In this document: one piece after another, positions 1-64,000 of the stretch
Position numbering within the stretch: position 1 is the first letter of the stretch
How the letters are laid out: each line of letters opens with the position of its first letter
NCBI GenBank assembly: GCA_012064415.1
Contig: SSNU01000147.1
Span: 70,117 to 134,116, forward strand
Length of the DNA: 64,000 bases
Direction: 5' to 3'
Source of the DNA: Gyrodactylus bullatarudis
Taxonomy: Eukaryota; Platyhelminthes; Monogenea; Gyrodactylidea; Gyrodactylidae
Made by a program: the position numbers and the translations under genes
The notes under the pieces: model-generated
What the model was told of the DNA's origin: nothing
Seen by the model: the letters and a program-made list of their open reading frames with translations, nothing else
The model's database searches: none

Positions 1-1854
1 ATTGTTAAAATGAGAAACCTTGAGTCAAAAAGGCGAATACACCTAGGCATATCATACCAGATCAAGCTTCACTATGTAAAATTTCTGATTAAACTATGAT
101 TCAAATAAACTTTATTGTAAAACTAAACTGAGATTTTATCTATTCAACTTTGAGCTGCAATTTTTTATTGATTAGAGAGTGGAAGAATGATAGAAGGAAG
201 ATTTTCAGGATCAAAATTAGACAAGAAAGCCTAAATTATTGAAATTCATTGATCTTGGAATAGTAAAAATGATCAGGAGATGAAAAAATCAACTCCTAAC
301 CTAAAATAATGAAGTTGATCACATTAGAACAGATTTTTTTCTCTCTGATCTTCGCTCTCTCATTTTAAAATCAATGAAAACATTCAGCTTAAAAATATTT
401 TTTTTCCAATTGTTAAAGTTTTAGTAGAATTCTCAAAAAATCTTCGAAAATATTCGAATTTTATGATAAAAAATCGCAATCTTTTTAAAATATTCTAGAT
501 TTCCAACTCTATTTCAATTATTGAATTATTTTATAGAGAAGGTATATATAGCTTCCTGGTCTTTCCATGGAAATTTAAAATTATTCTCTATTTTTGTATA
601 AAACCTAGGTGACCTAGATTTTTCAATTGATAAAAAAGACAACAGATTTATTTAAATAAATAGAATACTGAATAGCTTTTGTAATATTCTTTCAAAGGCA
701 ATGACAATGTCTGATCTACATAATTCAATAAATAATAATTAAAGAAATGTTCATACCAAAAATATATCTACATAGATATTTACTTCCTTTAAGTGTCATA
801 ATTAAAGTTAAAGACAAGTAAACTTGGAGAATACATAAAAATTAAATCATCCTCAATGGCTATGGTTGTAGTTAGTTCCTTTGTGATTTGAGGAAATTGC
901 TTTATGCTTTTGATTATAGAAATAAAAATTGTTTTTCTGTCTAATCAGAAGACATGGTAAATTCATTCGGCTTGGATCATAAATTCTACATTGAATTCCT
1001 CTCCAAATTCTTTGCAAACTTCAAGATTGAATGTTCAACTCTTTCTGTCTTGGTGCAATCAAATCTGTAAGTCAAACGATTTACCATACAGACTGGATGA
1101 GACTTAAGTTTAAATATAAAAAAGTAGTAGTTTTCATGTTAGGATTCCTAACTTAGGAAACCTTATATTGAGTCTTGAATGTAATGTAAATGAAGGAATA
1201 ACATTCAATCTAGAACTTTTTAGGTTCTCGTCTTTGAACCTTCATAAATCTTGAATGATAGAATAAGCATCGAATAAGGCTAATTTTATGATGAAAGCAT
1301 AGAAAACAAGCTTGTTTTAAGTTACGCAAAATTAATAAAAATCGGTATAACGATTGAATGAGTAAAAGAATAAGGCAATACGGAAATTTCAGCTCAAGAT
1401 ATAGAAAAATAACTAAGTAAGTATTATAATAAAAATATCTTATTATTCTAAAGGTAAGAAGATAATATTTGTCAAGAATCTTAGCCCAAGATTAATAAAA
1501 ATGAGAAATCTAACGAAAGATACGCATTAAAAATAAAATTAGGCTTAACAATGTGCCGATGGACATGTATATGTCCATTTTCCAATTTTTTTTAACCTTC
1601 ATAACTCTACCAGTTTGATAGGTTTCCGGATCAATTAAAGTTTAAATTGAAGACCACAATGTGAACTTGTATTAGTAATATTTTTGGCCATATAACTTGG
1701 TATAGCTAAATTTTGGTTTTTATAAAAATTGTGAAATAGTCTCGGCACCAAAAGGGTCAAGTTAACATTTCAGCAACCGATTTTTTTAGAAGCTAAAAGA
1801 TATTTTCTCTATTCATCTAGTGTTGGTGAAATAATTCTTATACATCAACAATCT
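1..1854. other. gene-free AT-rich stretch
   Basis: I see no reading frame with family resemblance and no RNA gene here. The minus-strand CCDC146-like gene runs towards this end and its last exons were not found, so this stretch may be intron of that gene. A short segment near 130-300 resembles the arms of the family A fold-back repeat seen at 8.7 kb and 63.4 kb. Confidence 0.5.
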
Positions 1855-2195
1855 TCGAAATCTATGAAGACTACTCAAATGACTCCCTGATAGTCTTGAG
1901 ACTCCCTAGTTAGCTAGAGAATCTGGAAACTCGGTTTCTAGAATCCCTATTCGAGTTATTCATAGTTACAGGGAATCTAGAAACTCTAGAAAGTCTTAAG
2001 AATCCCTAAATTTCTAGGGAATCTGAAAACCATAGGGAATTTAGCAACTTTTTAGAATAAATTTTAGCTATCAATAGCCCGATCTTTAATTTTTAAAAGA
2101 TTTTTAATTCCCTTGGGACTCTTAAGACTTTCCGAGTTTCTAGATTTCCTATCATGCTAAAGATTCTAGAAACTGAGTTTGCAGATTCACTGTAG
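1855..2195. repeat. imperfect inverted repeat, 'gatagtcttgagactccc' family
   Basis: The left side carries repeated short units of the type GTCTTGAGACTCCCTAG and GAATCTGGAAACTC. The right side (about 2110-2190) carries the same units in reverse complement. The same words recur at 52.2-52.56 kb and near the ends of the TIR elements at 6.0 and 20.7-21.8 kb. I infer a decayed, non-autonomous DNA element; the boundaries are approximate. Confidence 0.4.
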
Positions 2196-2754
2196 CATAT
2201 TTTTTGAATGGTGTTTGGTCCGAACCGATGAAAATAAAGCTTTATTCACGAAAACATCTTTTCTCCAGGTCAACAACCCAAAAAAATAATTGATTATCAT
2301 GAAGAAAAAATTAAAGAATCCACCTCTATTGGAATATTATTTGATCTTGCTATAGAATACTACTCCTGTATGGCAATATCTCTTGCAATCAATACCAACC
2401 AAAAGACACAGAGTGGAAGGATAAACAAGCTTGAAAGCCTTCATTTTTCATTTATTGGTTGTGATAATTATATGCTTACCTTTGTTATGGATCCCACAGA
2501 AATCGATAATGTCAAGGCAAATAGAGTGAATCCATACAACAGACACATTTTCTTTCTATCATTGTTCCTAGGTTGAAAAAATCCAGATTATTTTTGTTGA
2601 GATGAAATAAAAATTAAAATGGTTTTTATTGTTCTCTCAGGGAGACTAATAAAAATCTTGGTTAATCGCTTTACAAATGCAAAATGGAAATTTGGATTTT
2701 TCTTTGAAATTAGTTTTATCTATACAGTGATTTATGATGAGATAGCAGTTAATA

Positions 2755-3385
2755 GACTAGGACGAAATTTTCCAAAATTACTAAAATTGCCTCTCGATAT
2801 AAATAAATATTTATTGTCAAATTATATCATGAACAAAAGAAAAGTATTTCAAAAATTCTCAAGATATTCAAAAATATGATTAATTTAATCTTAGAGTATT
2901 TCAACATCCTGCAACCAAGTTTCGCTTCAAGAAGGACAAAATTATGAAAAAAAATTATATTCTCTTCACCGATCAGAATTGTAGTTTTCATGGAAAATGA
3001 GAGAAATTTCATATTTATCAATTGAAACAAACAATTTCAATAGGATTTAAATCATTATTGCAACTAATGAAACTGCATGTAATTTTATGCAATTAAAAAT
3101 AGTTTTAAACTATTTTAGGAATTAAATGATTTTTTATATTTTGGATTTTCAATATAAAAGACATTTTTAATGAAAATATAAATTTAGAGAGTATTGAATA
3201 ATATGAATTCAAGTTCAGTGAGATTAAAAGATCAAAAAAACGTTTTTAATTTGAAAATTCTGTTCATCTTATTCCAGGAGCATGCAAATCATTTTTTGAA
3301 GCGAAACTTGGTTGCAGGATGTTGAAATACTCTAAGATAAATTTTATTATACCGATGGCCGATTTAGTAATTTTGAAATAAGTCT
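2755..3385. repeat. fold-back element, family B
   Basis: This is a long imperfect palindrome. The strongest arms are about 2890-2935 and 3290-3345, which share the core CATCCTGCAACCAAGTTTCG in opposite orientation. The outer ends (a GACGAAATTTT...ACTAAAATTGCC-type sequence and its reverse complement) match the outer ends of the repeat at 62.31-62.76 kb, so these are two copies of one family. No protein is encoded. The short ORFs here are by-products of the palindrome. Confidence 0.65.
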
Positions 3386-3394
3386 AATAATTAG

Positions 3395-3861
3395 CCCTTA
3401 AAGTCCCAGAGAATTTTTTTTCATGACTTGCATTCAATCTTTTTTCTATCCTATGGTTTTTTTAATGCAATTACTTTTGGTTCGAAGGTTATCGATCAAA
3501 AATGGGTCAGCTTTTGATCCAAAAACAGGCTATTTTTGTAGCTTTAGCAGATAGAGTTCAGGTGATTGCATATTTGAATTCTAGAGGTATGATTCATAGA
3601 TAAAAGTTATCTTACTTTTTACCTATGACACTGGGAAGAAGGTTTTCAAAAAAACGTTTTAAACAGAAATTAATTTTTTGAAAAAAATCAACTCTCTTTT
3701 AGTTAGTATAGCACGATTTTGAAGAATGATTGAGCCAAATTCTTTGCGTATTCCAGGAGATTAATAAATTTCCTATCGAATGTATTTTCTGATGCTTGAA
3801 TGAATAATAATGAGTTGCTAAAATAACGTTTGATAGAACTATCACTCTGGGAGTTTAAGGG
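3395..3861. mobile_element. TTAA-type MITE (piggyBac-like ends), decayed
   Basis: The ends read CCCTTAAAGTCCC at the left and the reverse complement GGGAGTTTAAGGG (one mismatch) at the right. They are flanked by TTAG and TTAT in place of the TTAA duplication of piggyBac-type elements. The inner words, such as TTTTTTTCATGAC behind the left end, match the clean copy at 10298-10797. It is non-autonomous: no transposase is visible. Confidence 0.55.
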
Positions 3862-6009
3862 TTATGCTGTAGTTGAAATGATAAGAAACATAAAAAATGC
3901 ACGTTAATTAAAGCATTTCCATCCAATGCTCAAATGATCAGAAGAAATGTAGTTTATATAATTTGAAAGTTTTCTTCATTATTGATCGAGAGAGCTTTTA
4001 AGAAATGAACTGTAATGAATAGAATTAGAGGAGAGATGATTTTTGTGAAATATTCAAGTGATAGAACTTTGTCTTTTATTTCATTGAAAAGTCTTCCTGC
4101 ATTTAAAGAAGATGTAGGGTATTTTATAATAATTTCCGTTTTAAGTATCTTTGAGGTGTTCGATTGTTGTAATTGACTCGGATTTATGAGAGCTCTTCAG
4201 ACGAATGAAAAAACTGACACTTTCTAACAGCTAGGTGATCAAATTTCAAAAGGCACAATTTCACCGGTTTAACCCGGTTCAAGCCCCAGCGGTTCATCTA
4301 TGGTATAAAAAATTCGTAAATAATATAAAGAATTTTTTTTTTGAAAAACCACTTACTGAGATCGAAGAGAAAAAAGAAAGAAACTTTTATCGAGAAACCA
4401 TACTCGTAGAATTCAAATATATTATTAGTAAGAACATATAAAGGTAATAACTTATTACCTTTATGCCATCTCTTGAATTAAAAAAGTTAACCATTTTCAA
4501 GGTCTAAAAAATGGTCTTTTTTGGGAAAATATCTTTTGAAATATTTCATTATAATTAAAAATATAAAAATACTCTCCTTATCGTAATAATCTGTAATTTT
4601 AAAATTAGTCAAAATATTCTTCCAGATCTATCTGAACGAAAAAAACTGTCAAACAATTGATTTTGAACCATTATCTGATTGAATGGTACAAATTCCACAA
4701 GAGATTTATCGAGTTCAGGGAGATCATATTTTGGATCTTTGTCCAGTTTTGCTGGCATATAAAAGAAGAATATCGGTGAACAAGAGATCATATCGCAAAT
4801 ATTGCTGAGGTATAATGCTAGCCAATCTATCCAACCCATTAGACAATCAGCTTAAAGGTCAAACTTTTGGTTTTTCTATTTTTAATCAATCATCAATACT
4901 TGTAAATTGTAAATATCTTTTTCCTGTTGTTTATTCACATGTGAATAGACGAAATTTTTACACTGTGTGTATTATTGTATAATTTCCCTGAAAAGATTTG
5001 AAATCATAATGCAATGATGAAACATTTGTCAAAGTGTGATTGAAACAAACAAATAAAAAAAGCTAATTAGTAGGAAGATTTAGCCTCGATTTTTTCATCA
5101 AAAATTTCAATGTGTAAAAGATTTTCTGGAATCCTACTCATGTTGCCCACTTTTACGATTTGAAGAAAAAAATTCAAAAAAATAATTTTTAGTGAAAAAT
5201 AAGGTCAATTTTTCTATTGATAAGAAAAAGCCTTTTTCCTTTACACTTTACTCATTGAAGAGTTGTTGGATGATAAATTCTAAAGGCAAAAAGAAGGGGA
5301 AATTTTTTAAATCTCCAATGGAAGAAAGAAATGAATGAAATTTATTTCTCTGCTGTCTTAGACTAATCTATAAATTTTTAGTGATATATAATTTTTAAAT
5401 CAAAATTTTACATTTTAGTTTCCTAAAAAATTTTTTTTTAGTCTACGATATTTATTTCTTTTGAATTTATCTTCGTACATTTTCTATCGTGAGCCAGTAA
5501 TAAGGTTTTTATGCATAGTCAATAGGAGTAGATTCCAGGAATTCAATTTTGCTAATTTTGAAACGCCTGGCCGTAGAAGTTATTTAGTGGTGTAAAATAT
5601 TTCGAATTGTGTTAAAATTTTTCAAAAATATTTATTTCCAAAGTAGTGACATAATAGAACCGAAGTTTCATTTTTAGGCGTTCAAAAGCAAAAAGATGGT
5701 CTGACTACTGACAAGTGAACTTTGTTATTCTGAGGTTTCTGTTTTATTTTTCATATTTTCCTTACAAAAGTAATTGCAATAGTAAATACAAATAGAAAAA
5801 AGACCTTTTGTGGAAAAATATTCTGATAAAATAAGAATTGAGAAATTTTCTTTTGAAGTTAATGTAAAAATGTCACAAGTAAATATAAGATTTAGATATC
5901 ATTTTATATATCATTAGAATCATTTCAAGAAATTGAATTAGACCTAGGCTGAAAATTGGAGATTTGAAAAATCTTCTCCTAATAGTCAAGCTCTATGATG
6001 ATACAAGTC
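3862..6009. other. gene-free stretch
   Basis: No gene seen. A piece of about 150 bp near 5090-5240 matches the outer arm of the family A fold-back repeat ('tggaatcctactcatgttgcccacttttac' type words). A T-arm-like sequence, GGTTCAAGCCC, lies near 4277 but without a matching tRNA body. Confidence 0.5.
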
Positions 6010-6780
6010 ATCATGATGATATTGTTACCGTTAATCTTGTTACTCTTGATAGTCTTAAGACTAACGGAATAGTTTGATAAACTTGTTACCAAGTTAAACA
6101 AGATATTCAGCTATAAATTATAGTTTGCTGATCTTGATTCTCGGTAATAAGTTTGGCTGACTGAAATAAATTTGAATTAAATGAGGCATTGTTTAAGGCA
6201 ATAAAGATTTTTTATCAGACAATCCAATTGTGTAGGGTCTGAAATTGAGACAGTGCAATGCGAAACTCATGGATTCGAGAGAATAAGACGTATCAAGTGT
6301 TGAAATTCAACCAACAGTATTAATTTTACGTAAGGATTTTATCTCAATAGTTCGTCAAATTTGTTACCGAGTTTCAGGAATAACTAGTTAGTGATCTTAT
6401 TATAAATTTCTTCTCATCACGTATTTTCATTTGTTGATTCTCGCCTATTCTTTAAATGAGGAATATTTGAAGGACTACTTTTTTACTATTTGAAGCCATC
6501 TGGACTTTTTCTGATAGTATGCAGAAATTCATATTTCGATCTCAAACTCAATATTCTTGAAGCCTAGTAAAAAATTTTACGAACTATTCAGCTAAAATTA
6601 TATAAAAAGTTCCAATCAGGGACCTTACAATTATTTTCGAAAAATTTGATTCAGTTAACCAAACTTATGACCGAGTATCAAATTCAACAAACTACATTAT
6701 ATTGCTAAATAAAGTTGGGAATCTATGATTTTTACAGTAAATCTTGAAACAAGATTAACGGTAACAATATCATGGTGGGA
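6010..6780. mobile_element. TIR element, 'GATATTGTTACCGTTAATC' family
   Basis: The left end (about 6018-6060) and right end (about 6745-6778) are reverse complements around the words GATATTGTTACCGTTAATC and GATTAACGGTAACAATATC. The same terminal sequence occurs near 21750-21785, next to an integrase-type remnant, which suggests a shared transposon family. The interior encodes nothing I recognise. Confidence 0.55.
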
Positions 6781-8725
6781 AAGATATTTCCTCCCCTTGT
6801 AATAGTTAAGTTTCATTAAAACTAAAACTATAAATTTTAAGGACACTCTAAGATACCTAGATGTTTCAACAACCAGATTCCCGAACACTACAGAGGCAAC
6901 CCGACAGCATAGAGCAATGCAGAACTCTTTCAAGAATGGCTGGACAATCCTGGGAGAAATATTCTTCTTCTTTTGGATAATGTAAATCAAATTTCTCGTA
7001 ACTACATGAACAATACAATTTAATAAATTTAAATCTTCTCCATTCTCATATTTTTCTGAAATTATTCAACATCTGGTCTATTTTTGCGTCATACACCGAT
7101 GATTCATTTGTTTGTTTTGGAGGTACAACAAGTCCTCTGTCGGTTTGGAAGTTAGGAAACAATTAGATTTTAAATCTTAAGATAAATTTCCCTAGGATCT
7201 TTAAAGTTGATTCGAGGGAAAACCATGATTGAGAAAATATTAAAATACTAGACTGATCGATTCAGCCAATAAAGCTCTTTCGGATGGTATGTTTTTATAT
7301 GAAATTTAATTTTTAGAGCATTTCATTCATGGTTAAAATTTACTTTTAAGTAGTTGGAGAATTATTTCTTAGATTTTAAAAATGGATAGAGAGGAAGGTA
7401 CCCTTTGGCACATCTACTACACAGGTCAGCCTTTAACCTACTTGGGAGATAGCTTGCTTAGACATTATAAAGTTAAACTTTAGAGAAGGCTTGTTATTTG
7501 ATTACAAATATGTGGGATTTCTGTACAAGAAAAAAAATTTCTCAACTTATTTTTTGTTTATACCTGAAGTCAGATTGTGGAAATTTTCGGAATCTGAATT
7601 TGAGCCCTAGGCAGTAACTAAGGGTCAATCTGGGTATTTTGACTTATTCATGGGTGGAAAAAAAGTTTTATCAACATTTGAATACAAAAAATTTAGTTTC
7701 TACTTGTAATCTGATGAGACAGCGTTTTTATTTTCGAATGGTCAACTCTTTCAGTTTAATTTATTGATCATTGATTTTATGTCTCCTTCAGATCTTGCCT
7801 CAAATAAAAACTAGAGGATGCTTTATTTTTCTCCCTTTAAAAAGAAGAAAGAATAGTTGATAGAAATCTGAAAAAAAGAAATACAAAAAATATTTCTTGT
7901 TTGTTTTACTGAATGAACAAATTCTACTTCTCGATGTTTGCATTGAATTTTTTTTTCTCTTTCAACCTAGGTAGGCTTAGAATTTGGAAATATCAACTAT
8001 CACTTATTTTTAAAGGAAATATTGACACTAAAAGATTTCTTGACCAACTAATTTATTTTTCAATTTGACACAGCTTGTTGTAACATGTCCTAGATTTAGG
8101 GAAAATTCGAACATAATTTAATTCCTAAGTATGTATGTATTATAGCTGTTTTGATTAAAAATTTTTTTCACTTTCAATGATCTGAAAAGAAAACTTTCAT
8201 TCATCTTATATCACTTTATTGTTTTCTGTATTGAAACTCAAAATATATCTTTATTTGGAAGTGATAGTTTTTGCCATTTCTAGCCTAGGTCAGAATCTGA
8301 ATGTGTTCTTTAGGAGAATTTGAATAATATAAAAAATAATTATATTCCTAGTCGATTGGTGATACTGAAAAATAACGTTTGATTCCTCTCACACCTTGAA
8401 ATCAACAAAATGGATAAATCGCGTTAAATCTCAACAGAATGTTTCAAAATATTTCTTAAATTTATTTTTCTTAAATCAGTGAAAGTGTTTCTTTTGGTAG
8501 GTTACTAAATCGGTTATCAAAACACCTTGATAAAAGAAATTAATTACCAAATTCATTGAGAATAGCTTTTGAAAGAATCTATTCAAATTAACATGATGGC
8601 AAATGTATTGAACTTAATTTCAGCTATTTTTATCCTAATCATTTTCAACAATAATTATAATTAAGATTAATGTAAATAATTTACTAGTTTTAGTCTAGTG
8701 TCGAGATAGTTTTATGACTAGCCTC
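6781..8725. other. gene-free stretch
   Basis: No ORF with family resemblance, RNA gene or clear transposon end was found in this segment. Confidence 0.5.
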
Positions 8726-9290
8726 AAATCAAAAAAAAATTTAGCTCAAAGTTCATGAAAGTGAAAATTTAGCGCCTACCCCTACTTTTATGAGTGGAAG
8801 AAAAAAATCTGGAAAAATTTTTAATGAAAAATATGTTCATTTTAAAAATTTTGATTTTGCACCAAAATCCCATTTTTTCGAACTTTGAACTGAAATTTTT
8901 TATTGATTTCAAAGTGAGAGAGTGATCAAAAGTTGACAGGATCAAAATAAGACAAGAAAGCCAAATATATTGAACCTGTTCTAATGCAAGACTTTATTAT
9001 CGTTTGGGTGTCAGATTTCGATTTTTTGATCATTTTCACTATTTTAAAATTAATAAATATTATAATAAAATCATTTCTATTGAAACATCTTATTTTAATT
9101 GAAACACAGTGAATTTTCACATTTTCACAAAAACTCACTTTTTTCTAAATTTATAGAAATCACTTGCTGCATTCTGATGGGTCGAGATAAATAATACTTA
9201 ATTAGGGGGTAAATATTCGTGTTTTAATAAAAATAAGATGTTTCAATAGAAATATTTTTACTGTATTATTCAAGAAGAGGGATAGAAATT
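8726..9290. repeat. fold-back repeat, family A copy (partial)
   Basis: It contains the family A words TTTTTTCGAACTTTGAACTG, 'gtgagagagtgatcaaaag' and the 'caggatcaaaataagacaagaaagc' core seen in complete copies at 38-39 kb and 63.4 kb. A further inverted pair (9066-9092 against 9222-9250) forms a smaller palindrome at its right side. Boundaries are approximate. Confidence 0.55.
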
Positions 9291-10293
9291 CTTCATTCAT
9301 TTACACTCCAATTACTTAAGGAAGAAAAAAGAAATTAAATTTTGGAGAGATTCTGAAAAGAAATGGTGGAAAAAGATTTTTTCGTTGAAAATGGGTCAAA
9401 ATGAATTTCTATAAATCCATTTAATTTGCATTGGCATTTCCTTACAAAATCTCTTCAAGCTCTTTCATTTTCATCAAGTTCTAAGATACTATTTATGAGA
9501 ATAATAGGAAAAAACATTCCGGTCCATAAATCCCGTTAAAAAAAGGATTTCAATAGGATTAAAAGCAATAAATTTTCTGATTATAAAAAAATATAAATCA
9601 ACAAAATTATTTTTTAGTGAAATTATTCGATTTAAATTACTTCCAAATATTGTATCGTTTAATTTTAAAAAATGAAAAGTTTATGCTTTTACGACCTCTC
9701 AATACAATTTTGATTTGGCGATAAATATCAAATCGATATTATCGGTTATTTAAATTTATTAAAGTGTGGGCTTTTAGAAAGGAAAAATCCCAATCTTTAT
9801 TCATAATTAAGTTTTAACGGGGTTTTACAAAGATGTTTTTTAGACGAAATTATCTTAACAGATTCGGTCTCATATTTGTAATTCTTGGTACCTGTAAAAG
9901 ATTCTCCTTTAGATGTATCGTGATTTATTCATCCCTGATATTAAAAAATATTTTACCGGGATAATTACAAAAAGTAGAGTCTTCTTGATGAAATTTTCAA
10001 AAAGCAGAAGATCTATTCAGAGTAATTGCAAAAAATAGAAGAGTATTAGGAAATTTTCATTCAATACAAATTTCACACTATTCACGCTTCTGCATACTGA
10101 TAAATGTTTAGTTTGGTGAAATAATCCATCGTCGCTTTTGTAGAATTTAAAGATTAACTGACACATCTTACTCGATAGTATCCTGAGAAATATTCAGACG
10201 GTTTATAATTCTTACTAACTTTTTCGGAAAATTCATCATGAAAGAGAATTCTAGGTCATTTGAAATAAGTAAATTATAAAGGTATTGTAACCC
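9291..10293. other. gene-free stretch
   Basis: No gene seen. A weak inverted pair links about 9525 (ATCCCGTTAAAAA) with about 9815 (TTTTAACGGGG). It may be the ends of an old insertion. Confidence 0.4.
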
Positions 10294-10297
10294 TTAA

Positions 10298-10797
10298 CCC
10301 TTCATGTCCCAAATAATTTTTTTCATGACATAAATGAGAAAATTACGCTGATTCTGAATATGAATTCCTTTATGTAAGCCGACTTATCATTTCAAAGATA
10401 CTGGAGGTTAAAATAGGCATTTTTTGGATCTAAAACCATTTATCTTCTAAACTATAAGAGATATCGAGCAGGCGATTGCATATTTGAACTCTACGGCTAT
10501 TGATTTACAGTTGAAATTTATTTAATTTTTTTCTAAGACCTCAGCAAATAGGTTTTAAAAAAAAACATTCTAAATATTTTTTAAATATTTGACAAAGTTT
10601 TCAAAAAATCTTCCTTCTTCAAGTGACTATGGTGTGCATCAGTGGACAGCTATCTTCATGGCTTATACATGATTTTGTAGCTTGATAAATTTCCTTTCTA
10701 ATGAGGGGTAAAAAAAAGTGTTTTAGGTATTTTTCAGTTAAAATTATTGCCCGAGAAAGAGTTGTGTTCCACTGGCGGAAGAATGGGACATGAAGGG
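10298..10797. mobile_element. TTAA-flanked MITE (piggyBac-like)
   Basis: A clean 500-bp element with perfect 13-bp terminal inverted repeats, CCCTTCATGTCCC and GGGACATGAAGGG. It is flanked on both sides by TTAA (10294-10297 and 10798-10801). TTAA target duplication and a CCCTT end are the hallmark of piggyBac-superfamily transposons. No transposase is encoded, so it must rely on one supplied elsewhere. Confidence 0.75.
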
Positions 10798-10801
10798 TTA
10801 A

Positions 10802-12765
10802 ATAGCCAAGGCAAATACAAAATGTTTCTAAATCTATTCTATTATATTGCAACGTGTACTCTAGTTACTTCTATTATTTGTAATATTAAAAAATAATACT
10901 TCTACTGAATAAAAAGTGTGTTCGAAAAACTTCTATCAAGTGTAAAGTTTATTATAAATACACTTCTATTGAATGAAAATGTCCTAATAATCTTCTATTT
11001 TTTGTGAATACTCTGAATAGACCTTCTGGTTATTGATGATTTATGTTCTGCTTTTTGAAGATTTCATCTAGAAGCTTCTACTTTTTTTAATAATCCGTAT
11101 TTTTCCTGATAAACACAGTTATTATTTGAACACCATTCAATCGAGGATTAAAAATTAAACGATCCTACCAAAATTTAATGTTCGATTCCAAAAGAAGCAA
11201 CTTGAAAATCCGTTTAAATTTTTATCAATGAAAACTTTTTGAACTGGGTAAAATCAATGTGTGTCCTATGATCTTGATTTCAAAAAATCCTCATCATTTT
11301 TGATTTTTTGAAGAAAACTTTGAGACTTTTGTAAAGAATCCATAAATCCCTATCTTCATATCATTCACTTATTTTTTCTTCAATTACACCTCAAAAAAAT
11401 TCTTAATGCAAATAAAGATACACACAAGAATAACCTTAAATGTATGTAGTTTGACCTATGAATAAAATTATTCCCAACTACTAATTCCAAGTAAGCAAAT
11501 TGAACACATGATGGATTTTTCAAAATTTTCCTGCGATTTTCAATAGATAAGAATGGAATTTTTTTCATGTTCATAGTTTTTTCCTAGGGAAAATGTTCGT
11601 TTTATTCTGTAAAAAAAACTTATCGATATTATCATTATTATTTACAAGAAAACACAAATATTGGATATATCAATTAAGAGAGCTAGAAAAAAGTAGTTCA
11701 ATATTTATTTATCCTTAATGAATGCAATAGAATGATAGGTTTTGTTTTGTAACTGTACCTGTATAAAGAAACTGAAAGTAATCCTCAATAATCCCTAAAC
11801 TAGAAGTTATAATATTTAAAAAATGAAATCCTTATCGTCGAATTGATTCGGAATATGTTTCTGGAAGTTTTACGAAATTCAGGCTATTATATCCTCGAAT
11901 ATTTGATAGGCCTAATTGAATAGGTAAATAAATGGAAATTTAGGCAGAAATCCACTATTCTCTCTTATCTAGAAATATTTAATAGCGATTGGATCCAGTG
12001 TTTAACTATCGATTTCGTCTCCAAATTATAGATTTTGATAATAAAAATATCTAGAAAATATACTTACCTATTTTTCACCGGAGCCATTGATGTTGGCTGT
12101 TTTGATCTCTTCATATTTTCCTCTGATTTTGTATCTTTTTCAAATAATAATAATTCAAGTCATTCATTTTTGATAATAAATCCAAATAGTAAATCTTTTA
12201 TGCAAAGATAAGGAGGACTCAACTCATTTTCTAGTTCAATGGTAGTCTAGAAGTATTTTTCCTCTGATAGCATTCCATATCTCTTTGCGTGAAACTTTAT
12301 TAAAAACGGGGCGAGAAATTTCTTTCTTATTGAGAAAAATTTTCATCCTTATCCAATAGGATTTACTCAATTCTGATTGGTCCAACAGAAACTCTTGAAT
12401 ATATTCATTAGGCCTGAAATATTAGTTTAATAATTCATTATTAACCATTCATCTTTTACGACTACTCATAAATGATTATAAAAGTTATACATCTTTGTTT
12501 GAATTCAGGGATCATCATCTTCTTTATTCATTGAGGCAGAGAGGAATTATTCATAAGTATTTCTTGTTCATTCTTGCAATTTATATTTTTTCTGATGTTC
12601 TTTCATCATATTTTACATCGGTACTTCATCTCTATTGTCTGATTCTTTGTATTTAAGATTAAGAATGATCTGAGAGAAATATTTTCTTGTCAATTTTAAT
12701 AAGCATAAATTTGTAGATTCAGGATCAGGGTCAAACTTCATGCTTATTAATTCTCACGTTCTTGT
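10802..12765. other. gene-free stretch
   Basis: No ORF with family resemblance, RNA gene or transposon end that I can support. Confidence 0.5.
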
Positions 12766-12767
12766 CG

Positions 12768-13170
12768 GATATATTACCTAAGGACCTAGAACGAAATATT
12801 TCTAGTTAACCTCTGTAAGTATAGGTAAGTATAGAAAACTTTAGGGCTAGGCCACAGGATATAGAAGTAATCCGAGTTGCATGGACGAGTGGATTGAGTA
12901 TTGAACTACAATTCGAGATGTCCTAGGTTCAAATCTCAGGTTGTGGCATACTGACGAGTACAAAAAGAGGACGAAACGCTCGTATATGTCTACCATATTT
13001 GTATACTTAGAAGTATACTTAAAGTGAGTTTCTTTCGTACCAGTCTCTCTAACATTCAGCGACATAAGCTAATCCATAAGACGTTTCTGTGGGATATATT
13101 ACCTAAGCACCTAAAACGAATTATTTCTAGTTAACCTTTGTAAGTATAGGTGCTGCACTATTCATTACTT
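12768..13170 (+). mobile_element. tRNA-headed SINE-like element with hammerhead ribozyme
   Basis: In order: a tRNA-like head at about 12877-12946, with an A-box-like TGGACGAGTGG and a B-box-like GGTTCAAATC; a hammerhead ribozyme at 12945-12994; then a body with the words CATTCAGCGACAT and GGGATATATTACCTAAGCACC; and a tail ending GTGCTGCACTATTCATTA. The body and tail are shared with the element at 56.8-57.25 kb. About 57 bp ('ggatatattacctaag..' to '..gtaagtatagg') appear as a direct repeat before the head (12768-12827) and in the body (about 13092-13151). The promoter-like boxes suggest RNA polymerase III transcription. Confidence 0.65.
12945..12994 (+). ncRNA. hammerhead ribozyme, type I (SINE-borne)
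   Basis: The conserved core CUGANGA is present as CTGACGA (12951-12957; position 7 may be any base) and GAAA is at 12973-12976. Stem I pairs CATA (12947-12950) with TATG (12985-12988). Stem II pairs GTAC with GGAC with one mismatch. Stem III is only A76-T83, C77-G82, G78-C81 with a 2-nt loop, which is too short to close well in a monomer. The predicted cut is after GTA (12984/12985). Very short stem III is known for hammerheads in Penelope-like elements and small retrozymes, which are thought to work better as dimers. Confidence 0.7.
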
Positions 13171-13319
13171 ATTAATTCTGTCAATCAATTTTTATTTTCA
13201 ATAGGTAAGATACCAAATGTTTTGACCCAATTTTAAATAAATCAGCAAGTTTTCATTTAATTTGAATATTCTCTACGATTCTTAGTAGAGTGGATCACTC
13301 CAGGATACCAAAAACATAT

Positions 13320-13497
13320 ATAATATGCCATAACTTTCTTAAAATTTGATTTTTTTCAAATTATTTTTTTCTTCAGATCCTGAAAGTGGAACTTACGATC
13401 TAGATTCCAAAAAATCCTTGATCAAATTCGAATTCTTGATGAAAAAATTCATAATTTTGTAAAAAGCATAAATTCTCATCTTCATATTAACTAGCTT
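13320..13497. repeat. family A fold-back fragment
   Basis: It carries the words 'gattccaaaaaatccttgatcaaattcgaattcttgatgaaaaa' and 'aaattctcatcttcatattaactagcttta' in short form. Both also occur at 18.37-18.45 kb, where they form one end of a complete family A copy. The palindromic MITE at 13498-13698 sits exactly at its outer end. Confidence 0.5.
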
Positions 13498-13698
13498 TAA
13501 TATATAGTGGTCGACAAAATGAATTTATTCACTTAAAATTGCTTCTAGCTCATTCATAAAAAATACCTTCAAGATGTAAAATATACCATTAAAAAGGAAA
13601 TTTCTTACTCTTCTAGATATGATTACTCCCGAACTTTTATGAATGAGCTAGAAGCAATTTTAAGTGAATAAATTCATTTTGTCGACCACTATATATTA
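13498..13698. mobile_element. palindromic MITE with long perfect TIRs (Tc1/mariner-like)
   Basis: The two arms (13498-13561 and about 13636-13698) are perfect reverse complements for about 60 bp, beginning TATATAGTGGTCGAC. The centre of about 75 bp is not palindromic. Ends at TA and long simple TIRs are typical of Tc1/mariner MITEs. It encodes nothing. Confidence 0.7.
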
Positions 13699-13849
13699 GG
13701 GCGAATATTAGTCAAATATTTCTTTTTCCCGAACAATGTTTCGGCAGCAATACGATCTAACTTAGAAAATGCCATTTATGAAATTTAAATTCGAAATTTT
13801 TAATTCTCTGATATCCAAAAATCCCATTTTCCCAAACATCTTTGTTCAT

Positions 13850-14090
13850 CTCAAATATCAGTACTTAATTGCTTTGAATCATCGAAATCCATAAAAATTT
13901 TGGATTCAAAAGTTGAAAAAGTGGAAATTTGGTCAGCTTGCATTTTTTTCGGAATTTTTTCGGATATCAGCATCTTATTAGCTCATTCCATTTTAGATTT
14001 CAAAATAATACTTTTTCCTGAGAATCCGGAGAAAAATATTGAGTGTTTTGTAAAGATAATAAATTCTCATCTTTATGTCAATTAGGTTTA
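13850..14090 (+). repeat. family C repeat copy
   Basis: This is a diverged single arm of the large fold-back at 25929-26810. The words 'cttaattgctttgaatcatcgaaat', 'aaaaagtggaaatttgg' and 'atcttattagctcattcc' are shared in the same order. The short ORF over it (61 codons) resembles the 91-codon ORFs in the fold-back arms only because the DNA is shared. I do not think it is a protein gene. Confidence 0.55.
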
Positions 14091-15285
14091 CAATAAAAAT
14101 TTGGAATATCCACACTGCTTTAGAATTTGTTAATTTCATTTGTCGAGACTCTCGACTCGAGAGTTTAACTGACTTTATAATATTTTTTCGATTCTCATAC
14201 AAAAATACACTTTCCACACTCTCCATGGAGTCAGAGAGTTCTTAAGTTATTCTAAAAATATTTTACTAAAAATCAATTTTCCTAGCTGATATTTTTATTG
14301 CGAACCAATCAAACGATATCTCGAAAAACAACAGAAGATAAAATTTTTTTTTCGATCGAGATCAGATTTCAAAGAATGGATCAAAAACATGGTTTAGATA
14401 ATACTTTCACAAAATTTTGACGAATTAAAAATTGCAAAACTGAAAAATCTGAATTTTAGAAAAAATGAGTTGTTCTAGGGTTTTTATAGAAGAGCTTTTG
14501 AGGTTTTCCTCGACTCTAATGGCTATTCTTCTTTCGGTTCTCCCATTACACTTTGCACTGCACATCTTTGAGTTGAAAACAAGCATCAATTGGATATTGC
14601 TACACTTATCATTCAAATGTGAGTTTAAATTAAACCGTTCAAATCCCATATTTCTCTATAGGACTATATGTGAGTAAACGTGAATATATTTAATTCAAAA
14701 TATTCCTATGATATATAATATTCCAGTTGATAAAACAAATTAACCATCTAATGGAAATTATGTATTTATTAAAAAATATTACAATTGATTTACACTTCAT
14801 ACTAGTATAATTATAATCAACATTCATCAAATCTCTTATCTAACACTTATGTCCTCTTAAATGTCTCTCCCTGATCAAATACGACGAGGTGTGAGAAAAA
14901 ACAACTTTTTTTCTTTTTCTATTTATTTTTCAGAAGATATCTTAATTCTAATTGTCAACTGAAACAAAACTGACGAAGAAAAACTAGTGGATAATTAAAA
15001 TTCAAACTCATTACTGATCTTGTGAGAAATATTTTCCATAAGATCAAATATACAACTATAGGTTTGAAATGAGCTTAAATCCCGTGAAATATCGCTCAAA
15101 TCATATTCTTATTTTTGGCTCAACCAAACATCATTTATTATAAATTGACAGAAAAGAATTACTACAGGTTTAGTTGTATTCTTTATTGAATGACTGGTTT
15201 TCATTTTTAACCCTCGCTTTGGAAATCTGAATACCTACAAGTATGGCTAATGGAGTCGTTGCTGACACCAATAGCTAAAGACATG
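14091..15285. other. gene-free stretch
   Basis: No gene or clear element. Two overlapping ORFs of about 70 codons at 14425-14677 are antisense to each other and resemble nothing I know. Confidence 0.45.
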
Positions 15286-15287
15286 TT

Positions 15288-15433
15288 GCCTTAATTTCAA
15301 ATTTGTCAAATCTTTACAAAAACCCAGGTGATGACAGTATAGATGTATGGGTGAAAGAGAAATTCTTTATTAACAAACCAAATCTATGCGTTCAGAAAAA
15401 TTACTCATACAATCTTCAACTACCCAGGCCGAT
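15288..15433 (+). pseudogene. Penelope-like element C-terminal (GIY-YIG endonuclease) fragment
   Basis: Translation gives a C-terminal tail with NLYKNPGDDSIDVWVKEKF followed by a short stretch and a stop. The same peptide (FYKNPCDDSIDVWVKEKF) follows a GIY-YIG motif in the minus-strand fragment at 30877-31112, so both come from one Penelope-like retroelement family. The GIY-YIG motif itself is missing here and an upstream in-frame stop lies near 15270, so it is a dead 3' fragment. Confidence 0.55.
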
Positions 15434-15545
15434 GTGAGCTTTTCTATCCATTTCTGCTATTTATTGGAGAGTTTTGGTGTTTTTTAGCTCACACTTTATT
15501 CTGTATCTTAATTTTTCACAAGGAAGATTAGAAAACAAGCAAATA

Positions 15546-15589
15546 ATATGTGATAAACGTTTTATTTCGCCGGGTCTCTTCAGACTTAA
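15546..15589 (-). ncRNA. hammerhead ribozyme motif (Penelope-type)
   Basis: On the minus strand the core reads CTGAAGA (15583-15577) and GAAA (15568-15565). Stem III is a perfect 5-bp hairpin, AUAAA/UUUAU with loop ACG, ending in the expected cut site UC (after 15552). Stem I pairs ACAUA with UAAGU with one mismatch. Stem II (GACC/CGGC) is poor and its loop is too short, which makes activity doubtful. A decayed sister copy lies at 60774-60815 and a relative behind a GIY-YIG ORF lies at 49639-49678. Confidence 0.55.
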
Positions 15590-15880
15590 CCCCGGGTTTG
15601 AGTTTTATACTCTAACAATGCAACATAAAATCTGCTCTTCCATTGGTTAAAGAAATCCTTCAATTTGGGACGGGAGGAGGGAAACACTGGCCATCCTGTA
15701 TCCATGGACTTATTACTTTTGTCTCTTCAGTAGATTGGGGCCTTTTACTATTTCTTTGAGATTTTGTAAATTATTATATTCAATAAATATTATTCATTGA
15801 CCTTTTAAAATTATATCATTTCTGAAGTGATACTACTGATGATCCTTTAAGAAATGTACATAGTACATCTAGTGATTTAA

Positions 15881-15961
15881 CCCCTTCGATCCTGGAGGTC
15901 GTGTACGACCTCTAAATCAACAGTTTTAGGTGATCGCTGCATTTTAATGGATTCGAAGGGG
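15881..15961. mobile_element. 81-bp TTAA-flanked mini-element
   Basis: Terminal repeats CCCCTTCGATCC and GGATTCGAAGGGG (one base bulged) are flanked by TTAA on both sides (15877-15880 and 15962-15965). A second inner palindrome, GAGGTCGTGTACGACCTC, lies just inside the left end. Larger elements with similar ends occur at 61609-62285. It is very small for a DNA element and is non-autonomous. Confidence 0.6.
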
Positions 15962-15965
15962 TTAA

Positions 15966-16766
15966 TAAACTCTCTGCCAACTTTTGAATTTTGAACTTAA
16001 GAGGATTATCGAACGTTAATGAAAATTTAGGTGAATATTTAACTCGTAATAGCTAAAGAGTATATGAATAAGTCTAAAAATGAATGAATATTCTTGAAGA
16101 TCTTTATAAATTTTAGATTATGCTCTGCACGAACATCTGTACGACATCTTTACGTTTCAAAAGCCTTGGAAAAAGATGGCATCTTCCTTTCTTGACCTCT
16201 GTTTTTTCCAAGGGTTTTCTATTTCAGATAAATTTATAAGTGACAAAAAGACCAACACGATTCAAAGTAAACTAAAAGAGATATAAGAGGGGACAACTGT
16301 TCTCTAATTCAACCCTTTTTCCTTGAAACTTGTGAAAAATCTTTTTTGTTTTACAATTACAGCTTCATTTTGCAATTGGTCAGTAAGGAGATGATGAAAA
16401 AAACTGTAGTTCGTTTGTTTTTTGAGAAATAAAAATTTCTTTAAACACTTGAATAAGATTTCTTTTTTTTTGCTCATTTGCCACAACGTAAAGATAAAAA
16501 GGGAGAGAATTCAGTAGAATAAATAATGAAACGAAAAAATATTTTTATTGATAAATATTTATTCAACAAGAGTGGAAGATTATTAGTATTATTTTAATTA
16601 AATAATGGAAAAATCTCATCGGTTCCCCTATTAATTCAGTAAGGTCTGGAAATAAAAGAAAAATTAGTTATCCACATGAAAATCCGTAAAAAGACAGATT
16701 TTTGTAAATTCTCAACTAATAAAGAAAAAGATTTTCATGAATGTAAATTAATATTCGTCTATTTAC
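15966..16766. other. gene-free stretch next to last visible CCDC146-like exon
   Basis: No exon that continues the CCDC146-like reading frame could be found here on the minus strand, although the splice donor at 16766 calls for one further on. Confidence 0.45.
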
Positions 16767-19700
16767 CTTGAGTTCATTTGATCGTTTTTCGTACAAATCC
16801 TTAACAATAACTAGATTGACAGAAGAAATTTTGAATTTTGTATCCAGATCAATAATTTTCTTCTTTAGATCACACAAGGATTTTGCTTTAACTGCCAAAT
16901 CCTCCTGTCTGTTTATATGAAAAAATTAATTAATATACATTTGGGAATTTTGATTTTTTCAGTAACATTTGTTCAAATTCGGCACTTTTTTGAAAGAAAA
17001 ACTTGTAAAATATTTGTGAATATTATCAATTATGGAATCAAAGTATGATCACTTGTGAGTAGTCATATTTTTTGCTGTTTTTCGGCTCTAAAAGACTAAA
17101 CATTTTGTAATTACCAAAATTGAATTCCTGAGATCTACTCCTACCGAATACATTCGTGAACTCCTAATTACTTGGCATAAATCATTAAGATGAATAGATG
17201 AAAATAGTAAAAGCGAAATTCTTTTGAGTTCCCGCCAAATATTCAAATTTTGAACTTTCGTGAAAACAGGCAATAGTTGAGAATCATTAGATGAGATCAG
17301 ATCAGAGAGTAAAAACTTGATAGACATAGTTTGCAATTAATGCCTTTTCAAAAGAAAGAAATTATTGTCAGATCAAGAGAGAATAAAATCTGGGTAATTT
17401 ATAGAACGGCTTCCCTTAGTACTTTTTAGTCCCGAATCTGATGGAAAAATTACTCAAAACTGCTTTTCTTCGAAAATTTTTCGTAGAATTCAATACACGT
17501 AGTAAGCTTGAATGTGTCTTTTTAAAGACTTCAAATTATGTGGAAAAAAAGGTGAAAATTTTTTTATTTACTTCGTAGAGTTCTATAAAACAAAGTGTCC
17601 TACAGTGTTGTGCAATGTCATTAAGTTTAAATTCATACTGACCTAGATTGGAACCTTGAAATATACTCTCGAATTTCACTCCATGTCTGTTCAACAGTTT
17701 TTTATTACTAAACATCATGAGTTTTTGTAAGTATATTTGCTTTTTCGATGACATGAAATCATATCCTTTGCGGCGAGCTTTTACAGACATATGAAAAATT
17801 TATGTGTCATCTCTGATATTTGGAGTTTATCCCAGTTAATCTTTTCATAGGGCGTTTATTCAAAATCGTAACTTCTCAATTATTATGCAGATCTAAACAA
17901 TATTACAAAATCTACACCTCGTTAATATGGAGATAGGAATTTATGAATTTAACAAAATGCTCAATTATTTCATCAAGAAATCGAATTTGATCAAGATTTT
18001 TCGGAATCTAGACCATAAGACCAAATTTCACGATATGAAGAAAAAGAATTTGAAAAAATCAATTTTTAAGTAAATCATGGCATATTTCGAAGTAGCGCAA
18101 AATTCATAATATTTCGACAAAAACCGATTACAGTATAATTATCATCATGAATATTTTTCATAATTTCGTCATTTTTCAGGGATCTTAAATCATCAAAATT
18201 ACACTGATTTTGAAGAAGTAAAAATGATCAGAGAATCAAAATTCAATTTTCACACAATGTTAGGGGGAATCTCGAAATCTGATTCTGCATATCTGATTTG
18301 TTTGTTTATTAGTGATCCTAAAATTAAACTTTTGATCCCCTCTCACTTCATATCGTGAAAGTGGGTTAAGATTCCAAAAAAATCCTTGGTCAAATCCGAT
18401 TTCTTGATGGAAAAATTTTATAAAAATCATCTTCATGTTAACTAGCTTTAGTTTATAATAAATGTTAAACAAATGGCAAGATTCCCTAAATGTCTCAAAG
18501 AGAGATCTTACCTTTGGTAAAATAACCAAGATTAGTAAAATTTAATTTCAACTACTTCTTAAGAATCCTTTTCGCACAGAACTATCCTTAGAATCACAAT
18601 CAAAATCATTGTATATCAATTGTGAGACTTTTTATCGATTGGTTTTCATATCGTCTCGATAGGGTTAAGCTAATATTTTAGCAATGATCAGATTAATTTA
18701 TCAGAGAATGATGAAATTAGAATTCTCTTTAATAATCCCTTTTCTATGCCGGCAATAGAATATTGCATGATTAATAAAGTTTAGTTGTTTATATCTTATC
18801 CTCACGACTTTAAATGGAATAATTTCTCGGATTCAAAATCTAGATTTCAAAAGAGAGAAGAGGAGGTTTCAACTATTAGAAAATAATGGTCCTTATGATC
18901 TTAGATCTATAATCAATTCTACCTCAAGTAGGCTATTCCCTTCCGGTATCCTATTCTCAACTACAGTTTTGACTTGTTAGTAACAAGATTTTTAAATATG
19001 TATGTTTATTAGAGAAAGAAAAATACCTTTTCACCGAACACTTTTCTATTTGATGCATCCAATTGATTCTTTGCGCTCCGTAATCGTAAAAACTAAATTT
19101 AAAAATTTTGACGTTCTGATATGCGAAAATCCCATTTTTCCTAAAATCTTGTATTCAGAATAAATTTAATATTAGCGTGTCCAATAATTCAAAGTTTATC
19201 ATTCCTTGCAGTAAAATTCATTAAAAAATTGGCGCAAATTAAAATTTTTGATATCCTTTTTAATACTTATACCAGGGCAACCGAAAATATATTATTGAAA
19301 TTTTTTTTTTGGCGCCTAAAATATTCCTCTAAAATGTAAAAATATCCTGTTAAATATAACTCAAAAATCCCGATATTCTTTGATTTGCAGGACCTCAATT
19401 AATTAAAATGACTAGCTCTGATTGGTTGATTATAATTATCCAATAGAATTAGAGTTTTATAAATTTTTTTCTTGATTACATTAATTCGAAAAAAATATTA
19501 CTTTTTCAATAAAAAAATGTACTCTATAATATCCTTGTATCCATAAAGTAATATTTCATGTCTTTGATGTTTTTATAAGCCTTCCATTTCACAGAATATT
19601 TTAAAAATTTCTTTTATTTAAACATTATAGAAAATATGTAGAAAATATGGAAAAATAAAAAATCTGCTTTTTGTTAAAACATTTTCCTGACAGCTAGCAC

Positions 19701-22700
19701 AGCTCAAAAAACCAATTACTTTGAATCTCTTTCTCAAAATCTTATCAAGAAATTGTGAATGTATTATTTTATAGAGGACCTGTTTTAAAAAAAGCTTAGG
19801 CATATTCCTACATGTTTTTAACGGTAAACCATTTAATGAACTGTAAATAGAAAATATTTAAAAAAACATGTTGAAGATAATTTTTTAAATCATCATAAAA
19901 CAGAAAGAACCTCTGCATACTTTTTCTTCTCTGAGCTCTTTTCAACTTTTTGTCGGAGTCGATGCAAATAGTGCAGGTACATTGTTGCTTCTAAAAGACT
20001 TTTCTCCTTGAGAAAAACCATGATTGTTAAATTAAGGACTGTCTTTTTGTAATCTTCCATTGTCGGCTTCTTTTTCGGGGTGAGAATTCTCAAACGATTC
20101 GGTGTAGTGGACAGTTTACAATCGATTTCAAGTAAGTCCGATCTAGCTTTGGCTGCTTTCAACTAAAGACAATTAAATTTTAAATCAAGATCTTGTATCG
20201 AGAGTAATCTTTGTTTTAGGATTATCAAAGTTAAAGACTAATTCCTGATTCATTTTTTTCTCTGGATAATTGAGAAATAAAAAAAAGATTACCTACTTTA
20301 CTTGTACCCTTGGTGCATTGGGGCTAAAGTTTTGCCTAGATTAACTCACACAGTTCCTTTTTTATTTCTCCCAAAAGGAGTAAGTTTAAATTAATTTTCC
20401 ATTTCTAGATTTGATCTTCATTTTTTAGAACAGAATATTTTGTAAATTTCCTATGATAACACGGGCATTGATGAAAGAATACATTTTTTTGCTACACTGT
20501 ACTATACCAAATAATTTGGAATTTTATCATAAAATGAAAAGCATTTTTCCAATATATAGGTAAGAAAACCATTTTTGAATCAAAAATGTCTGTATAATTC
20601 TATAGTCAAACGAACGGATGTAAATTTCGTACATGTAGAAATGAAGAATTAACATATCCGAGAATATTTCGATGCTATCTGTAACTACCAATGGAATTAA
20701 CTGAAAGCCAGTTAAACTTGTTACTCGGTTTCAAGATTATCTGATAGTCTCAAGAATCCCGGGAATCTTGTTACTATATGTTACTGTATATTTATATTAT
20801 CATCCACTTAACCATACATTTCACCTTTCCACCCTTCTCCTATCTTTTAACATGTAATTATAAACAATCCCTCTTAGTATTTCATTAAAGCTTTGTAGTA
20901 ATTCTTTAATTCCTTATTGGAATTCATAAGGGACAACTAGGACTGGAAAAGGTATAGTAACAAGTTTAACTGATAATAACTAATTTTTTGACTTTCAGAA
21001 TTTAGAAAGAAAAATCACTCAGTTTATTCATAACACCCCTAGGATTTTTTCAGAATCTCTTTTCAAAAGTGTTACACATCAATAGAACCTTCAAATATAA
21101 TAAATTTTAATTTAAAGTACCGTCATCTTGTGACGTATCCAATGAGACATACAATAGATCAGAATTGGATCAAGAAATAGTCACAGGCCATCTACAGAAC
21201 CAAGCTAAGATGATTTTGCAAACCAAAAGACATTCAATGTTGGAGAAAATGTTTTAGTGAAAGTATCGGAATTTGATCGATCAAAACTCGATTTCAAAAA
21301 TTATTGTGTGTAATACTCGAAGTTAGAGAAAATTTCTCCAAGGTCAAAACTAAGACAGGAATAATTGAAGATCTATTCAGCAAAATAACTGACTAGGGTC
21401 GATGAAAATTTCTTGTCAATCGAGGAAGTTCCTGAACTTATTTATTCCATACGAAGAGTGACAAGTCTCCATTCATTTGTGAATGACCAAGGCTTCTTCA
21501 AGTGTGACTGCAAAACAAAATGTGATACATTAAAATGTAAATGCAGAAAAGAAGGCCGTTTGTGCAATTCAAGGTGTCACAGCAGTCTTTCTTGTAAGAA
21601 TAAATAAATTTTTATGATACAACTGTTCCTAATCCTAGGGGTTTTATGAATAAACTGAGTGATTTTTCTTTCTAAATTCTGAAAGTCAAATTATCAGTTA
21701 AACTTGTTACTAGTAACAAGTTTAACTGATTTGCCAGGGAGTCTTGAGACTATCAAGAGTAACAAGATTGACGGTAACACATAACAAAGTCATGAGCAAC
21801 GCCATCTTCCTCTGCAATAATACTTCGTGATTAACTTTATGTTCAATACAATAGAATGAGAAACAACGACAAAAGACTCCACAAATAATTACAATTGAAC
21901 TAATTGGATTACATAATTTCATTATTATTATTATTATTATCATACAGGGAAGGCTGAGAGTGAAGGGGACATCATTATTATTTCGTGTAATAATACTAAA
22001 CTATACTCACAGTTTCCTCGAGAATCTTCACTTGACTGTCGAGATTATTGATTTCGGGAACTCTCACTTTTTGGATTTCATTATAGTTGTAAATTTGATT
22101 CTTGTATCGAGTGTAAATCTCAAGGGCTGACACTAACATTTTATAAAAGTTTTTAGACTTTTCAATTGATCTATTAAAGTTTTGATAATTTCTCTCATTT
22201 GATGCAATTTCCTTGTTCAACTTTGCTAGATTTATATTCATATCTTCCTGTTCTAGATATTCAACTTCAATCTTTTTATTCAAGTCCACTAGAGAAGATT
22301 CAAACGTTGACTTTTCCAAGTTGACACGGGCAATTTTCACACGAATATCCTCTTTTAGACCTTTTAGTTTAATCGTTTCATGTAGGAGTTTCGAGCGATC
22401 CTTCTCATTATTGTCCTTCAACTTTTTTAGACGTTCATTGGATTTCTCAAGAGAGATGATCATTCTCTTTTGGCTTATATCGTTGTTGTTGAGCTGATTA
22501 ACTTCGTTAGAAGTCATACTCAAGTTTTCCTTAACGTTGGCACTCTTTTGTTGAACCTCTTGAAGCTGGACAATGAAATCGTTTCTCATTTTCTCCCATT
22601 TCTGATACTTTTCAATCATATGATCAGTGGAATGCTAGAAAATTATATCTTTATTAGTACAATGTTAAATTCCAACGTTTAAAGAACTCAATATTACTCT

Positions 22701-25700
22701 CCAAATAGTCAGGAACACAAATTTAATTTTAGAATTGAGGCGATACCGACATAAGGAATCAATGCTAGACAAAAATTTGGAATATGACCAAAGAATCTGA
22801 GAGAAATTTCTTATTTTTGTGGGAAATAGAATCATCAAGTTTTAAAATAATCACATAGGGAAATTGCTTAAAACTTTTTGATTGAAATGGTGTTCTTTTG
22901 GCTCGACTCAAATTTTTTTTCTAATCTTGATCCCAAATGTCAGTATCGCCTCAATTCTTTAAAATCAATAAAAATTTCGCGATCAAATATGGAAGAAGTA
23001 AAATTTTGGTGCATTTTTGGCTAGATTGAATTTTTCCTGGGCTCAATAAATATTTTACTTAATTTAAACTGATTCTCAAGCAGCAAAAGTGATCAAGAAA
23101 TAATAATTCGATTTACACTAAATGATGGGGGCATTCAGAATGTATTGGATTTCGTTAACTAATCCTGATCCTGAATATCAACTTTCAATCACTCATTTCT
23201 AAATCAACAATATTTTTCAACTCAAAGTCATTCATTTCGTCAAATCATCAGATATAAACTATAACTTTAGATAAAATAAAGGGTTAATTCCAAAAATCAC
23301 CCCAGAGAAAATTTTTTCTAATACAGTAAAAAATTTCACCCCAATTTTTTTTTTAATAATAAGAAATAATTTAATAATTTTTCTACCCTTTTTTTCAGCG
23401 CTTGATATTTTACGGATTTTGCATGGTCTTCCATATTTTTTATTTACTCTGTAACCTTGAAGTTCCGACTCCATCAGATTTTCGACGTCACGGAGCATGA
23501 TAATCTCCGAGTAAGCTGCTTTCAAGGAGATTATTTTGTATTCATATGGAGCATACTTTTTAAAAACAACTTTTTAGCCACGGCATACAGATGTTAATAG
23601 GGATATTCGTTAATTTTTGCAAAATATAATACAAGGACAAGGATAGCAAAAATTTGTAAGAACCTAGATTCGCATAAGGTTTTTTCCATCAAAGGTTCTA
23701 TATAAGGAGAAAGTTCACTTTCAATCTTTCTGAAACTTATGTAGGTTGCATAAAGAACTTGAATCATTCAAGTTACACCATTCAATAAGAGGTGATTTTT
23801 GAAATGAGAATAATGGATTCGAGGTAAAGAGTTGAAATTTTCATTAGGGTAAATAATATTTTAATATTTACTAAATATTGTAAATAAATTTTCTTTTGGG
23901 GTGAATTTTGGAATTAACTCTAAAATAAAAGCTCTGTTTTTCTCACATGAATCTTGGCGAGCTTCTCATTCAGCGTAGCTATCGCTTTATTCTTCAGCTC
24001 AATAATTTTCAGTTGCTTCTTAAACTTTCGACTTGTCTCCTCATACTCTTTACTAGCGGAGATAAAATCATCCTGTAACTTTTTACTCAGATTTAGGATA
24101 TCAAAATTCTCAATGTGCAACTCTTCCATTTGCTTCAGTCTCTGACGAACCAGTTTCACTGTTGACTTGAGCTGGGTAGAAGTCATCTCTTTCATATCGG
24201 TCTAATAATTAAAACAATGCTCATAGATCGAGAATCATGCGTAAGGTGTGCGACTAACCTGGTTATTGATTTCGTTCTGTGTAAATCGGTTGAACTCAAT
24301 TAGCCTCTCTCTATACTCCATTTGACGTTGATCTGATTTGGGAATTTCGGTAAGCTCATGAAGTGCTGCTTCATGCATTATTTTTGCATTCTATCGGTAT
24401 AATAACTGTGATAAATTATCGTTGATAATTAGAGCACCAAAGTTGCTAAAAGTAGCTAAAAAGTAGCAAAAAGTAATTCAAATTTTTGTAAAAAAAGAGC
24501 AAATTTGATTGATAACAGGTACAGGTATAGTATTATCTATTTAGAATTATTGACTGCCTATAAATGCAATCAAACTAGGCTAGTTTGAAAAAATGCAGTA
24601 TTTACCAATGAAATTGATTCGAGTAACACATCCCTGGTTTTACATCCATATATGAGCATGGTAAATATACATTCCCCATAGACGGTGTATTGACCAATGA
24701 ATTCATAGTAAATACATGTAGACGTTAACTAATCAGAGGGCGAATAATATAATTTTCTTTGTGTTATCGACTAAAAATTGATTGATTTTCAATAAAAAAG
24801 TAGCATTGAGTAGCATAAGTAGCAAATCAAGTTCCAAAAAGTAGCAAATTTGGTGTTCTATTGATAATCAATAGGGCCACAAAAATACATATAAAGCATA
24901 TTTTAAATTCGAGGTATACTTTTTAATCTAAACACTCTGGGATATTTAAAACTGCTGTGGGGGTAAGGGTTGAAAAGTTGTTAGTGCATATATGTGTCAT
25001 ATTTTAAAGGAGCAAATTTCCCTTCCCTATGTGAATTGAGCAATCAGGATCGTTCTTACTAAGACAATGAAGTGAAACTTTAGATTTCCCCTGCCACCAA
25101 ATGTTTTTTTCAATACATCTTAAAGTTAGAATTTTGAAAATTATAGATATTTTGATTAAATATTTTATTCGAAGAAAATAACTAACAAGTAGTATATTAA
25201 TTACTAGAAAATTCGATAGTGAAAATCGTTCTCTCAATAATAGCTTACAAGTAGTATCACTTTTTATAAAAAAAACCGATAGAACATATTTTATCCGCAT
25301 ATAAATGAATTTTTAGGTCATCATTCTTGCGGCCCTAATAATCAATTATAATTATAAAACAAAACTCGAGAGGAACCAGACTTGCATCCACTAATCAAAT
25401 ATTCATGTTTAAACCGGGAAAATTCTTTCTTGAATATCAAAATGAAAAATTCTTCTAATTTCATAAATATTTTTCTAAAAACTTGAAAATGGACTTAAGT
25501 TTCACTATCAGCATTGTATTTTTATTCGGAATTTTGCAAAACCTGTTCAAAGAAATCTTAATTTTGTCATTTCAAAAATAAATGTTGATGATTTGTGAAC
25601 ATGATTAGAGAGAATTAAGTTACCAGAGCAGATCTATACAACTTTTATCATCTATCATTTTCATTTTGATATGGAATGTTTCAGAGAAAAGATTATTTCA

Positions 25701-28481
25701 CAGTCAGTTTGCACTTCGGTGGATAAATAAATAATGGCAGACTTCTCTAGGGGGACGCTTGGAAAGGAAAAATATTTTAGTTTTACTTACTTACTTTGAA
25801 TTAAATTATTTCAACCATACAGATTGCCGGCCATTTTTCATTCAAGATTTTTATTGAAATACAATTAATTAAACTAAAAAAATTGATCATCCTGACCCTT
25901 TTCAAAAACTAGAAACGCAAAAATAATAAAAATTTCCTAGTGAATAAAATCAAATACATTTTGTAGAGTATGCTGGTTTATTTGAAATCCAAATTTTAAG
26001 ACACTATATAAAGCTAGTTGACATGAAGATGAGAATTTACTATTTTTACAAAAACCTCGATATTTTTTTCCGGATTCACAGAAAAAAATTTCTTTTTGAA
26101 TTCTAAAACGGAATGAGCTAATAAGATGTGGATATTCGAAAAAATTAAATCTGACCAAGATTAGGGTGTTTTTGAATTTCGAAAATGTACCAAATTTCCA
26201 CTTTTCCAACATTTGAACACAAAATTTTTATCCATTTCGATGATTTGAAGCAATTAAGTGATGATATTTTGGATCAAAATTGAACGAAGAATTCGAATTC
26301 ACCTGTTGAAGTTCACTGAAATTCGTCATTACTGTGGGAAATCGAACCATTGGAATTTTTCGAAGTCAAATTATCCAAAATCTGGAAGTTAAACTTTTTC
26401 TCGGGAAGAGTAAGATCTTCGCTATCTCTATGGCAAAATTCGAATTCTTCGTTCAATTTTGATCCAAAATATCATCACTTAATTGCTTCAAATCATCGAA
26501 ATGGATAAAAATTTTGTGTTCAAATGTTGGAAAAGTGGAAATTTGGTACATTTTCGAAATTCAAAAACACCCTAATCTTGGTCAGATTTAATTTTTTCGA
26601 ATATCCACATCTTATTAGCTCATTCCGTTTTAGAATTCAAAAAGAAATTTTTTTCTGTGAATCCGGAAAAAAATATCGAGGTTTTTGTAAAAATAGTAAA
26701 TTCCCATATTCATGTCAACTAGCTTTATATAGTGTCTTAAAATTTGGATTTCAAATAAACCAGCATACTCTACAAAATGTATTTGATTTTATTCACTAGG
26801 AAAATTTTTTTCGGCAATTTTTTCACACTGTGTAATTTATTCAACTACCTATTCGTAAATTAATCTCTTCCTTTGTTCAATCATACAAAATCTTAATTCA
26901 ATCCACGTCAACATTTCCTATGAATTCTATTCAAGAAAATTCAAGACCATTTAGATAAAATTAAACTATCCTCAACATGATGTATAATTTATTGAAATCA
27001 ACCCTGTGAAAAGTTCTTGTTGAGAACAGTCAGAATCATCTTGTATAAAACTCATCAAGGATTTTTCTTAAATACTTTCAACTTGAAAGCTTCAAATTAT
27101 ATGAATCGTGGTATAATAATAAGGATAACACTTACTTCAAGAAAGCTTTCATTGTGTAATAGACCTTGGTTAAGACTCTTTAGTCTATGCTGAATGTTGG
27201 AGTATTCATCTTCCTTCTCTGTAAACTGTTTCGTCACAAGCTTAAGGACAGAGTTTATTGATCTTATTTTTTCATTGAGTTGATTCTTTTCATTTTTGAG
27301 AGAATGTATTTGTTCCTCCTTGACTTTTTGTTCATTTTCCTTTTGCACCTCTCTCAGCCTTATCATTTCACATTCCTCTTTTCGGTTGACGAATTGTCTT
27401 GAAATGAGAGCTTAAAAAATGATCTACTTACTCATTTATTTCATTTTCATACTGTTTCGACAAGGAAATTTTATTCTCATAGTCTCTTTTAATTATACGA
27501 TTAGTATCAACCTCCATGGTCTTATTCTCAATACTTCTTTCCATATTTCTAGAGTATCAAAAATAGAATTCATTCTAACTTGACAGTCTTGCGAAGTTTT
27601 TCCGAAATCTTTATAATATCAATTATGGTCTCAGATTTATTCTTCTTTTTATCCTAAATATACTTAAAAGTAGTCAGATAAATATATATTATTTTGGATA
27701 ATAAACAAACTTCAAGCTTCAACTTTTCTTTCATCAAATTGTTATTTTCTATCTCTTTTTCCTTCAACTGATCTTTTAGCTGGGATAGATAGGAACCGTG
27801 ACGTTTTCTTTCACTATTTAGAGATTCAATCCCAAAGCTTATTTCTTGGTTACTCAGTTTAATGTCTTTTTCAAACTTTTCCACAGCCTAATCGGTATTA
27901 CCGATTCGGTAATAAAGAAATAAACATTTACCTTTATAAAATTTTCATTCTCCTCCATTTTAATCTAGAGTTCAGAATTATTTCTACGATTTTACCTTTA
28001 AGGATTTATTCTGAATTTTATCATATATAGCTTGAAACTTCTTTTGATTTAAATCTTTGACTTCATTTTCTTTTGATTCAATGCTGACTTTGAGAATTTT
28101 CAGTGTATTAATCGCTTTAATCAATTCCATTCGAAGTTCAGAGCTTAAAGAATTGTTATCACCATTCTGTTGATCGATGTAAGTTTTCGTTTTTTCCAAT
28201 TCCATGGAAAACATTCTGACATTCTCTTGTGTGTTTGATGCAGACTTGCGAATACTCTAAGTAACAAAGTAGGTATACTTTTTCAGAAACCTCTGGAATT
28301 TCACATATTTTGTTGCAAATTTTGTATTCTCCCATTGAGTGATTTTATTTTCATTCACAAGTTTATTCAACAAAATTATGGGTCCTTCGGATAAAAGAAC
28401 ATCATCAACCTTATTTTCCTGTACAATTACAGGATTTGCAATGTGTACGCTTATATCGCTACTGTTTGTAAAAAAACTCAT
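16767..28481 (-). CDS. CCDC146: CCDC146-like ciliary coiled-coil protein (partial, 12 exons)
   Basis: The start ATG is at 28481. Exons, 5' to 3': 28481-28279, 28254-27996, 27964-27932, 27887-27711, 27653-27580, 27548-27432, 27397-27136, 24390-24259, 24201-23947, 22634-22011, 20162-19911, 16904-16767. All junctions are GT-AG and the frame stays open for 842 codons. Nearly the whole product is charged coiled coil. Exon 1 has an N-terminal pattern (L..NKIT...F..KY..F...LK) and exons 10-12 have blocks that match my recollection of CCDC146/MBO2, a centriole and axoneme protein needed for sperm flagella. The first 420 residues are longer than in vertebrate CCDC146. CCDC39 and CCDC40 are alternatives. 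The C-terminal exons were not found and probably lie beyond position 1. Confidence 0.6.
17115..17790 (-). CDS. possible two-exon gene inside a CCDC146-like intron, unknown function
   Basis: An ATG at 17790 opens 73 codons to 17572 (donor GAA|GTAAAT). A second exon at 17315-17115 (67 codons) joins in frame through an acceptor TATCAAG and ends at a GTAATT donor. The joined sequence has no repeats of the local transposon families and is rich in leucine and serine, with helical character like an ARM/HEAT protein, but I recognise no family. It lies on the same strand as the host gene, between its exons 11 and 12, so it could also be alternative exons or chance. No stop-containing last exon was found. 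Confidence 0.3.
17915..18450. repeat. fold-back repeat, family A, complete copy
   Basis: Both ends carry the words 'catcaagaaatcgaatttgatcaag' and 'gattccaaaaaatccttggtcaaa', related by reverse complement. The centre has the typical 'gatcagagaatcaaaattc' and 'gattttgaagaagtaaaaatgatc' pieces. It lies in the intron between exons 11 and 12 of the CCDC146-like gene. No coding capacity. Confidence 0.6.
18451..19910. other. intron sequence without recognisable features
   Basis: This is part of the 3-kb intron between CCDC146-like exons 11 and 12. I see no further exon and no complete element. Confidence 0.45.
20690..21795 (+). mobile_element. TIR element with integrase-type (KRBA2-like) remnant
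   Basis: An inner pair of inverted repeats of about 90 bp (20955-21045 and 21632-21720, starting TAGTAACAAGTTTAACTG) encloses the remnant ORF. At 21695-21735 two such ends meet head to head. Outside lies a TAACAAGATTGACGGTAACAC end shared with the 6.0-kb element. The element sits in an intron of the CCDC146-like gene. Confidence 0.55.
21190..21607 (+). pseudogene. C-terminal remnant of integrase-like transposase with Cys-rich tail
   Basis: The last 64 codons (21413-21607) hold a Cys-rich motif of the form CxCxxxCxxxxCxCxxxGxxCxxxCH with a closing CxNK. Upstream, VGENVLVKVSEFDRSKLDFKN is readable but broken by stops. From memory this order (QAK..., VGDNV...VDR, then a Cys-rich tail ending SLSC.NK) is the C-terminus of KRBA2-like integrase transposases. 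The catalytic core is absent, so it is a dead fragment. Confidence 0.6.
22728..22965. repeat. small inverted repeat in CCDC146-like intron 9
   Basis: AATTGAGGCGATACCGACA (about 22734) is mirrored by GTCAGTATCGCCTCAATT (about 22940). The flanking sequence to 23200 contains family A words such as 'gatcctgaatatcaactttcaatcactcatttc'. It is probably a family A variant. Confidence 0.5.
23281..23920 (-). mobile_element. MULE-B deletion derivative with 9-bp TSD
   Basis: The terminal repeats are GGGTTAATTCCAAAAATCACC and its reverse complement. The target duplication TAAAATAAA flanks it exactly (23272-23280 and 23921-23929). The minus-strand ORF at 23259-23525 holds a C-terminal piece (KAAYSEIIMLRDVENL, then GYRVNKKYGRPCKIRK) that also occurs, mutated, in the longer copy at 36847-38126. 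A 9-bp duplication is typical of Mutator-like elements. Its right flank lies only 17 bp from the splice donor of CCDC146-like exon 9. Confidence 0.75.
24391..25928. other. intron sequence, no exon seen
   Basis: This is the first part of the 2.7-kb intron between exons 7 and 8 of the CCDC146-like gene. Apart from AT-rich low-complexity sequence and short 'aaaagtagcaaa' direct repeats near 24440-24850, nothing is recognised. Confidence 0.5.
25929..26810. repeat. large near-perfect fold-back element, family C
   Basis: The arms 25929-26300 and 26440-26810 are almost identical reverse complements. Their 91-codon ORFs (25937-26212 minus, 26524-26799 plus) differ by two residues. The spacer is about 140 bp. 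Arm outer ends read CCTAGTGAATAAAATCAAAT. A single diverged arm lies at 13850-14090. It sits inside a CCDC146-like intron. The high arm identity indicates a recent insertion or arm homogenisation. The ORFs resemble no known protein. Confidence 0.75.
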
Positions 28482-28647
28482 TAATGAAATTCTAGTGTTT
28501 GTAATAATTTTACAATGAATTTCAGAAACTTAATAAATTTTTAAATTATTTTTGGATGAAATATTTAAAACAAAAATATGTTATACTTTTGTGGTTTGTT
28601 CTAGAATTGTGGCAAATTGAATTTCGTAGTCATAGAAATTAGACGCT
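28482..28647. promoter_or_regulatory. divergent promoter interval, CCDC146-like / J-protein
   Basis: Only 166 bp separate the start codons of the minus-strand coiled-coil gene (28481) and the plus-strand J-protein (28648). Both promoters and both 5' UTRs must fit here, so the two genes probably share a bidirectional promoter. No TATA box in a convincing position was identified. Confidence 0.5.
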
Positions 28648-29289
28648 TTGATGGATGGTCTCAGAGATAAATGTCTTTATAAGATACTCGGAGTAGAGAA
28701 GAATGCAACATCAGAAGAAATAAGAAAATCTTTTATGAAATTAGCAAGGAAATGGCATCCAGATAAGAATCCAGACAAAAAAGTAGAGGCTGATGCGAAA
28801 TTCAAAGAAATTAGTGCAGCATATGAAATACTCTCAGATCCTAAAAAAAGACTTGAATACGATCATACCAGAAATTCAAATAGACGTACATATTACAGTC
28901 CTGGAAGCACATCATCACAAACTGTTTCTAAATACAGCCATGACTTATTCGACAACTACACATTCCGAGATCCTGATGAAATTTTCCATGAAGTATTTAC
29001 ATCTCACATGGACCTATTAAACCGTTTTAATCGTCTTCATGTTGACTCATTTTTTGATATTTTCGACGATGATGATGACTTGGACTTTTTTAGAAAATCT
29101 TCTTTTCCTCAAAGCAAAGCTCAAAGACCTCGAGGAAAATCAGTTATTCGTTTCACTAGCAGCTCAAACAACAGCAAGCCATACCAAATGACAAAACAAG
29201 TAACAACTAAGTATGAAAACGGTAAATACATTACCACTACGAGAGTTATCGAGAACGGAGTGGAAAGAGTAACAATAACAAGTCGTTAG
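28648..29289 (+). CDS. DnaJ/Hsp40 co-chaperone, DNAJB6/DNAJB2 type, intronless
   Basis: 213 residues in one exon. The J domain spans about residues 9-76, with the HPD motif at 37-39 that stimulates Hsp70 ATPase, and helix IV ends in [21 protein letters not shown]. Then follow a Ser/Thr-rich stretch, a Phe/Asp-rich segment ([14 protein letters not shown]) and a C-terminal region with the TTR-type pattern seen in DNAJB6 (short form), DNAJB2 and DNAJB8. This class acts in cytosol or nucleus to keep aggregation-prone proteins soluble. The first two codons are both ATG; I keep the outer one. It is the only intronless gene here, so it could be a retrocopy, but the frame is intact. Confidence 0.9.
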
Positions 29290-29430
29290 GATGAACGAGT
29301 GAAAATTCAAACTTTCATATATTCATATGGAACTTTTCTAATTTGGAAATATTATTATGAGAGAAATTTTAACAAGTATGTCAGAGACAAAATCTTTCCT
29401 CAAAAGTAATTCTCAAAAAGAAATTACACT

Positions 29431-29436
29431 AATAAA
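29431..29436 (+). terminator. putative poly(A) signal of the J-protein gene
   Basis: An AATAAA hexamer lies 142 bp after the stop codon of the J-protein in otherwise gene-free sequence. Other AT-rich hexamers occur nearby, so this is only a likely site. Confidence 0.4.
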
Positions 29437-29439
29437 AAT

Positions 29440-30561
29440 GATATTTATTTGCATTTATTAAAAATGTATTTCTGATGTTTATAACAAGAATCGTTGTTTC
29501 TCTTCCACCAAACTTTGAAATACAGCTTACATGTTGATATCGCGTCAAGCCGCAATTAAATGACAATTCCTCTTCCTACACATCATAGACGTGCAAGTTT
29601 CCAATAATGGGTTCAATTTGTGTCGCAAAGCTTATTAACTATGCTTTTGCATGAGAGAGCAAAAAGAAGTAGAGCAAAATCAGTTTATAAGTGACACAGA
29701 ATAATAATAATTATTATAATAATACATTACCTGAATCACACGAGTTATTGATCAAAATACGACTGAAAAAACTTTAAATAAACAAAAAATGAATACTTGC
29801 TCTTCTTGAACACATTAGTAACAAAAGTAATTCGTTCGCTCACTGTGTGAGGACTCAATGTAATAGTACACACATAGTTTGTTTTTATTTTATTAGTTTG
29901 TGTTAACTTATGTTTTTACATAATGTATTATTTGACACTTATACAATATTCATTCATATATTGGTGTACAGAATGTATTTTACTTTCAAATCAAACAGTT
30001 GTGTGTACAACAAAGATTGAATTTTACAATAAATGCGTAATTGGGGCTTAGAAGTTGTTTACCGATGATTGACTAAATACAGGTACGAGAATATTATTTA
30101 AAGGGGTAAAAGGAATCTTCAGGTAGATTGATCAGAGTACTTGGATTGATCTTCATCGATAATTGCGGTTCATGTTCCACTTCAATGAATTCAACGGCTG
30201 TAGTTATAGGTAGATTTGAACCGTATTGCTGTAGTAGAATGGAAAAATATTTTATGATGCATCATTGAGCTTCTCAAGAAAAGATTTCGTTAGTAACACA
30301 GTCATACATGGAAAAATTCTACTCAAAAGTATTTTCCACTTTTGTAGAGAATTTTTCGCTGATTTCAGATATGTGCTTCTTAAAAAATTCTAAAATAGGG
30401 TTTTCGAGTTATTCGGTAAAAACTGAAAACCCGACTTACAGTGCTTTGCCTTTCAATAGAGAAAAACATGAATGAGATAGAAAGATAGAGAAAACATCAT
30501 CTTTTTCAGGAATAAATTCTTTACAAAAGATCAGAAGGAAAGTTTCCCTTAACTACTCTAG
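29440..30561. other. gene-free stretch
   Basis: No gene, RNA or clear transposon end seen between the J-protein 3' end and the composite transposon. Confidence 0.5.
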
Positions 30562-30876
30562 TTTCAGAGCTATTTAAAGTCAAAGTTGAAAATTTAACCA
30601 TTTATTTCGAAAATCCTCAACTTCAACTCAATTTTATGCCTATTCAAGCACCTCGTAGGGAAAAAATCCACCTCAATTCGGATGCAATAGACCTTGAAAT
30701 ATCATAAGCGTGAAAAAATTTTCGATAATTATGCTTTTGTAAAATATTTTCATTGACAAATCCCTATTTTTTGAAACCTAAAAATCAGAACGAAGATGGC
30801 AGTCGTAGTAATTTATTTCATTGATGATTTTTCATTCAATGATCATTGTTTTTATGAATGAGTAATTCACGTTGTT

Positions 30877-31112
30877 TTTCAAAAACGTCCGAGCATCCAC
30901 TTAAATTCATAATTTAGATTAATTAAGAATTTCTCTTTAACCCATACATCTATGCTGTCATCACATGGATTTTTGTAAAAAATAGAAAAGTTCGAAACTG
31001 AAGCAGCATGTTTCTCCTGTTTGATATGCCTAGTTATTGCAGTGTCCTTGTTCAGATGATCACTAGATCTTGTAGACAGCTTCCTAATTGTTCTACCTAT
31101 GTAAGATATTCA
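30877..31112 (-). pseudogene. Penelope-like GIY-YIG endonuclease C-terminal fragment
   Basis: Minus-strand translation gives YIGRTIRKLSTRSSDHL, the second half of a GIY-YIG nuclease motif with its conserved Arg. It then gives ITRHIKQEKHA and the tail KNPCDDSIDVWVKEKF, then a stop. GIY-YIG behind reverse transcriptase is the architecture of EN+ Penelope-like elements. The first Tyr motif and the RT are absent, so this is a truncated copy, lying between two copies of the host element TIR. Confidence 0.65.
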
Positions 31113-31496
31113 AGCACCTCGTAGGGAAAAAATCCACCTCAATTCGGATGCAAAAGACCTTGAAGTATCATAAGCGTGAAAAAATTTTCGAAAATTATGC
31201 TTCTGTAGAATATTTTCATTGACAAATCCCTATGGCAGTCGTAGTAATTTATTTCATTGATTTTTATTCAATGATCATTGATCATTGTTTTTGTTTCATC
31301 ATGAACTCCACACGTTATTCTTGTCATGCTAATCGAGCTAACTGTTGCATTATATGTGGACTATTTGCAACTCACAAAAAGCCTTGCTTCTCAGTGACGA
31401 AAAATATTAAAGAAAAAACATTTTTGAATTTTGGATTATCTATTGATATAAGAGATCACACACCTAAAGAAAATGCTGTAATAGAAGAGTAATTTA

Positions 31497-31855
31497 CCTT
31501 TTTGACTATAGTTTTTTTCATATTTACCTTTTTGACTATAGTCATATTATTTTTAACTATAGTCAATCCCATTTTTACCTTTGTGACTATAGTTTTTTCC
31601 ACCTTTACCTTTTTGACTATAATTTTTTTTATTATTCCTTTTTTAGCTATAGTTAAATTTTATATTTTTTTCGTATTGAAAAAAAAAATTTTGGACAATA
31701 ACTTCTTCGACTATAGTCATTTTCACTTTTATCTTTTTGACTATAGTTATTTTTTATTTTTACCTTTTTGACTATAGTTATTTTTTATTTTTACCTTTTT
31801 GACTATAGTTATTTTTTATTTTTATCTTTATGACTATAGTTACTATCTTGTGAAT
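31497..31855 (+). repeat. tandem array forming left MULE-A end
   Basis: About a dozen copies of a 20-32-bp unit with the core TTTACCTTTTTGACTATAGT. The mirror array lies at about 33030-33382. Subterminal tandem repeats like this are known from MULE families and may bind transposase. The ORF read through this array is an artefact. Confidence 0.8.
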
Positions 31856-32013
31856 TTAGAAAAACTCAAGCCCTCGTAAAAGAGAAATTGTTTTCTTGTG
31901 AGTCTCACCCTATTGATAATCCTTTTGTCAAGGCCCTTTTTGAAAATTAACCAATCAAATCTCATTCAATACTTTTACCTATTAGTCAAAAAATTTCAAC
32001 ATCATATTTTCAA

Positions 32014-32984
32014 ATGGATAGTTTTAGTCTTGATAAAATTTACCCGTCTGTTGATGATGCTAAGAAATGCGTGCAGCTTCTTGCTGTAAAAATTCAAAGA
32101 GATTTCCTGGTGAAAAGAAATGATAATACATCCATGGAGTATAAATGTACGGAGAAAACTTGTCCGTTTAAAATTAGATTTTACAAAAAGCGAGACGGAA
32201 CTTTACACTTAACTCAAGTATTAGAACACACATGCACCATTGTAAGTAATATTTTATATTATTTTAGATTCGAAATACTCCGAAGAGTTTTTTACGAAAA
32301 GAACTTATAGAACCATTGAACAATCAAATAGAAAACTTCAAACCAAGAGATGCTCAAAGTGTTTTAAAATCTCAACATGGTTTATCCTCAAGTTATCATC
32401 AAAACTGGAAAACTTTGCGTAAATTGAAGCAGAAAAATGATACAAATATCCTCAATTCTTTTCATAAGCTGGAAGATTTTTTAAACTGGAATTTCCTAAA
32501 TAATCCTGGGACTTTTATCGATTTGAAGACGACTGACAACCATGAACTAGAAATTTTTTACTTTTCATTCGGACATTCGATAAATTCATTTAAGCTGACT
32601 CCTCCTCTTATAGCTCTTGATGGGTGCCATATGAAGAGACAATGCAATTACACCATCCTAACCGCAACCGGAATCGATGGTAATAGCGAAATATATCCTA
32701 TCGCTATTGCGTTAGCTCCCAACGAAAATTACAAATACTGGTCAATTTTTATCAAGAATCTCGAAAATTCTCTCCAACTACGAAACTGCAAAGATTTGGT
32801 AATAATTTCCGACAGAGAAAAAGGTCTATTGAAATCAGTATCTGATATTCTCCCAAATGCTAACCATTCATTTTGTTTGTTTCATATTGGTAAAAATATT
32901 AAAACAAAATTTCGAATCAACGTCAATAAACTTTTGTGGAAAGCAGCAATACGAACATGTTTTATCAATGTTTGCATTTATTAA
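32014..32984 (+). CDS. MULE transposase (truncated), with apparent 26-bp intron
   Basis: Exon 1, 32014-32241, starts MDSFSLDKIYPSVDDA and holds a FLYWCH/WRKY-like zinc module (CTEKTCPFKIRF ... HTC). Exon 2, 32268-32984, holds the MULE catalytic core: first Asp in PPLIALDGCHMKR, second in LVIISDREKGLL, then the CLFHIGKN helix. The frame requires removal of 32242-32267 (GTAAGT...TTTTAG, 26 bp). The product stops soon after the CLFH motif, before the third acidic residue and the SWIM zinc finger usually found in the family. This copy is therefore probably inactive or needs a further exon. Confidence 0.8.
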
Positions 32985-33029
32985 TATCGGTATTTAAGTT
33001 AGAGAGTAAACAGTAAAGGTGAAAACAGA

Positions 33030-33382
33030 TTATAACTATAGTCAAAAAGGTAAAAGTGAAAATGACTATAGTCAAAAAGGTAAAAATAAAAAATAACTAT
33101 AGTCAAAAAGGTAAAAGTGAAAATGACTATAGTCGAAAAAGTTTTTGTCTAAAAATTTTTTTTTCAATACGAAAAAAATATAAAATTTAACTATAGTTAA
33201 AAAAGGAATAATAAAAAAATTATAGTCAAAAAGGTAAAGGTGGAAAAAACTATAGTCACAAAGGTAAAAATGGGATTGACTATAGTTAAAAATAATATGA
33301 CTATAGTCAAAAAGGTAAATATGAAAAAAACTATAGTCAAAAAGGTAAAGATGAAAATAACTATAGTCAAAAAGGTAAATTA
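33030..33382 (-). repeat. tandem array forming right MULE-A end
   Basis: Inverted counterpart of the array at 31497-31855; the unit reads ACTATAGTCAAAAAGGTAAA. Some internal units match the left array base for base, including a distinctive AT-rich stretch near 33150-33220 that mirrors 31660-31720. Confidence 0.8.
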
Positions 33383-34021
33383 CTCGTAATAGAATCCTTT
33401 TCGAATCTCATTGATGATTTCTTCGCCAGAAAGAAGAATCCAAATTATAAGAATCTTGTCAAAAAATTCTTGGAAAATTATAAAGAGGTGGGATGCAACA
33501 TGACAGTAAATGTACATCACCTGTTATGCCATTTGAATAGTTTTGAGGAAGGTCCTTTGTCTAAATACTTGGATGAACAAGGAGAAAGTTTTCATAAACT
33601 CCTTAAAAGATCTGAAGAGAGATATAAAGGGAAGATTGATCTGAACATGATTCTTTTTTATTGTTGGAAGATAAAAATTCAATAAAATATTTATTTCATG
33701 AGCTTATTCTAACAAATTCTTTTTATTTATTGAGTCAAAATAAAATTTGTAGATTGATTAGATTGAATGAACTACTACGACTGCCATCTTCGTTCTGATT
33801 TTTAGGTTCCAAAAAATAGGGATTTGTCAATGAAAATATTCTACAGAAGCATAATTTTCGAAAATTTTTTCACGCTTATGATACTTCAAGGTCTTTTGCA
33901 TCCGAATTGAGGTGGATTTTTTCCCTACGAGGTGCTTGAATAGGCATAAAATTGAGTTGAAGTTGAGGATTTTCGAAATAAATGGTTAAATTTTCAACTT
34001 TGACTTTAAATAGCTCTGAAA

Positions 34022-35759
34022 TTATGCTTTAGCATATTTGGAATATTTTTGATTATTTTCAGCCTCAGTGAATAAAGAATATTTTTAGAATATTTTGATA
34101 TTAACATGTATTTAATCAGACTAATTGAATGAAAAACACAAGCCTTCTCTCATTTTGTGTAACTAATATTTTATTTTGTTTCCAATAGATAGTTCAGATA
34201 ATCAAGGATTGTCTATAGAGTTTTTTACTTTAAATGAGTTCTAGGATCATTCAATAAGAAATAAGAGCTTTTCATTCGTCACTTTCTAGTGAATAGTCTT
34301 AACTTAAAAACTAAAGTTTGAAATCTTATATTTTAAGGAAAAGTTTTATGATGTCTTCTGTTAAGTTTCTAAGCATATTTAAAGATCATCTAAAAATCAA
34401 CACAAGTGATAAGCTTGTTAACAAATTTTGCCCAGAAATAGAAATTTATCCTAAGAATACTGATTGAATTTTTAAAAAAAGAAATTATTTCTAGCATTTT
34501 CACAGATTTTTTGGCATATAAAAAGCATATTCATGTAGAATATTTTAGGGAATATATTCCAAAAAAATTGGTATATTTCTGGATGCCCTGGTAATGAGTA
34601 ACAGTTGATGTACGAGTCTGATGAAGTTGAATATTTATAGCTGTAATTAGAAATTAGAATGGGTCTTTTCTTGAAATTCTTATCATCAGTTTAATCTTAG
34701 TTTATATCTTACAGTCCTAATAAGCGAGTTTTGAGTCATTACGAAATCAGTTTATCTTTAGAATAAATAGTTACTCAAAAGTACTCATTTATGAAGTATC
34801 TAGCTTTACAATCAAGAGCTCTGCAGATATACAGAATGTATCCAAACTAAGTGAAATAAATGACAAGTTTGTCAGAACACCAACATGTCTTGTCACCCTT
34901 GAATTTTTGCACAAATAGTAAAATTCAAATTGATACCAAAGAGTTTTCTTGCTTGAGATTTCTGATCATCGTCTTGAGCGTATTTATGCCGTGCTTTCTG
35001 ACGAAGATGAGAATCAAATTGTTCAATGCTTTATTCTGAAGAGAATGATCAAAACTCGATTCCTAAATTGAAGAAATTTCACTTTGATTTCAAACCGGGA
35101 CTGGGCATAAATCTTTCGGTATATTTCTTTCTATTCCAAAAACAATCTTTAGGATTTTCCAAGGAAATGTAGACCCGAAGAAATCCAGAGAACACAGGCC
35201 ATATTTTCTGAATAAATCCCTTTAGTTTATTAGAAGACTTATATTATAGCTTAATCTGATCTCTGTTTTGTACACACTCGTATCGTGCACTTATCTCGGT
35301 CTCAGGACTTAACCCTTCTCTCGGTTCGTAGATATGCAATGCATTCTTAGTCAAGAAATTTTCTGAGTCTTATTCCATTTCTGATGATGAATGTATTCTG
35401 AGAAACTCAAAATATGAATCTAATTATTTATTAGCTGTTTTTAATTTCGGCTGTTTTTTTTTGGTTAAGATATCACTCTCCTATCCAAAGTTATTACAAA
35501 TCAAAGTATGGTTGGGGTCCGTATGAAACCCACTTCCAGGGCGAGGGTTAATACAATATACGAGTAATCTGATTTTAAATTGGTCATATCAGACTTGAAA
35601 TTTTCTTTGCTTTATTCCTCTCTTCATTAACCAGATGATTTTAGGATTTCTTGTAGACCCTGTAGTCTTTATCATTTCTAAATTAAAAATTTTATTGTAC
35701 AGTTTATTTTGGGTTTTTATTTACAGTTTTTATTTTCATATTACATATGAAATTTTTGT
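34022..35759. other. gene-free stretch beyond the tectonic 3' end
   Basis: No gene or element boundary is recognised. If the last tectonic exon is assigned correctly, its 3' UTR and poly(A) site would lie in the right part of this interval (reading leftwards). Confidence 0.45.
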
Positions 35760-38700
35760 TCAACAAAAAAATACTACACCACTAATAGGTGGGATACTTA
35801 AAGCAATTTTCAGCCCATAACTTGAAATATTAAATCAAATTAAGAAAGTCAAAATTTAGAATTTTTAAATAAGGGAAAAATCGCATACCTTTTTGAAAAA
35901 CTTTTTGTACTTTCTCGAATAAACTTGTCAGAAATTTTAATTTTCTATTCATTGGTAAAAGTTAATTGAATTTATTCATGAAATAATCCAGTAGATAAGA
36001 GTGCATAAAATAAATGAATGCAATGTAACTGTAGTAGTGAACTTACTTGAGTAGAGAATTTCCCTCGGACATATTCAATTCTTGCTGCAACAATTCGGTA
36101 TTGTGGATTAGTCAAACTACCAAACTTGGCATACTTTATCTTTAACTCCTTTCCCAAAATGATATTCGAGCAACCTCTAATAAAAAAGTCAAAATATAAT
36201 AAGGCTAATTCGAGATTCTATGATTCAACAAAATTCTCAGTTTTTTTCATCAAGAAATGGAATTGGACCATTTCAATAGCATATAAAAAATAATAATAAA
36301 GAATTACTTGTAAGTAAATTGTAAAAATAATTTATTCAGTTGGGTAGGGCAGATTATTCTGTCTTGACGTGTGATCACTGGGCCGGTAAAAAGTCGAAAA
36401 TTGCTAATTTAAGCCATAGAATAAACAGCTCATTTTAGTTCTAATGATATTTACAGTTCGAGTAGTATTTTTTTATAAGCGAGATAAAATGTCAATAAAA
36501 ATCGACAATCCTTTCTCAATGCTAGAGCATGTTCTAACAATGAATTCAAGACTGGATATCTAAAAATGCTATTACATCATATTTTGTATTAAATATAGTA
36601 ATAAATTTATTACTACTATTATTATTACTAATAATATATAAGATAAATACATTTCATGTAATTTTAATTTACCTAGGAAAAATATCAATTTCGTAAGCTC
36701 AAAAATGTCGAAATATTTTACCGGCCTAGAGATCACATATCTAATTCAGGGATGGATGAAGTTAAAATGAAATCACAAGCTTAAAATTTTTGACCAATCC
36801 AAAAAAATACGGTTTAGAAACAGCATGAAAAAAGATATAACAATTAGGGTTAATTCCAAAAATCACCCCAAGAAAATTTTTTTTCCAAAAATCACACCAA
36901 AGGAAAAAATTTTCCAAAAATCTCCCCAAAACAAAGAATCACCCCAATGAAAATTTCAGCTCTTTTACTCATATCGGTCTCAGCTACGAAACCAAAGAAC
37001 AAGTGAAAAGTTTTGTCATGGACCACTCAATCGCTATTCAGAAGTCATTCAAAGTGAAGAAAAATACAGAGAAAGCTTATATTTGGAAATGCTAAGATTG
37101 TGAAGCTTTCATACGTTTTAGTGCAAGAAAAGATGGACGATTCTATTCAACTTTTTTTCAAGGTCATACGTGTACACCTTTGAGCTGTGTAGTCAAAAAG
37201 GAAAAAATTTCGCAGATATTAAATCCTTTTCAACAAAATATTGAGCAGTTTCGTCCTAAGAATGGCATGAATATTCTCAAAAATGAATTCAGTATCGACA
37301 GTTGCTACAAAAACGTCTGGAGATCATTGAAAATCAATTCAGAAACAAAATAAAATAGTTTATTGAACAGCTATTCAAAATTCGAGAGTCTTATTGAATG
37401 GTGTAACCTAAATGATCCAAATTCTCTTTGCAACCTACAAAAATGTTGTAGAATATCTTAGTGAAATTTCTGTTGCAAATTGGGCCAATTTTGCATTCCC
37501 TAAATGACGCTTTGGGATTTTAACTTTAAATTTTGCTGAATCATTGAATGCAAGTCTATTGAAAATAAGAGAAAATCATCCATTCAATATCACAATTTCG
37601 TGAATGAATTTATTGTCAGATAAATTCTTAGAACGGCTTAATTTCTATTCGAAAATTGAAAGGGAACTTTCTCCTTACATAGAACCTTAGCTGGAAAAAA
37701 ACTTACGCGAATCTAGGTTTTTACAAATTTTCGCCACTCCTAAAGATGATCTATTTTATGTTTCTCAAGATCGCAGTAGTGAAATAAGAAGAGTCGTTAA
37801 TTTCAATAAACTCCAATGCTCTTGTAGTTCCCGCTGAAAAATATGTTCCAAATGAATTCAAAGTAATCTCCTTGAAAGCAGCTTACTCGGAGATTATCAT
37901 GCTGTGTGACGTCGAAAATCTGAAAGGTTAGAAGCCTACAGAATAAATAAAAAACGTTGAAGACCATGTAAAAGCCGTAAAAAATCAAAAGCTGAAAAAA
38001 AATGTAATGAAATTTAGTGTTCAATATAATTATTGCTTGTTATTTAAAAAAAGTATTTTCTTTTGAAAATTTTCGGGGTGATTATCGGAAATTTTTTTTC
38101 TTTGGGGTGATTTTTGGAATTAACCCTAACAATTAAATAGTCAAAAATAGCATTCGATTTTGAATAGCAAAATTATTTTTGAGAGGAAATATCCTTGATT
38201 CTTAAGAATGTTAATTCCATAATTCTCATGAATATTCTAGCAATATATCAAAATTAGCATCACCCTAAATATCATCGTATTGCCATTAGATAAAATTTGG
38301 AAAAAAATTATTTTTCAAATTTCGATTAGGTACCAAAATCCTTTAAACTTAGAACTGAAAATTTTTATTGATTTGAATGTGGTAGAGTGATCAAAAGAAT
38401 GCTTACAGGATCAAAATTAGACAGAGAAAAAGATTATTACAGTACCATTAAATTTTCGATAGGGAAAATGAGCAAGAAATCGAAACTCATAAACGATAAC
38501 GAGGTGAAGCATTAGATCAGACTCAGCATAATTGAATTTCTTATCTAATTCTGAGCATTCCTTTGGCCACCCTCCCACATCAATAAAAAATTTTCAGCTC
38601 AAAATTTAAAAAAATGTGAATTTGCCGCCAACTCTATGCATTTAGAATAGGCCATAATTTTCATAAAAGATGACATTTTCAAATTTTTCTTTCTTCATAC

Positions 38701-41700
38701 ATGGTTAATGTGGGCATCATGATCTGAATCCTGATTGACATGAAGAATCTTCATTAAAGATGAGAATTTACCATTTTTATAAAAATCTCAATATTTTTCT
38801 ACAGAAAGTCAGGAAAAAATTATTTTTCGAATTCCATAATGAAATGAGACAATAAGTTTTTTTGGAATCCTACTCATGTTTCCCACTTTTACCAGTAGAA
38901 GAAAAAAATTATTTTTAATGAAAAATATGGCAATTTTTCAAATTTCGATTTGGCTCCAAAATCCCATTTTTCGAACTTTGAACCGATTTGAAAGTGAGAG
39001 GCTGATCGAAAGAGTTTCTTCAAGATCAGGATTAGACAAGAAAGCTGACTAGCATTGTCAAATTATCGACAGTTACCCCATTTTTGAGAGATTTTGAATT
39101 ATCGGAATTTCTTTGATTTTCAAGTAGTGAAAATGATCAAAAAATCGAAATTCAAAAACGATAATGAGGTCAATCATCATATAAGATTCAGTTGAATTGA
39201 TTTTCTCGTCTAATCTTGATCCTGAAAAGTCTCTTTTGATCAACCTCCAACTTTCAAATCAACAAAAATTTTCAGCTCAAATTTCGAAAAAATGGGTATT
39301 TGGCGCCAAATCGAAATTTGAAAAATTGCCTTTACATTAATTAATTCCCATCTTCATATTGAATAGGTGTAATCCATGTAATTTGGAACGATGGATATAA
39401 AAAATGAACTTTTATAATTACTGTAATTAAAAAACAACAACAATAACTAAGTATTGATCTGAATTCATTCTCTCGGAGATAATAATACAAGTCTTCAAAA
39501 ACAAATCCAAATTGTATGCAAACTTTTCAATAGTACAAATCTAATGCAAAATAAGTATTATATAATAGTAGATAAAAGAGGCATTGTCGGTTTGTACACC
39601 ACACTGCATAGTTCACAAAGATTTGTTTATAAAAAAATGGTCAAATTCATTATTACTCAAAACTTGTTATAAGTGAGATTTTGTTTTTAAAAAAAACAAG
39701 AGAAAGAATTATGGTGCATACGTAGAATTATTTCATTGATCTTTTACTACCAGCATTTTGATTAATTTTTCCCAATGCAACATATTTCTGATTATGTAGA
39801 TTTCTCATAATCATTCAGGGGCGAAATATTAAAATATCTAAGTAGATTTCTGTCCTTTTTTGGTATTCATAATTAGGAAGGTTCAATTCACTCAAGCTGA
39901 TCAGAGAAATATTTCACATGTGACATTACTTTGTGTATAAATGTGACTCAACATCAAATGAGCATTGCTCAAATAATTTCTTTTTCTGTAGACTTTTTAT
40001 TGAAGATGAGATAAATTTTTATCTGAATGGACCCCTCTCTTACAAAGAGCTCTATAGAATAGAACTGGTTTATTTCTTTTTATAGTTAAGATGTATGCAG
40101 TCCTACACTCTAAATATGCGCCAAGCTGAATGGACAATATAACCTTGGTACTTGATATCATATGAATCATATGACCACTTAATTTTACTCCATGTTCTAC
40201 TATCACTGAGAACCAGATTACGAATAGATTTTATTGAAGCACGTGTCGAAAAATGCTACACCATTATGTCATTTAGTTTTAAAAATCCAGAATTTTTTAA
40301 ATCGCCGCTCAATTTTCTATGAATTATTAATACCCAATCATGTCCGTGGGTTATTGTGGGAAAAATGGCCATAATGTAGGATGACTTTCACGCTTTAAAA
40401 ATATGCAAAACATGATCTGAGCACTAAATTTATTTTTTGAGAATACGGTCTTCTTAAATATTATGTAAAATTTCGAAAAACTGAAAATCCTTAAATAGAT
40501 TATCTTTTTCCTTTAGGATATAACTAGGCTGGTAATTCTTAAATTGTAACTACAGTTGGTATTCAAAATTTTATACTGGTTAGGATACATTACACGTTGC
40601 GGCAAAAATAAACTTTTTTTTTGTGCTCGAATGAAAATGACACTACAGTTTTTCATGCCGAGTTCAATGGTGCGTTTCTTTTTAGAGTAAAAATTTGTTT
40701 GTAATCTACAGCTCAATCTGAAAATTTTGCGATCATGGTTTCCTAAAAATCAGGCTATATATTTTTTTATGTGAAATATTCATATAAGAGCTCATTCGAA
40801 AGCTAAATAAATCTTCGCGTATTTTAAAATTTCGTAACTCCAATCAAATCGTCAGGACAAGCCTTTAATTGACGAAAATTGGTGTTTAGTCACTTGTAAA
40901 TTTTTAAATTAGGATAGAGGATGAAATTTGCTTTTTTTCAATCAGCTCAAGCATTCTCGGCTTGACACAAGTCTCAATACACAATGCTAATCTCTTCCCT
41001 CAATGATACAAAAATACTTTTAAATGATTTGTGTAATTTAATCATTGAATGAATATTGGAGTTGAGCGAAAAAGAATAAAAACACATCTTGGAATTACGT
41101 AATAATCTGTCAATCATTTGTTATTGATTTTTTCAAGATGCCTCTAGGAAATTCGATCTTGAGTTCCCGAATGAAAACATCTATTTTCAATGATGAAAGG
41201 AAATCGATACCGTAAATTTAACTCTAGTTTACAATGATAAAAAGACAGAAACCTTCATATAGAGTTGAATACATGTGAAATTCTTATTTTGACTTTATTC
41301 AAATCTATCATCAGTACTCAAGAATTCGAATATGTTATGTATATTTTTTGGAATCCTAATCACGTTGCCCACTTTTACGATTTGAAAAAAAAATTTTATG
41401 AAAAATATGGTCATTTTTTAAATTAGAATTTGGCGCATTTTTTCTATCTTTTATCTGAAAATTTTTACTGATTTGAGAGTGAGAGAGTGATCAAAAATTG
41501 GTATTCACGATCACTATTCTAGAGTAAGATGTAACTTTGTGTAATGAACAACAAAATTGAAACAGTAGTTTCACGATCGGAATTATTATAAATTGTATAT
41601 TTACTTGCAAGTAGCTATATGAATTTCGACTTACATTTTAATTGGAATTGGTTTTGTTTCAACTGGGAACACAATTTTGATCCAATCTTGGTCAACCCTT

Positions 41701-43095
41701 GTCGAACTTGAATTGGCCCATATAGCAATATAATCCAAGTTTGAGATTGCAGAGAAAGTTGAGTCCTTGACAATTTCCACTGGATCATTTCTCAGATGCA
41801 ATAATATTTTCTCTTGTAATTGGTTGCACAAATTTTGTAAATTCTTTCTACCTGACTCATTTATGTCAAAAAACTTGGCTGGAACTCTAAATTTGTTATA
41901 GGAAATAGCTCTAAATTACTCAATATTACAAAAGGATTTTGAATCTTCTCCAAAATTAATTGGCATATAATCCTTTGACTGGAGATTTTGGTTAAAGCAG
42001 GGGCTATTATGGATTACGCCAATCTGTCCATAATGGATTATTTTTGTAATGCTTTCATCTTTGGCCAATTGAGTTGTCCTAGAGTAAATGGCTATTCTAT
42101 TGCTATCTCCTTTCCCAAACATCAACGGCAACCCGATTACATAGCCAGGGTTGCCAATTTTAACATGAATTGATGTCTTATCATTGTTTAGAATAAAATC
42201 AACTGAATATTTTTGTATGATATCAACCAAAGTATCAAGTAGGATAACTTCAAGCAGTACATTTTTGATTTGACCAAGTAAATCATAAACAAAAATATAG
42301 CTTATTTTTTCCAAAACGTTCAAGCAGGTTCCATTGCCTGGCATAGAATATAACGGAGGGCAATTTATTTGAACATTTGACTTGTAACATTTTATTGTGG
42401 GAGCAATTGATTTTTGACTAGAAAATAAGGATTTTTCTGCTAGAGAAGGATTTGAGAAAATCGAAAACGTTGTGATGACATTTGCAACAGGACTCAAGCC
42501 TGGTGGAACATAAAAATCTGAGCATGTGGCTGTAAACTTTTGAAGACAATTTGACTGGTAATTTTTAAGGAATTCTTTAAAAAATTTTAAGAAACTTTGC
42601 TTACTAATCTTATTTGAGTAATCACATTCGCTTTGAGATATGATATTTGGAATATAAAGACTATCAATAGTTTTTTCGAGGAAAGATGCGTAAATATCAT
42701 CATTTTCGTAGTAAAAGCTTTCTATTTTTGCGGCAGAATCTTTCTTGGGAGTAAAATCTTTGAATTGGACATTGATTAATCCAGTTTGAATGTCTAAGTT
42801 ATCAAAAATATTACTATTTACTATTAATTTCAATACACATTAAAGATGTGGAGTTCTTTTTTACTTTTTCGATGCCTGAACTAGTGATGATATAATCCTC
42901 AAAGGAGCACAGGTTTGAAAAACGGTTGGAATTAATGCAAGAGTTGAACATTGAAATAACTTCATTACTGCATTCGGGATCACAACAACAGTCTAAATCG
43001 CAGAGCTCCGAGGACAAATTACAGTCACAAAACTGATCACCATTCACAAAAACCAAGTATAAACTTAAATGAATTATTATCGGCCTGTTTATCAT
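35760..43095 (-). CDS. TCTN: tectonic family protein of the ciliary transition zone (6 exons)
   Basis: Exons: 43095-42822, 42793-41930, 41908-41635, 36176-36047, 35944-35889, 35820-35760 (last two tentative); about 552 residues. It starts with a hydrophobic signal peptide (MINRPIIIHLSLYLVFV). Then follows the Cys-rich signature CDCNLSSELCDLDCCCDPEC, the middle GNPGYVIGLPL, and near the end KYAKFGSLTNPQYRIV, all diagnostic of tectonics. Tectonics sit in the transition zone with the MKS/B9 complex and gate membrane protein entry into cilia. Introns of 28 and 21 bp (42794-42821, 41909-41929) are needed to keep frame; the 21-bp one removes an in-frame TAA. One intron is 5.5 kb and full of transposons. 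The paralogue (1, 2 or 3) cannot be assigned. Confidence 0.85.
36847..38126 (+). mobile_element. MULE-B element, 1,280 bp, 9-bp TSD, broken transposase
   Basis: Ends GGGTTAATTCCAAAAATCACC and its reverse complement are flanked by TAACAATTA on both sides (36838-36846, 38127-38135). The plus strand contains broken coding remnants. One is a FLYWCH-like module (KAYIWKC-stop-DCEAFIRFSARKDGRF then FFQGHTCTPLS); another is a segment resembling the SWIM-region CSC; the C-terminal piece is shared with 23281-23920. The catalytic core is mostly deleted. It lies in the large intron of tectonic. Confidence 0.8.
38320..39375. repeat. cluster of family A fold-back copies
   Basis: Two or three overlapping copies. 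The unit has ends with 'tttggcgccaaaatcccattttttcgaactttg' and the mirror image, and a centre with 'gactagcattgtcaaattatcgacag' and 'gaaaatgatcaaaaaatcgaaattc'. Copies differ by a few per cent from that at 63.41 kb. They lie in the 5.5-kb tectonic intron. Confidence 0.65.
39376..41339. other. intron sequence without features
   Basis: Part of the large tectonic intron. No exon, RNA gene or clear element seen. Confidence 0.45.
41340..41510. repeat. family A half-copy
   Basis: It carries the end words 'ttggaatcctaatcacgttgcccacttttacgatttg' and 'gatttgagagtgagagagtgatcaaaa'; only one arm is present. It lies 120 bp from the splice donor of tectonic exon 3. Confidence 0.5.
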
Positions 43096-43185
43096 TTTGA
43101 AAAGGATAACAATTTCTTTTAAAATGATGTAAACAAAATTAGTTTGTTTAAACATAATAGCGTTTGAATAACATACATCATTAAA
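43096..43185. promoter_or_regulatory. 90-bp divergent promoter interval, tectonic / zinc-finger gene
   Basis: The tectonic start codon (CAT at 43093-43095) and the zinc-finger gene ATG (43186) are 90 bp apart, in opposite directions. The tectonic frame is open upstream to 43221 with other ATGs, but the signal-peptide start at 43095 is the sensible one. The two transcripts may overlap at their 5' ends. Confidence 0.55.
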
Positions 43186-45730
43186 ATGGAAAATCGTCCC
43201 AAAACTTGCGTGTACTACCAAAAAGGGGAGTGCTTAAAAGGCTACAATTGTGAATTTTCCCATCCAACAATTAAATGCCAGAATTATACAAACACAGGGT
43301 GGTGTCAATACGGTCACGCATGCCATTACTATCATGATCCAAAATTGACCACTGAAAAAACAGCACAGCCAAAGGCTAAAAAAATATGTCCCTATTTTCT
43401 CAATAATCAATGCAAATATGGAGACTATTGTTCCGTTTCTCATGACATTGATTCTATCGCTGATTCAACTTCCACGCTATCCCTCGAAGAATATCGGAAC
43501 ATGATGAAGATGAAAAGTTATAATGCGACTCGATCAAATAGGGCTTATATTGATAATGATGTTATTCAAGAAAACGTACTAGACCACCAGAACAATCTTT
43601 ATCAAGAACAGACTGTTCATAATAATTTTGATGCACAAAACTTGAAAAATCTTAATGAATTTGAGATTAATCAATTGTTGAAGCAATTCTCTTGCACTGA
43701 TGTTTCTGATATCTGCAAACATTCTACCGGAAAATCTTTAAAGATTATATTCAGACCTTCTGATCCAGAATGGGTAATTTCTACTTTTTAATTCATTCCT
43801 CAGCCCTATGACATTAAAGAAATCCTTCTCGACATTGAAATTCCAAATGAATATCCCTTGCAACCCTTCAAGTTATCAGTGGTAAAGAGTGATGTTATTT
43901 TCAGTCAGTTTCTAAAGTATGTATTGGTTATTTTTCTTATTGCATTTCTTAAAGCCATTTGAATACTCAAATTTCCAATTGGATATTGAATAAACACACC
44001 GAATTAATGTCAATAGGCAAGGTTGAACTTTATTTGACAGCTTTTTTTGCATGGTTCGATTCCAACCTGGAAGAACTTTTCTTTAATGGTCTGTCCAATG
44101 TAAGTTTTCACATTTTATCCTACACTTCTAGTTAAAAGATAGTGACGATAAAGATTCTGATGTCGATGAGCCCTGCTCTTCTTCAAACTCGAGTCAATCT
44201 AAAGACAACAAATTTGAAAATGATGAAATTGACATTATCCAAGATTCAATTCCAGATGCTGAGGGAAATGATGAAAAAATGACGATATCTGTCCAGGTTC
44301 AAAAACTCAACTTCAAAGATTTCAAGCCCCTTGGTAAATTAGCTATATGCATTGTCAATCATTTGGCAGTCAATATGTTTTGTGTCAAGTGTAAAAACCC
44401 CTTTGTTCAAAATTTCAATCTTCACGGCATAAAGATGGATAAGGCCCCCCAAATCAATTTCATGTCCCTCAAGTCACAGGGACCATATCAGAAGAATTGT
44501 GACAAGTGTCATGAAGTGAGTATTTCAAGTAGGATTGCCTTTACCCCTTCTCTTAAACATGTAAACATTGAAATAAAATCGTAAACAAAGATTTGTTCAT
44601 TTTCACCCAAACTAAGAAGAGGGGCTAGTGAAAATAAAAAAAATGTGACCAATCATGAGTCAGTTTTCATGTACGAAGACGATAGCCTCATTTTTTATTC
44701 TCAACTACTAATTTTATTTTTAGATCATGTGCTTCTTCTATCAAGCCGAAATATGCTCAGAGAAAATACACTCATTCGGATTTATATCTACGATGAATTG
44801 TCAGGCCTACTCTATCCTTGATGACCATGTTGATGCTACTCTACAATGCATAGATTGTGAGAACTTTATCAAAATAAAGGTAAATTGGTCTTCTCTTTTA
44901 ATTAATATCATCATTAAATTCTAAAGAGTTTACACACAGTGTAAATTCATATGAAAGATCATAAAATTTCATTGATCTGAAATCTTGTGAATCTTCTTCT
45001 AAATCTTTTATTAATTGTGTTATTTTTTCGCTTTATTCGATTGAAAATCAAGCAAAATTAATTCATGTTTCTTATCAGCAAAATGGACCCGGATTCGACA
45101 ATAAGATCAATTGCAATAATTGCATAACAATGCTTGGAATTTACTTTTCTAATTTGATTCTCGATAAACCCATAACTTCGAGTTTAACCAAAGGTACACA
45201 TCTTTTTGATTCTTTCCTATTCATTTTAACATAATCCCTTTTATTCCTCCATAGATCAAATTCCATACTGTCACGATTCATTATCCCCTCGAGTAGATAA
45301 CAACAAGGGAAACCAGACCAAGCCAAAATCATCTAATGACGACAGGCCATGGATCAATCATCATATTGTTGAGGGAGAACCTCTACCAAATAATGGTTCT
45401 TGCAAACATTACTCAAAGAGTTATCGTTGGCTTAAATTCCCATGTTGCAATCGTTATTATCCCTGTGATATATGCCATGCAAATGACGTCCAGGATCACC
45501 ATGAAATGAAGTATGCATCGAAGATGCTCTGTGGATTCTGTAGCACTCTTCAACAATACTCATCTGATAAACAATGTACGAATTGTAAAAAGTTTCTTAC
45601 AAACAAAACAACTTCGCATTGGGAAGGAGGAAAAGGCTGTCGAAATAAGACTCTCATGTCCAAGAAAGATTCGCACAAGTACACCTTGCATAATTTGTCT
45701 CCCAACAATAAAAATAAAGTCATTAAATGA
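43186..45730 (+). CDS. CCCH + RWD + CHY-type zinc-finger protein (7 exons)
   Basis: Exons: 43186-43773, 43804-43916, 43955-44099, 44132-44560, 44724-44879, 45079-45193, 45255-45730; all phases agree and give about 673 residues. Three CCCH fingers come first (residues 7-85), an RNA-binding fold. Then an RWD-like domain (about 180-300) with DPEWPYDIKE and YPLQPF. Then an acidic Ser-rich linker, Cys-pair segments, and a C-terminal CHY zinc finger with the signature GSCKHYSKSYRWLKFPCC, CDICHAND, MLCGFCS and HWEGGKGCR. CHY fingers occur in RCHY1-type ubiquitin ligases and in fungal proteins; no RING is seen here. The role is unknown. The introns of 30, 38 and 32 bp are strong evidence for ultrashort splicing. 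The junction at 44560/44724 is the least certain. Confidence 0.85.
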
Positions 45731-46067
45731 GAACTAATTTCTTTTCAATTCATAGAACAGCGTTAGGATTTTTCCCTACACTCCAACTGCTAACTATATA
45801 ATGGACTAAACAGATTTTTGACTCAGACTCACTGTTGAAAGGGACTAAACTGTTTAATTTTAAGTGTGTATGAGAAATAAATTCTACTCTGGTTGTGTTT
45901 AAGAAATTACGTAGCTCTGAAAAAAGCTTGACGAACAAATGCCAGGTTTCTTTCCACCCTTTGCACCTGAGTATGCTTGGTTGCATTGTTTACATATAGG
46001 TTGAATTGAATTTTTCATTTGAAAATTCTATAAAACTGTTCTACAATTGACTGAGTATTAACATGAA
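45731..46067. other. 337-bp intergenic interval
   Basis: It must hold the 3' end of the zinc-finger gene and the promoter of the monooxygenase gene. AATAAAAATAAAG just before the zinc-finger stop codon could serve as a poly(A) signal. Nothing else is recognised. Confidence 0.5.
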
Positions 46068-49000
46068 ATGATCAACTCTTTCCTTTTGTTTCAAGTAATC
46101 TCATTGATCCTCTGTCTGGATGCCCTCAATAAATTGAAGATTTCACTAAACTTGACACTATTCTGGGTTTATGAAGAGGATTTCAAATATTCCGGTGACT
46201 ATAGAATAAAATTTAGACTATGCTCCCATCAAGACCAAACTGGATTATTATTGGGATTCTCACCTAATGACAATCCTGTCCATGCAAACTTTTATTATCT
46301 AAGTGAAAATGACTCGGTTGAGGAATTTTATCTTGACCATAATCTTGAATTAAGAGGCTTTGATGATATTTTAGAGGTGATACGTTTAACTCGTGAGCAA
46401 TTCGATTCTTATAAATCCTGCTATACATTCGTGAGAAACGCATTGTCCTGTAGGATCCCATTCGGAGTCAATATTATGGTAAATTCTTGTTCTATAAATA
46501 CTGCATATTGTTTTTTTATTAATGAATGAAGACAGGAAATTTTTGGTGAATAATAAAGATTTTTTAAATTCACAATGTAATCCAGATTGATTGAGAGAAA
46601 AAAAGCGTTAAAAATCTTTTGATCATGAAAAAGACTACAAATTTATTATTACAAAATTATTCCTTCTAACAAAAAAATTTACCCCTCTGGTGGTAAAAAA
46701 AGAGCTCGTGACCCCTGTAAATTTGTAATTCAAAACCAGAATTCAAGAATATCAATAAAATTTCCCATTTAAATTTTAATTTATTGACAAAATATTTTCA
46801 TAAAAATAAGTCGCAAATTCAAATTTTGTAATTTAAACTTTTTATATTTTAAAATATCAAAATATTTTCTTTTTTGAGCTCTATCAAGTGAAGAAAAAGG
46901 TCAAAAGATTTTCTTGTCTCATCAATAAAGTGAATTGTATTTCAAGGATGATACCACAAGGGTCTTTGGAAAAGTAATCAACGATGAAAATGATTTGGAG
47001 AATATAACAGATTCTTTACAGATGAGTAGAACTCAAATCATTAGACAAAAACCTGACCCAGAAATAACTCAAAGGGGTCATTTGAATTTTTCAAGGTTCA
47101 ATCTAACACTGGACGGAGTAAGTTGAAATACGAATTAGATAAAAAATCTAATGAAAAAAAGTTTACAGATATAAAAATTAGTAATTTTGAACCAAGTATA
47201 GTTCTTCTGGAGCTGTTGGGCATAGATTGGCTATAACGTTGTTCGCTTGTTACATGACTATGTTGTCTCCTGGCTTGCAAATCGTTGGTTAAAATTGGCT
47301 GATTAAAGTTGAGAAGTAATCTGATTGGTTTAATGTTTTGATTGGACACACACGGTCTTAAGCGTCTAAAGTTTTTTGAAAAATGTCACGCCAGAAGAAT
47401 ACGAAATGTATTCGAAATATTGTTCAAGTCCAAACTATTTTTATCAGAGTAATCTAAATTTTTTTATTCTAATCTTAATCTTAATTTTTCTTCAAGTGAT
47501 GAATTATATTATCAGAGTTATTACTCTAATAATTCTGATTACTGTAACAATCACTCTAATTTTTATAATCCTAAATTTTTTAAGAAATACTACAACTTTC
47601 TCTCCTCTTTCTTCTTCTACAGATAGACCAATACAAGCCAGAAGACAACTATTAGTCAGGTAGCAAGCGAAAAACGCTATAGTTAAAAAATTAGCAGCCT
47701 TATTGAGACGATCAATATAGCATGTAGTTCTTGGCTCAAATTTATCGTAGACTTCGAAAAAATCTAAAGTTTTAATTCTAAATTTCAGGTCACAGTGCCA
47801 AAAGTGCCGACCACACTATGGTGCAAGACATTTACTTTCCCAAACTTTTCTTCAGACATATTCATTAGAGAATTTATACCGATTGTAACAAATCCAGATA
47901 TAATTCATCATATAGAGCTGTTTCTGTGTAGTCCTGATGAAGATGGCATCCTCAGAGTTGAAGATTATAACGCTCCATGTAATATGGAAGCAAAGCCAAA
48001 AGAGATTAAAAGCTGTAGATCAGCTATTGCCCTTTGGTCGGCAGGAGCAGCTGTTAGTTTTCCATTGATTTTATTTAGCTTAAGGGTTTCAAATTTCCAC
48101 AAAATGCTGGCATTAAAATTCCGAGGGAAGACAAATATCGACATGCAGTTATGGAGATTCATTTCAACAATCCAGAACTCATTGAAGGTAGAAGGGACTT
48201 TAGTGGTTTCACAATAGAAACCATCACTGGAGATGATATTCATGAGATTGGCATTATGGAGTTGGGCACGAGTTATGATCCAAACTCCTCTCTACCACCT
48301 GGCATGACCAACTTTAAATTGACTGGAATGTGTCATTCAAAATGTACAAAGGTAATCTGAATACGAGAAAATTTTATATTCCTATGGGCTAAAAGCATCT
48401 TTAGAAGGTTCACAATTTTTTAATCAAGATTTTTTTGGAATTCAAAGAATGATATGAAGAAAAAGAAGCTTTTAAGGAGATTATGAAATTTCAAATCTCG
48501 AAGTAGCGCCAAATTCTCATTTTTTAAACTTTGGATTTGTTGATTTTAGAGTGAGAAAGTGATCGGAAGTTGATTTATAGGATCACGAATAGACAAAAAA
48601 CAAATATGCTGAATCTTAAATTGAGAATCACCCCATTATCGTGTGAAAATAGAATTTTGATCATTTTCCCTACTTGAAAATCGATGAAATTTTGATACAA
48701 ATTCAAATTTCCTGGTTTTCTTGTCTTAATGTGATTCTTAAAATCAACTTTTGATCACTTTCTCACTTTTAAATCAGCAATAATTTTCAACTCAAAGTTC
48801 CTAAAATGAGAATTTGGCGTTAATATGCCATAATTTCCTTAAAATTATAAATTCCCATCTTCACATTAACTAGGTAAGTGTCCAAGTTCTTGCTTGATCA
48901 TTGGATGTGTGAAATTCAATTTAAATTTCTTTCTGAGGTTTGACTTGAACTACATCTGTAGAATAAATACTAACAGAAGCCACCCTAGAGACAAGCATCT

Positions 49001-51736
49001 CTTGGCGGCTCAGTTTTATCCAATCAGATTAATAATATTGCAGTTTGACAAATTATGTAAAATTCAGTAAAATCTGTGTTTGAGTTTGAAATCCCAATCA
49101 AGAGAAAATTGGTTCGAATCCCTTGCTTAAGACGCACAATCATAATCCGTTTATTATTTGCAGTTGTTTACAGAGCCAATTCATGTTTTTGCCTATCAGT
49201 ATCATGCTCACTACCATGGTAGTGCAATTGAATCTGTAATAATGCATGAAAATAATACAATCCGGGAAATACTCAGTCGAGACATGCAGTTTTCTCCATA
49301 CCTCCCGGAAATTCGAAATTTTTATCCAGCTGTAACTATCCATCCAGTTAGTTTAAAGAATTCATTATCACCCATGATACCACTTTCGTGTCATAAGTTT
49401 TAAGTATTGCAAACAATATTTTAGAAAAATAAGGAGGGTTATCAGGTACATTGAGGAATACTGGCCCCTTTTTATTTCTCTTGCCGCGAGAGATTCGTTT
49501 TCATGTTATCAATGTTAGAAAGCCTTTTTGATATTCATGTACATGTAAAATTGACATGAAGATGAGAATTTACAATTTTTACAAAATAATTCAATATTTT
49601 TCTCTAGATACATGAAGAAAGGCGATGCCAAGTTTATTAAAGAATAGCGCTTTATTTCGTGGCATACTCATCAGCTTTTACATGCCAGATTTATATACAA
49701 AAATTTGTGTTTCTGGTTTGGGGTTGGGAATTGATTGTGATATCTTCCTTTTCTTCATTCCTTTGCGTTGTTTTTATTGTTGCTCTGGGGAGGGTTAATG
49801 GTTTGACGGCTGATTTTTGTACACAGAGGTTTGGCTTTTCTTTTTCAATGAATAGAGCTTCTGCTGTCTTGAGAGCTGTTAAGTTTTTCCCTGCTTGCTT
49901 GTAAAGAATTTCAAAGTTTAAAGGGGAAGCTTTTTCTTGACATGCTCTCAAATGTTCTCTTACTGTTCTCTATTTCGGATAAAGATTTCGAACTTCTTCA
50001 TTATAATTAGCTTAAGAGAAACTTGTTGTTTTCAAGAGAAAGTTAAACTTCTAAATTTTGGATAATTTTTTTTCTTCGTGATAATCAAAACTTTCAAAAG
50101 GTTCGATTTCCCACAACGACGACGAGTTTCTGTGAATTTCTTTAGGCGTATTAGAAATCTTTTTCTACTCATGATTTTGAGCTCAATCGTTAAAAAAGTG
50201 GTATTCAATTCCAATAATTCTGAGCAATAGATATCGAGAATCTTAACAACCAATCAAAATAGCTCATCTCTTTCCTTTTCAATTCCTCCTAAATAAGAAA
50301 TTGTAACCTTTCTTTAGAAGATTTCATGCTGTTTCATCCGAAAGAGCATTTTTTCGAATTAAATCTGTTGTAGGTTTTAATGGTATATTTCGGCATAAAC
50401 CTATTGAAATTTGCTTATGAAGCGAAATAATTTTTTTCGTTCTAGGTCAATAAAACAGACACCATTCGATGTAGAGTGAAAATTTCTTCGATTTACCTGA
50501 GTTTTATACAAAATTTTTATAGTAAATTCTCTTATTCAATATCAACTAGCCTTATGAGGGAGTAAATGTTCTGTAGATTTGCCGTTTATTATAATTATAA
50601 TTATGACTTGACTTTGTTCATTTTTAGGGTGAAAGTATCCTAACTAGGTGCATATATGATACATCGAATGAAAACCAGACGATATTCCAAGGATTCTCTG
50701 ACACTAATGAAATGTGCATCAATTTCCTCTTCTACTATCCCAAGCAAGATATTGAAGTTTGCAAGACTCAGGTTTCCCGAGAAGCTCTGAATGACTTCTT
50801 CAAAAGAGAATTCAAGTAAGGCTAATAATTTATTTCTCACTTAGCATCAAAGGCTCAAACATTTATGACATGTATAATAAAATGAAATGGAATCAAAAGT
50901 CTGGACATGCTTTCGGTGTATTTCTAGAAAATACATTCCATGAGGTAACATGTAACACGTCAAGCGGCCAGAGACATGAAGTAATTTAGAGTCTTTTATG
51001 ATTTCATTTGAAAAAAATTTCCAAAAAGAAATGCAAAAAAAGAAAAGATTTTGCAGATGCAATCAAACCTTTGATAACAAAGATTTCTGTGGTCAATTAA
51101 ATAGAAATTTCTCCTGAAAAACTTTCATTGCGGTTATCTTCGGAAAGTTTTTGGGTCTTTTTTGTATTATTAATGATCATTCATCAATGAGAAATTAATT
51201 TTGATTTAAATCACTATGCAACAAGGTACCTCAATTGAAATTAATATTATTACACCTCGTGTTCAAGTATTTACCTCGTCGACTTTTTTGAGAATTTCTA
51301 TCTTTGTTGATAGTTGATAGTTTTAAAAATTGAGATGAACTCTAACCTTGATGCTATATTAAGAAACTGTGTTTTTTTTCAAATGATTTTCAGAACAGAG
51401 AGAATAGCTGGTTCAAATTAGGATTTCAATACAGTGAGTTGCATAGATAACGCCTCATGAAGTTATCTCGAGGCGTTAACTCGCCGTACTTTATGCGGCT
51501 CTAATTATAATTTGTTAAAAGTGAACCGGAGTTTTATTAGCTTCATCTCATCTTTTTCAATTCCTTACCAAACTACCCTGACCTGGACTAAGAATTTATT
51601 TATTTTATTTCAGAAAAGTCCTATCATCGAACCTATAATTCAATTTCCAACTTATCCTGATCCAACTCTCACAAATCGAGACAAGAAATGCATAAGAACC
51701 CTCGATAATTATAAGGAACAAATATCAGAGGGCTAA
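46068..51736 (+). CDS. copper monooxygenase, DBH/MOXD1-like (8 exons)
   Basis: Exons: 46068-46478, 46947-47117, 47789-48052, 48079-48351, 49164-49346, 50628-50815, 50845-50980, 51614-51736; 582 residues, all phases agree. A signal peptide is followed by a DOMON domain (DDTTRVFGK near its end). Next is the copper type II ascorbate-dependent monooxygenase core with all expected copper ligands: HH in DIIHHIELF, H in VMEIHFNNP, HAH in YQYHAHYHG and M in TNEMCINF. The family hydroxylates substrates such as dopamine in secretory vesicles or ER; the substrate here is unknown. No C-terminal anchor is seen. A 26-bp intron (48053-48078) restores GAALKGFKFPQNAGIKIP, and a 29-bp intron lies at 50816-50844. 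The longer introns carry repeats. Confidence 0.92.
47195..47690. repeat. fold-back repeat in monooxygenase intron 2
   Basis: The word ACCAATACAAGCCAGAAGACA (47627 region, plus) is mirrored at about 47262-47285. 'TTTGAACCAAGTATAGTTC...GGAGCTGTTGGGCATAGAT' (47196-47228) recurs at 59930-59985, followed at 60027-60072 by the same plus-strand word. So a second, partial copy exists in the CFAP44 intron at 59.9-60.1 kb. Confidence 0.55.
48400..48880. repeat. family A fold-back copy in monooxygenase intron
   Basis: Both arms contain 'ggcg(c)caaattctcatttttt...aactttg' words in opposite orientation (about 48510 and 48800). The centre has 'gatcacgaatagacaaaaaacaaat' and 'gatcattttccctacttgaaaatcgatg'. 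It lies between exons 4 and 5 and explains most of that intron's length. Confidence 0.6.
49639..49678 (-). ncRNA. hammerhead ribozyme motif directly after a GIY-YIG ORF
   Basis: Minus strand: CTGATGA (49674-49668) and GAAA (49658-49655). Stem I pairs AAAG (49678-49675) with CUUU (49642-49639). Stem III pairs AUA with UAU around AAGCGC, with the predicted cut after UAUU (49643). Stem II is weak (GU/AC only). The motif starts about 13 nt after the stop codon of the GIY-YIG ORF on the same strand, the position expected for a ribozyme in a Penelope-like element 3' region. The conserved GAAAUAAA...CG string is shared with the copy at 15546-15589. Confidence 0.6.
49691..49990 (-). pseudogene. Penelope-like GIY-YIG C-terminal ORF fragment
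   Basis: The minus-strand reading contains VREHLRACQEKASPLNFEIL and ALFIEKEKPNLCVQ, the usual end of GIY-YIG nucleases in Penelope-like and related retroelements (helix with ...EHL, then E.L.I...KP.LN). The N-terminal nuclease motifs and the RT are not found upstream, so the copy is 5'-truncated. The stop (49691-49693) is followed by the hammerhead. The plus-strand ORF over the same bases is its shadow. Confidence 0.6.
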
Positions 51737-51748
51737 AACAGGGTGTAT
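51737..51748. other. 12-bp gap between convergent stop codons
   Basis: The monooxygenase stop (TAA, to 51736, plus) and the CFAP44 stop (TGA, 51751-51749, minus) are separated by 12 bp. The 3' UTRs must overlap in antisense or lie inside the neighbouring coding exon. Confidence 0.75.
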
Positions 51749-54700
51749 TCATTCATTTTTCAACAGGGAAATTTCCTTTTGCAACTTTTCAATTTCTTCT
51801 TTTTGCTTCATATAAAGGTTAAGAGTTTTTGATGTAGCTCTCCCCTCAATTTGCTTAGATGAACACTCTTCCTTCTAAATAGAAGAAAAAACAATCTCAT
51901 CTATTATAAAACTGAATAAAAAATCTAATTTTATGCTATCTTAAGATCTAAAAACACAAGAAAAGGAGAACTATTCATTAATAACAAAATGGACATTGCA
52001 AATTTTCTTATGAATTCTTGTCTTTCAAAAATAAAGTTGGACAAGAATTTTCTTTGAAAATCTATTTTCAACGTCATATCAGTACCAAATTTTCCGATAA
52101 AACTATTCCACTTTTATGGCACTCAGATTTTATAAATCCTGAATTTAGCGAGGTAGAAAAAAAGATAAAAGTTAGGAATTTATAAATGTTACAGTGATTC
52201 TGGAAACTTGTGTAAGTCTTTAGAATCTCTAGTAAACCAGGGACTCTGGAAACTCACTAGTCACAGTGAATCTGGAAACTATAGGAATTCTGCAGAATCC
52301 CTGGGCAACAATCAGTGAGTTCTGGGAACTAATTATAATTATTAATTTGAAACTTATCTTGCCTTATATTTTTACACGAGTGTAACATTTTGAAATATTT
52401 GAATGTTATCGCCAGAACATCGAAACACATTCATGCTGCATCTATATGAGTTTTTAAATGAATCATGAAAGTTTCCGAGAATCCCTGAGAGTCCGCAGAC
52501 TAACTGATAGTTGTCCATGGATTTTGCAGTGCTTCCAGATTCACTCTAACATGGGAATCTATGATTTTTACAGACGTCTCGAATTTTTCATCAAGAACTC
52601 GAATTTGTTAGAGATAATGGTCTTTAAAGAGTGAAGGTTATCACAGTTCATTATGTCATATTTATCTTTAATCATATTAAAAGATGAGAGCAAAAAGTGT
52701 TTATTGTAAGACACACTCCTTAGGGAATAGACATGCTCGGTCATAGAAGAGGATTCGATGACATTTTTTACAATAAAAGCTAACCTTCTATAACCCATAG
52801 AGGGCTAAGACCGGAGACCAATATGCGAGCATTGTAGGAATCAAGGTCTGGATAGACCCAATATAGGAAAGAAGCTTGGATTCTTTCTAAATCACGTGCC
52901 TGACTATGTGTCAGGTTCGTGAGGAGTGGAGCTAAATAATCAAAGTTATTTAGGACTAAGGATTTATAGGCCTTAAGTCTTAGTTTAGGCGTTTTTGAGA
53001 ACTTTATAATATTTGCTATATTCTGGAATTTATCTTGGAGAGATTTGAAGGATCTATTTTTAGTTTAGAGTTGATACCGAAAAGTTAAAGGAGACAATTT
53101 CTCCAGGAAGTAGAAGAGATTCAAGGAGGGTTGCAGGGAGACCCAATGGGAGCATTATTTTGCATTTATCTCTATTAATATAAAGCCCCATGGCCTCAAG
53201 TGAATCTTTAAGAAGGCAGAAGTTTCTGTTGATTTTTAAAATGTCTAGGAAGTTTTTAACCCTATAGACGAACTTGAGGTCGTCCGTGAATTTAAAAACG
53301 TTTACTATTTCTTTCAGTAATTTATCGATCTGTATATAGTCTGGATATTCCCCTTTATGCATTTTAAAGTATTATTATTTTCTAATAAAACTTACATAAA
53401 CTCCTCGTTCAAATTTTGATCTTTCTTGCAAAAGTCTCATCTCTGTATAGTTCAAGTGAGTATTTTTCATCAAAGTGTTCATGTACCTTTTACGAGCTTC
53501 CAATTTTCTATCCTGAAGAATAAATTTTAATTATAATTAAAATTTAATAATTATTAAAGATAGGAAAATCTGCCGAAGAAATTACAATGTTTTTACACAT
53601 TTAACCTACTAGCAAAATGTGGTCACAAGTAATTGCTATCCATTTGATTCAGCCATTTTCAAATCATTAAAAATTTCACAGTACAATGTTCAAAAAATGG
53701 GAATTTCACGCCAAATTTAAATTTGAAATAATACCATAATATATTACCATATCTATCGTAAAAATGATTTGAGTTAATTCCAAAAATCACCCCAAAGGAA
53801 ATTTTTTTCCAATAATCAACCCAAAAATTTTTAAAAGAAACTTCTTAAAATAATTTTATTCAACACTAAATACCAGAGAGAGTTTACATCGAAGAAGAAT
53901 GATTGTTGATATCAATAATTAATGTCAAAAAACGCCACAAGTTCTTCAAAGCTTAATTGATCACATCGAATGTTGAACAATGGAGAAAACATTGACTACC
54001 TAAGAGGACAAGACGGTATTCCTGTTGCTGAATATTGTATGAGAAGACTCTAGGAGATCGCAGAGGAAGCCAAATAAACTCAATAAAATAATACAACTCA
54101 CAAACCATGTGAAATATTATTATCCAAAATTATTGCGAAAAGAAGATAAAATTTTCCTTTTATGAATTGCATTAATTCCATATCGTTTTTCACAACTTCC
54201 CTATTGAATTTCATATCTTCCTTCAATAATGACATTTTAAAATACTATTCCTTAATGAATTTCATGAGTTTCTTACTGAATTTCACGAATTCCTTATCGA
54301 ATTTCATATCTTCCTTAACGAACTGCAAAAGGAATATATAGGGAGAAAGTTCACTTTCAATTTTTGAGTAGAAGTTTAACCGTTCTAAAAATGTATCTGA
54401 AAATAAATCTGGTAGAGAGGGGTATCTTGAAATAAGAATAACTGATTTGAGGAAGCCTTGAAATTTTTATTAGGGTCATTTTTGGAATTAACCCAAATAT
54501 TTTTTTTCAAATTTTAAAAGTGGACAACATGATTGGGATTCCAAAAACACTCTAACATTTTCGAATTCTTTATGAAAAATTTGAAATTTTTGTAAAAATC
54601 ATATATATCCTTATGGAATCTAACTTGATGGACATTTTCTTCTCACATCCTGATGTTAGAATTCGGATATGCAAGTGTCAATTTTATAAGAGAATCAAAT

Positions 54701-57700
54701 AATATTCAACGGTGGCAGATGTAGACGTGATACGTCCCCATTAGGACTCGTCAGTATACCATAGCCAGTATTAGGACCCGGATGTCCAACAATTTGGATG
54801 CTTATGGATATAATTATAATAATTACCTGTGACCACACTTTGATAGTAAGTTAAATTTCTAAAATCTATCGAAACTATTGAAACTCTATCATTTTCATTC
54901 AAAAAAAATTTTTCATTCATACAGAGATATATAAATTTAAGATTTAAAAAAATAAACTGATATTTTAACCAGGTTTCAACCTTTCAGGACTAATGTCCAT
55001 AAGCCGACTAAACTATTGATGCTAAGAATTACCTCTTACCCTTTTGATGCTCCCCAAAAATTTAGATGTGTATAACCTTCTTAAGCTAAAAATAGGTCCA
55101 CATCCAACAAGGGACATATCAAAATAATTCACAATAGTAATACACAATATTACACAAGCAAAGTTAGCTCATGTCATTAGACTCAAATTTTAATTAGAAT
55201 TAATTTTATACTTATAGATTCTCAACTGTAATAGTACTTCTAATAATAGAATTATTACAAAGAAGAGGGAATTATTTCTCAAAGTACTTTAAAAGTTCTT
55301 TTCTTTTGATGAAATCTTCTAATGCAAGCATTCTTTTCCTCTTTAAGCTCCTCTAATTCCTTGTTGAAGATGGTCTTCTCCATTTTCTCAATGTTGAATA
55401 CGCAGCCAAACTTTTTCATTATTGTCCGGCGACATTCAATTTTCATCTTGCGAATCTTTTCCATAAGATCAACTTTGGTTCTCTTTATGCTAGCGTAATG
55501 ATTCTTTAGATCATGGTACTCCTTGCTATCCTGGGATTTCTCATTTTCCAGTTGACTAATTTTCTTTTTGAATTCTTCCATATTCTCATGAGAGAAAATC
55601 AAATAATCATTGAAATTCCTTGTCAACTCTTGAATGTCTGTGTTCTTTATCTTGTTGGAGTCTAGTAACACTGTCACATCTATCTCATTTAGTCTTTCAA
55701 ACTTCTTTTTCTATGTAATAAAAGCTTTTGTTGAATTATGACCAGGAAATTACATCGGTCTAGATTCTTGGGTACAGATAAGAATTTTTTGATAATGGAT
55801 TAGTTTATTTCACTGAAAGTTACAGCTTAGAAATGGGTTCTAAATTTAGAATTTATCAAAGTATAAATCTTTGGCAGACATATTTTGTAAGCGGTAACAT
55901 TCAGCAACATGAGCTAATTCATTAACAAATAATTCGGAACTAGGGGATATATTACCTAAGCAATTTTAGAATCTACAATGTAGATACATTTATGGCTATG
56001 AGATAAAGTGTGAAATGTTTCTTCAATATAATTAATTAATAGCTATTACTAAAGTAATAAAATGGGCAGTAATTTTGCTATTTTGGATATGATTTCGGAA
56101 TTTCAATTCGAGTTCTTTCTTAGACCTTCAAAAAGTCTCGGGATAATTTTGCTAATATTAGCTAGTAATCTAATGAAAATGCTATTCTTGAGAAATGCTA
56201 TTTTAGAAATAAAGGTCTATAATGGAACTATAGATTGAAAATTTACATTTTGACTAATAATCTTCTCATCTATTAGTTCGAGTTGTGTTTCACACCTGTG
56301 GATCTCTTCGTTAATCTTATCGTATTCTTCCATATAGCTATTGAGAAGATTATTCTTTTCATTTAAAACACTCTGTATTTCCTGGCGTTTATACCGAAGA
56401 TTCAAGACAAATTTAAAGTCTTCATAGGGACAACCTTGGGGACATTCATCAAGGTTTAACAAATTCATGTAGTTATCTTCAGAATTGTCAAAGTCAAAGT
56501 CGTCTGAAATGTCCCCATTAGTGAGACTGAAAATGCTTTCATTCCATTCACTTTTTGCTTGGATGAAAATGAAAAAATTTCAAATTACAATGAATAATTT
56601 TGTATCAAGGCACTAAATGTGAAAAAAACTCCGTAAGAGTTCTGTGACAAATTTTTAGATATATACTTTCTCTAACCAATCAGAAACATATTGGAATTTT
56701 AATAAATTTTTCAGTTTTAATTAGAACTGGAAAATTTAAATAAAATCCTCAAACCTGATTTATTAAATAAAATTTTATGAATATCATTAATTAGAAATTT
56801 TTCGTTCTGGGTGCTTAGGTCGTATATCCCACAGGAACGTCTTATTTGGTAATGGACTAGCTCATGTCGCTGAATGTTACAGCTTACTAATGGATCCCAC
56901 GGAGACTAGTACGAAAAGAAAACTTACAAAGCATTTAGAAATAATTTAAGTATACATATATGGTAGACATATACGCGCGTTTCGTCCTTTTTCTGGACTC
57001 ATCAGTATGAACCTCGGACCTCTCGCATTGTAGACCAATGCTCATTCCACACGCCCAACATCCCATGCAACTCGGATTACTTCTAGGTACTTTTCGTACT
57101 AGTCTCCGTGGGATCCATTAGTAAGCTGTAACATTCAGCGACATGAGCTAGTCCATTACCAAATAAGACGTTCCTGTGGGATATACGACCTAAGCACCCA
57201 GAACGAAAAATTTCTAGTTAAACTTTGTTAGTATAGGTGCTGCACTATTCATTAATATCATTAATATTGATTAGAGCTACCTAAAAGTTATATTTGATTA
57301 TTTTTATTTTTTACTGAGTAAGTTTTGCTATTTTCCAGTATATAAATACTAATGATTTATGAGTCATGAAGAAACCTTGATATATCCCTTTGATAGCAAA
57401 GAAAAAGTATACAGGTTCTTATTAATTTTGGACGATCACACTGATCGAACAAAACCCTTTTCTTTGAAAACAGAAAAAACCTATTAATTAGGGGATTGAA
57501 CCAAAATTTCTCATTGGCTTAGGCTGTTGATAAACCTTGGTATTTTAATTAGTTTGTTATACACGCAGAAATATTATACCTTGTTGGCGAATTAAAAATA
57601 AAATTATGCATGGTAACTTTTTTGAAACGATCTTCTAATGCTTTCGAAACTACTTTACTTTTCATTTTTGAAACTAACTTGACTTCTGAGTTTTTTCAGA

Positions 57701-60700
57701 ATCTTTTGGCACTTTCCTGAAGGATCTCAAGAAGTATTTGTAGAACTGATGTTGCTCTGTCATATTACTCTTTAGGGATTCGAGAAGGGCGTTCTCCTGT
57801 TCATTGACTATTTTGATACTAAACTTTAAGTGTTTAATCTTTGTATCCTTTTTGGTTTTCTTGAGAAGAGAGGAATTTATAATTGTATTTGTCAATTTTA
57901 TTGGGTTATAAATATTTTAACTCACTTGTCCATTGAGATCTCTCAATATTTTGATATGCTGGATTCGTTCGTCAAAAATTTGCTTATCTGATATTTCGAA
58001 TTCAGATAAAATTTCATATTCCTTCTCCAAAATGATAAGCTGATGTGAGAGCTGGGTAATGTCTAAATCTAATTTCAGACGTTCTTCTCGTAGAAACCTG
58101 ATCTCTGTGTCAAAAATTAGAACCATCTCATGAGCCTCTCTCAAGAGTTTTTGTTGCATCCAATCGTAGTCATCAATCTTCTTGTTAACAACCGAATCTT
58201 TCGTGTCGCTTTTTTCAGTATGTGACGTGAGAGTGATAAAGTTGAACTCATACGAGGTTGTCATATAACTGAAACGTGTCTCCAATGTTGAAGAGACTTT
58301 ATCAGGCTTAAATTTTATTGGATAACTGAAATTGAGCTGATTAATACTTAAACAACTAAAGTCTTTGGCTAGAGCTGTGTCATCCTTTGTTGATATGGAT
58401 ATTTTGGAATTCTATTATAATGAATGAATTATCAAAGAGGAGTTACCAAATTTGGCTCTTCATACTCGTCAATTGACATAAACCTAATGAATAAAAATGA
58501 GGTTGAGATCGAAAATTTTATTAAAAAAATAAAGAAAATCTTGACCGTATTTATATTTTTCTTCTTTTTATCACTTCTCTAAGTTCAATCTAGAAAACAT
58601 TTCTTTTTATCCTACATTTTATTTCTCAGCCTCTTTCAGACATTTCGTTACTGATTCAGGGGATGAGACGCTTGTAATCTGAGCACTGTTCAATTTTAAC
58701 TAAGATCCTTAGTATTCTTATTGGTAAAGAACTTAAAAACCATTCAAAATTTAATAAGCCTTAAAACCAATCAGATGACTTGTTGAAAAATCAAACTTGG
58801 AATTTATCCTCTGCTAAATCAACAATTTATGAAAGTCTCTTTCCGTATAATTGCAACCAGTTTTCGATTTCACTAATATAGCCATTGATAGTATAATTTG
58901 TACCTATTTCTAGAGCCTATGAAAATTGGTTAGTTATATTCCAATTAAATCTACTTTTACTAATATTTATTGAATTCTATATAAGAGGTACCAGCTTACA
59001 AATTGTAAGTGGTTGGAGTTTTTCTTGTATTCGGAATAGATATTTGATATTTCCTCTGTTTCTTTGACATTTTTTCATGAATCTCTGATAGTCTCAAATT
59101 TATATTCTTCAAGGCATTCTCAACTTGAGATTTCCTCTCAGCTAACAGTTTCACCTTCTTATTGAAATCCATTTTGAGATAATAAATTTTTGAATTTAAA
59201 CTATGAATGAAGACGAGAGTCTCTGTCGAATTTCTTAAAGTCAATGTTGGCTTCTTAAAGTCTCGATATTTTATTTTGAGTCTATACTCTCCAATATTCT
59301 CTTTGAGATAGACAATTTTCTTAGCCAGGTCATCATCAACATAATTGTCTGGAGGACGAATCTTGTTCAGTGCCTCTCTCTAGTTAAATTATTACAGCGT
59401 TAATGGTGTTAATTAATCAAATTACCTGGATCCTTCGTTCATTTCTCATGTTTTCGTTTGCGATAACCTTTCTGTATAGACGTTGGAGACGAGCATTCTT
59501 GAATTCTTTCATTTTTTTTCCAGATTTATTATTCTCACTTGCTATTGGTGGAACAGAAACATCTTTTTGCTCAAGGATCATGTTTCTGAAATTCAACTTT
59601 ACATCTTGCTTGTTTTCAAGAAACTTTTGTAGCGTCAGTTCATCTTGCTGACTCATTCGACGCCCATCAATTAGGTTAACACTGCAATCCGATCGAAAAC
59701 ATGAAACAGAGCAATCCTCTTCTACTAAATTCTCAGAGAAACTAAAAAAAATTAAAATATTTCCGTTCACTTCTTTCTTATTTGATCAATGAGATTTTCA
59801 ATCATGTCATTTTCTTGACTACTTTCATTGAGAATTTCTCGAATTTTTTTTTCCCGTTCCTCATAAAAGATCTGGCGTACTTCTGATACCATGTTGAATT
59901 CCTGGGAAAAACAAAATAACATCTTAATTTTGAACCAAGTAGTTGTTCAGGGAGCTGTTCGGCATAGATCCGAAATAATGTATGGGTTCAAATTATATTT
60001 TCAAGAAATCTTTTTCTTTTGGTGCAGATAGACCAATACAAGCCAGAAGACAACATAGTCAAGAAGCAAGAAAACAAATTTCCTTTTCCTTTTTTTTCCA
60101 AAAGCAGTTATCAAATTGAAAGCAAATTCAATTTTCTAAATGCAAATTCTCCCCATTCCTATCGAGTAACTGAAATGGCTCAAATTAATGCACTTTAATA
60201 CATTGTAGTATTAGGCATAGTCGGCCAAATTTTGCAAAGTGAGCCCGGGGTATTTTATAAAACTACTTTAAACAACGATTCTAATAATATCGAACACGAT
60301 ATAATTTTTAATTAGTTTTCGACCTCCAAAAGCGTTCTGAAAATTTCAAGCCTATTTTTTTAAACGTTTTCTATATAAATTCTTATTGAAATAAAGTATT
60401 TCCCTTTGATTTATCTCTGGTAAAGTTAGTTCTATTATTTAGTTTCTTCTTGATTAATATCATAAAATTTAAGTTGTTTGTTTCAACTGACATCTTTATT
60501 CAAAATAACAATGAGTATCTCTGAGATCAATATAGATTTTATTACACCCAAGAATTATGACGAGATAAAATTTGCCACCAAAGGAGATGTTTATAATGAT
60601 TATGTATTTCATACCGGGCTGAGTAATTCACCCTAAGTTAAAGAAGCTGTCCTCAATAGTCTTATTGAGAAATTGAAGAAGCCTTATGAAAAGTTCTCCT

Positions 60701-63378
60701 TTCCTATTATTGAGGTGCAAAGAATGAAGGCGAAATTAAAAGAGCAATGTAGTATTTAAATCATTACTGGCGTAAAGTCTGAAGAGACCCGGGGTAATAT
60801 AACGTTTATCACTCAAATATACGCTCTGTTTTCTTTAACCCTCCGCATGAGTTCAGTTAATGTTCGACAATATTATTATCTATTATAGGCTTACATTTAT
60901 ACTGATTTTGACATAACTTTTTGCCTTTTCATTCTTTATGAGAAACTTTTCAAAAGCATTTCTAAGATCTTTTAGAACCTTGAGGCGTTCATTCTTCCTC
61001 TCTTCGCATTCAAGGATAAACTTTTCGTGTATCTCACGAAGCTTTTGATCCTTAATACTGAGCTGAGTTTCCTTTTCTTCCTATATTGTAAATAAAATTA
61101 GGTATAATTTAGTATGGGAACTTGCTTTAACATCCAGAGAAACTAGATCCTCTGATAGAAGTTCCCTCAAAGGTTTCGGAGACACATTCAAGAGAATGTC
61201 GAAAAGAAAAATTGTTCCATCTTTAGCGACAGATAGAAGATATTTCTCATCATGAGAAATATCAATCTTCTTAATGGAGCCGGTCATCCTGGAGTGAAAT
61301 CTCATGGAATACTCACCGATCGCACTTGTTAAGTCATACGGCTGCTTCATTTCCAATACACGAAGGACACCATTTGATAAACCCAGAGCACATAAGTAGC
61401 CTGACTTGAAAAATTTCAATGTTTTTATTACGCACAAGTCCTGGTTGTCTATTTCAAGGCACGTGTATTGCTTTTCACGATTTGTAAACGAACACTTGTA
61501 TAAATTGCCTCCATTCTGTCCTTTCTTCAAAGGAGATTTGTAATTAATTTTTACGTTGATAAAAATACTATTATACAAGTACAACAATTAAATACTTGAC
61601 TGTTTTAAACCCTTTCGATACGATAGCTAAACGAAAGTTTCAAGTTTTATTCTCTCACAAAATTAATTAAAATGTGATGATAAAAAACATTTACTGAGAC
61701 GAAATTTTATGTTTTCTTTCACATGATTTCATCAGGGTCTGAGTTATATTAAAACTCCCATATACTGATGAGTAATTTAAAGTGAAATTGTACCAATTAA
61801 AGGATTTATTTGGAAATTAATTGTTACGAACACTTATAAGTTGATGTCAAAAGGAAAAATTCAATTTGTTTACAAAACATCTTCGATATTGAAGAAATGA
61901 GGTGAAAATAGTTGAAATTTGTCCAATTTTCAAGAGATTCTTGATGGAGCTGGTTATTGATTTCATGCATAGAAAATAAACATTGTTCTGAATTAGCTAT
62001 TTAGCTACTATGGTCATGAATCTTATCAGCTCTTAACATAAGTTTTTTAATTTTGAGAACAAAAGGATCGTGAATTTAAAAATTCTATTCCTTTATGAAA
62101 AAGCTCAAATATCAATGGAATTCTGGAATGCCTGGCTAGCAAAAAAATAGCATGATAGCAAACTCGGATAGTTTTTGATATAGAATCAAGAATAAAATCA
62201 TGAAAAAATGTTTTAAAATCATTGGAAAAAGTTGGTTGGTCATATTATATGACTCACATAAATGACCTCTGGTATCGAAAGGGTTCATATTTACTAAATA
62301 TTTGAGTTGATGAAATTTTGCAAAATTACTTAAATCGCCCATCGATATGATAAATTTAATCTTCAAAACACCTTTCCATGCTTCTGGAATAAGATAAACA
62401 AAATTGTGAAAATTTTCAAATACAAAACGTTTTTTAGTCTATCAAAATTGTAATATTCATGAAAAATAAGTGAAATTCCATTGTTAACTATTGAAAAAAC
62501 AATTTAAATAGGATTTAAGTAATTTTCACAACTTTTCTGTAAGAAATAATGTAAAATAAAAGTTAAAATTACGAATATTAAAGATTAAAAAATGTTTTAA
62601 ATTTTAAAAAATTTACAATTTTGTTTATCTCATTCCAGAAGCATGGAAAGGTATTTTGAAGCGAAATATGGTGGAATAATATTAAAATACACTTGAAGAT
62701 TAAATTCATCATATCGAAGGGCGATTCAAGTAATTTTGCAAAATTTCGTCCAAGTCAGATTTATTTAGTAAATATTATTTCCAGTATCGTATTCATATTC
62801 AAATGATGAAAAAATTCAAACAAAAATACTTTACCAAACTTAGCCAAAAGTTTTCTGTTGATATAGGACAAGTCATGCCGAGACTAAGTGTATGATTCTG
62901 ACTGAATCGTAAGCTATGCAATTTTTTCAGACGCCGAGTCTTTTTCTCTTCAGCTGGATATTTTCATAAAATAATAATTTAATTTACTTGTATTGATAAT
63001 GAAGGAATTCTCATTTTTCTCAGACTCAATGTAGCTTAATTCTGTCTCTTCGACAGTACGTTTAGAGAAAAATTTTCCTGTTATTGCACTGAAATCAAAG
63101 TAACGAATAGGCTCAAAGTTTTCCAGACGAAATGTTTCCTTTTCAATATTTTTCTCAAGAACGGGAATTTCAATCTGACAGAGAGGGAAAATACATGATT
63201 TTCAAAGGAAAAAACTTACCGTTTCAATGATACACGACTTCATGAAAATGTTCATGTATTGTTTACCGAGTAAAGTGAATAGACCAATATTTGTCGGCTG
63301 ATTAAGCATTTGAATGTAGCAGAAGGGGTCAAATGTTTTATGAGTGTACTTTAAGATGAATATTGTACAGTCTTTGCT
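51749..63378 (-). CDS. CFAP44: CFAP44 (WDR52) axonemal protein, C-terminal 1,185 residues (15 exons)
   Basis: Exons: 63378-63220, 63174-62988, 62953-62835, 61524-61122, 61076-60895, 59901-59771, 59741-59426, 59379-59000, 58483-58447, 58411-57926, 57859-57679, 56557-56247, 55710-55288, 53512-53396, 51874-51749; all phases agree. The first four exons hold the end of the WD40 region (HDEKYLLSVAKDGTIFLFD). The rest is coiled coil with CFAP44 landmarks: ECPQGCPYEDFKFVLNLRYK, LNEIDVTVL and the KKFGCVFNIEKME block. CFAP44 with CFAP43 forms the tether of the inner-arm dynein f motor domains on doublet microtubules. The upstream exons with the first WD repeats lie beyond 64000. Many introns are 29-46 bp. 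Confidence 0.88.
52190..52562. repeat. imperfect inverted repeat, same family as 1.86-2.2 kb
   Basis: Words such as 'gtgattctggaaact', 'cagggactctggaaactc' and 'gaatccctgggcaac' on the left mirror 'gagaatccctgagagtcc' and 'gcttccagattcactctaac' on the right. It lies in the last intron of CFAP44, next to a LINE fragment. Confidence 0.45.
52568..53362 (-). pseudogene. non-LTR retrotransposon reverse transcriptase fragment
   Basis: The minus strand, broken by frameshifts, gives KFTDDLKFVYRV, which is the RT catalytic FxDD box with Ala replaced by Thr. Then come a helix and LYINRDKCKIM (the usual N..KC..M block), LRLKAYKSLVLNNFDYLAPLL and the C-terminal ARDLERIQASFLYW. This order is typical of jockey/I/CR1-type LINEs. 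The fingers domain and the endonuclease are missing. It sits in the last intron of CFAP44 in the same orientation as the gene. Confidence 0.75.
53771..54494. mobile_element. MULE-B short derivative
   Basis: The ends GAGTTAATTCCAAAAATCACC and ...TTTTTGGAATTAACCC match MULE-B at 23281 and 36847. The internal 'aaggagaaagttcactttcaat' word is shared with the 23.7-kb copy. The flanks AAATGATTT and AAATATTTT may be a worn 9-bp duplication (two mismatches). No coding capacity. In CFAP44 intron 13. Confidence 0.65.
54721..54762 (-). ncRNA. decayed hammerhead-like motif
   Basis: Minus strand: TATACTGACGAGTCC, then a loop and GGGGAC, so the CUGANGA core and a 4-bp stem II are present. The GAAA core reads GTAT, which should abolish cleavage. 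It is probably an old copy of the SINE or Penelope-type ribozyme in the CFAP44 intron. Confidence 0.35.
55868..55970 (+). repeat. SINE body fragment
   Basis: The words GGTAACATTCAGCAACATGA, 'gctaattcattaacaaataa' and 'gggatatattacctaagca' match the body of the hammerhead-bearing SINE at 12.77 and 56.8 kb. The tRNA-like head and ribozyme are missing. Confidence 0.55.
56815..57255 (-). mobile_element. hammerhead-bearing SINE with inverted duplicated body (fold-back)
   Basis: Two body copies of about 150 bp face each other (56815-56925 and about 57090-57255), with near-perfect identity over the CATTCAGCGACATGAGCTAG part. They flank a minus-strand tRNA-like head (about 57085-57010, A-box-like TGGGCGTGTGG, B-box-like GAGGTTC) and the hammerhead at 56962-57013. 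The right body ends in the same GTGCTGCACTATTCATTA tail as the copy at 12.77-13.17 kb. Compared with that copy, about 17 nt between B-box and ribozyme are missing. In CFAP44 intron 11. Confidence 0.65.
56962..57013 (-). ncRNA. hammerhead ribozyme, type I, intact core
   Basis: Minus strand: CTGATGA (57005-56999), GAAA (56983-56980). Stem II is a perfect GTCC/GGAC with loop AGAAAAA. Stem I pairs CATA (57009-57006) with TATG (56971-56968), extended past an internal loop by GGT/ACC. Stem III is the self-complementary ACGCGCGU, with a 3-bp stem at most in a monomer, and the cut site is GUA (after 56972). All universally conserved core bases are present. The palindromic stem III would let two copies pair as a dimer, as proposed for Penelope-like and retrozyme hammerheads. 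Confidence 0.85.
60511..60759 (+). pseudogene. short ORF of a hammerhead-bearing retroelement, one stop
   Basis: The 83-codon frame from ATG (60511) to TAA (60759) is interrupted once by TAA at 60634. It starts MSISEINIDFITPKNYDEI and looks like ordinary soluble protein, but I recognise no family. It is followed 20 nt downstream by a decayed hammerhead on the same strand whose sequence matches the Penelope-type motif at 15.56 kb. It is therefore likely part of a retroelement inserted, in antisense, in a CFAP44 intron. Confidence 0.4.
60774..60815 (+). ncRNA. decayed hammerhead motif (Penelope-type)
   Basis: CTGAAGA (60779-60785), then GACCCGGG and GTAA where GAAA is required, then a stem-III-like UAUAACGUUUAU ending in UC. 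It shares AAGTCTGAAGAGACCCGG with the copy at 15546-15589. The core mutation makes it inactive. Confidence 0.5.
61609..62285. mobile_element. element with ACCCTTTCGATAC ends
   Basis: The left end ACCCTTTCGATAC (behind TTAA at 61605-61608) is mirrored by GTATCGAAAGGGT at about 62272-62284. The ends resemble those of the 81-bp element at 15881. The right flank is TCAT rather than TTAA, so assignment to the TTAA group is weak. In CFAP44 intron 3. Confidence 0.45.
62310..62760. repeat. fold-back element, family B, second copy
   Basis: Arms about 62310-62420 and 62625-62755 are reverse complements ('gattaaattcatcatatcg', 'catggaaaggtattttgaagcg'). The outer word 'gcaaaattacttaaatcgccc' matches the ends of the copy at 2755-3385. 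In CFAP44 intron 3, next to the element at 61.6 kb. Confidence 0.6.
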
Positions 63379-63409
63379 CTGTGAAGAATAATTAAGTTGG
63401 TTGATATGA

Positions 63410-64000
63410 AGTTGGGAATCTATTATTTTTACAGAAATCTCGATTTTTTCATCTTTTACCATTTGTAGAAAAAAATTTTTAAATAAAATAAATTTTATGA
63501 AAAAAAGTCATTTTTCAAATTCCCGTTTGGCGCCAAAATCCCATTTTTTCGAACTTTGAGCTGAAAATTTTTATTGATTCGAAAATGATTTTCAGGATCG
63601 AGTTTAGAAAAGAAAGCTGACTAGCACTGTCAAATTACCGACAGTTTTCCCATTTCGAGAGATTTTGAATTATCGTAATTTCATTGATTTTCAAGCAGTG
63701 AAAATGATCAAAAGATCTAAATTTCGCTCCCAAACGATAATGTGATTATGCATCAGATAAGATTCAGTAGAATTGATTTTCTTGTCTAATCTTGATCCTG
63801 AAAAAACTCTTTCGATCAGCCTCTCATTTTCGAATCAATAAAAATTTTCAGCTCAAAGTTCGAAAAAATGGGATTTTGGCGCCAAATGGGAATTTGAAAA
63901 ATGGACATATTTTTCATAAAAATAATTTTTTTCTTCAAATGGTAAAAGTGGGCAACATGAGTAAGATTCTAAAAACTCTTAAATTTAGTTTTATGTTGTT
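63410..64000. repeat. fold-back repeat, family A, nearly complete copy
   Basis: Arms of about 150 bp (63470-63600 and 63800-63960) mirror each other around TTTGGCGCCAAAATCCC and GGGATTTTGGCGCCAAA. The centre holds GACTAGCACTGTCAAATTAC and 'tcgtctaatcttgatcctg' words. The left end begins 'ttgatatgaagttgggaatctatt', as at 6.71 kb. It is the best reference copy in the window and is cut by the window edge. It lies upstream of the first visible CFAP44 exon. Confidence 0.65.

What the first reader, a model, noticed from the sequence alone, without database searches (positions are those of the whole stretch)
56962..57013. Intact type I hammerhead ribozyme inside a tRNA-headed SINE
Seen: a complete CUGAUGA...GAAA core, a perfect 4-bp stem II, a stem I of 4 bp plus extension, and a GUA cut site, immediately behind A/B-box-like tRNA sequence. 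Known: hammerheads occur in schistosome SINE-like repeats, Penelope-like elements and retrozymes. Inferred: this family links RNA polymerase III-type transcription with self-cleavage, which would release unit-length or circular RNA. The self-complementary ACGCGCGU stem III points to a dimeric active form.
Basis: partly seen in the sequence, partly recalled or inferred. Interest (0 to 1): 0.88.

Follow-up and report, generated by a model that had tools for sequence, protein, structure and literature searches.

The report
Self-cutting RNA repeat, Penelope-style insertions
A short non-coding jumping repeat in a Gyrodactylus-type flatworm carries a predicted self-cutting RNA, and its copies sit in the genome in the same odd back-to-back way as Penelope retrotransposons, which points to the enzyme that probably moves it.

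Summary
The hammerhead is real: minus strand, 57009-56968, cut predicted between 56972 and 56971. Rfam scores this copy below cut-off (26.8 v 34 bits), but the genome holds 58 exact core matches against 0 in a reversed control and 29 hits above cut-off. The host is Gyrodactylus or close kin by COX1. The motif belongs to a 380-nt unit with A/B-box-like sequence at tRNA spacing, like schistosome Sm-alpha and metazoan retrozymes. Of 56 sampled insertions 39 are two head-to-head copies, 3' ends outward; 16 have an exact 11-13 bp duplication, against 0 of 4000 mismatched controls. In 28 of 29 pairs with both ends classed, exactly one end bears a ~33-nt tail. Penelope-like elements of this genome show the same pattern in the few pairs seen, and it is published for Penelope. 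I conclude: a non-autonomous retrozyme/SINE moved by Penelope machinery, which supports a published but unproven proposal. Circular template, Pol III transcription and self-cleavage remain inferred; no Penelope element sharing the unit's sequence was found. The window copy has lost much of its B box and part of stem I.

The parts
56792..57253 (.). whole insertion: two head-to-head partial copies of the 380-nt unit
   Evidence: inverted arms 99% complementary; unit alignments; flanking duplication
56780..56791 (.). left target-site duplication AATATCATTAAT
57254..57265 (.). right target-site duplication AATATCATTAAT
56792..57099 (-). long arm, unit u19-u347: tRNA-like region, hammerhead and 3' part; outer 3' end of the 'short' class
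   Evidence: the alignment itself runs to 56787, into the duplication
57092..57253 (+). short arm, unit u218-u378, with the ~33-nt 3' tail; overlaps the long arm by 8 nt at the junction
57047..57057 (-). A-box-like sequence TGGGCGTGTGG (family TGGACGAGTGG)
   Evidence: family counts
57025..57041 (-). anticodon-stem-like hairpin GCATTG-GTCTA-CAATGC
   Evidence: by inspection
57003..57013 (-). remnant of the B box (GGTTCATACTG; family GGTTCAAATCC)
56968..57009 (-). type I hammerhead ribozyme; predicted cleavage between 56972 and 56971
   Evidence: RF00163 26.8 bits at 57008-56969; genome copies
56973..56980 (-). palindromic stem III ACGCGCGT
   Evidence: sequence; dimer folds
12755..13167 (+). 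second insertion of the family: about 1.2 units in direct orientation, flanked by TSD CTTATTAATTCT (12743-12754 and 13168-13179)
55788..55962 (.). third, decayed head-to-head copy

Best explanation
The finding is one copy of a non-autonomous retroelement family, here called the 380-nt unit: a hammerhead-bearing SINE/retrozyme that uses the enzymes of Penelope-like elements (PLEs). Proposed cycle. (1) Units are transcribed, possibly from an internal Pol III-type promoter (inferred). (2) Transcripts longer than one unit fold the palindromic stem III into a double hammerhead and cut to unit length; the pieces may be ligated into circles (inferred). (3) A PLE reverse transcriptase with GIY-YIG endonuclease makes a break staggered by about 12 nt, and cDNA is started from each side at one of two fixed sites about 33 nt apart in the unit (inferred from the end pattern). 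(4) The two 5'-truncated cDNAs are joined in the middle, often at 1-8 nt of overlap, which leaves a head-to-head pair with one short and one tailed 3' end between 11-13 bp duplications (the end product is shown by the anatomy of the insertions; the order of steps is inferred).
For: Hammerhead core repeated 58 times, control 0. Of 60 loci were duplicates; of the 56 left, 39 have arms in - ... + order, 17 have one orientation only, none + ... -. Exact duplications of 11-13 bp in 16 of 56 (15 of the 39 pairs) v 0 of 4000 mismatched pairings. Of 39 pairs, 28 are short+tail, 1 short+short, 0 tail+tail, and 10 have at least one unclassed end; p 5.6e-8 against independence at one half. In 35 pairs made of exactly two segments the inner ends of the arms differ by more than 20 nt in all 35; 21 junctions overlap by 1-8 nt, 2 abut and 12 have a gap of 1-11 nt. 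PLEs of the same genome encode RVT_1 (54.4 bits) and GIY-YIG (21.8 bits for the single protein, just under its cut-off of 22.6; 19 genome matches over cut-off). Their 3' ends fall at q272-279 (10 of 43) or q315-326 (29 of 43; the query stops at 326), and the three opposite-strand pairs with both ends classed (C354, C179, C28) are short+tail. L082 is also short+tail. Of four PLE loci tested for a duplication, L079 has 12 bp and L082 11 bp; L087 and L088 have none. Published marks of rotifer Penelope are inverted pLTRs, a 31-bp tail optionally at one of them and, where present, TSDs of 9-10 bp (PMC3846280 section 6). Seven of 56 loci carry a segment that crosses the unit boundary by at least 40 nt on both sides, as a multimeric or circular template would give. 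A compact hammerhead-like core (CTGANGA, 6-9 nt, GAAA) is present in 14 of 16 PLE loci held, which are 14 distinct places, 12 of them with the core.
Against: No PLE sharing the unit's 3' end was found: against 16 PLE loci the only significant matches are in L074, where they are a unit insertion about 1.4 kb from the PLE frame; nothing else is better than E 1.4. Most PLE places of the genome were not read. Loci were best candidates only, chosen for their hammerhead or body, so frequencies are not genome frequencies. End classes were set after seeing the data. The two arms of a locus are only slightly more alike than arms of different loci (0.950 v 0.926; best match within the locus in 2 of 28, tied in 2), so one shared template molecule is not shown. 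The hammerhead is no better conserved than the rest of the unit (0.960, core 0.949, v 0.919-0.961). Two of four PLE loci tested show no TSD, and the PLE sample is small. No segment exceeds 1.24 units.
Confidence: 0.75

Rival explanations
1. A SINE moved by a LINE through ordinary target-primed reverse transcription, with inverted copies arising by twin priming.
For: A CR1-like LINE frame lies near one hammerhead copy (L069; class judged by inspection), and TSDs of 11-13 bp are within the range known for LINEs (recalled).
Against: Twin priming inverts an upstream part and leaves one 3' end (recalled); here both outer ends are 3' ends and the arms overlap in sequence. The one-tail rule and its occurrence in PLEs are unexplained.
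Confidence: 0.08
2. A MITE or foldback DNA transposon with long terminal inverted repeats that happens to contain a hammerhead.
For: In the window the arms look like 132-nt terminal inverted repeats, 99% complementary, and are flanked by a TSD.
Against: Arm lengths and inner junctions vary widely between loci, the two outer ends differ by the ~33-nt tail, and a direct 1.2-unit copy with a 12-bp TSD exists (window 12755-13167).
Confidence: 0.05
3. PLE-mobilised, but head-to-head pairs form by fold-back self-priming of one cDNA on an antisense template, as proposed for rotifer Penelope (PMC3846280 section 11), not by priming from both sides. This rival shares the PLE part of the best explanation.
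For: Published model for PLEs; head-to-head orientation agrees with it.
Against: Simple fold-back predicts that both arms start at nearly the same unit position (my inference); 0 of 35 pairs do so within 20 nt. Palindromes at the junction were not sought separately.
Confidence: 0.15
4. The hammerhead is a passenger inherited from an ancestral retrozyme and plays no part in present mobility; templates are uncut read-through RNAs. Compatible with PLE mobilisation.
For: The hammerhead is no better conserved than its flanks; stem I and the B box are damaged in the window copy; segments up to 1.24 units fit linear read-through RNA as well as circles.
Against: The three most variable positions from u131 to u170 are ones a hammerhead tolerates: the N of CUGANGA (u135) and two loop II positions (u143, u147); these also distinguish subfamilies, so they may be few events. 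Hammerhead-like cores recur in the PLEs.
Confidence: 0.25

Closest known systems
Sm-alpha / Sj-alpha SINE-like elements of Schistosoma (Ferbeyre 1998 and Laha 2000, seen only as cited in PMC2770079 and PMC8490949)
   Same: flatworm, short repeat, tRNA-related sequence with a type I hammerhead
   Different: Sm-alpha is estimated to exceed 10,000 copies and is classed with tRNA-Gln-TTG (PMC2770079 passages). Here there are 376 tail matches, no recognisable tRNA and mostly head-to-head insertions in the sample. Direct sequence comparison with Sm-alpha was not possible.
Metazoan non-LTR retrozymes (PMC7229834 passages, PMC7761336 sections 8 and 9)
   Same: 150-450 bp repeats with type I hammerheads, GC below 50%, TSDs longer than 4 bp when present; proposed PLE dependence
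   Different: those are described as tandem repeats without promoter and without a motif that betrays the autonomous partner; here promoter-like boxes and a PLE-type insertion pattern are present; circular RNA untested
Penelope-like elements with GIY-YIG endonuclease (PMC3846280 sections 6 and 11)
   Same: head-to-head inverted arms, a ~31-nt tail at one end, TSDs near 9-12 bp
   Different: the unit has no open frame longer than 66 codons, so no RT or endonuclease, and shares no detectable sequence with the PLE loci held here
Minimal dimeric hammerheads of PLEs (Luense 2017, seen only as a reference)
   Same: self-complementary stem III
   Different: the unit's hammerhead has a 4-bp stem II and an outer stem I extension; its predicted dimer gain exceeds the shuffle mean, which is not so for four PLE motifs

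Membership tests
Type I hammerhead ribozyme (RF00163) | CUGANGA and GAAA core, stems I-III, open at stem I | tested here: met
Type I hammerhead ribozyme (RF00163) | score above Rfam gathering cut-off | tested here: inconclusive
   window copy 26.8 < 34; 29 of 57 genome hits above it
Type I hammerhead ribozyme (RF00163) | self-cleavage | not testable with these tools
   needs an RNA assay
Metazoan non-LTR retrozyme | type I hammerhead in a repeat of 150-450 bp, GC below 50%, no protein-coding region | tested here: met
   380-nt unit; 41% GC, longest open stretch 66 codons in six frames of the repeated unit
Metazoan non-LTR retrozyme | units in tandem | tested here: inconclusive
   7 of 56 loci cross the unit boundary by >=40 nt on both sides; none reaches two units
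Metazoan non-LTR retrozyme | circular RNA of unit length | not testable with these tools
   no RNA-seq
Sm-alpha type tRNA-derived SINE | tRNA-derived Pol III promoter | tested here: inconclusive
   A box (at most 1 mismatch) + exact B box at tRNA spacing in L045, 1 of 20,000 shuffles; of 24 segments spanning the region, 8 have the exact B box, 14 TGGACGAGTGG, 4 both; ARAGORN 0 in 20 loci; no Rfam tRNA
PLE-type integration | head-to-head inverted arms | tested here: met
   39 of 56 loci
PLE-type integration | tail on only one of the two inverted ends | tested here: met
   28 of 29 classed pairs, 10 further pairs unclassed
PLE-type integration | single TSD around the pair, length as for the genome's own PLEs | tested here: met
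   11-13 bp in 16 of 56; of four PLE loci tested, L079 12 bp, L082 11 bp, L087 and L088 none
PLE (autonomous element) | RT and GIY-YIG endonuclease ORF | tested here: not met
   no open stretch over 66 codons in the unit; the PLE ORF lies in other loci
SINE with shared partner tail | 3' end shared with an autonomous element of the genome | tested here: not met
   no match better than E 1.4 in 15 of 16 PLE loci; L074 holds a separate unit insertion; most PLE places not read
MITE / foldback DNA transposon | fixed identical terminal inverted repeats | tested here: not met
   arm lengths and ends vary

The most novel reading that the evidence does not exclude
Penelope enzymes integrate hammerhead-processed circular RNA by priming cDNA from both sides of one staggered break, each side starting at its own fixed site about 33 nt apart on the circle, and joining the two cDNAs. 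Retrozyme circles would then be natural templates of PLE machinery, and the tail found on only one end would be the footprint of a two-site priming complex common to PLEs and their non-coding parasites.
Probability: 0.3. Interest if true: 0.82.

Novelty: new variant of a known kind. Interest (0 to 1): 0.6.

Why it matters
How metazoan retrozymes move is open: PMC7761336 (section 9) states that the repeats show no conserved motif that would reveal the autonomous partner, and section 8 names PLEs/Terminons as likely candidates from co-occurrence. Here sampled insertions of one family carry the architecture of PLE insertions, with a quantitative one-tail rule that can be tested in any assembled genome with retrozymes. 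It also adds a monogenean to the flatworms with a tRNA-like, hammerhead-bearing repeat. It bears on PLE integration itself, since unequal inner ends speak against simple fold-back. On print: 'hammerhead ribozyme' with 'gyrodactylus' found 0 papers in the held library; retrozyme + Penelope-like + inverted found 4, of which I opened passages or sections of two; Penelope-like/SINE/head-to-head/tail found 398 with three of the four terms, of which 12 were listed and none opened. No listed title or abstract start reports this pattern, but subscription papers are mostly not held.

Tried and rejected
Chance motif: rejected by genome counts. RT genes near hammerhead copies as partners: two RT matches that I noticed within about 2 kb of a copy on the same strand, among the 150 scored of 1528 candidates, were a CR1-like LINE and a gypsy-like element, judged by reading their open frames. 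A 3' end shared by the unit and a PLE: not found. tRNA by ARAGORN or Rfam: none. TTTT avoidance as a sign of Pol III: the unit has none, but 16-20% of shuffles have none either. One template per pair: not shown. Stronger conservation of the hammerhead: not seen. A cluster of inner ends near u117-131, just 5' of the hammerhead, was seen, but loci were chosen for an intact hammerhead or body, so it may be selection bias. PLE hammerhead dimers: fold gain no larger than the shuffle mean for the four tested. Dropped rows: L001-L008 (from the loose pattern, not family members) and four duplicate loci (L017, L021, L032, L038) were left out.

Full report
What was checked. The motif stands at the given place on the minus strand. 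Rfam places Hammerhead_1 at 57008-56969 with 26.8 bits (E 0.027 for the window; 4.2e-4 for a 1-kb stretch). That is below the gathering score of 34, so the default scan lists nothing. Taken alone this would be weak. Taken with the genome it is not: 57 hits at E<=1e-3, 29 of them over the cut-off (73 of 11,180 candidates scored), and 58 exact core matches with 0 in the reversed control.

Where it is. The window lies in a 77.3-Mb eukaryotic assembly of 471 contigs. A mitochondrial COX1 read with the flatworm code is 90% identical to a cluster of 68 named for Gyrodactylus albolacustris, 85-86% to the next three (Macrogyrodactylus, Cichlidarus, Paragyrodactylus) and 73% or less to the rest of the listed 120 (7994 candidates sharing most words were scored). 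The host is therefore a Gyrodactylus or a close relative, a monogenean flatworm. The species was not determined.

The unit. A natural copy in L042 repeats after 380 nt. Numbered from GTAAGC, it has a leader of about 60 nt, an A-box-like stretch at u62-72 (TGGACGAGTGG in 14 of 24 segments; L042 itself differs), an anticodon-stem-like hairpin (u78-94), a B box GGTTCAAATCC (u106-116), the hammerhead (stem I from u125, core u131, cut after u164), and a 3' part ending either near u345 or near u378. GC is 41%, and the longest open stretch in six frames of the repeated unit is 66 codons. In L045 the two boxes match at tRNA spacing, the A box with at most one mismatch; 1 of 20,000 letter shuffles does so (the criteria were chosen after seeing the sequence). 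ARAGORN finds no tRNA in 20 loci. Rfam finds none in 17 loci at E<=0.05, nor in a 181-base stretch of L044 at E<=10. Of 24 segments spanning the region, 8 keep the exact B box, 14 the A box, and 4 both. So the tRNA-like character is suggestive, not proven. In the window copy 17 nt are missing, which damages the B box and shortens stem I from six pairs to four.

The ribozyme fold. For a family copy, the hammerhead fold scores -9.6 kcal/mol against an MFE of -11.2. Two strands together give -37.3, and the predicted structure is the double hammerhead with an 8-bp stem III. The gain of -14.9 compares with -7.7 +/- 3.3 for 60 letter shuffles, the largest of which gained -19.9; L009 behaves alike (-14.1). 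For the window copy the predicted dimer also pairs the 8-bp stem III (gain -18.1, beyond all 60 shuffles), but the rest is not the hammerhead fold.

The insertion pattern. The 60 loci brought (30 each) include 4 duplicates; 56 were analysed. They are best-scoring candidates, not a random sample. Thirty-nine consist of two arms in head-to-head order, both 3' ends outward; 17 show one orientation only; none is tail-to-tail. Exact duplications of 11-13 bp flank 16 of 56; with left and right flanks taken from different loci, 0 of 4000 reach 11. At 8 bp or more the figures are 24 of 56 against 3.2%. In the window the duplication is AATATCATTAAT at 56780-56791 and 57254-57265, so the 99% inverted repeat and the hammerhead between them are one insertion of 462 bp.

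The one-tail rule. Outer 3' ends fall in two classes: 'short' (u330-362) and 'tail' (u368-u8). Of 39 pairs, 28 have one of each, 1 (L015) has two short ends, none has two tails, and 10 have at least one end outside both classes. In L015 the letters after the right end (TAACGCACTATTC) look like a tail with a deletion. If the ends were independent at one half each, 28 or more of 29 would have p 5.6e-8. The classes were drawn after seeing the data. The tail is on the shorter arm in 19 and on the longer in 9. In the 35 pairs of exactly two segments the inner ends of the arms are never within 20 nt of each other; 21 junctions share 1-8 nt, 2 abut and 12 have a gap. That fits two separately started cDNAs joined by end joining better than simple fold-back.

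Template length. Seven of 56 loci have a segment crossing the unit boundary by at least 40 nt on both sides. The window holds another such copy at 12755-13167, with its own 12-bp duplication. The longest segment in the sample is 472 nt, 1.24 units. This needs a multimeric or circular template but does not tell which. Arms of one locus are on average 95.0% identical, against 92.6% between loci; the best match lies within the locus in 2 of 28 (the window copy being one) and is tied in 2. A shared template molecule is therefore not shown. The hammerhead region is as conserved as its surroundings (0.960 v 0.919-0.961; its core 0.949).

Penelope in the same genome. A GIY-YIG search gave 19 matches, all marked over the cut-off. 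One locus (L075) has a 732-residue open frame with RVT_1 (54.4 bits) and GIY-YIG (21.8 bits in hmmscan, just under its cut-off of 22.6). The protein finds 68 matches, with 61 of 4141 candidates scored. Its 3' region searched in the genome gives 43 matches (40 of 878 candidates scored): 29 end at q315-326 (the query stops at 326), 10 at q272-279, 4 elsewhere. Of four opposite-strand pairs, three (C354, C179, C28) are short+tail and one (C307) has an internal end. L082 is again short+tail. Of four PLE loci tested for duplications, L079 has 12 bp and L082 11 bp, in part overlapping element letters at the edges, and L087 and L088 have none. The published description of rotifer Penelope gives the same marks: inverted pLTRs, a 31-bp tail optionally at one of them, TSDs of 9-10 bp in some insertions and none in others (PMC3846280 section 6 read). 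A compact hammerhead-like core (CTGANGA, 6-9 nt, GAAA) is found in 14 of 16 PLE loci held (14 distinct places, 12 with the core; L074 and L083 without), with complementary stem I and largely self-complementary stem III by inspection in those I looked at. The predicted dimers of four of these gain no more than shuffles.

What is not there. Against 16 PLE loci the unit matches significantly only in L074, a separate unit insertion about 1.4 kb from the PLE frame; all else is E 1.4 or worse. The partner is therefore named at the level of the machinery, not of an element.

Comparison with what is known. Schistosome Sm-alpha and Sj-alpha already combine tRNA-related sequence and a hammerhead (PMC2770079, passages; PMC8490949, passages; PMC4918200, passages). 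Metazoan retrozymes are short repeats with type I hammerheads expressed as circular RNAs (PMC7229834, passages), for which PLE mobilisation was proposed from co-occurrence (PMC7761336 sections 8 and 9) and repeated as a possibility in a curation guide (PMC8969392, passages). A review was seen in passages only (PMC6155905). The 2014 paper on PLE hammerheads (PMC4209133) is not held. The present family resembles a retrozyme and inserts like a PLE; the circular RNA that defines retrozymes was not testable. I file it as a new variant of a known kind.

Verdict. The hammerhead and its SINE-like family are certain as sequence; PLE-type integration is well supported for the sampled insertions; self-cleavage, circularity and Pol III transcription are inferences.

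Noticed in passing
12743-13179: Second insertion of the same family, direct 1.2-unit form with TSD CTTATTAATTCT; stem II of its hammerhead has a mismatch.
   Followed up: partly
55788-55962: Third, decayed head-to-head copy of the unit; no hammerhead hit there.
   Followed up: no
49624-49963: PLE remnant on the minus strand: a piece matching residues 638-695 of the PLE protein at 49790-49963 and of its 3' region at 49624-49690; another PLE piece at 30915-31103.
   Followed up: no
32316-32984: Open frame matching MULE/Mutator transposase.
   Followed up: no
L087 and other PLE loci: Stem I of the PLE hammerhead-like motifs differs between PLE families but stays complementary (UCACA/UGUGA, ACAAG/CUUGU, GAGG/CCUC, ACCA/UGGU), by inspection.
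   Followed up: partly
unit u117-131: Inner ends of arms pile up just 5' of the hammerhead (15 in the u120-139 bin, the largest bin); may be selection bias or a reverse-transcription stop at the tRNA-like region.
   Followed up: no
13515-13681: Inverted repeat scored weakly as microRNA precursor families on both strands, all below cut-off.
   Followed up: no
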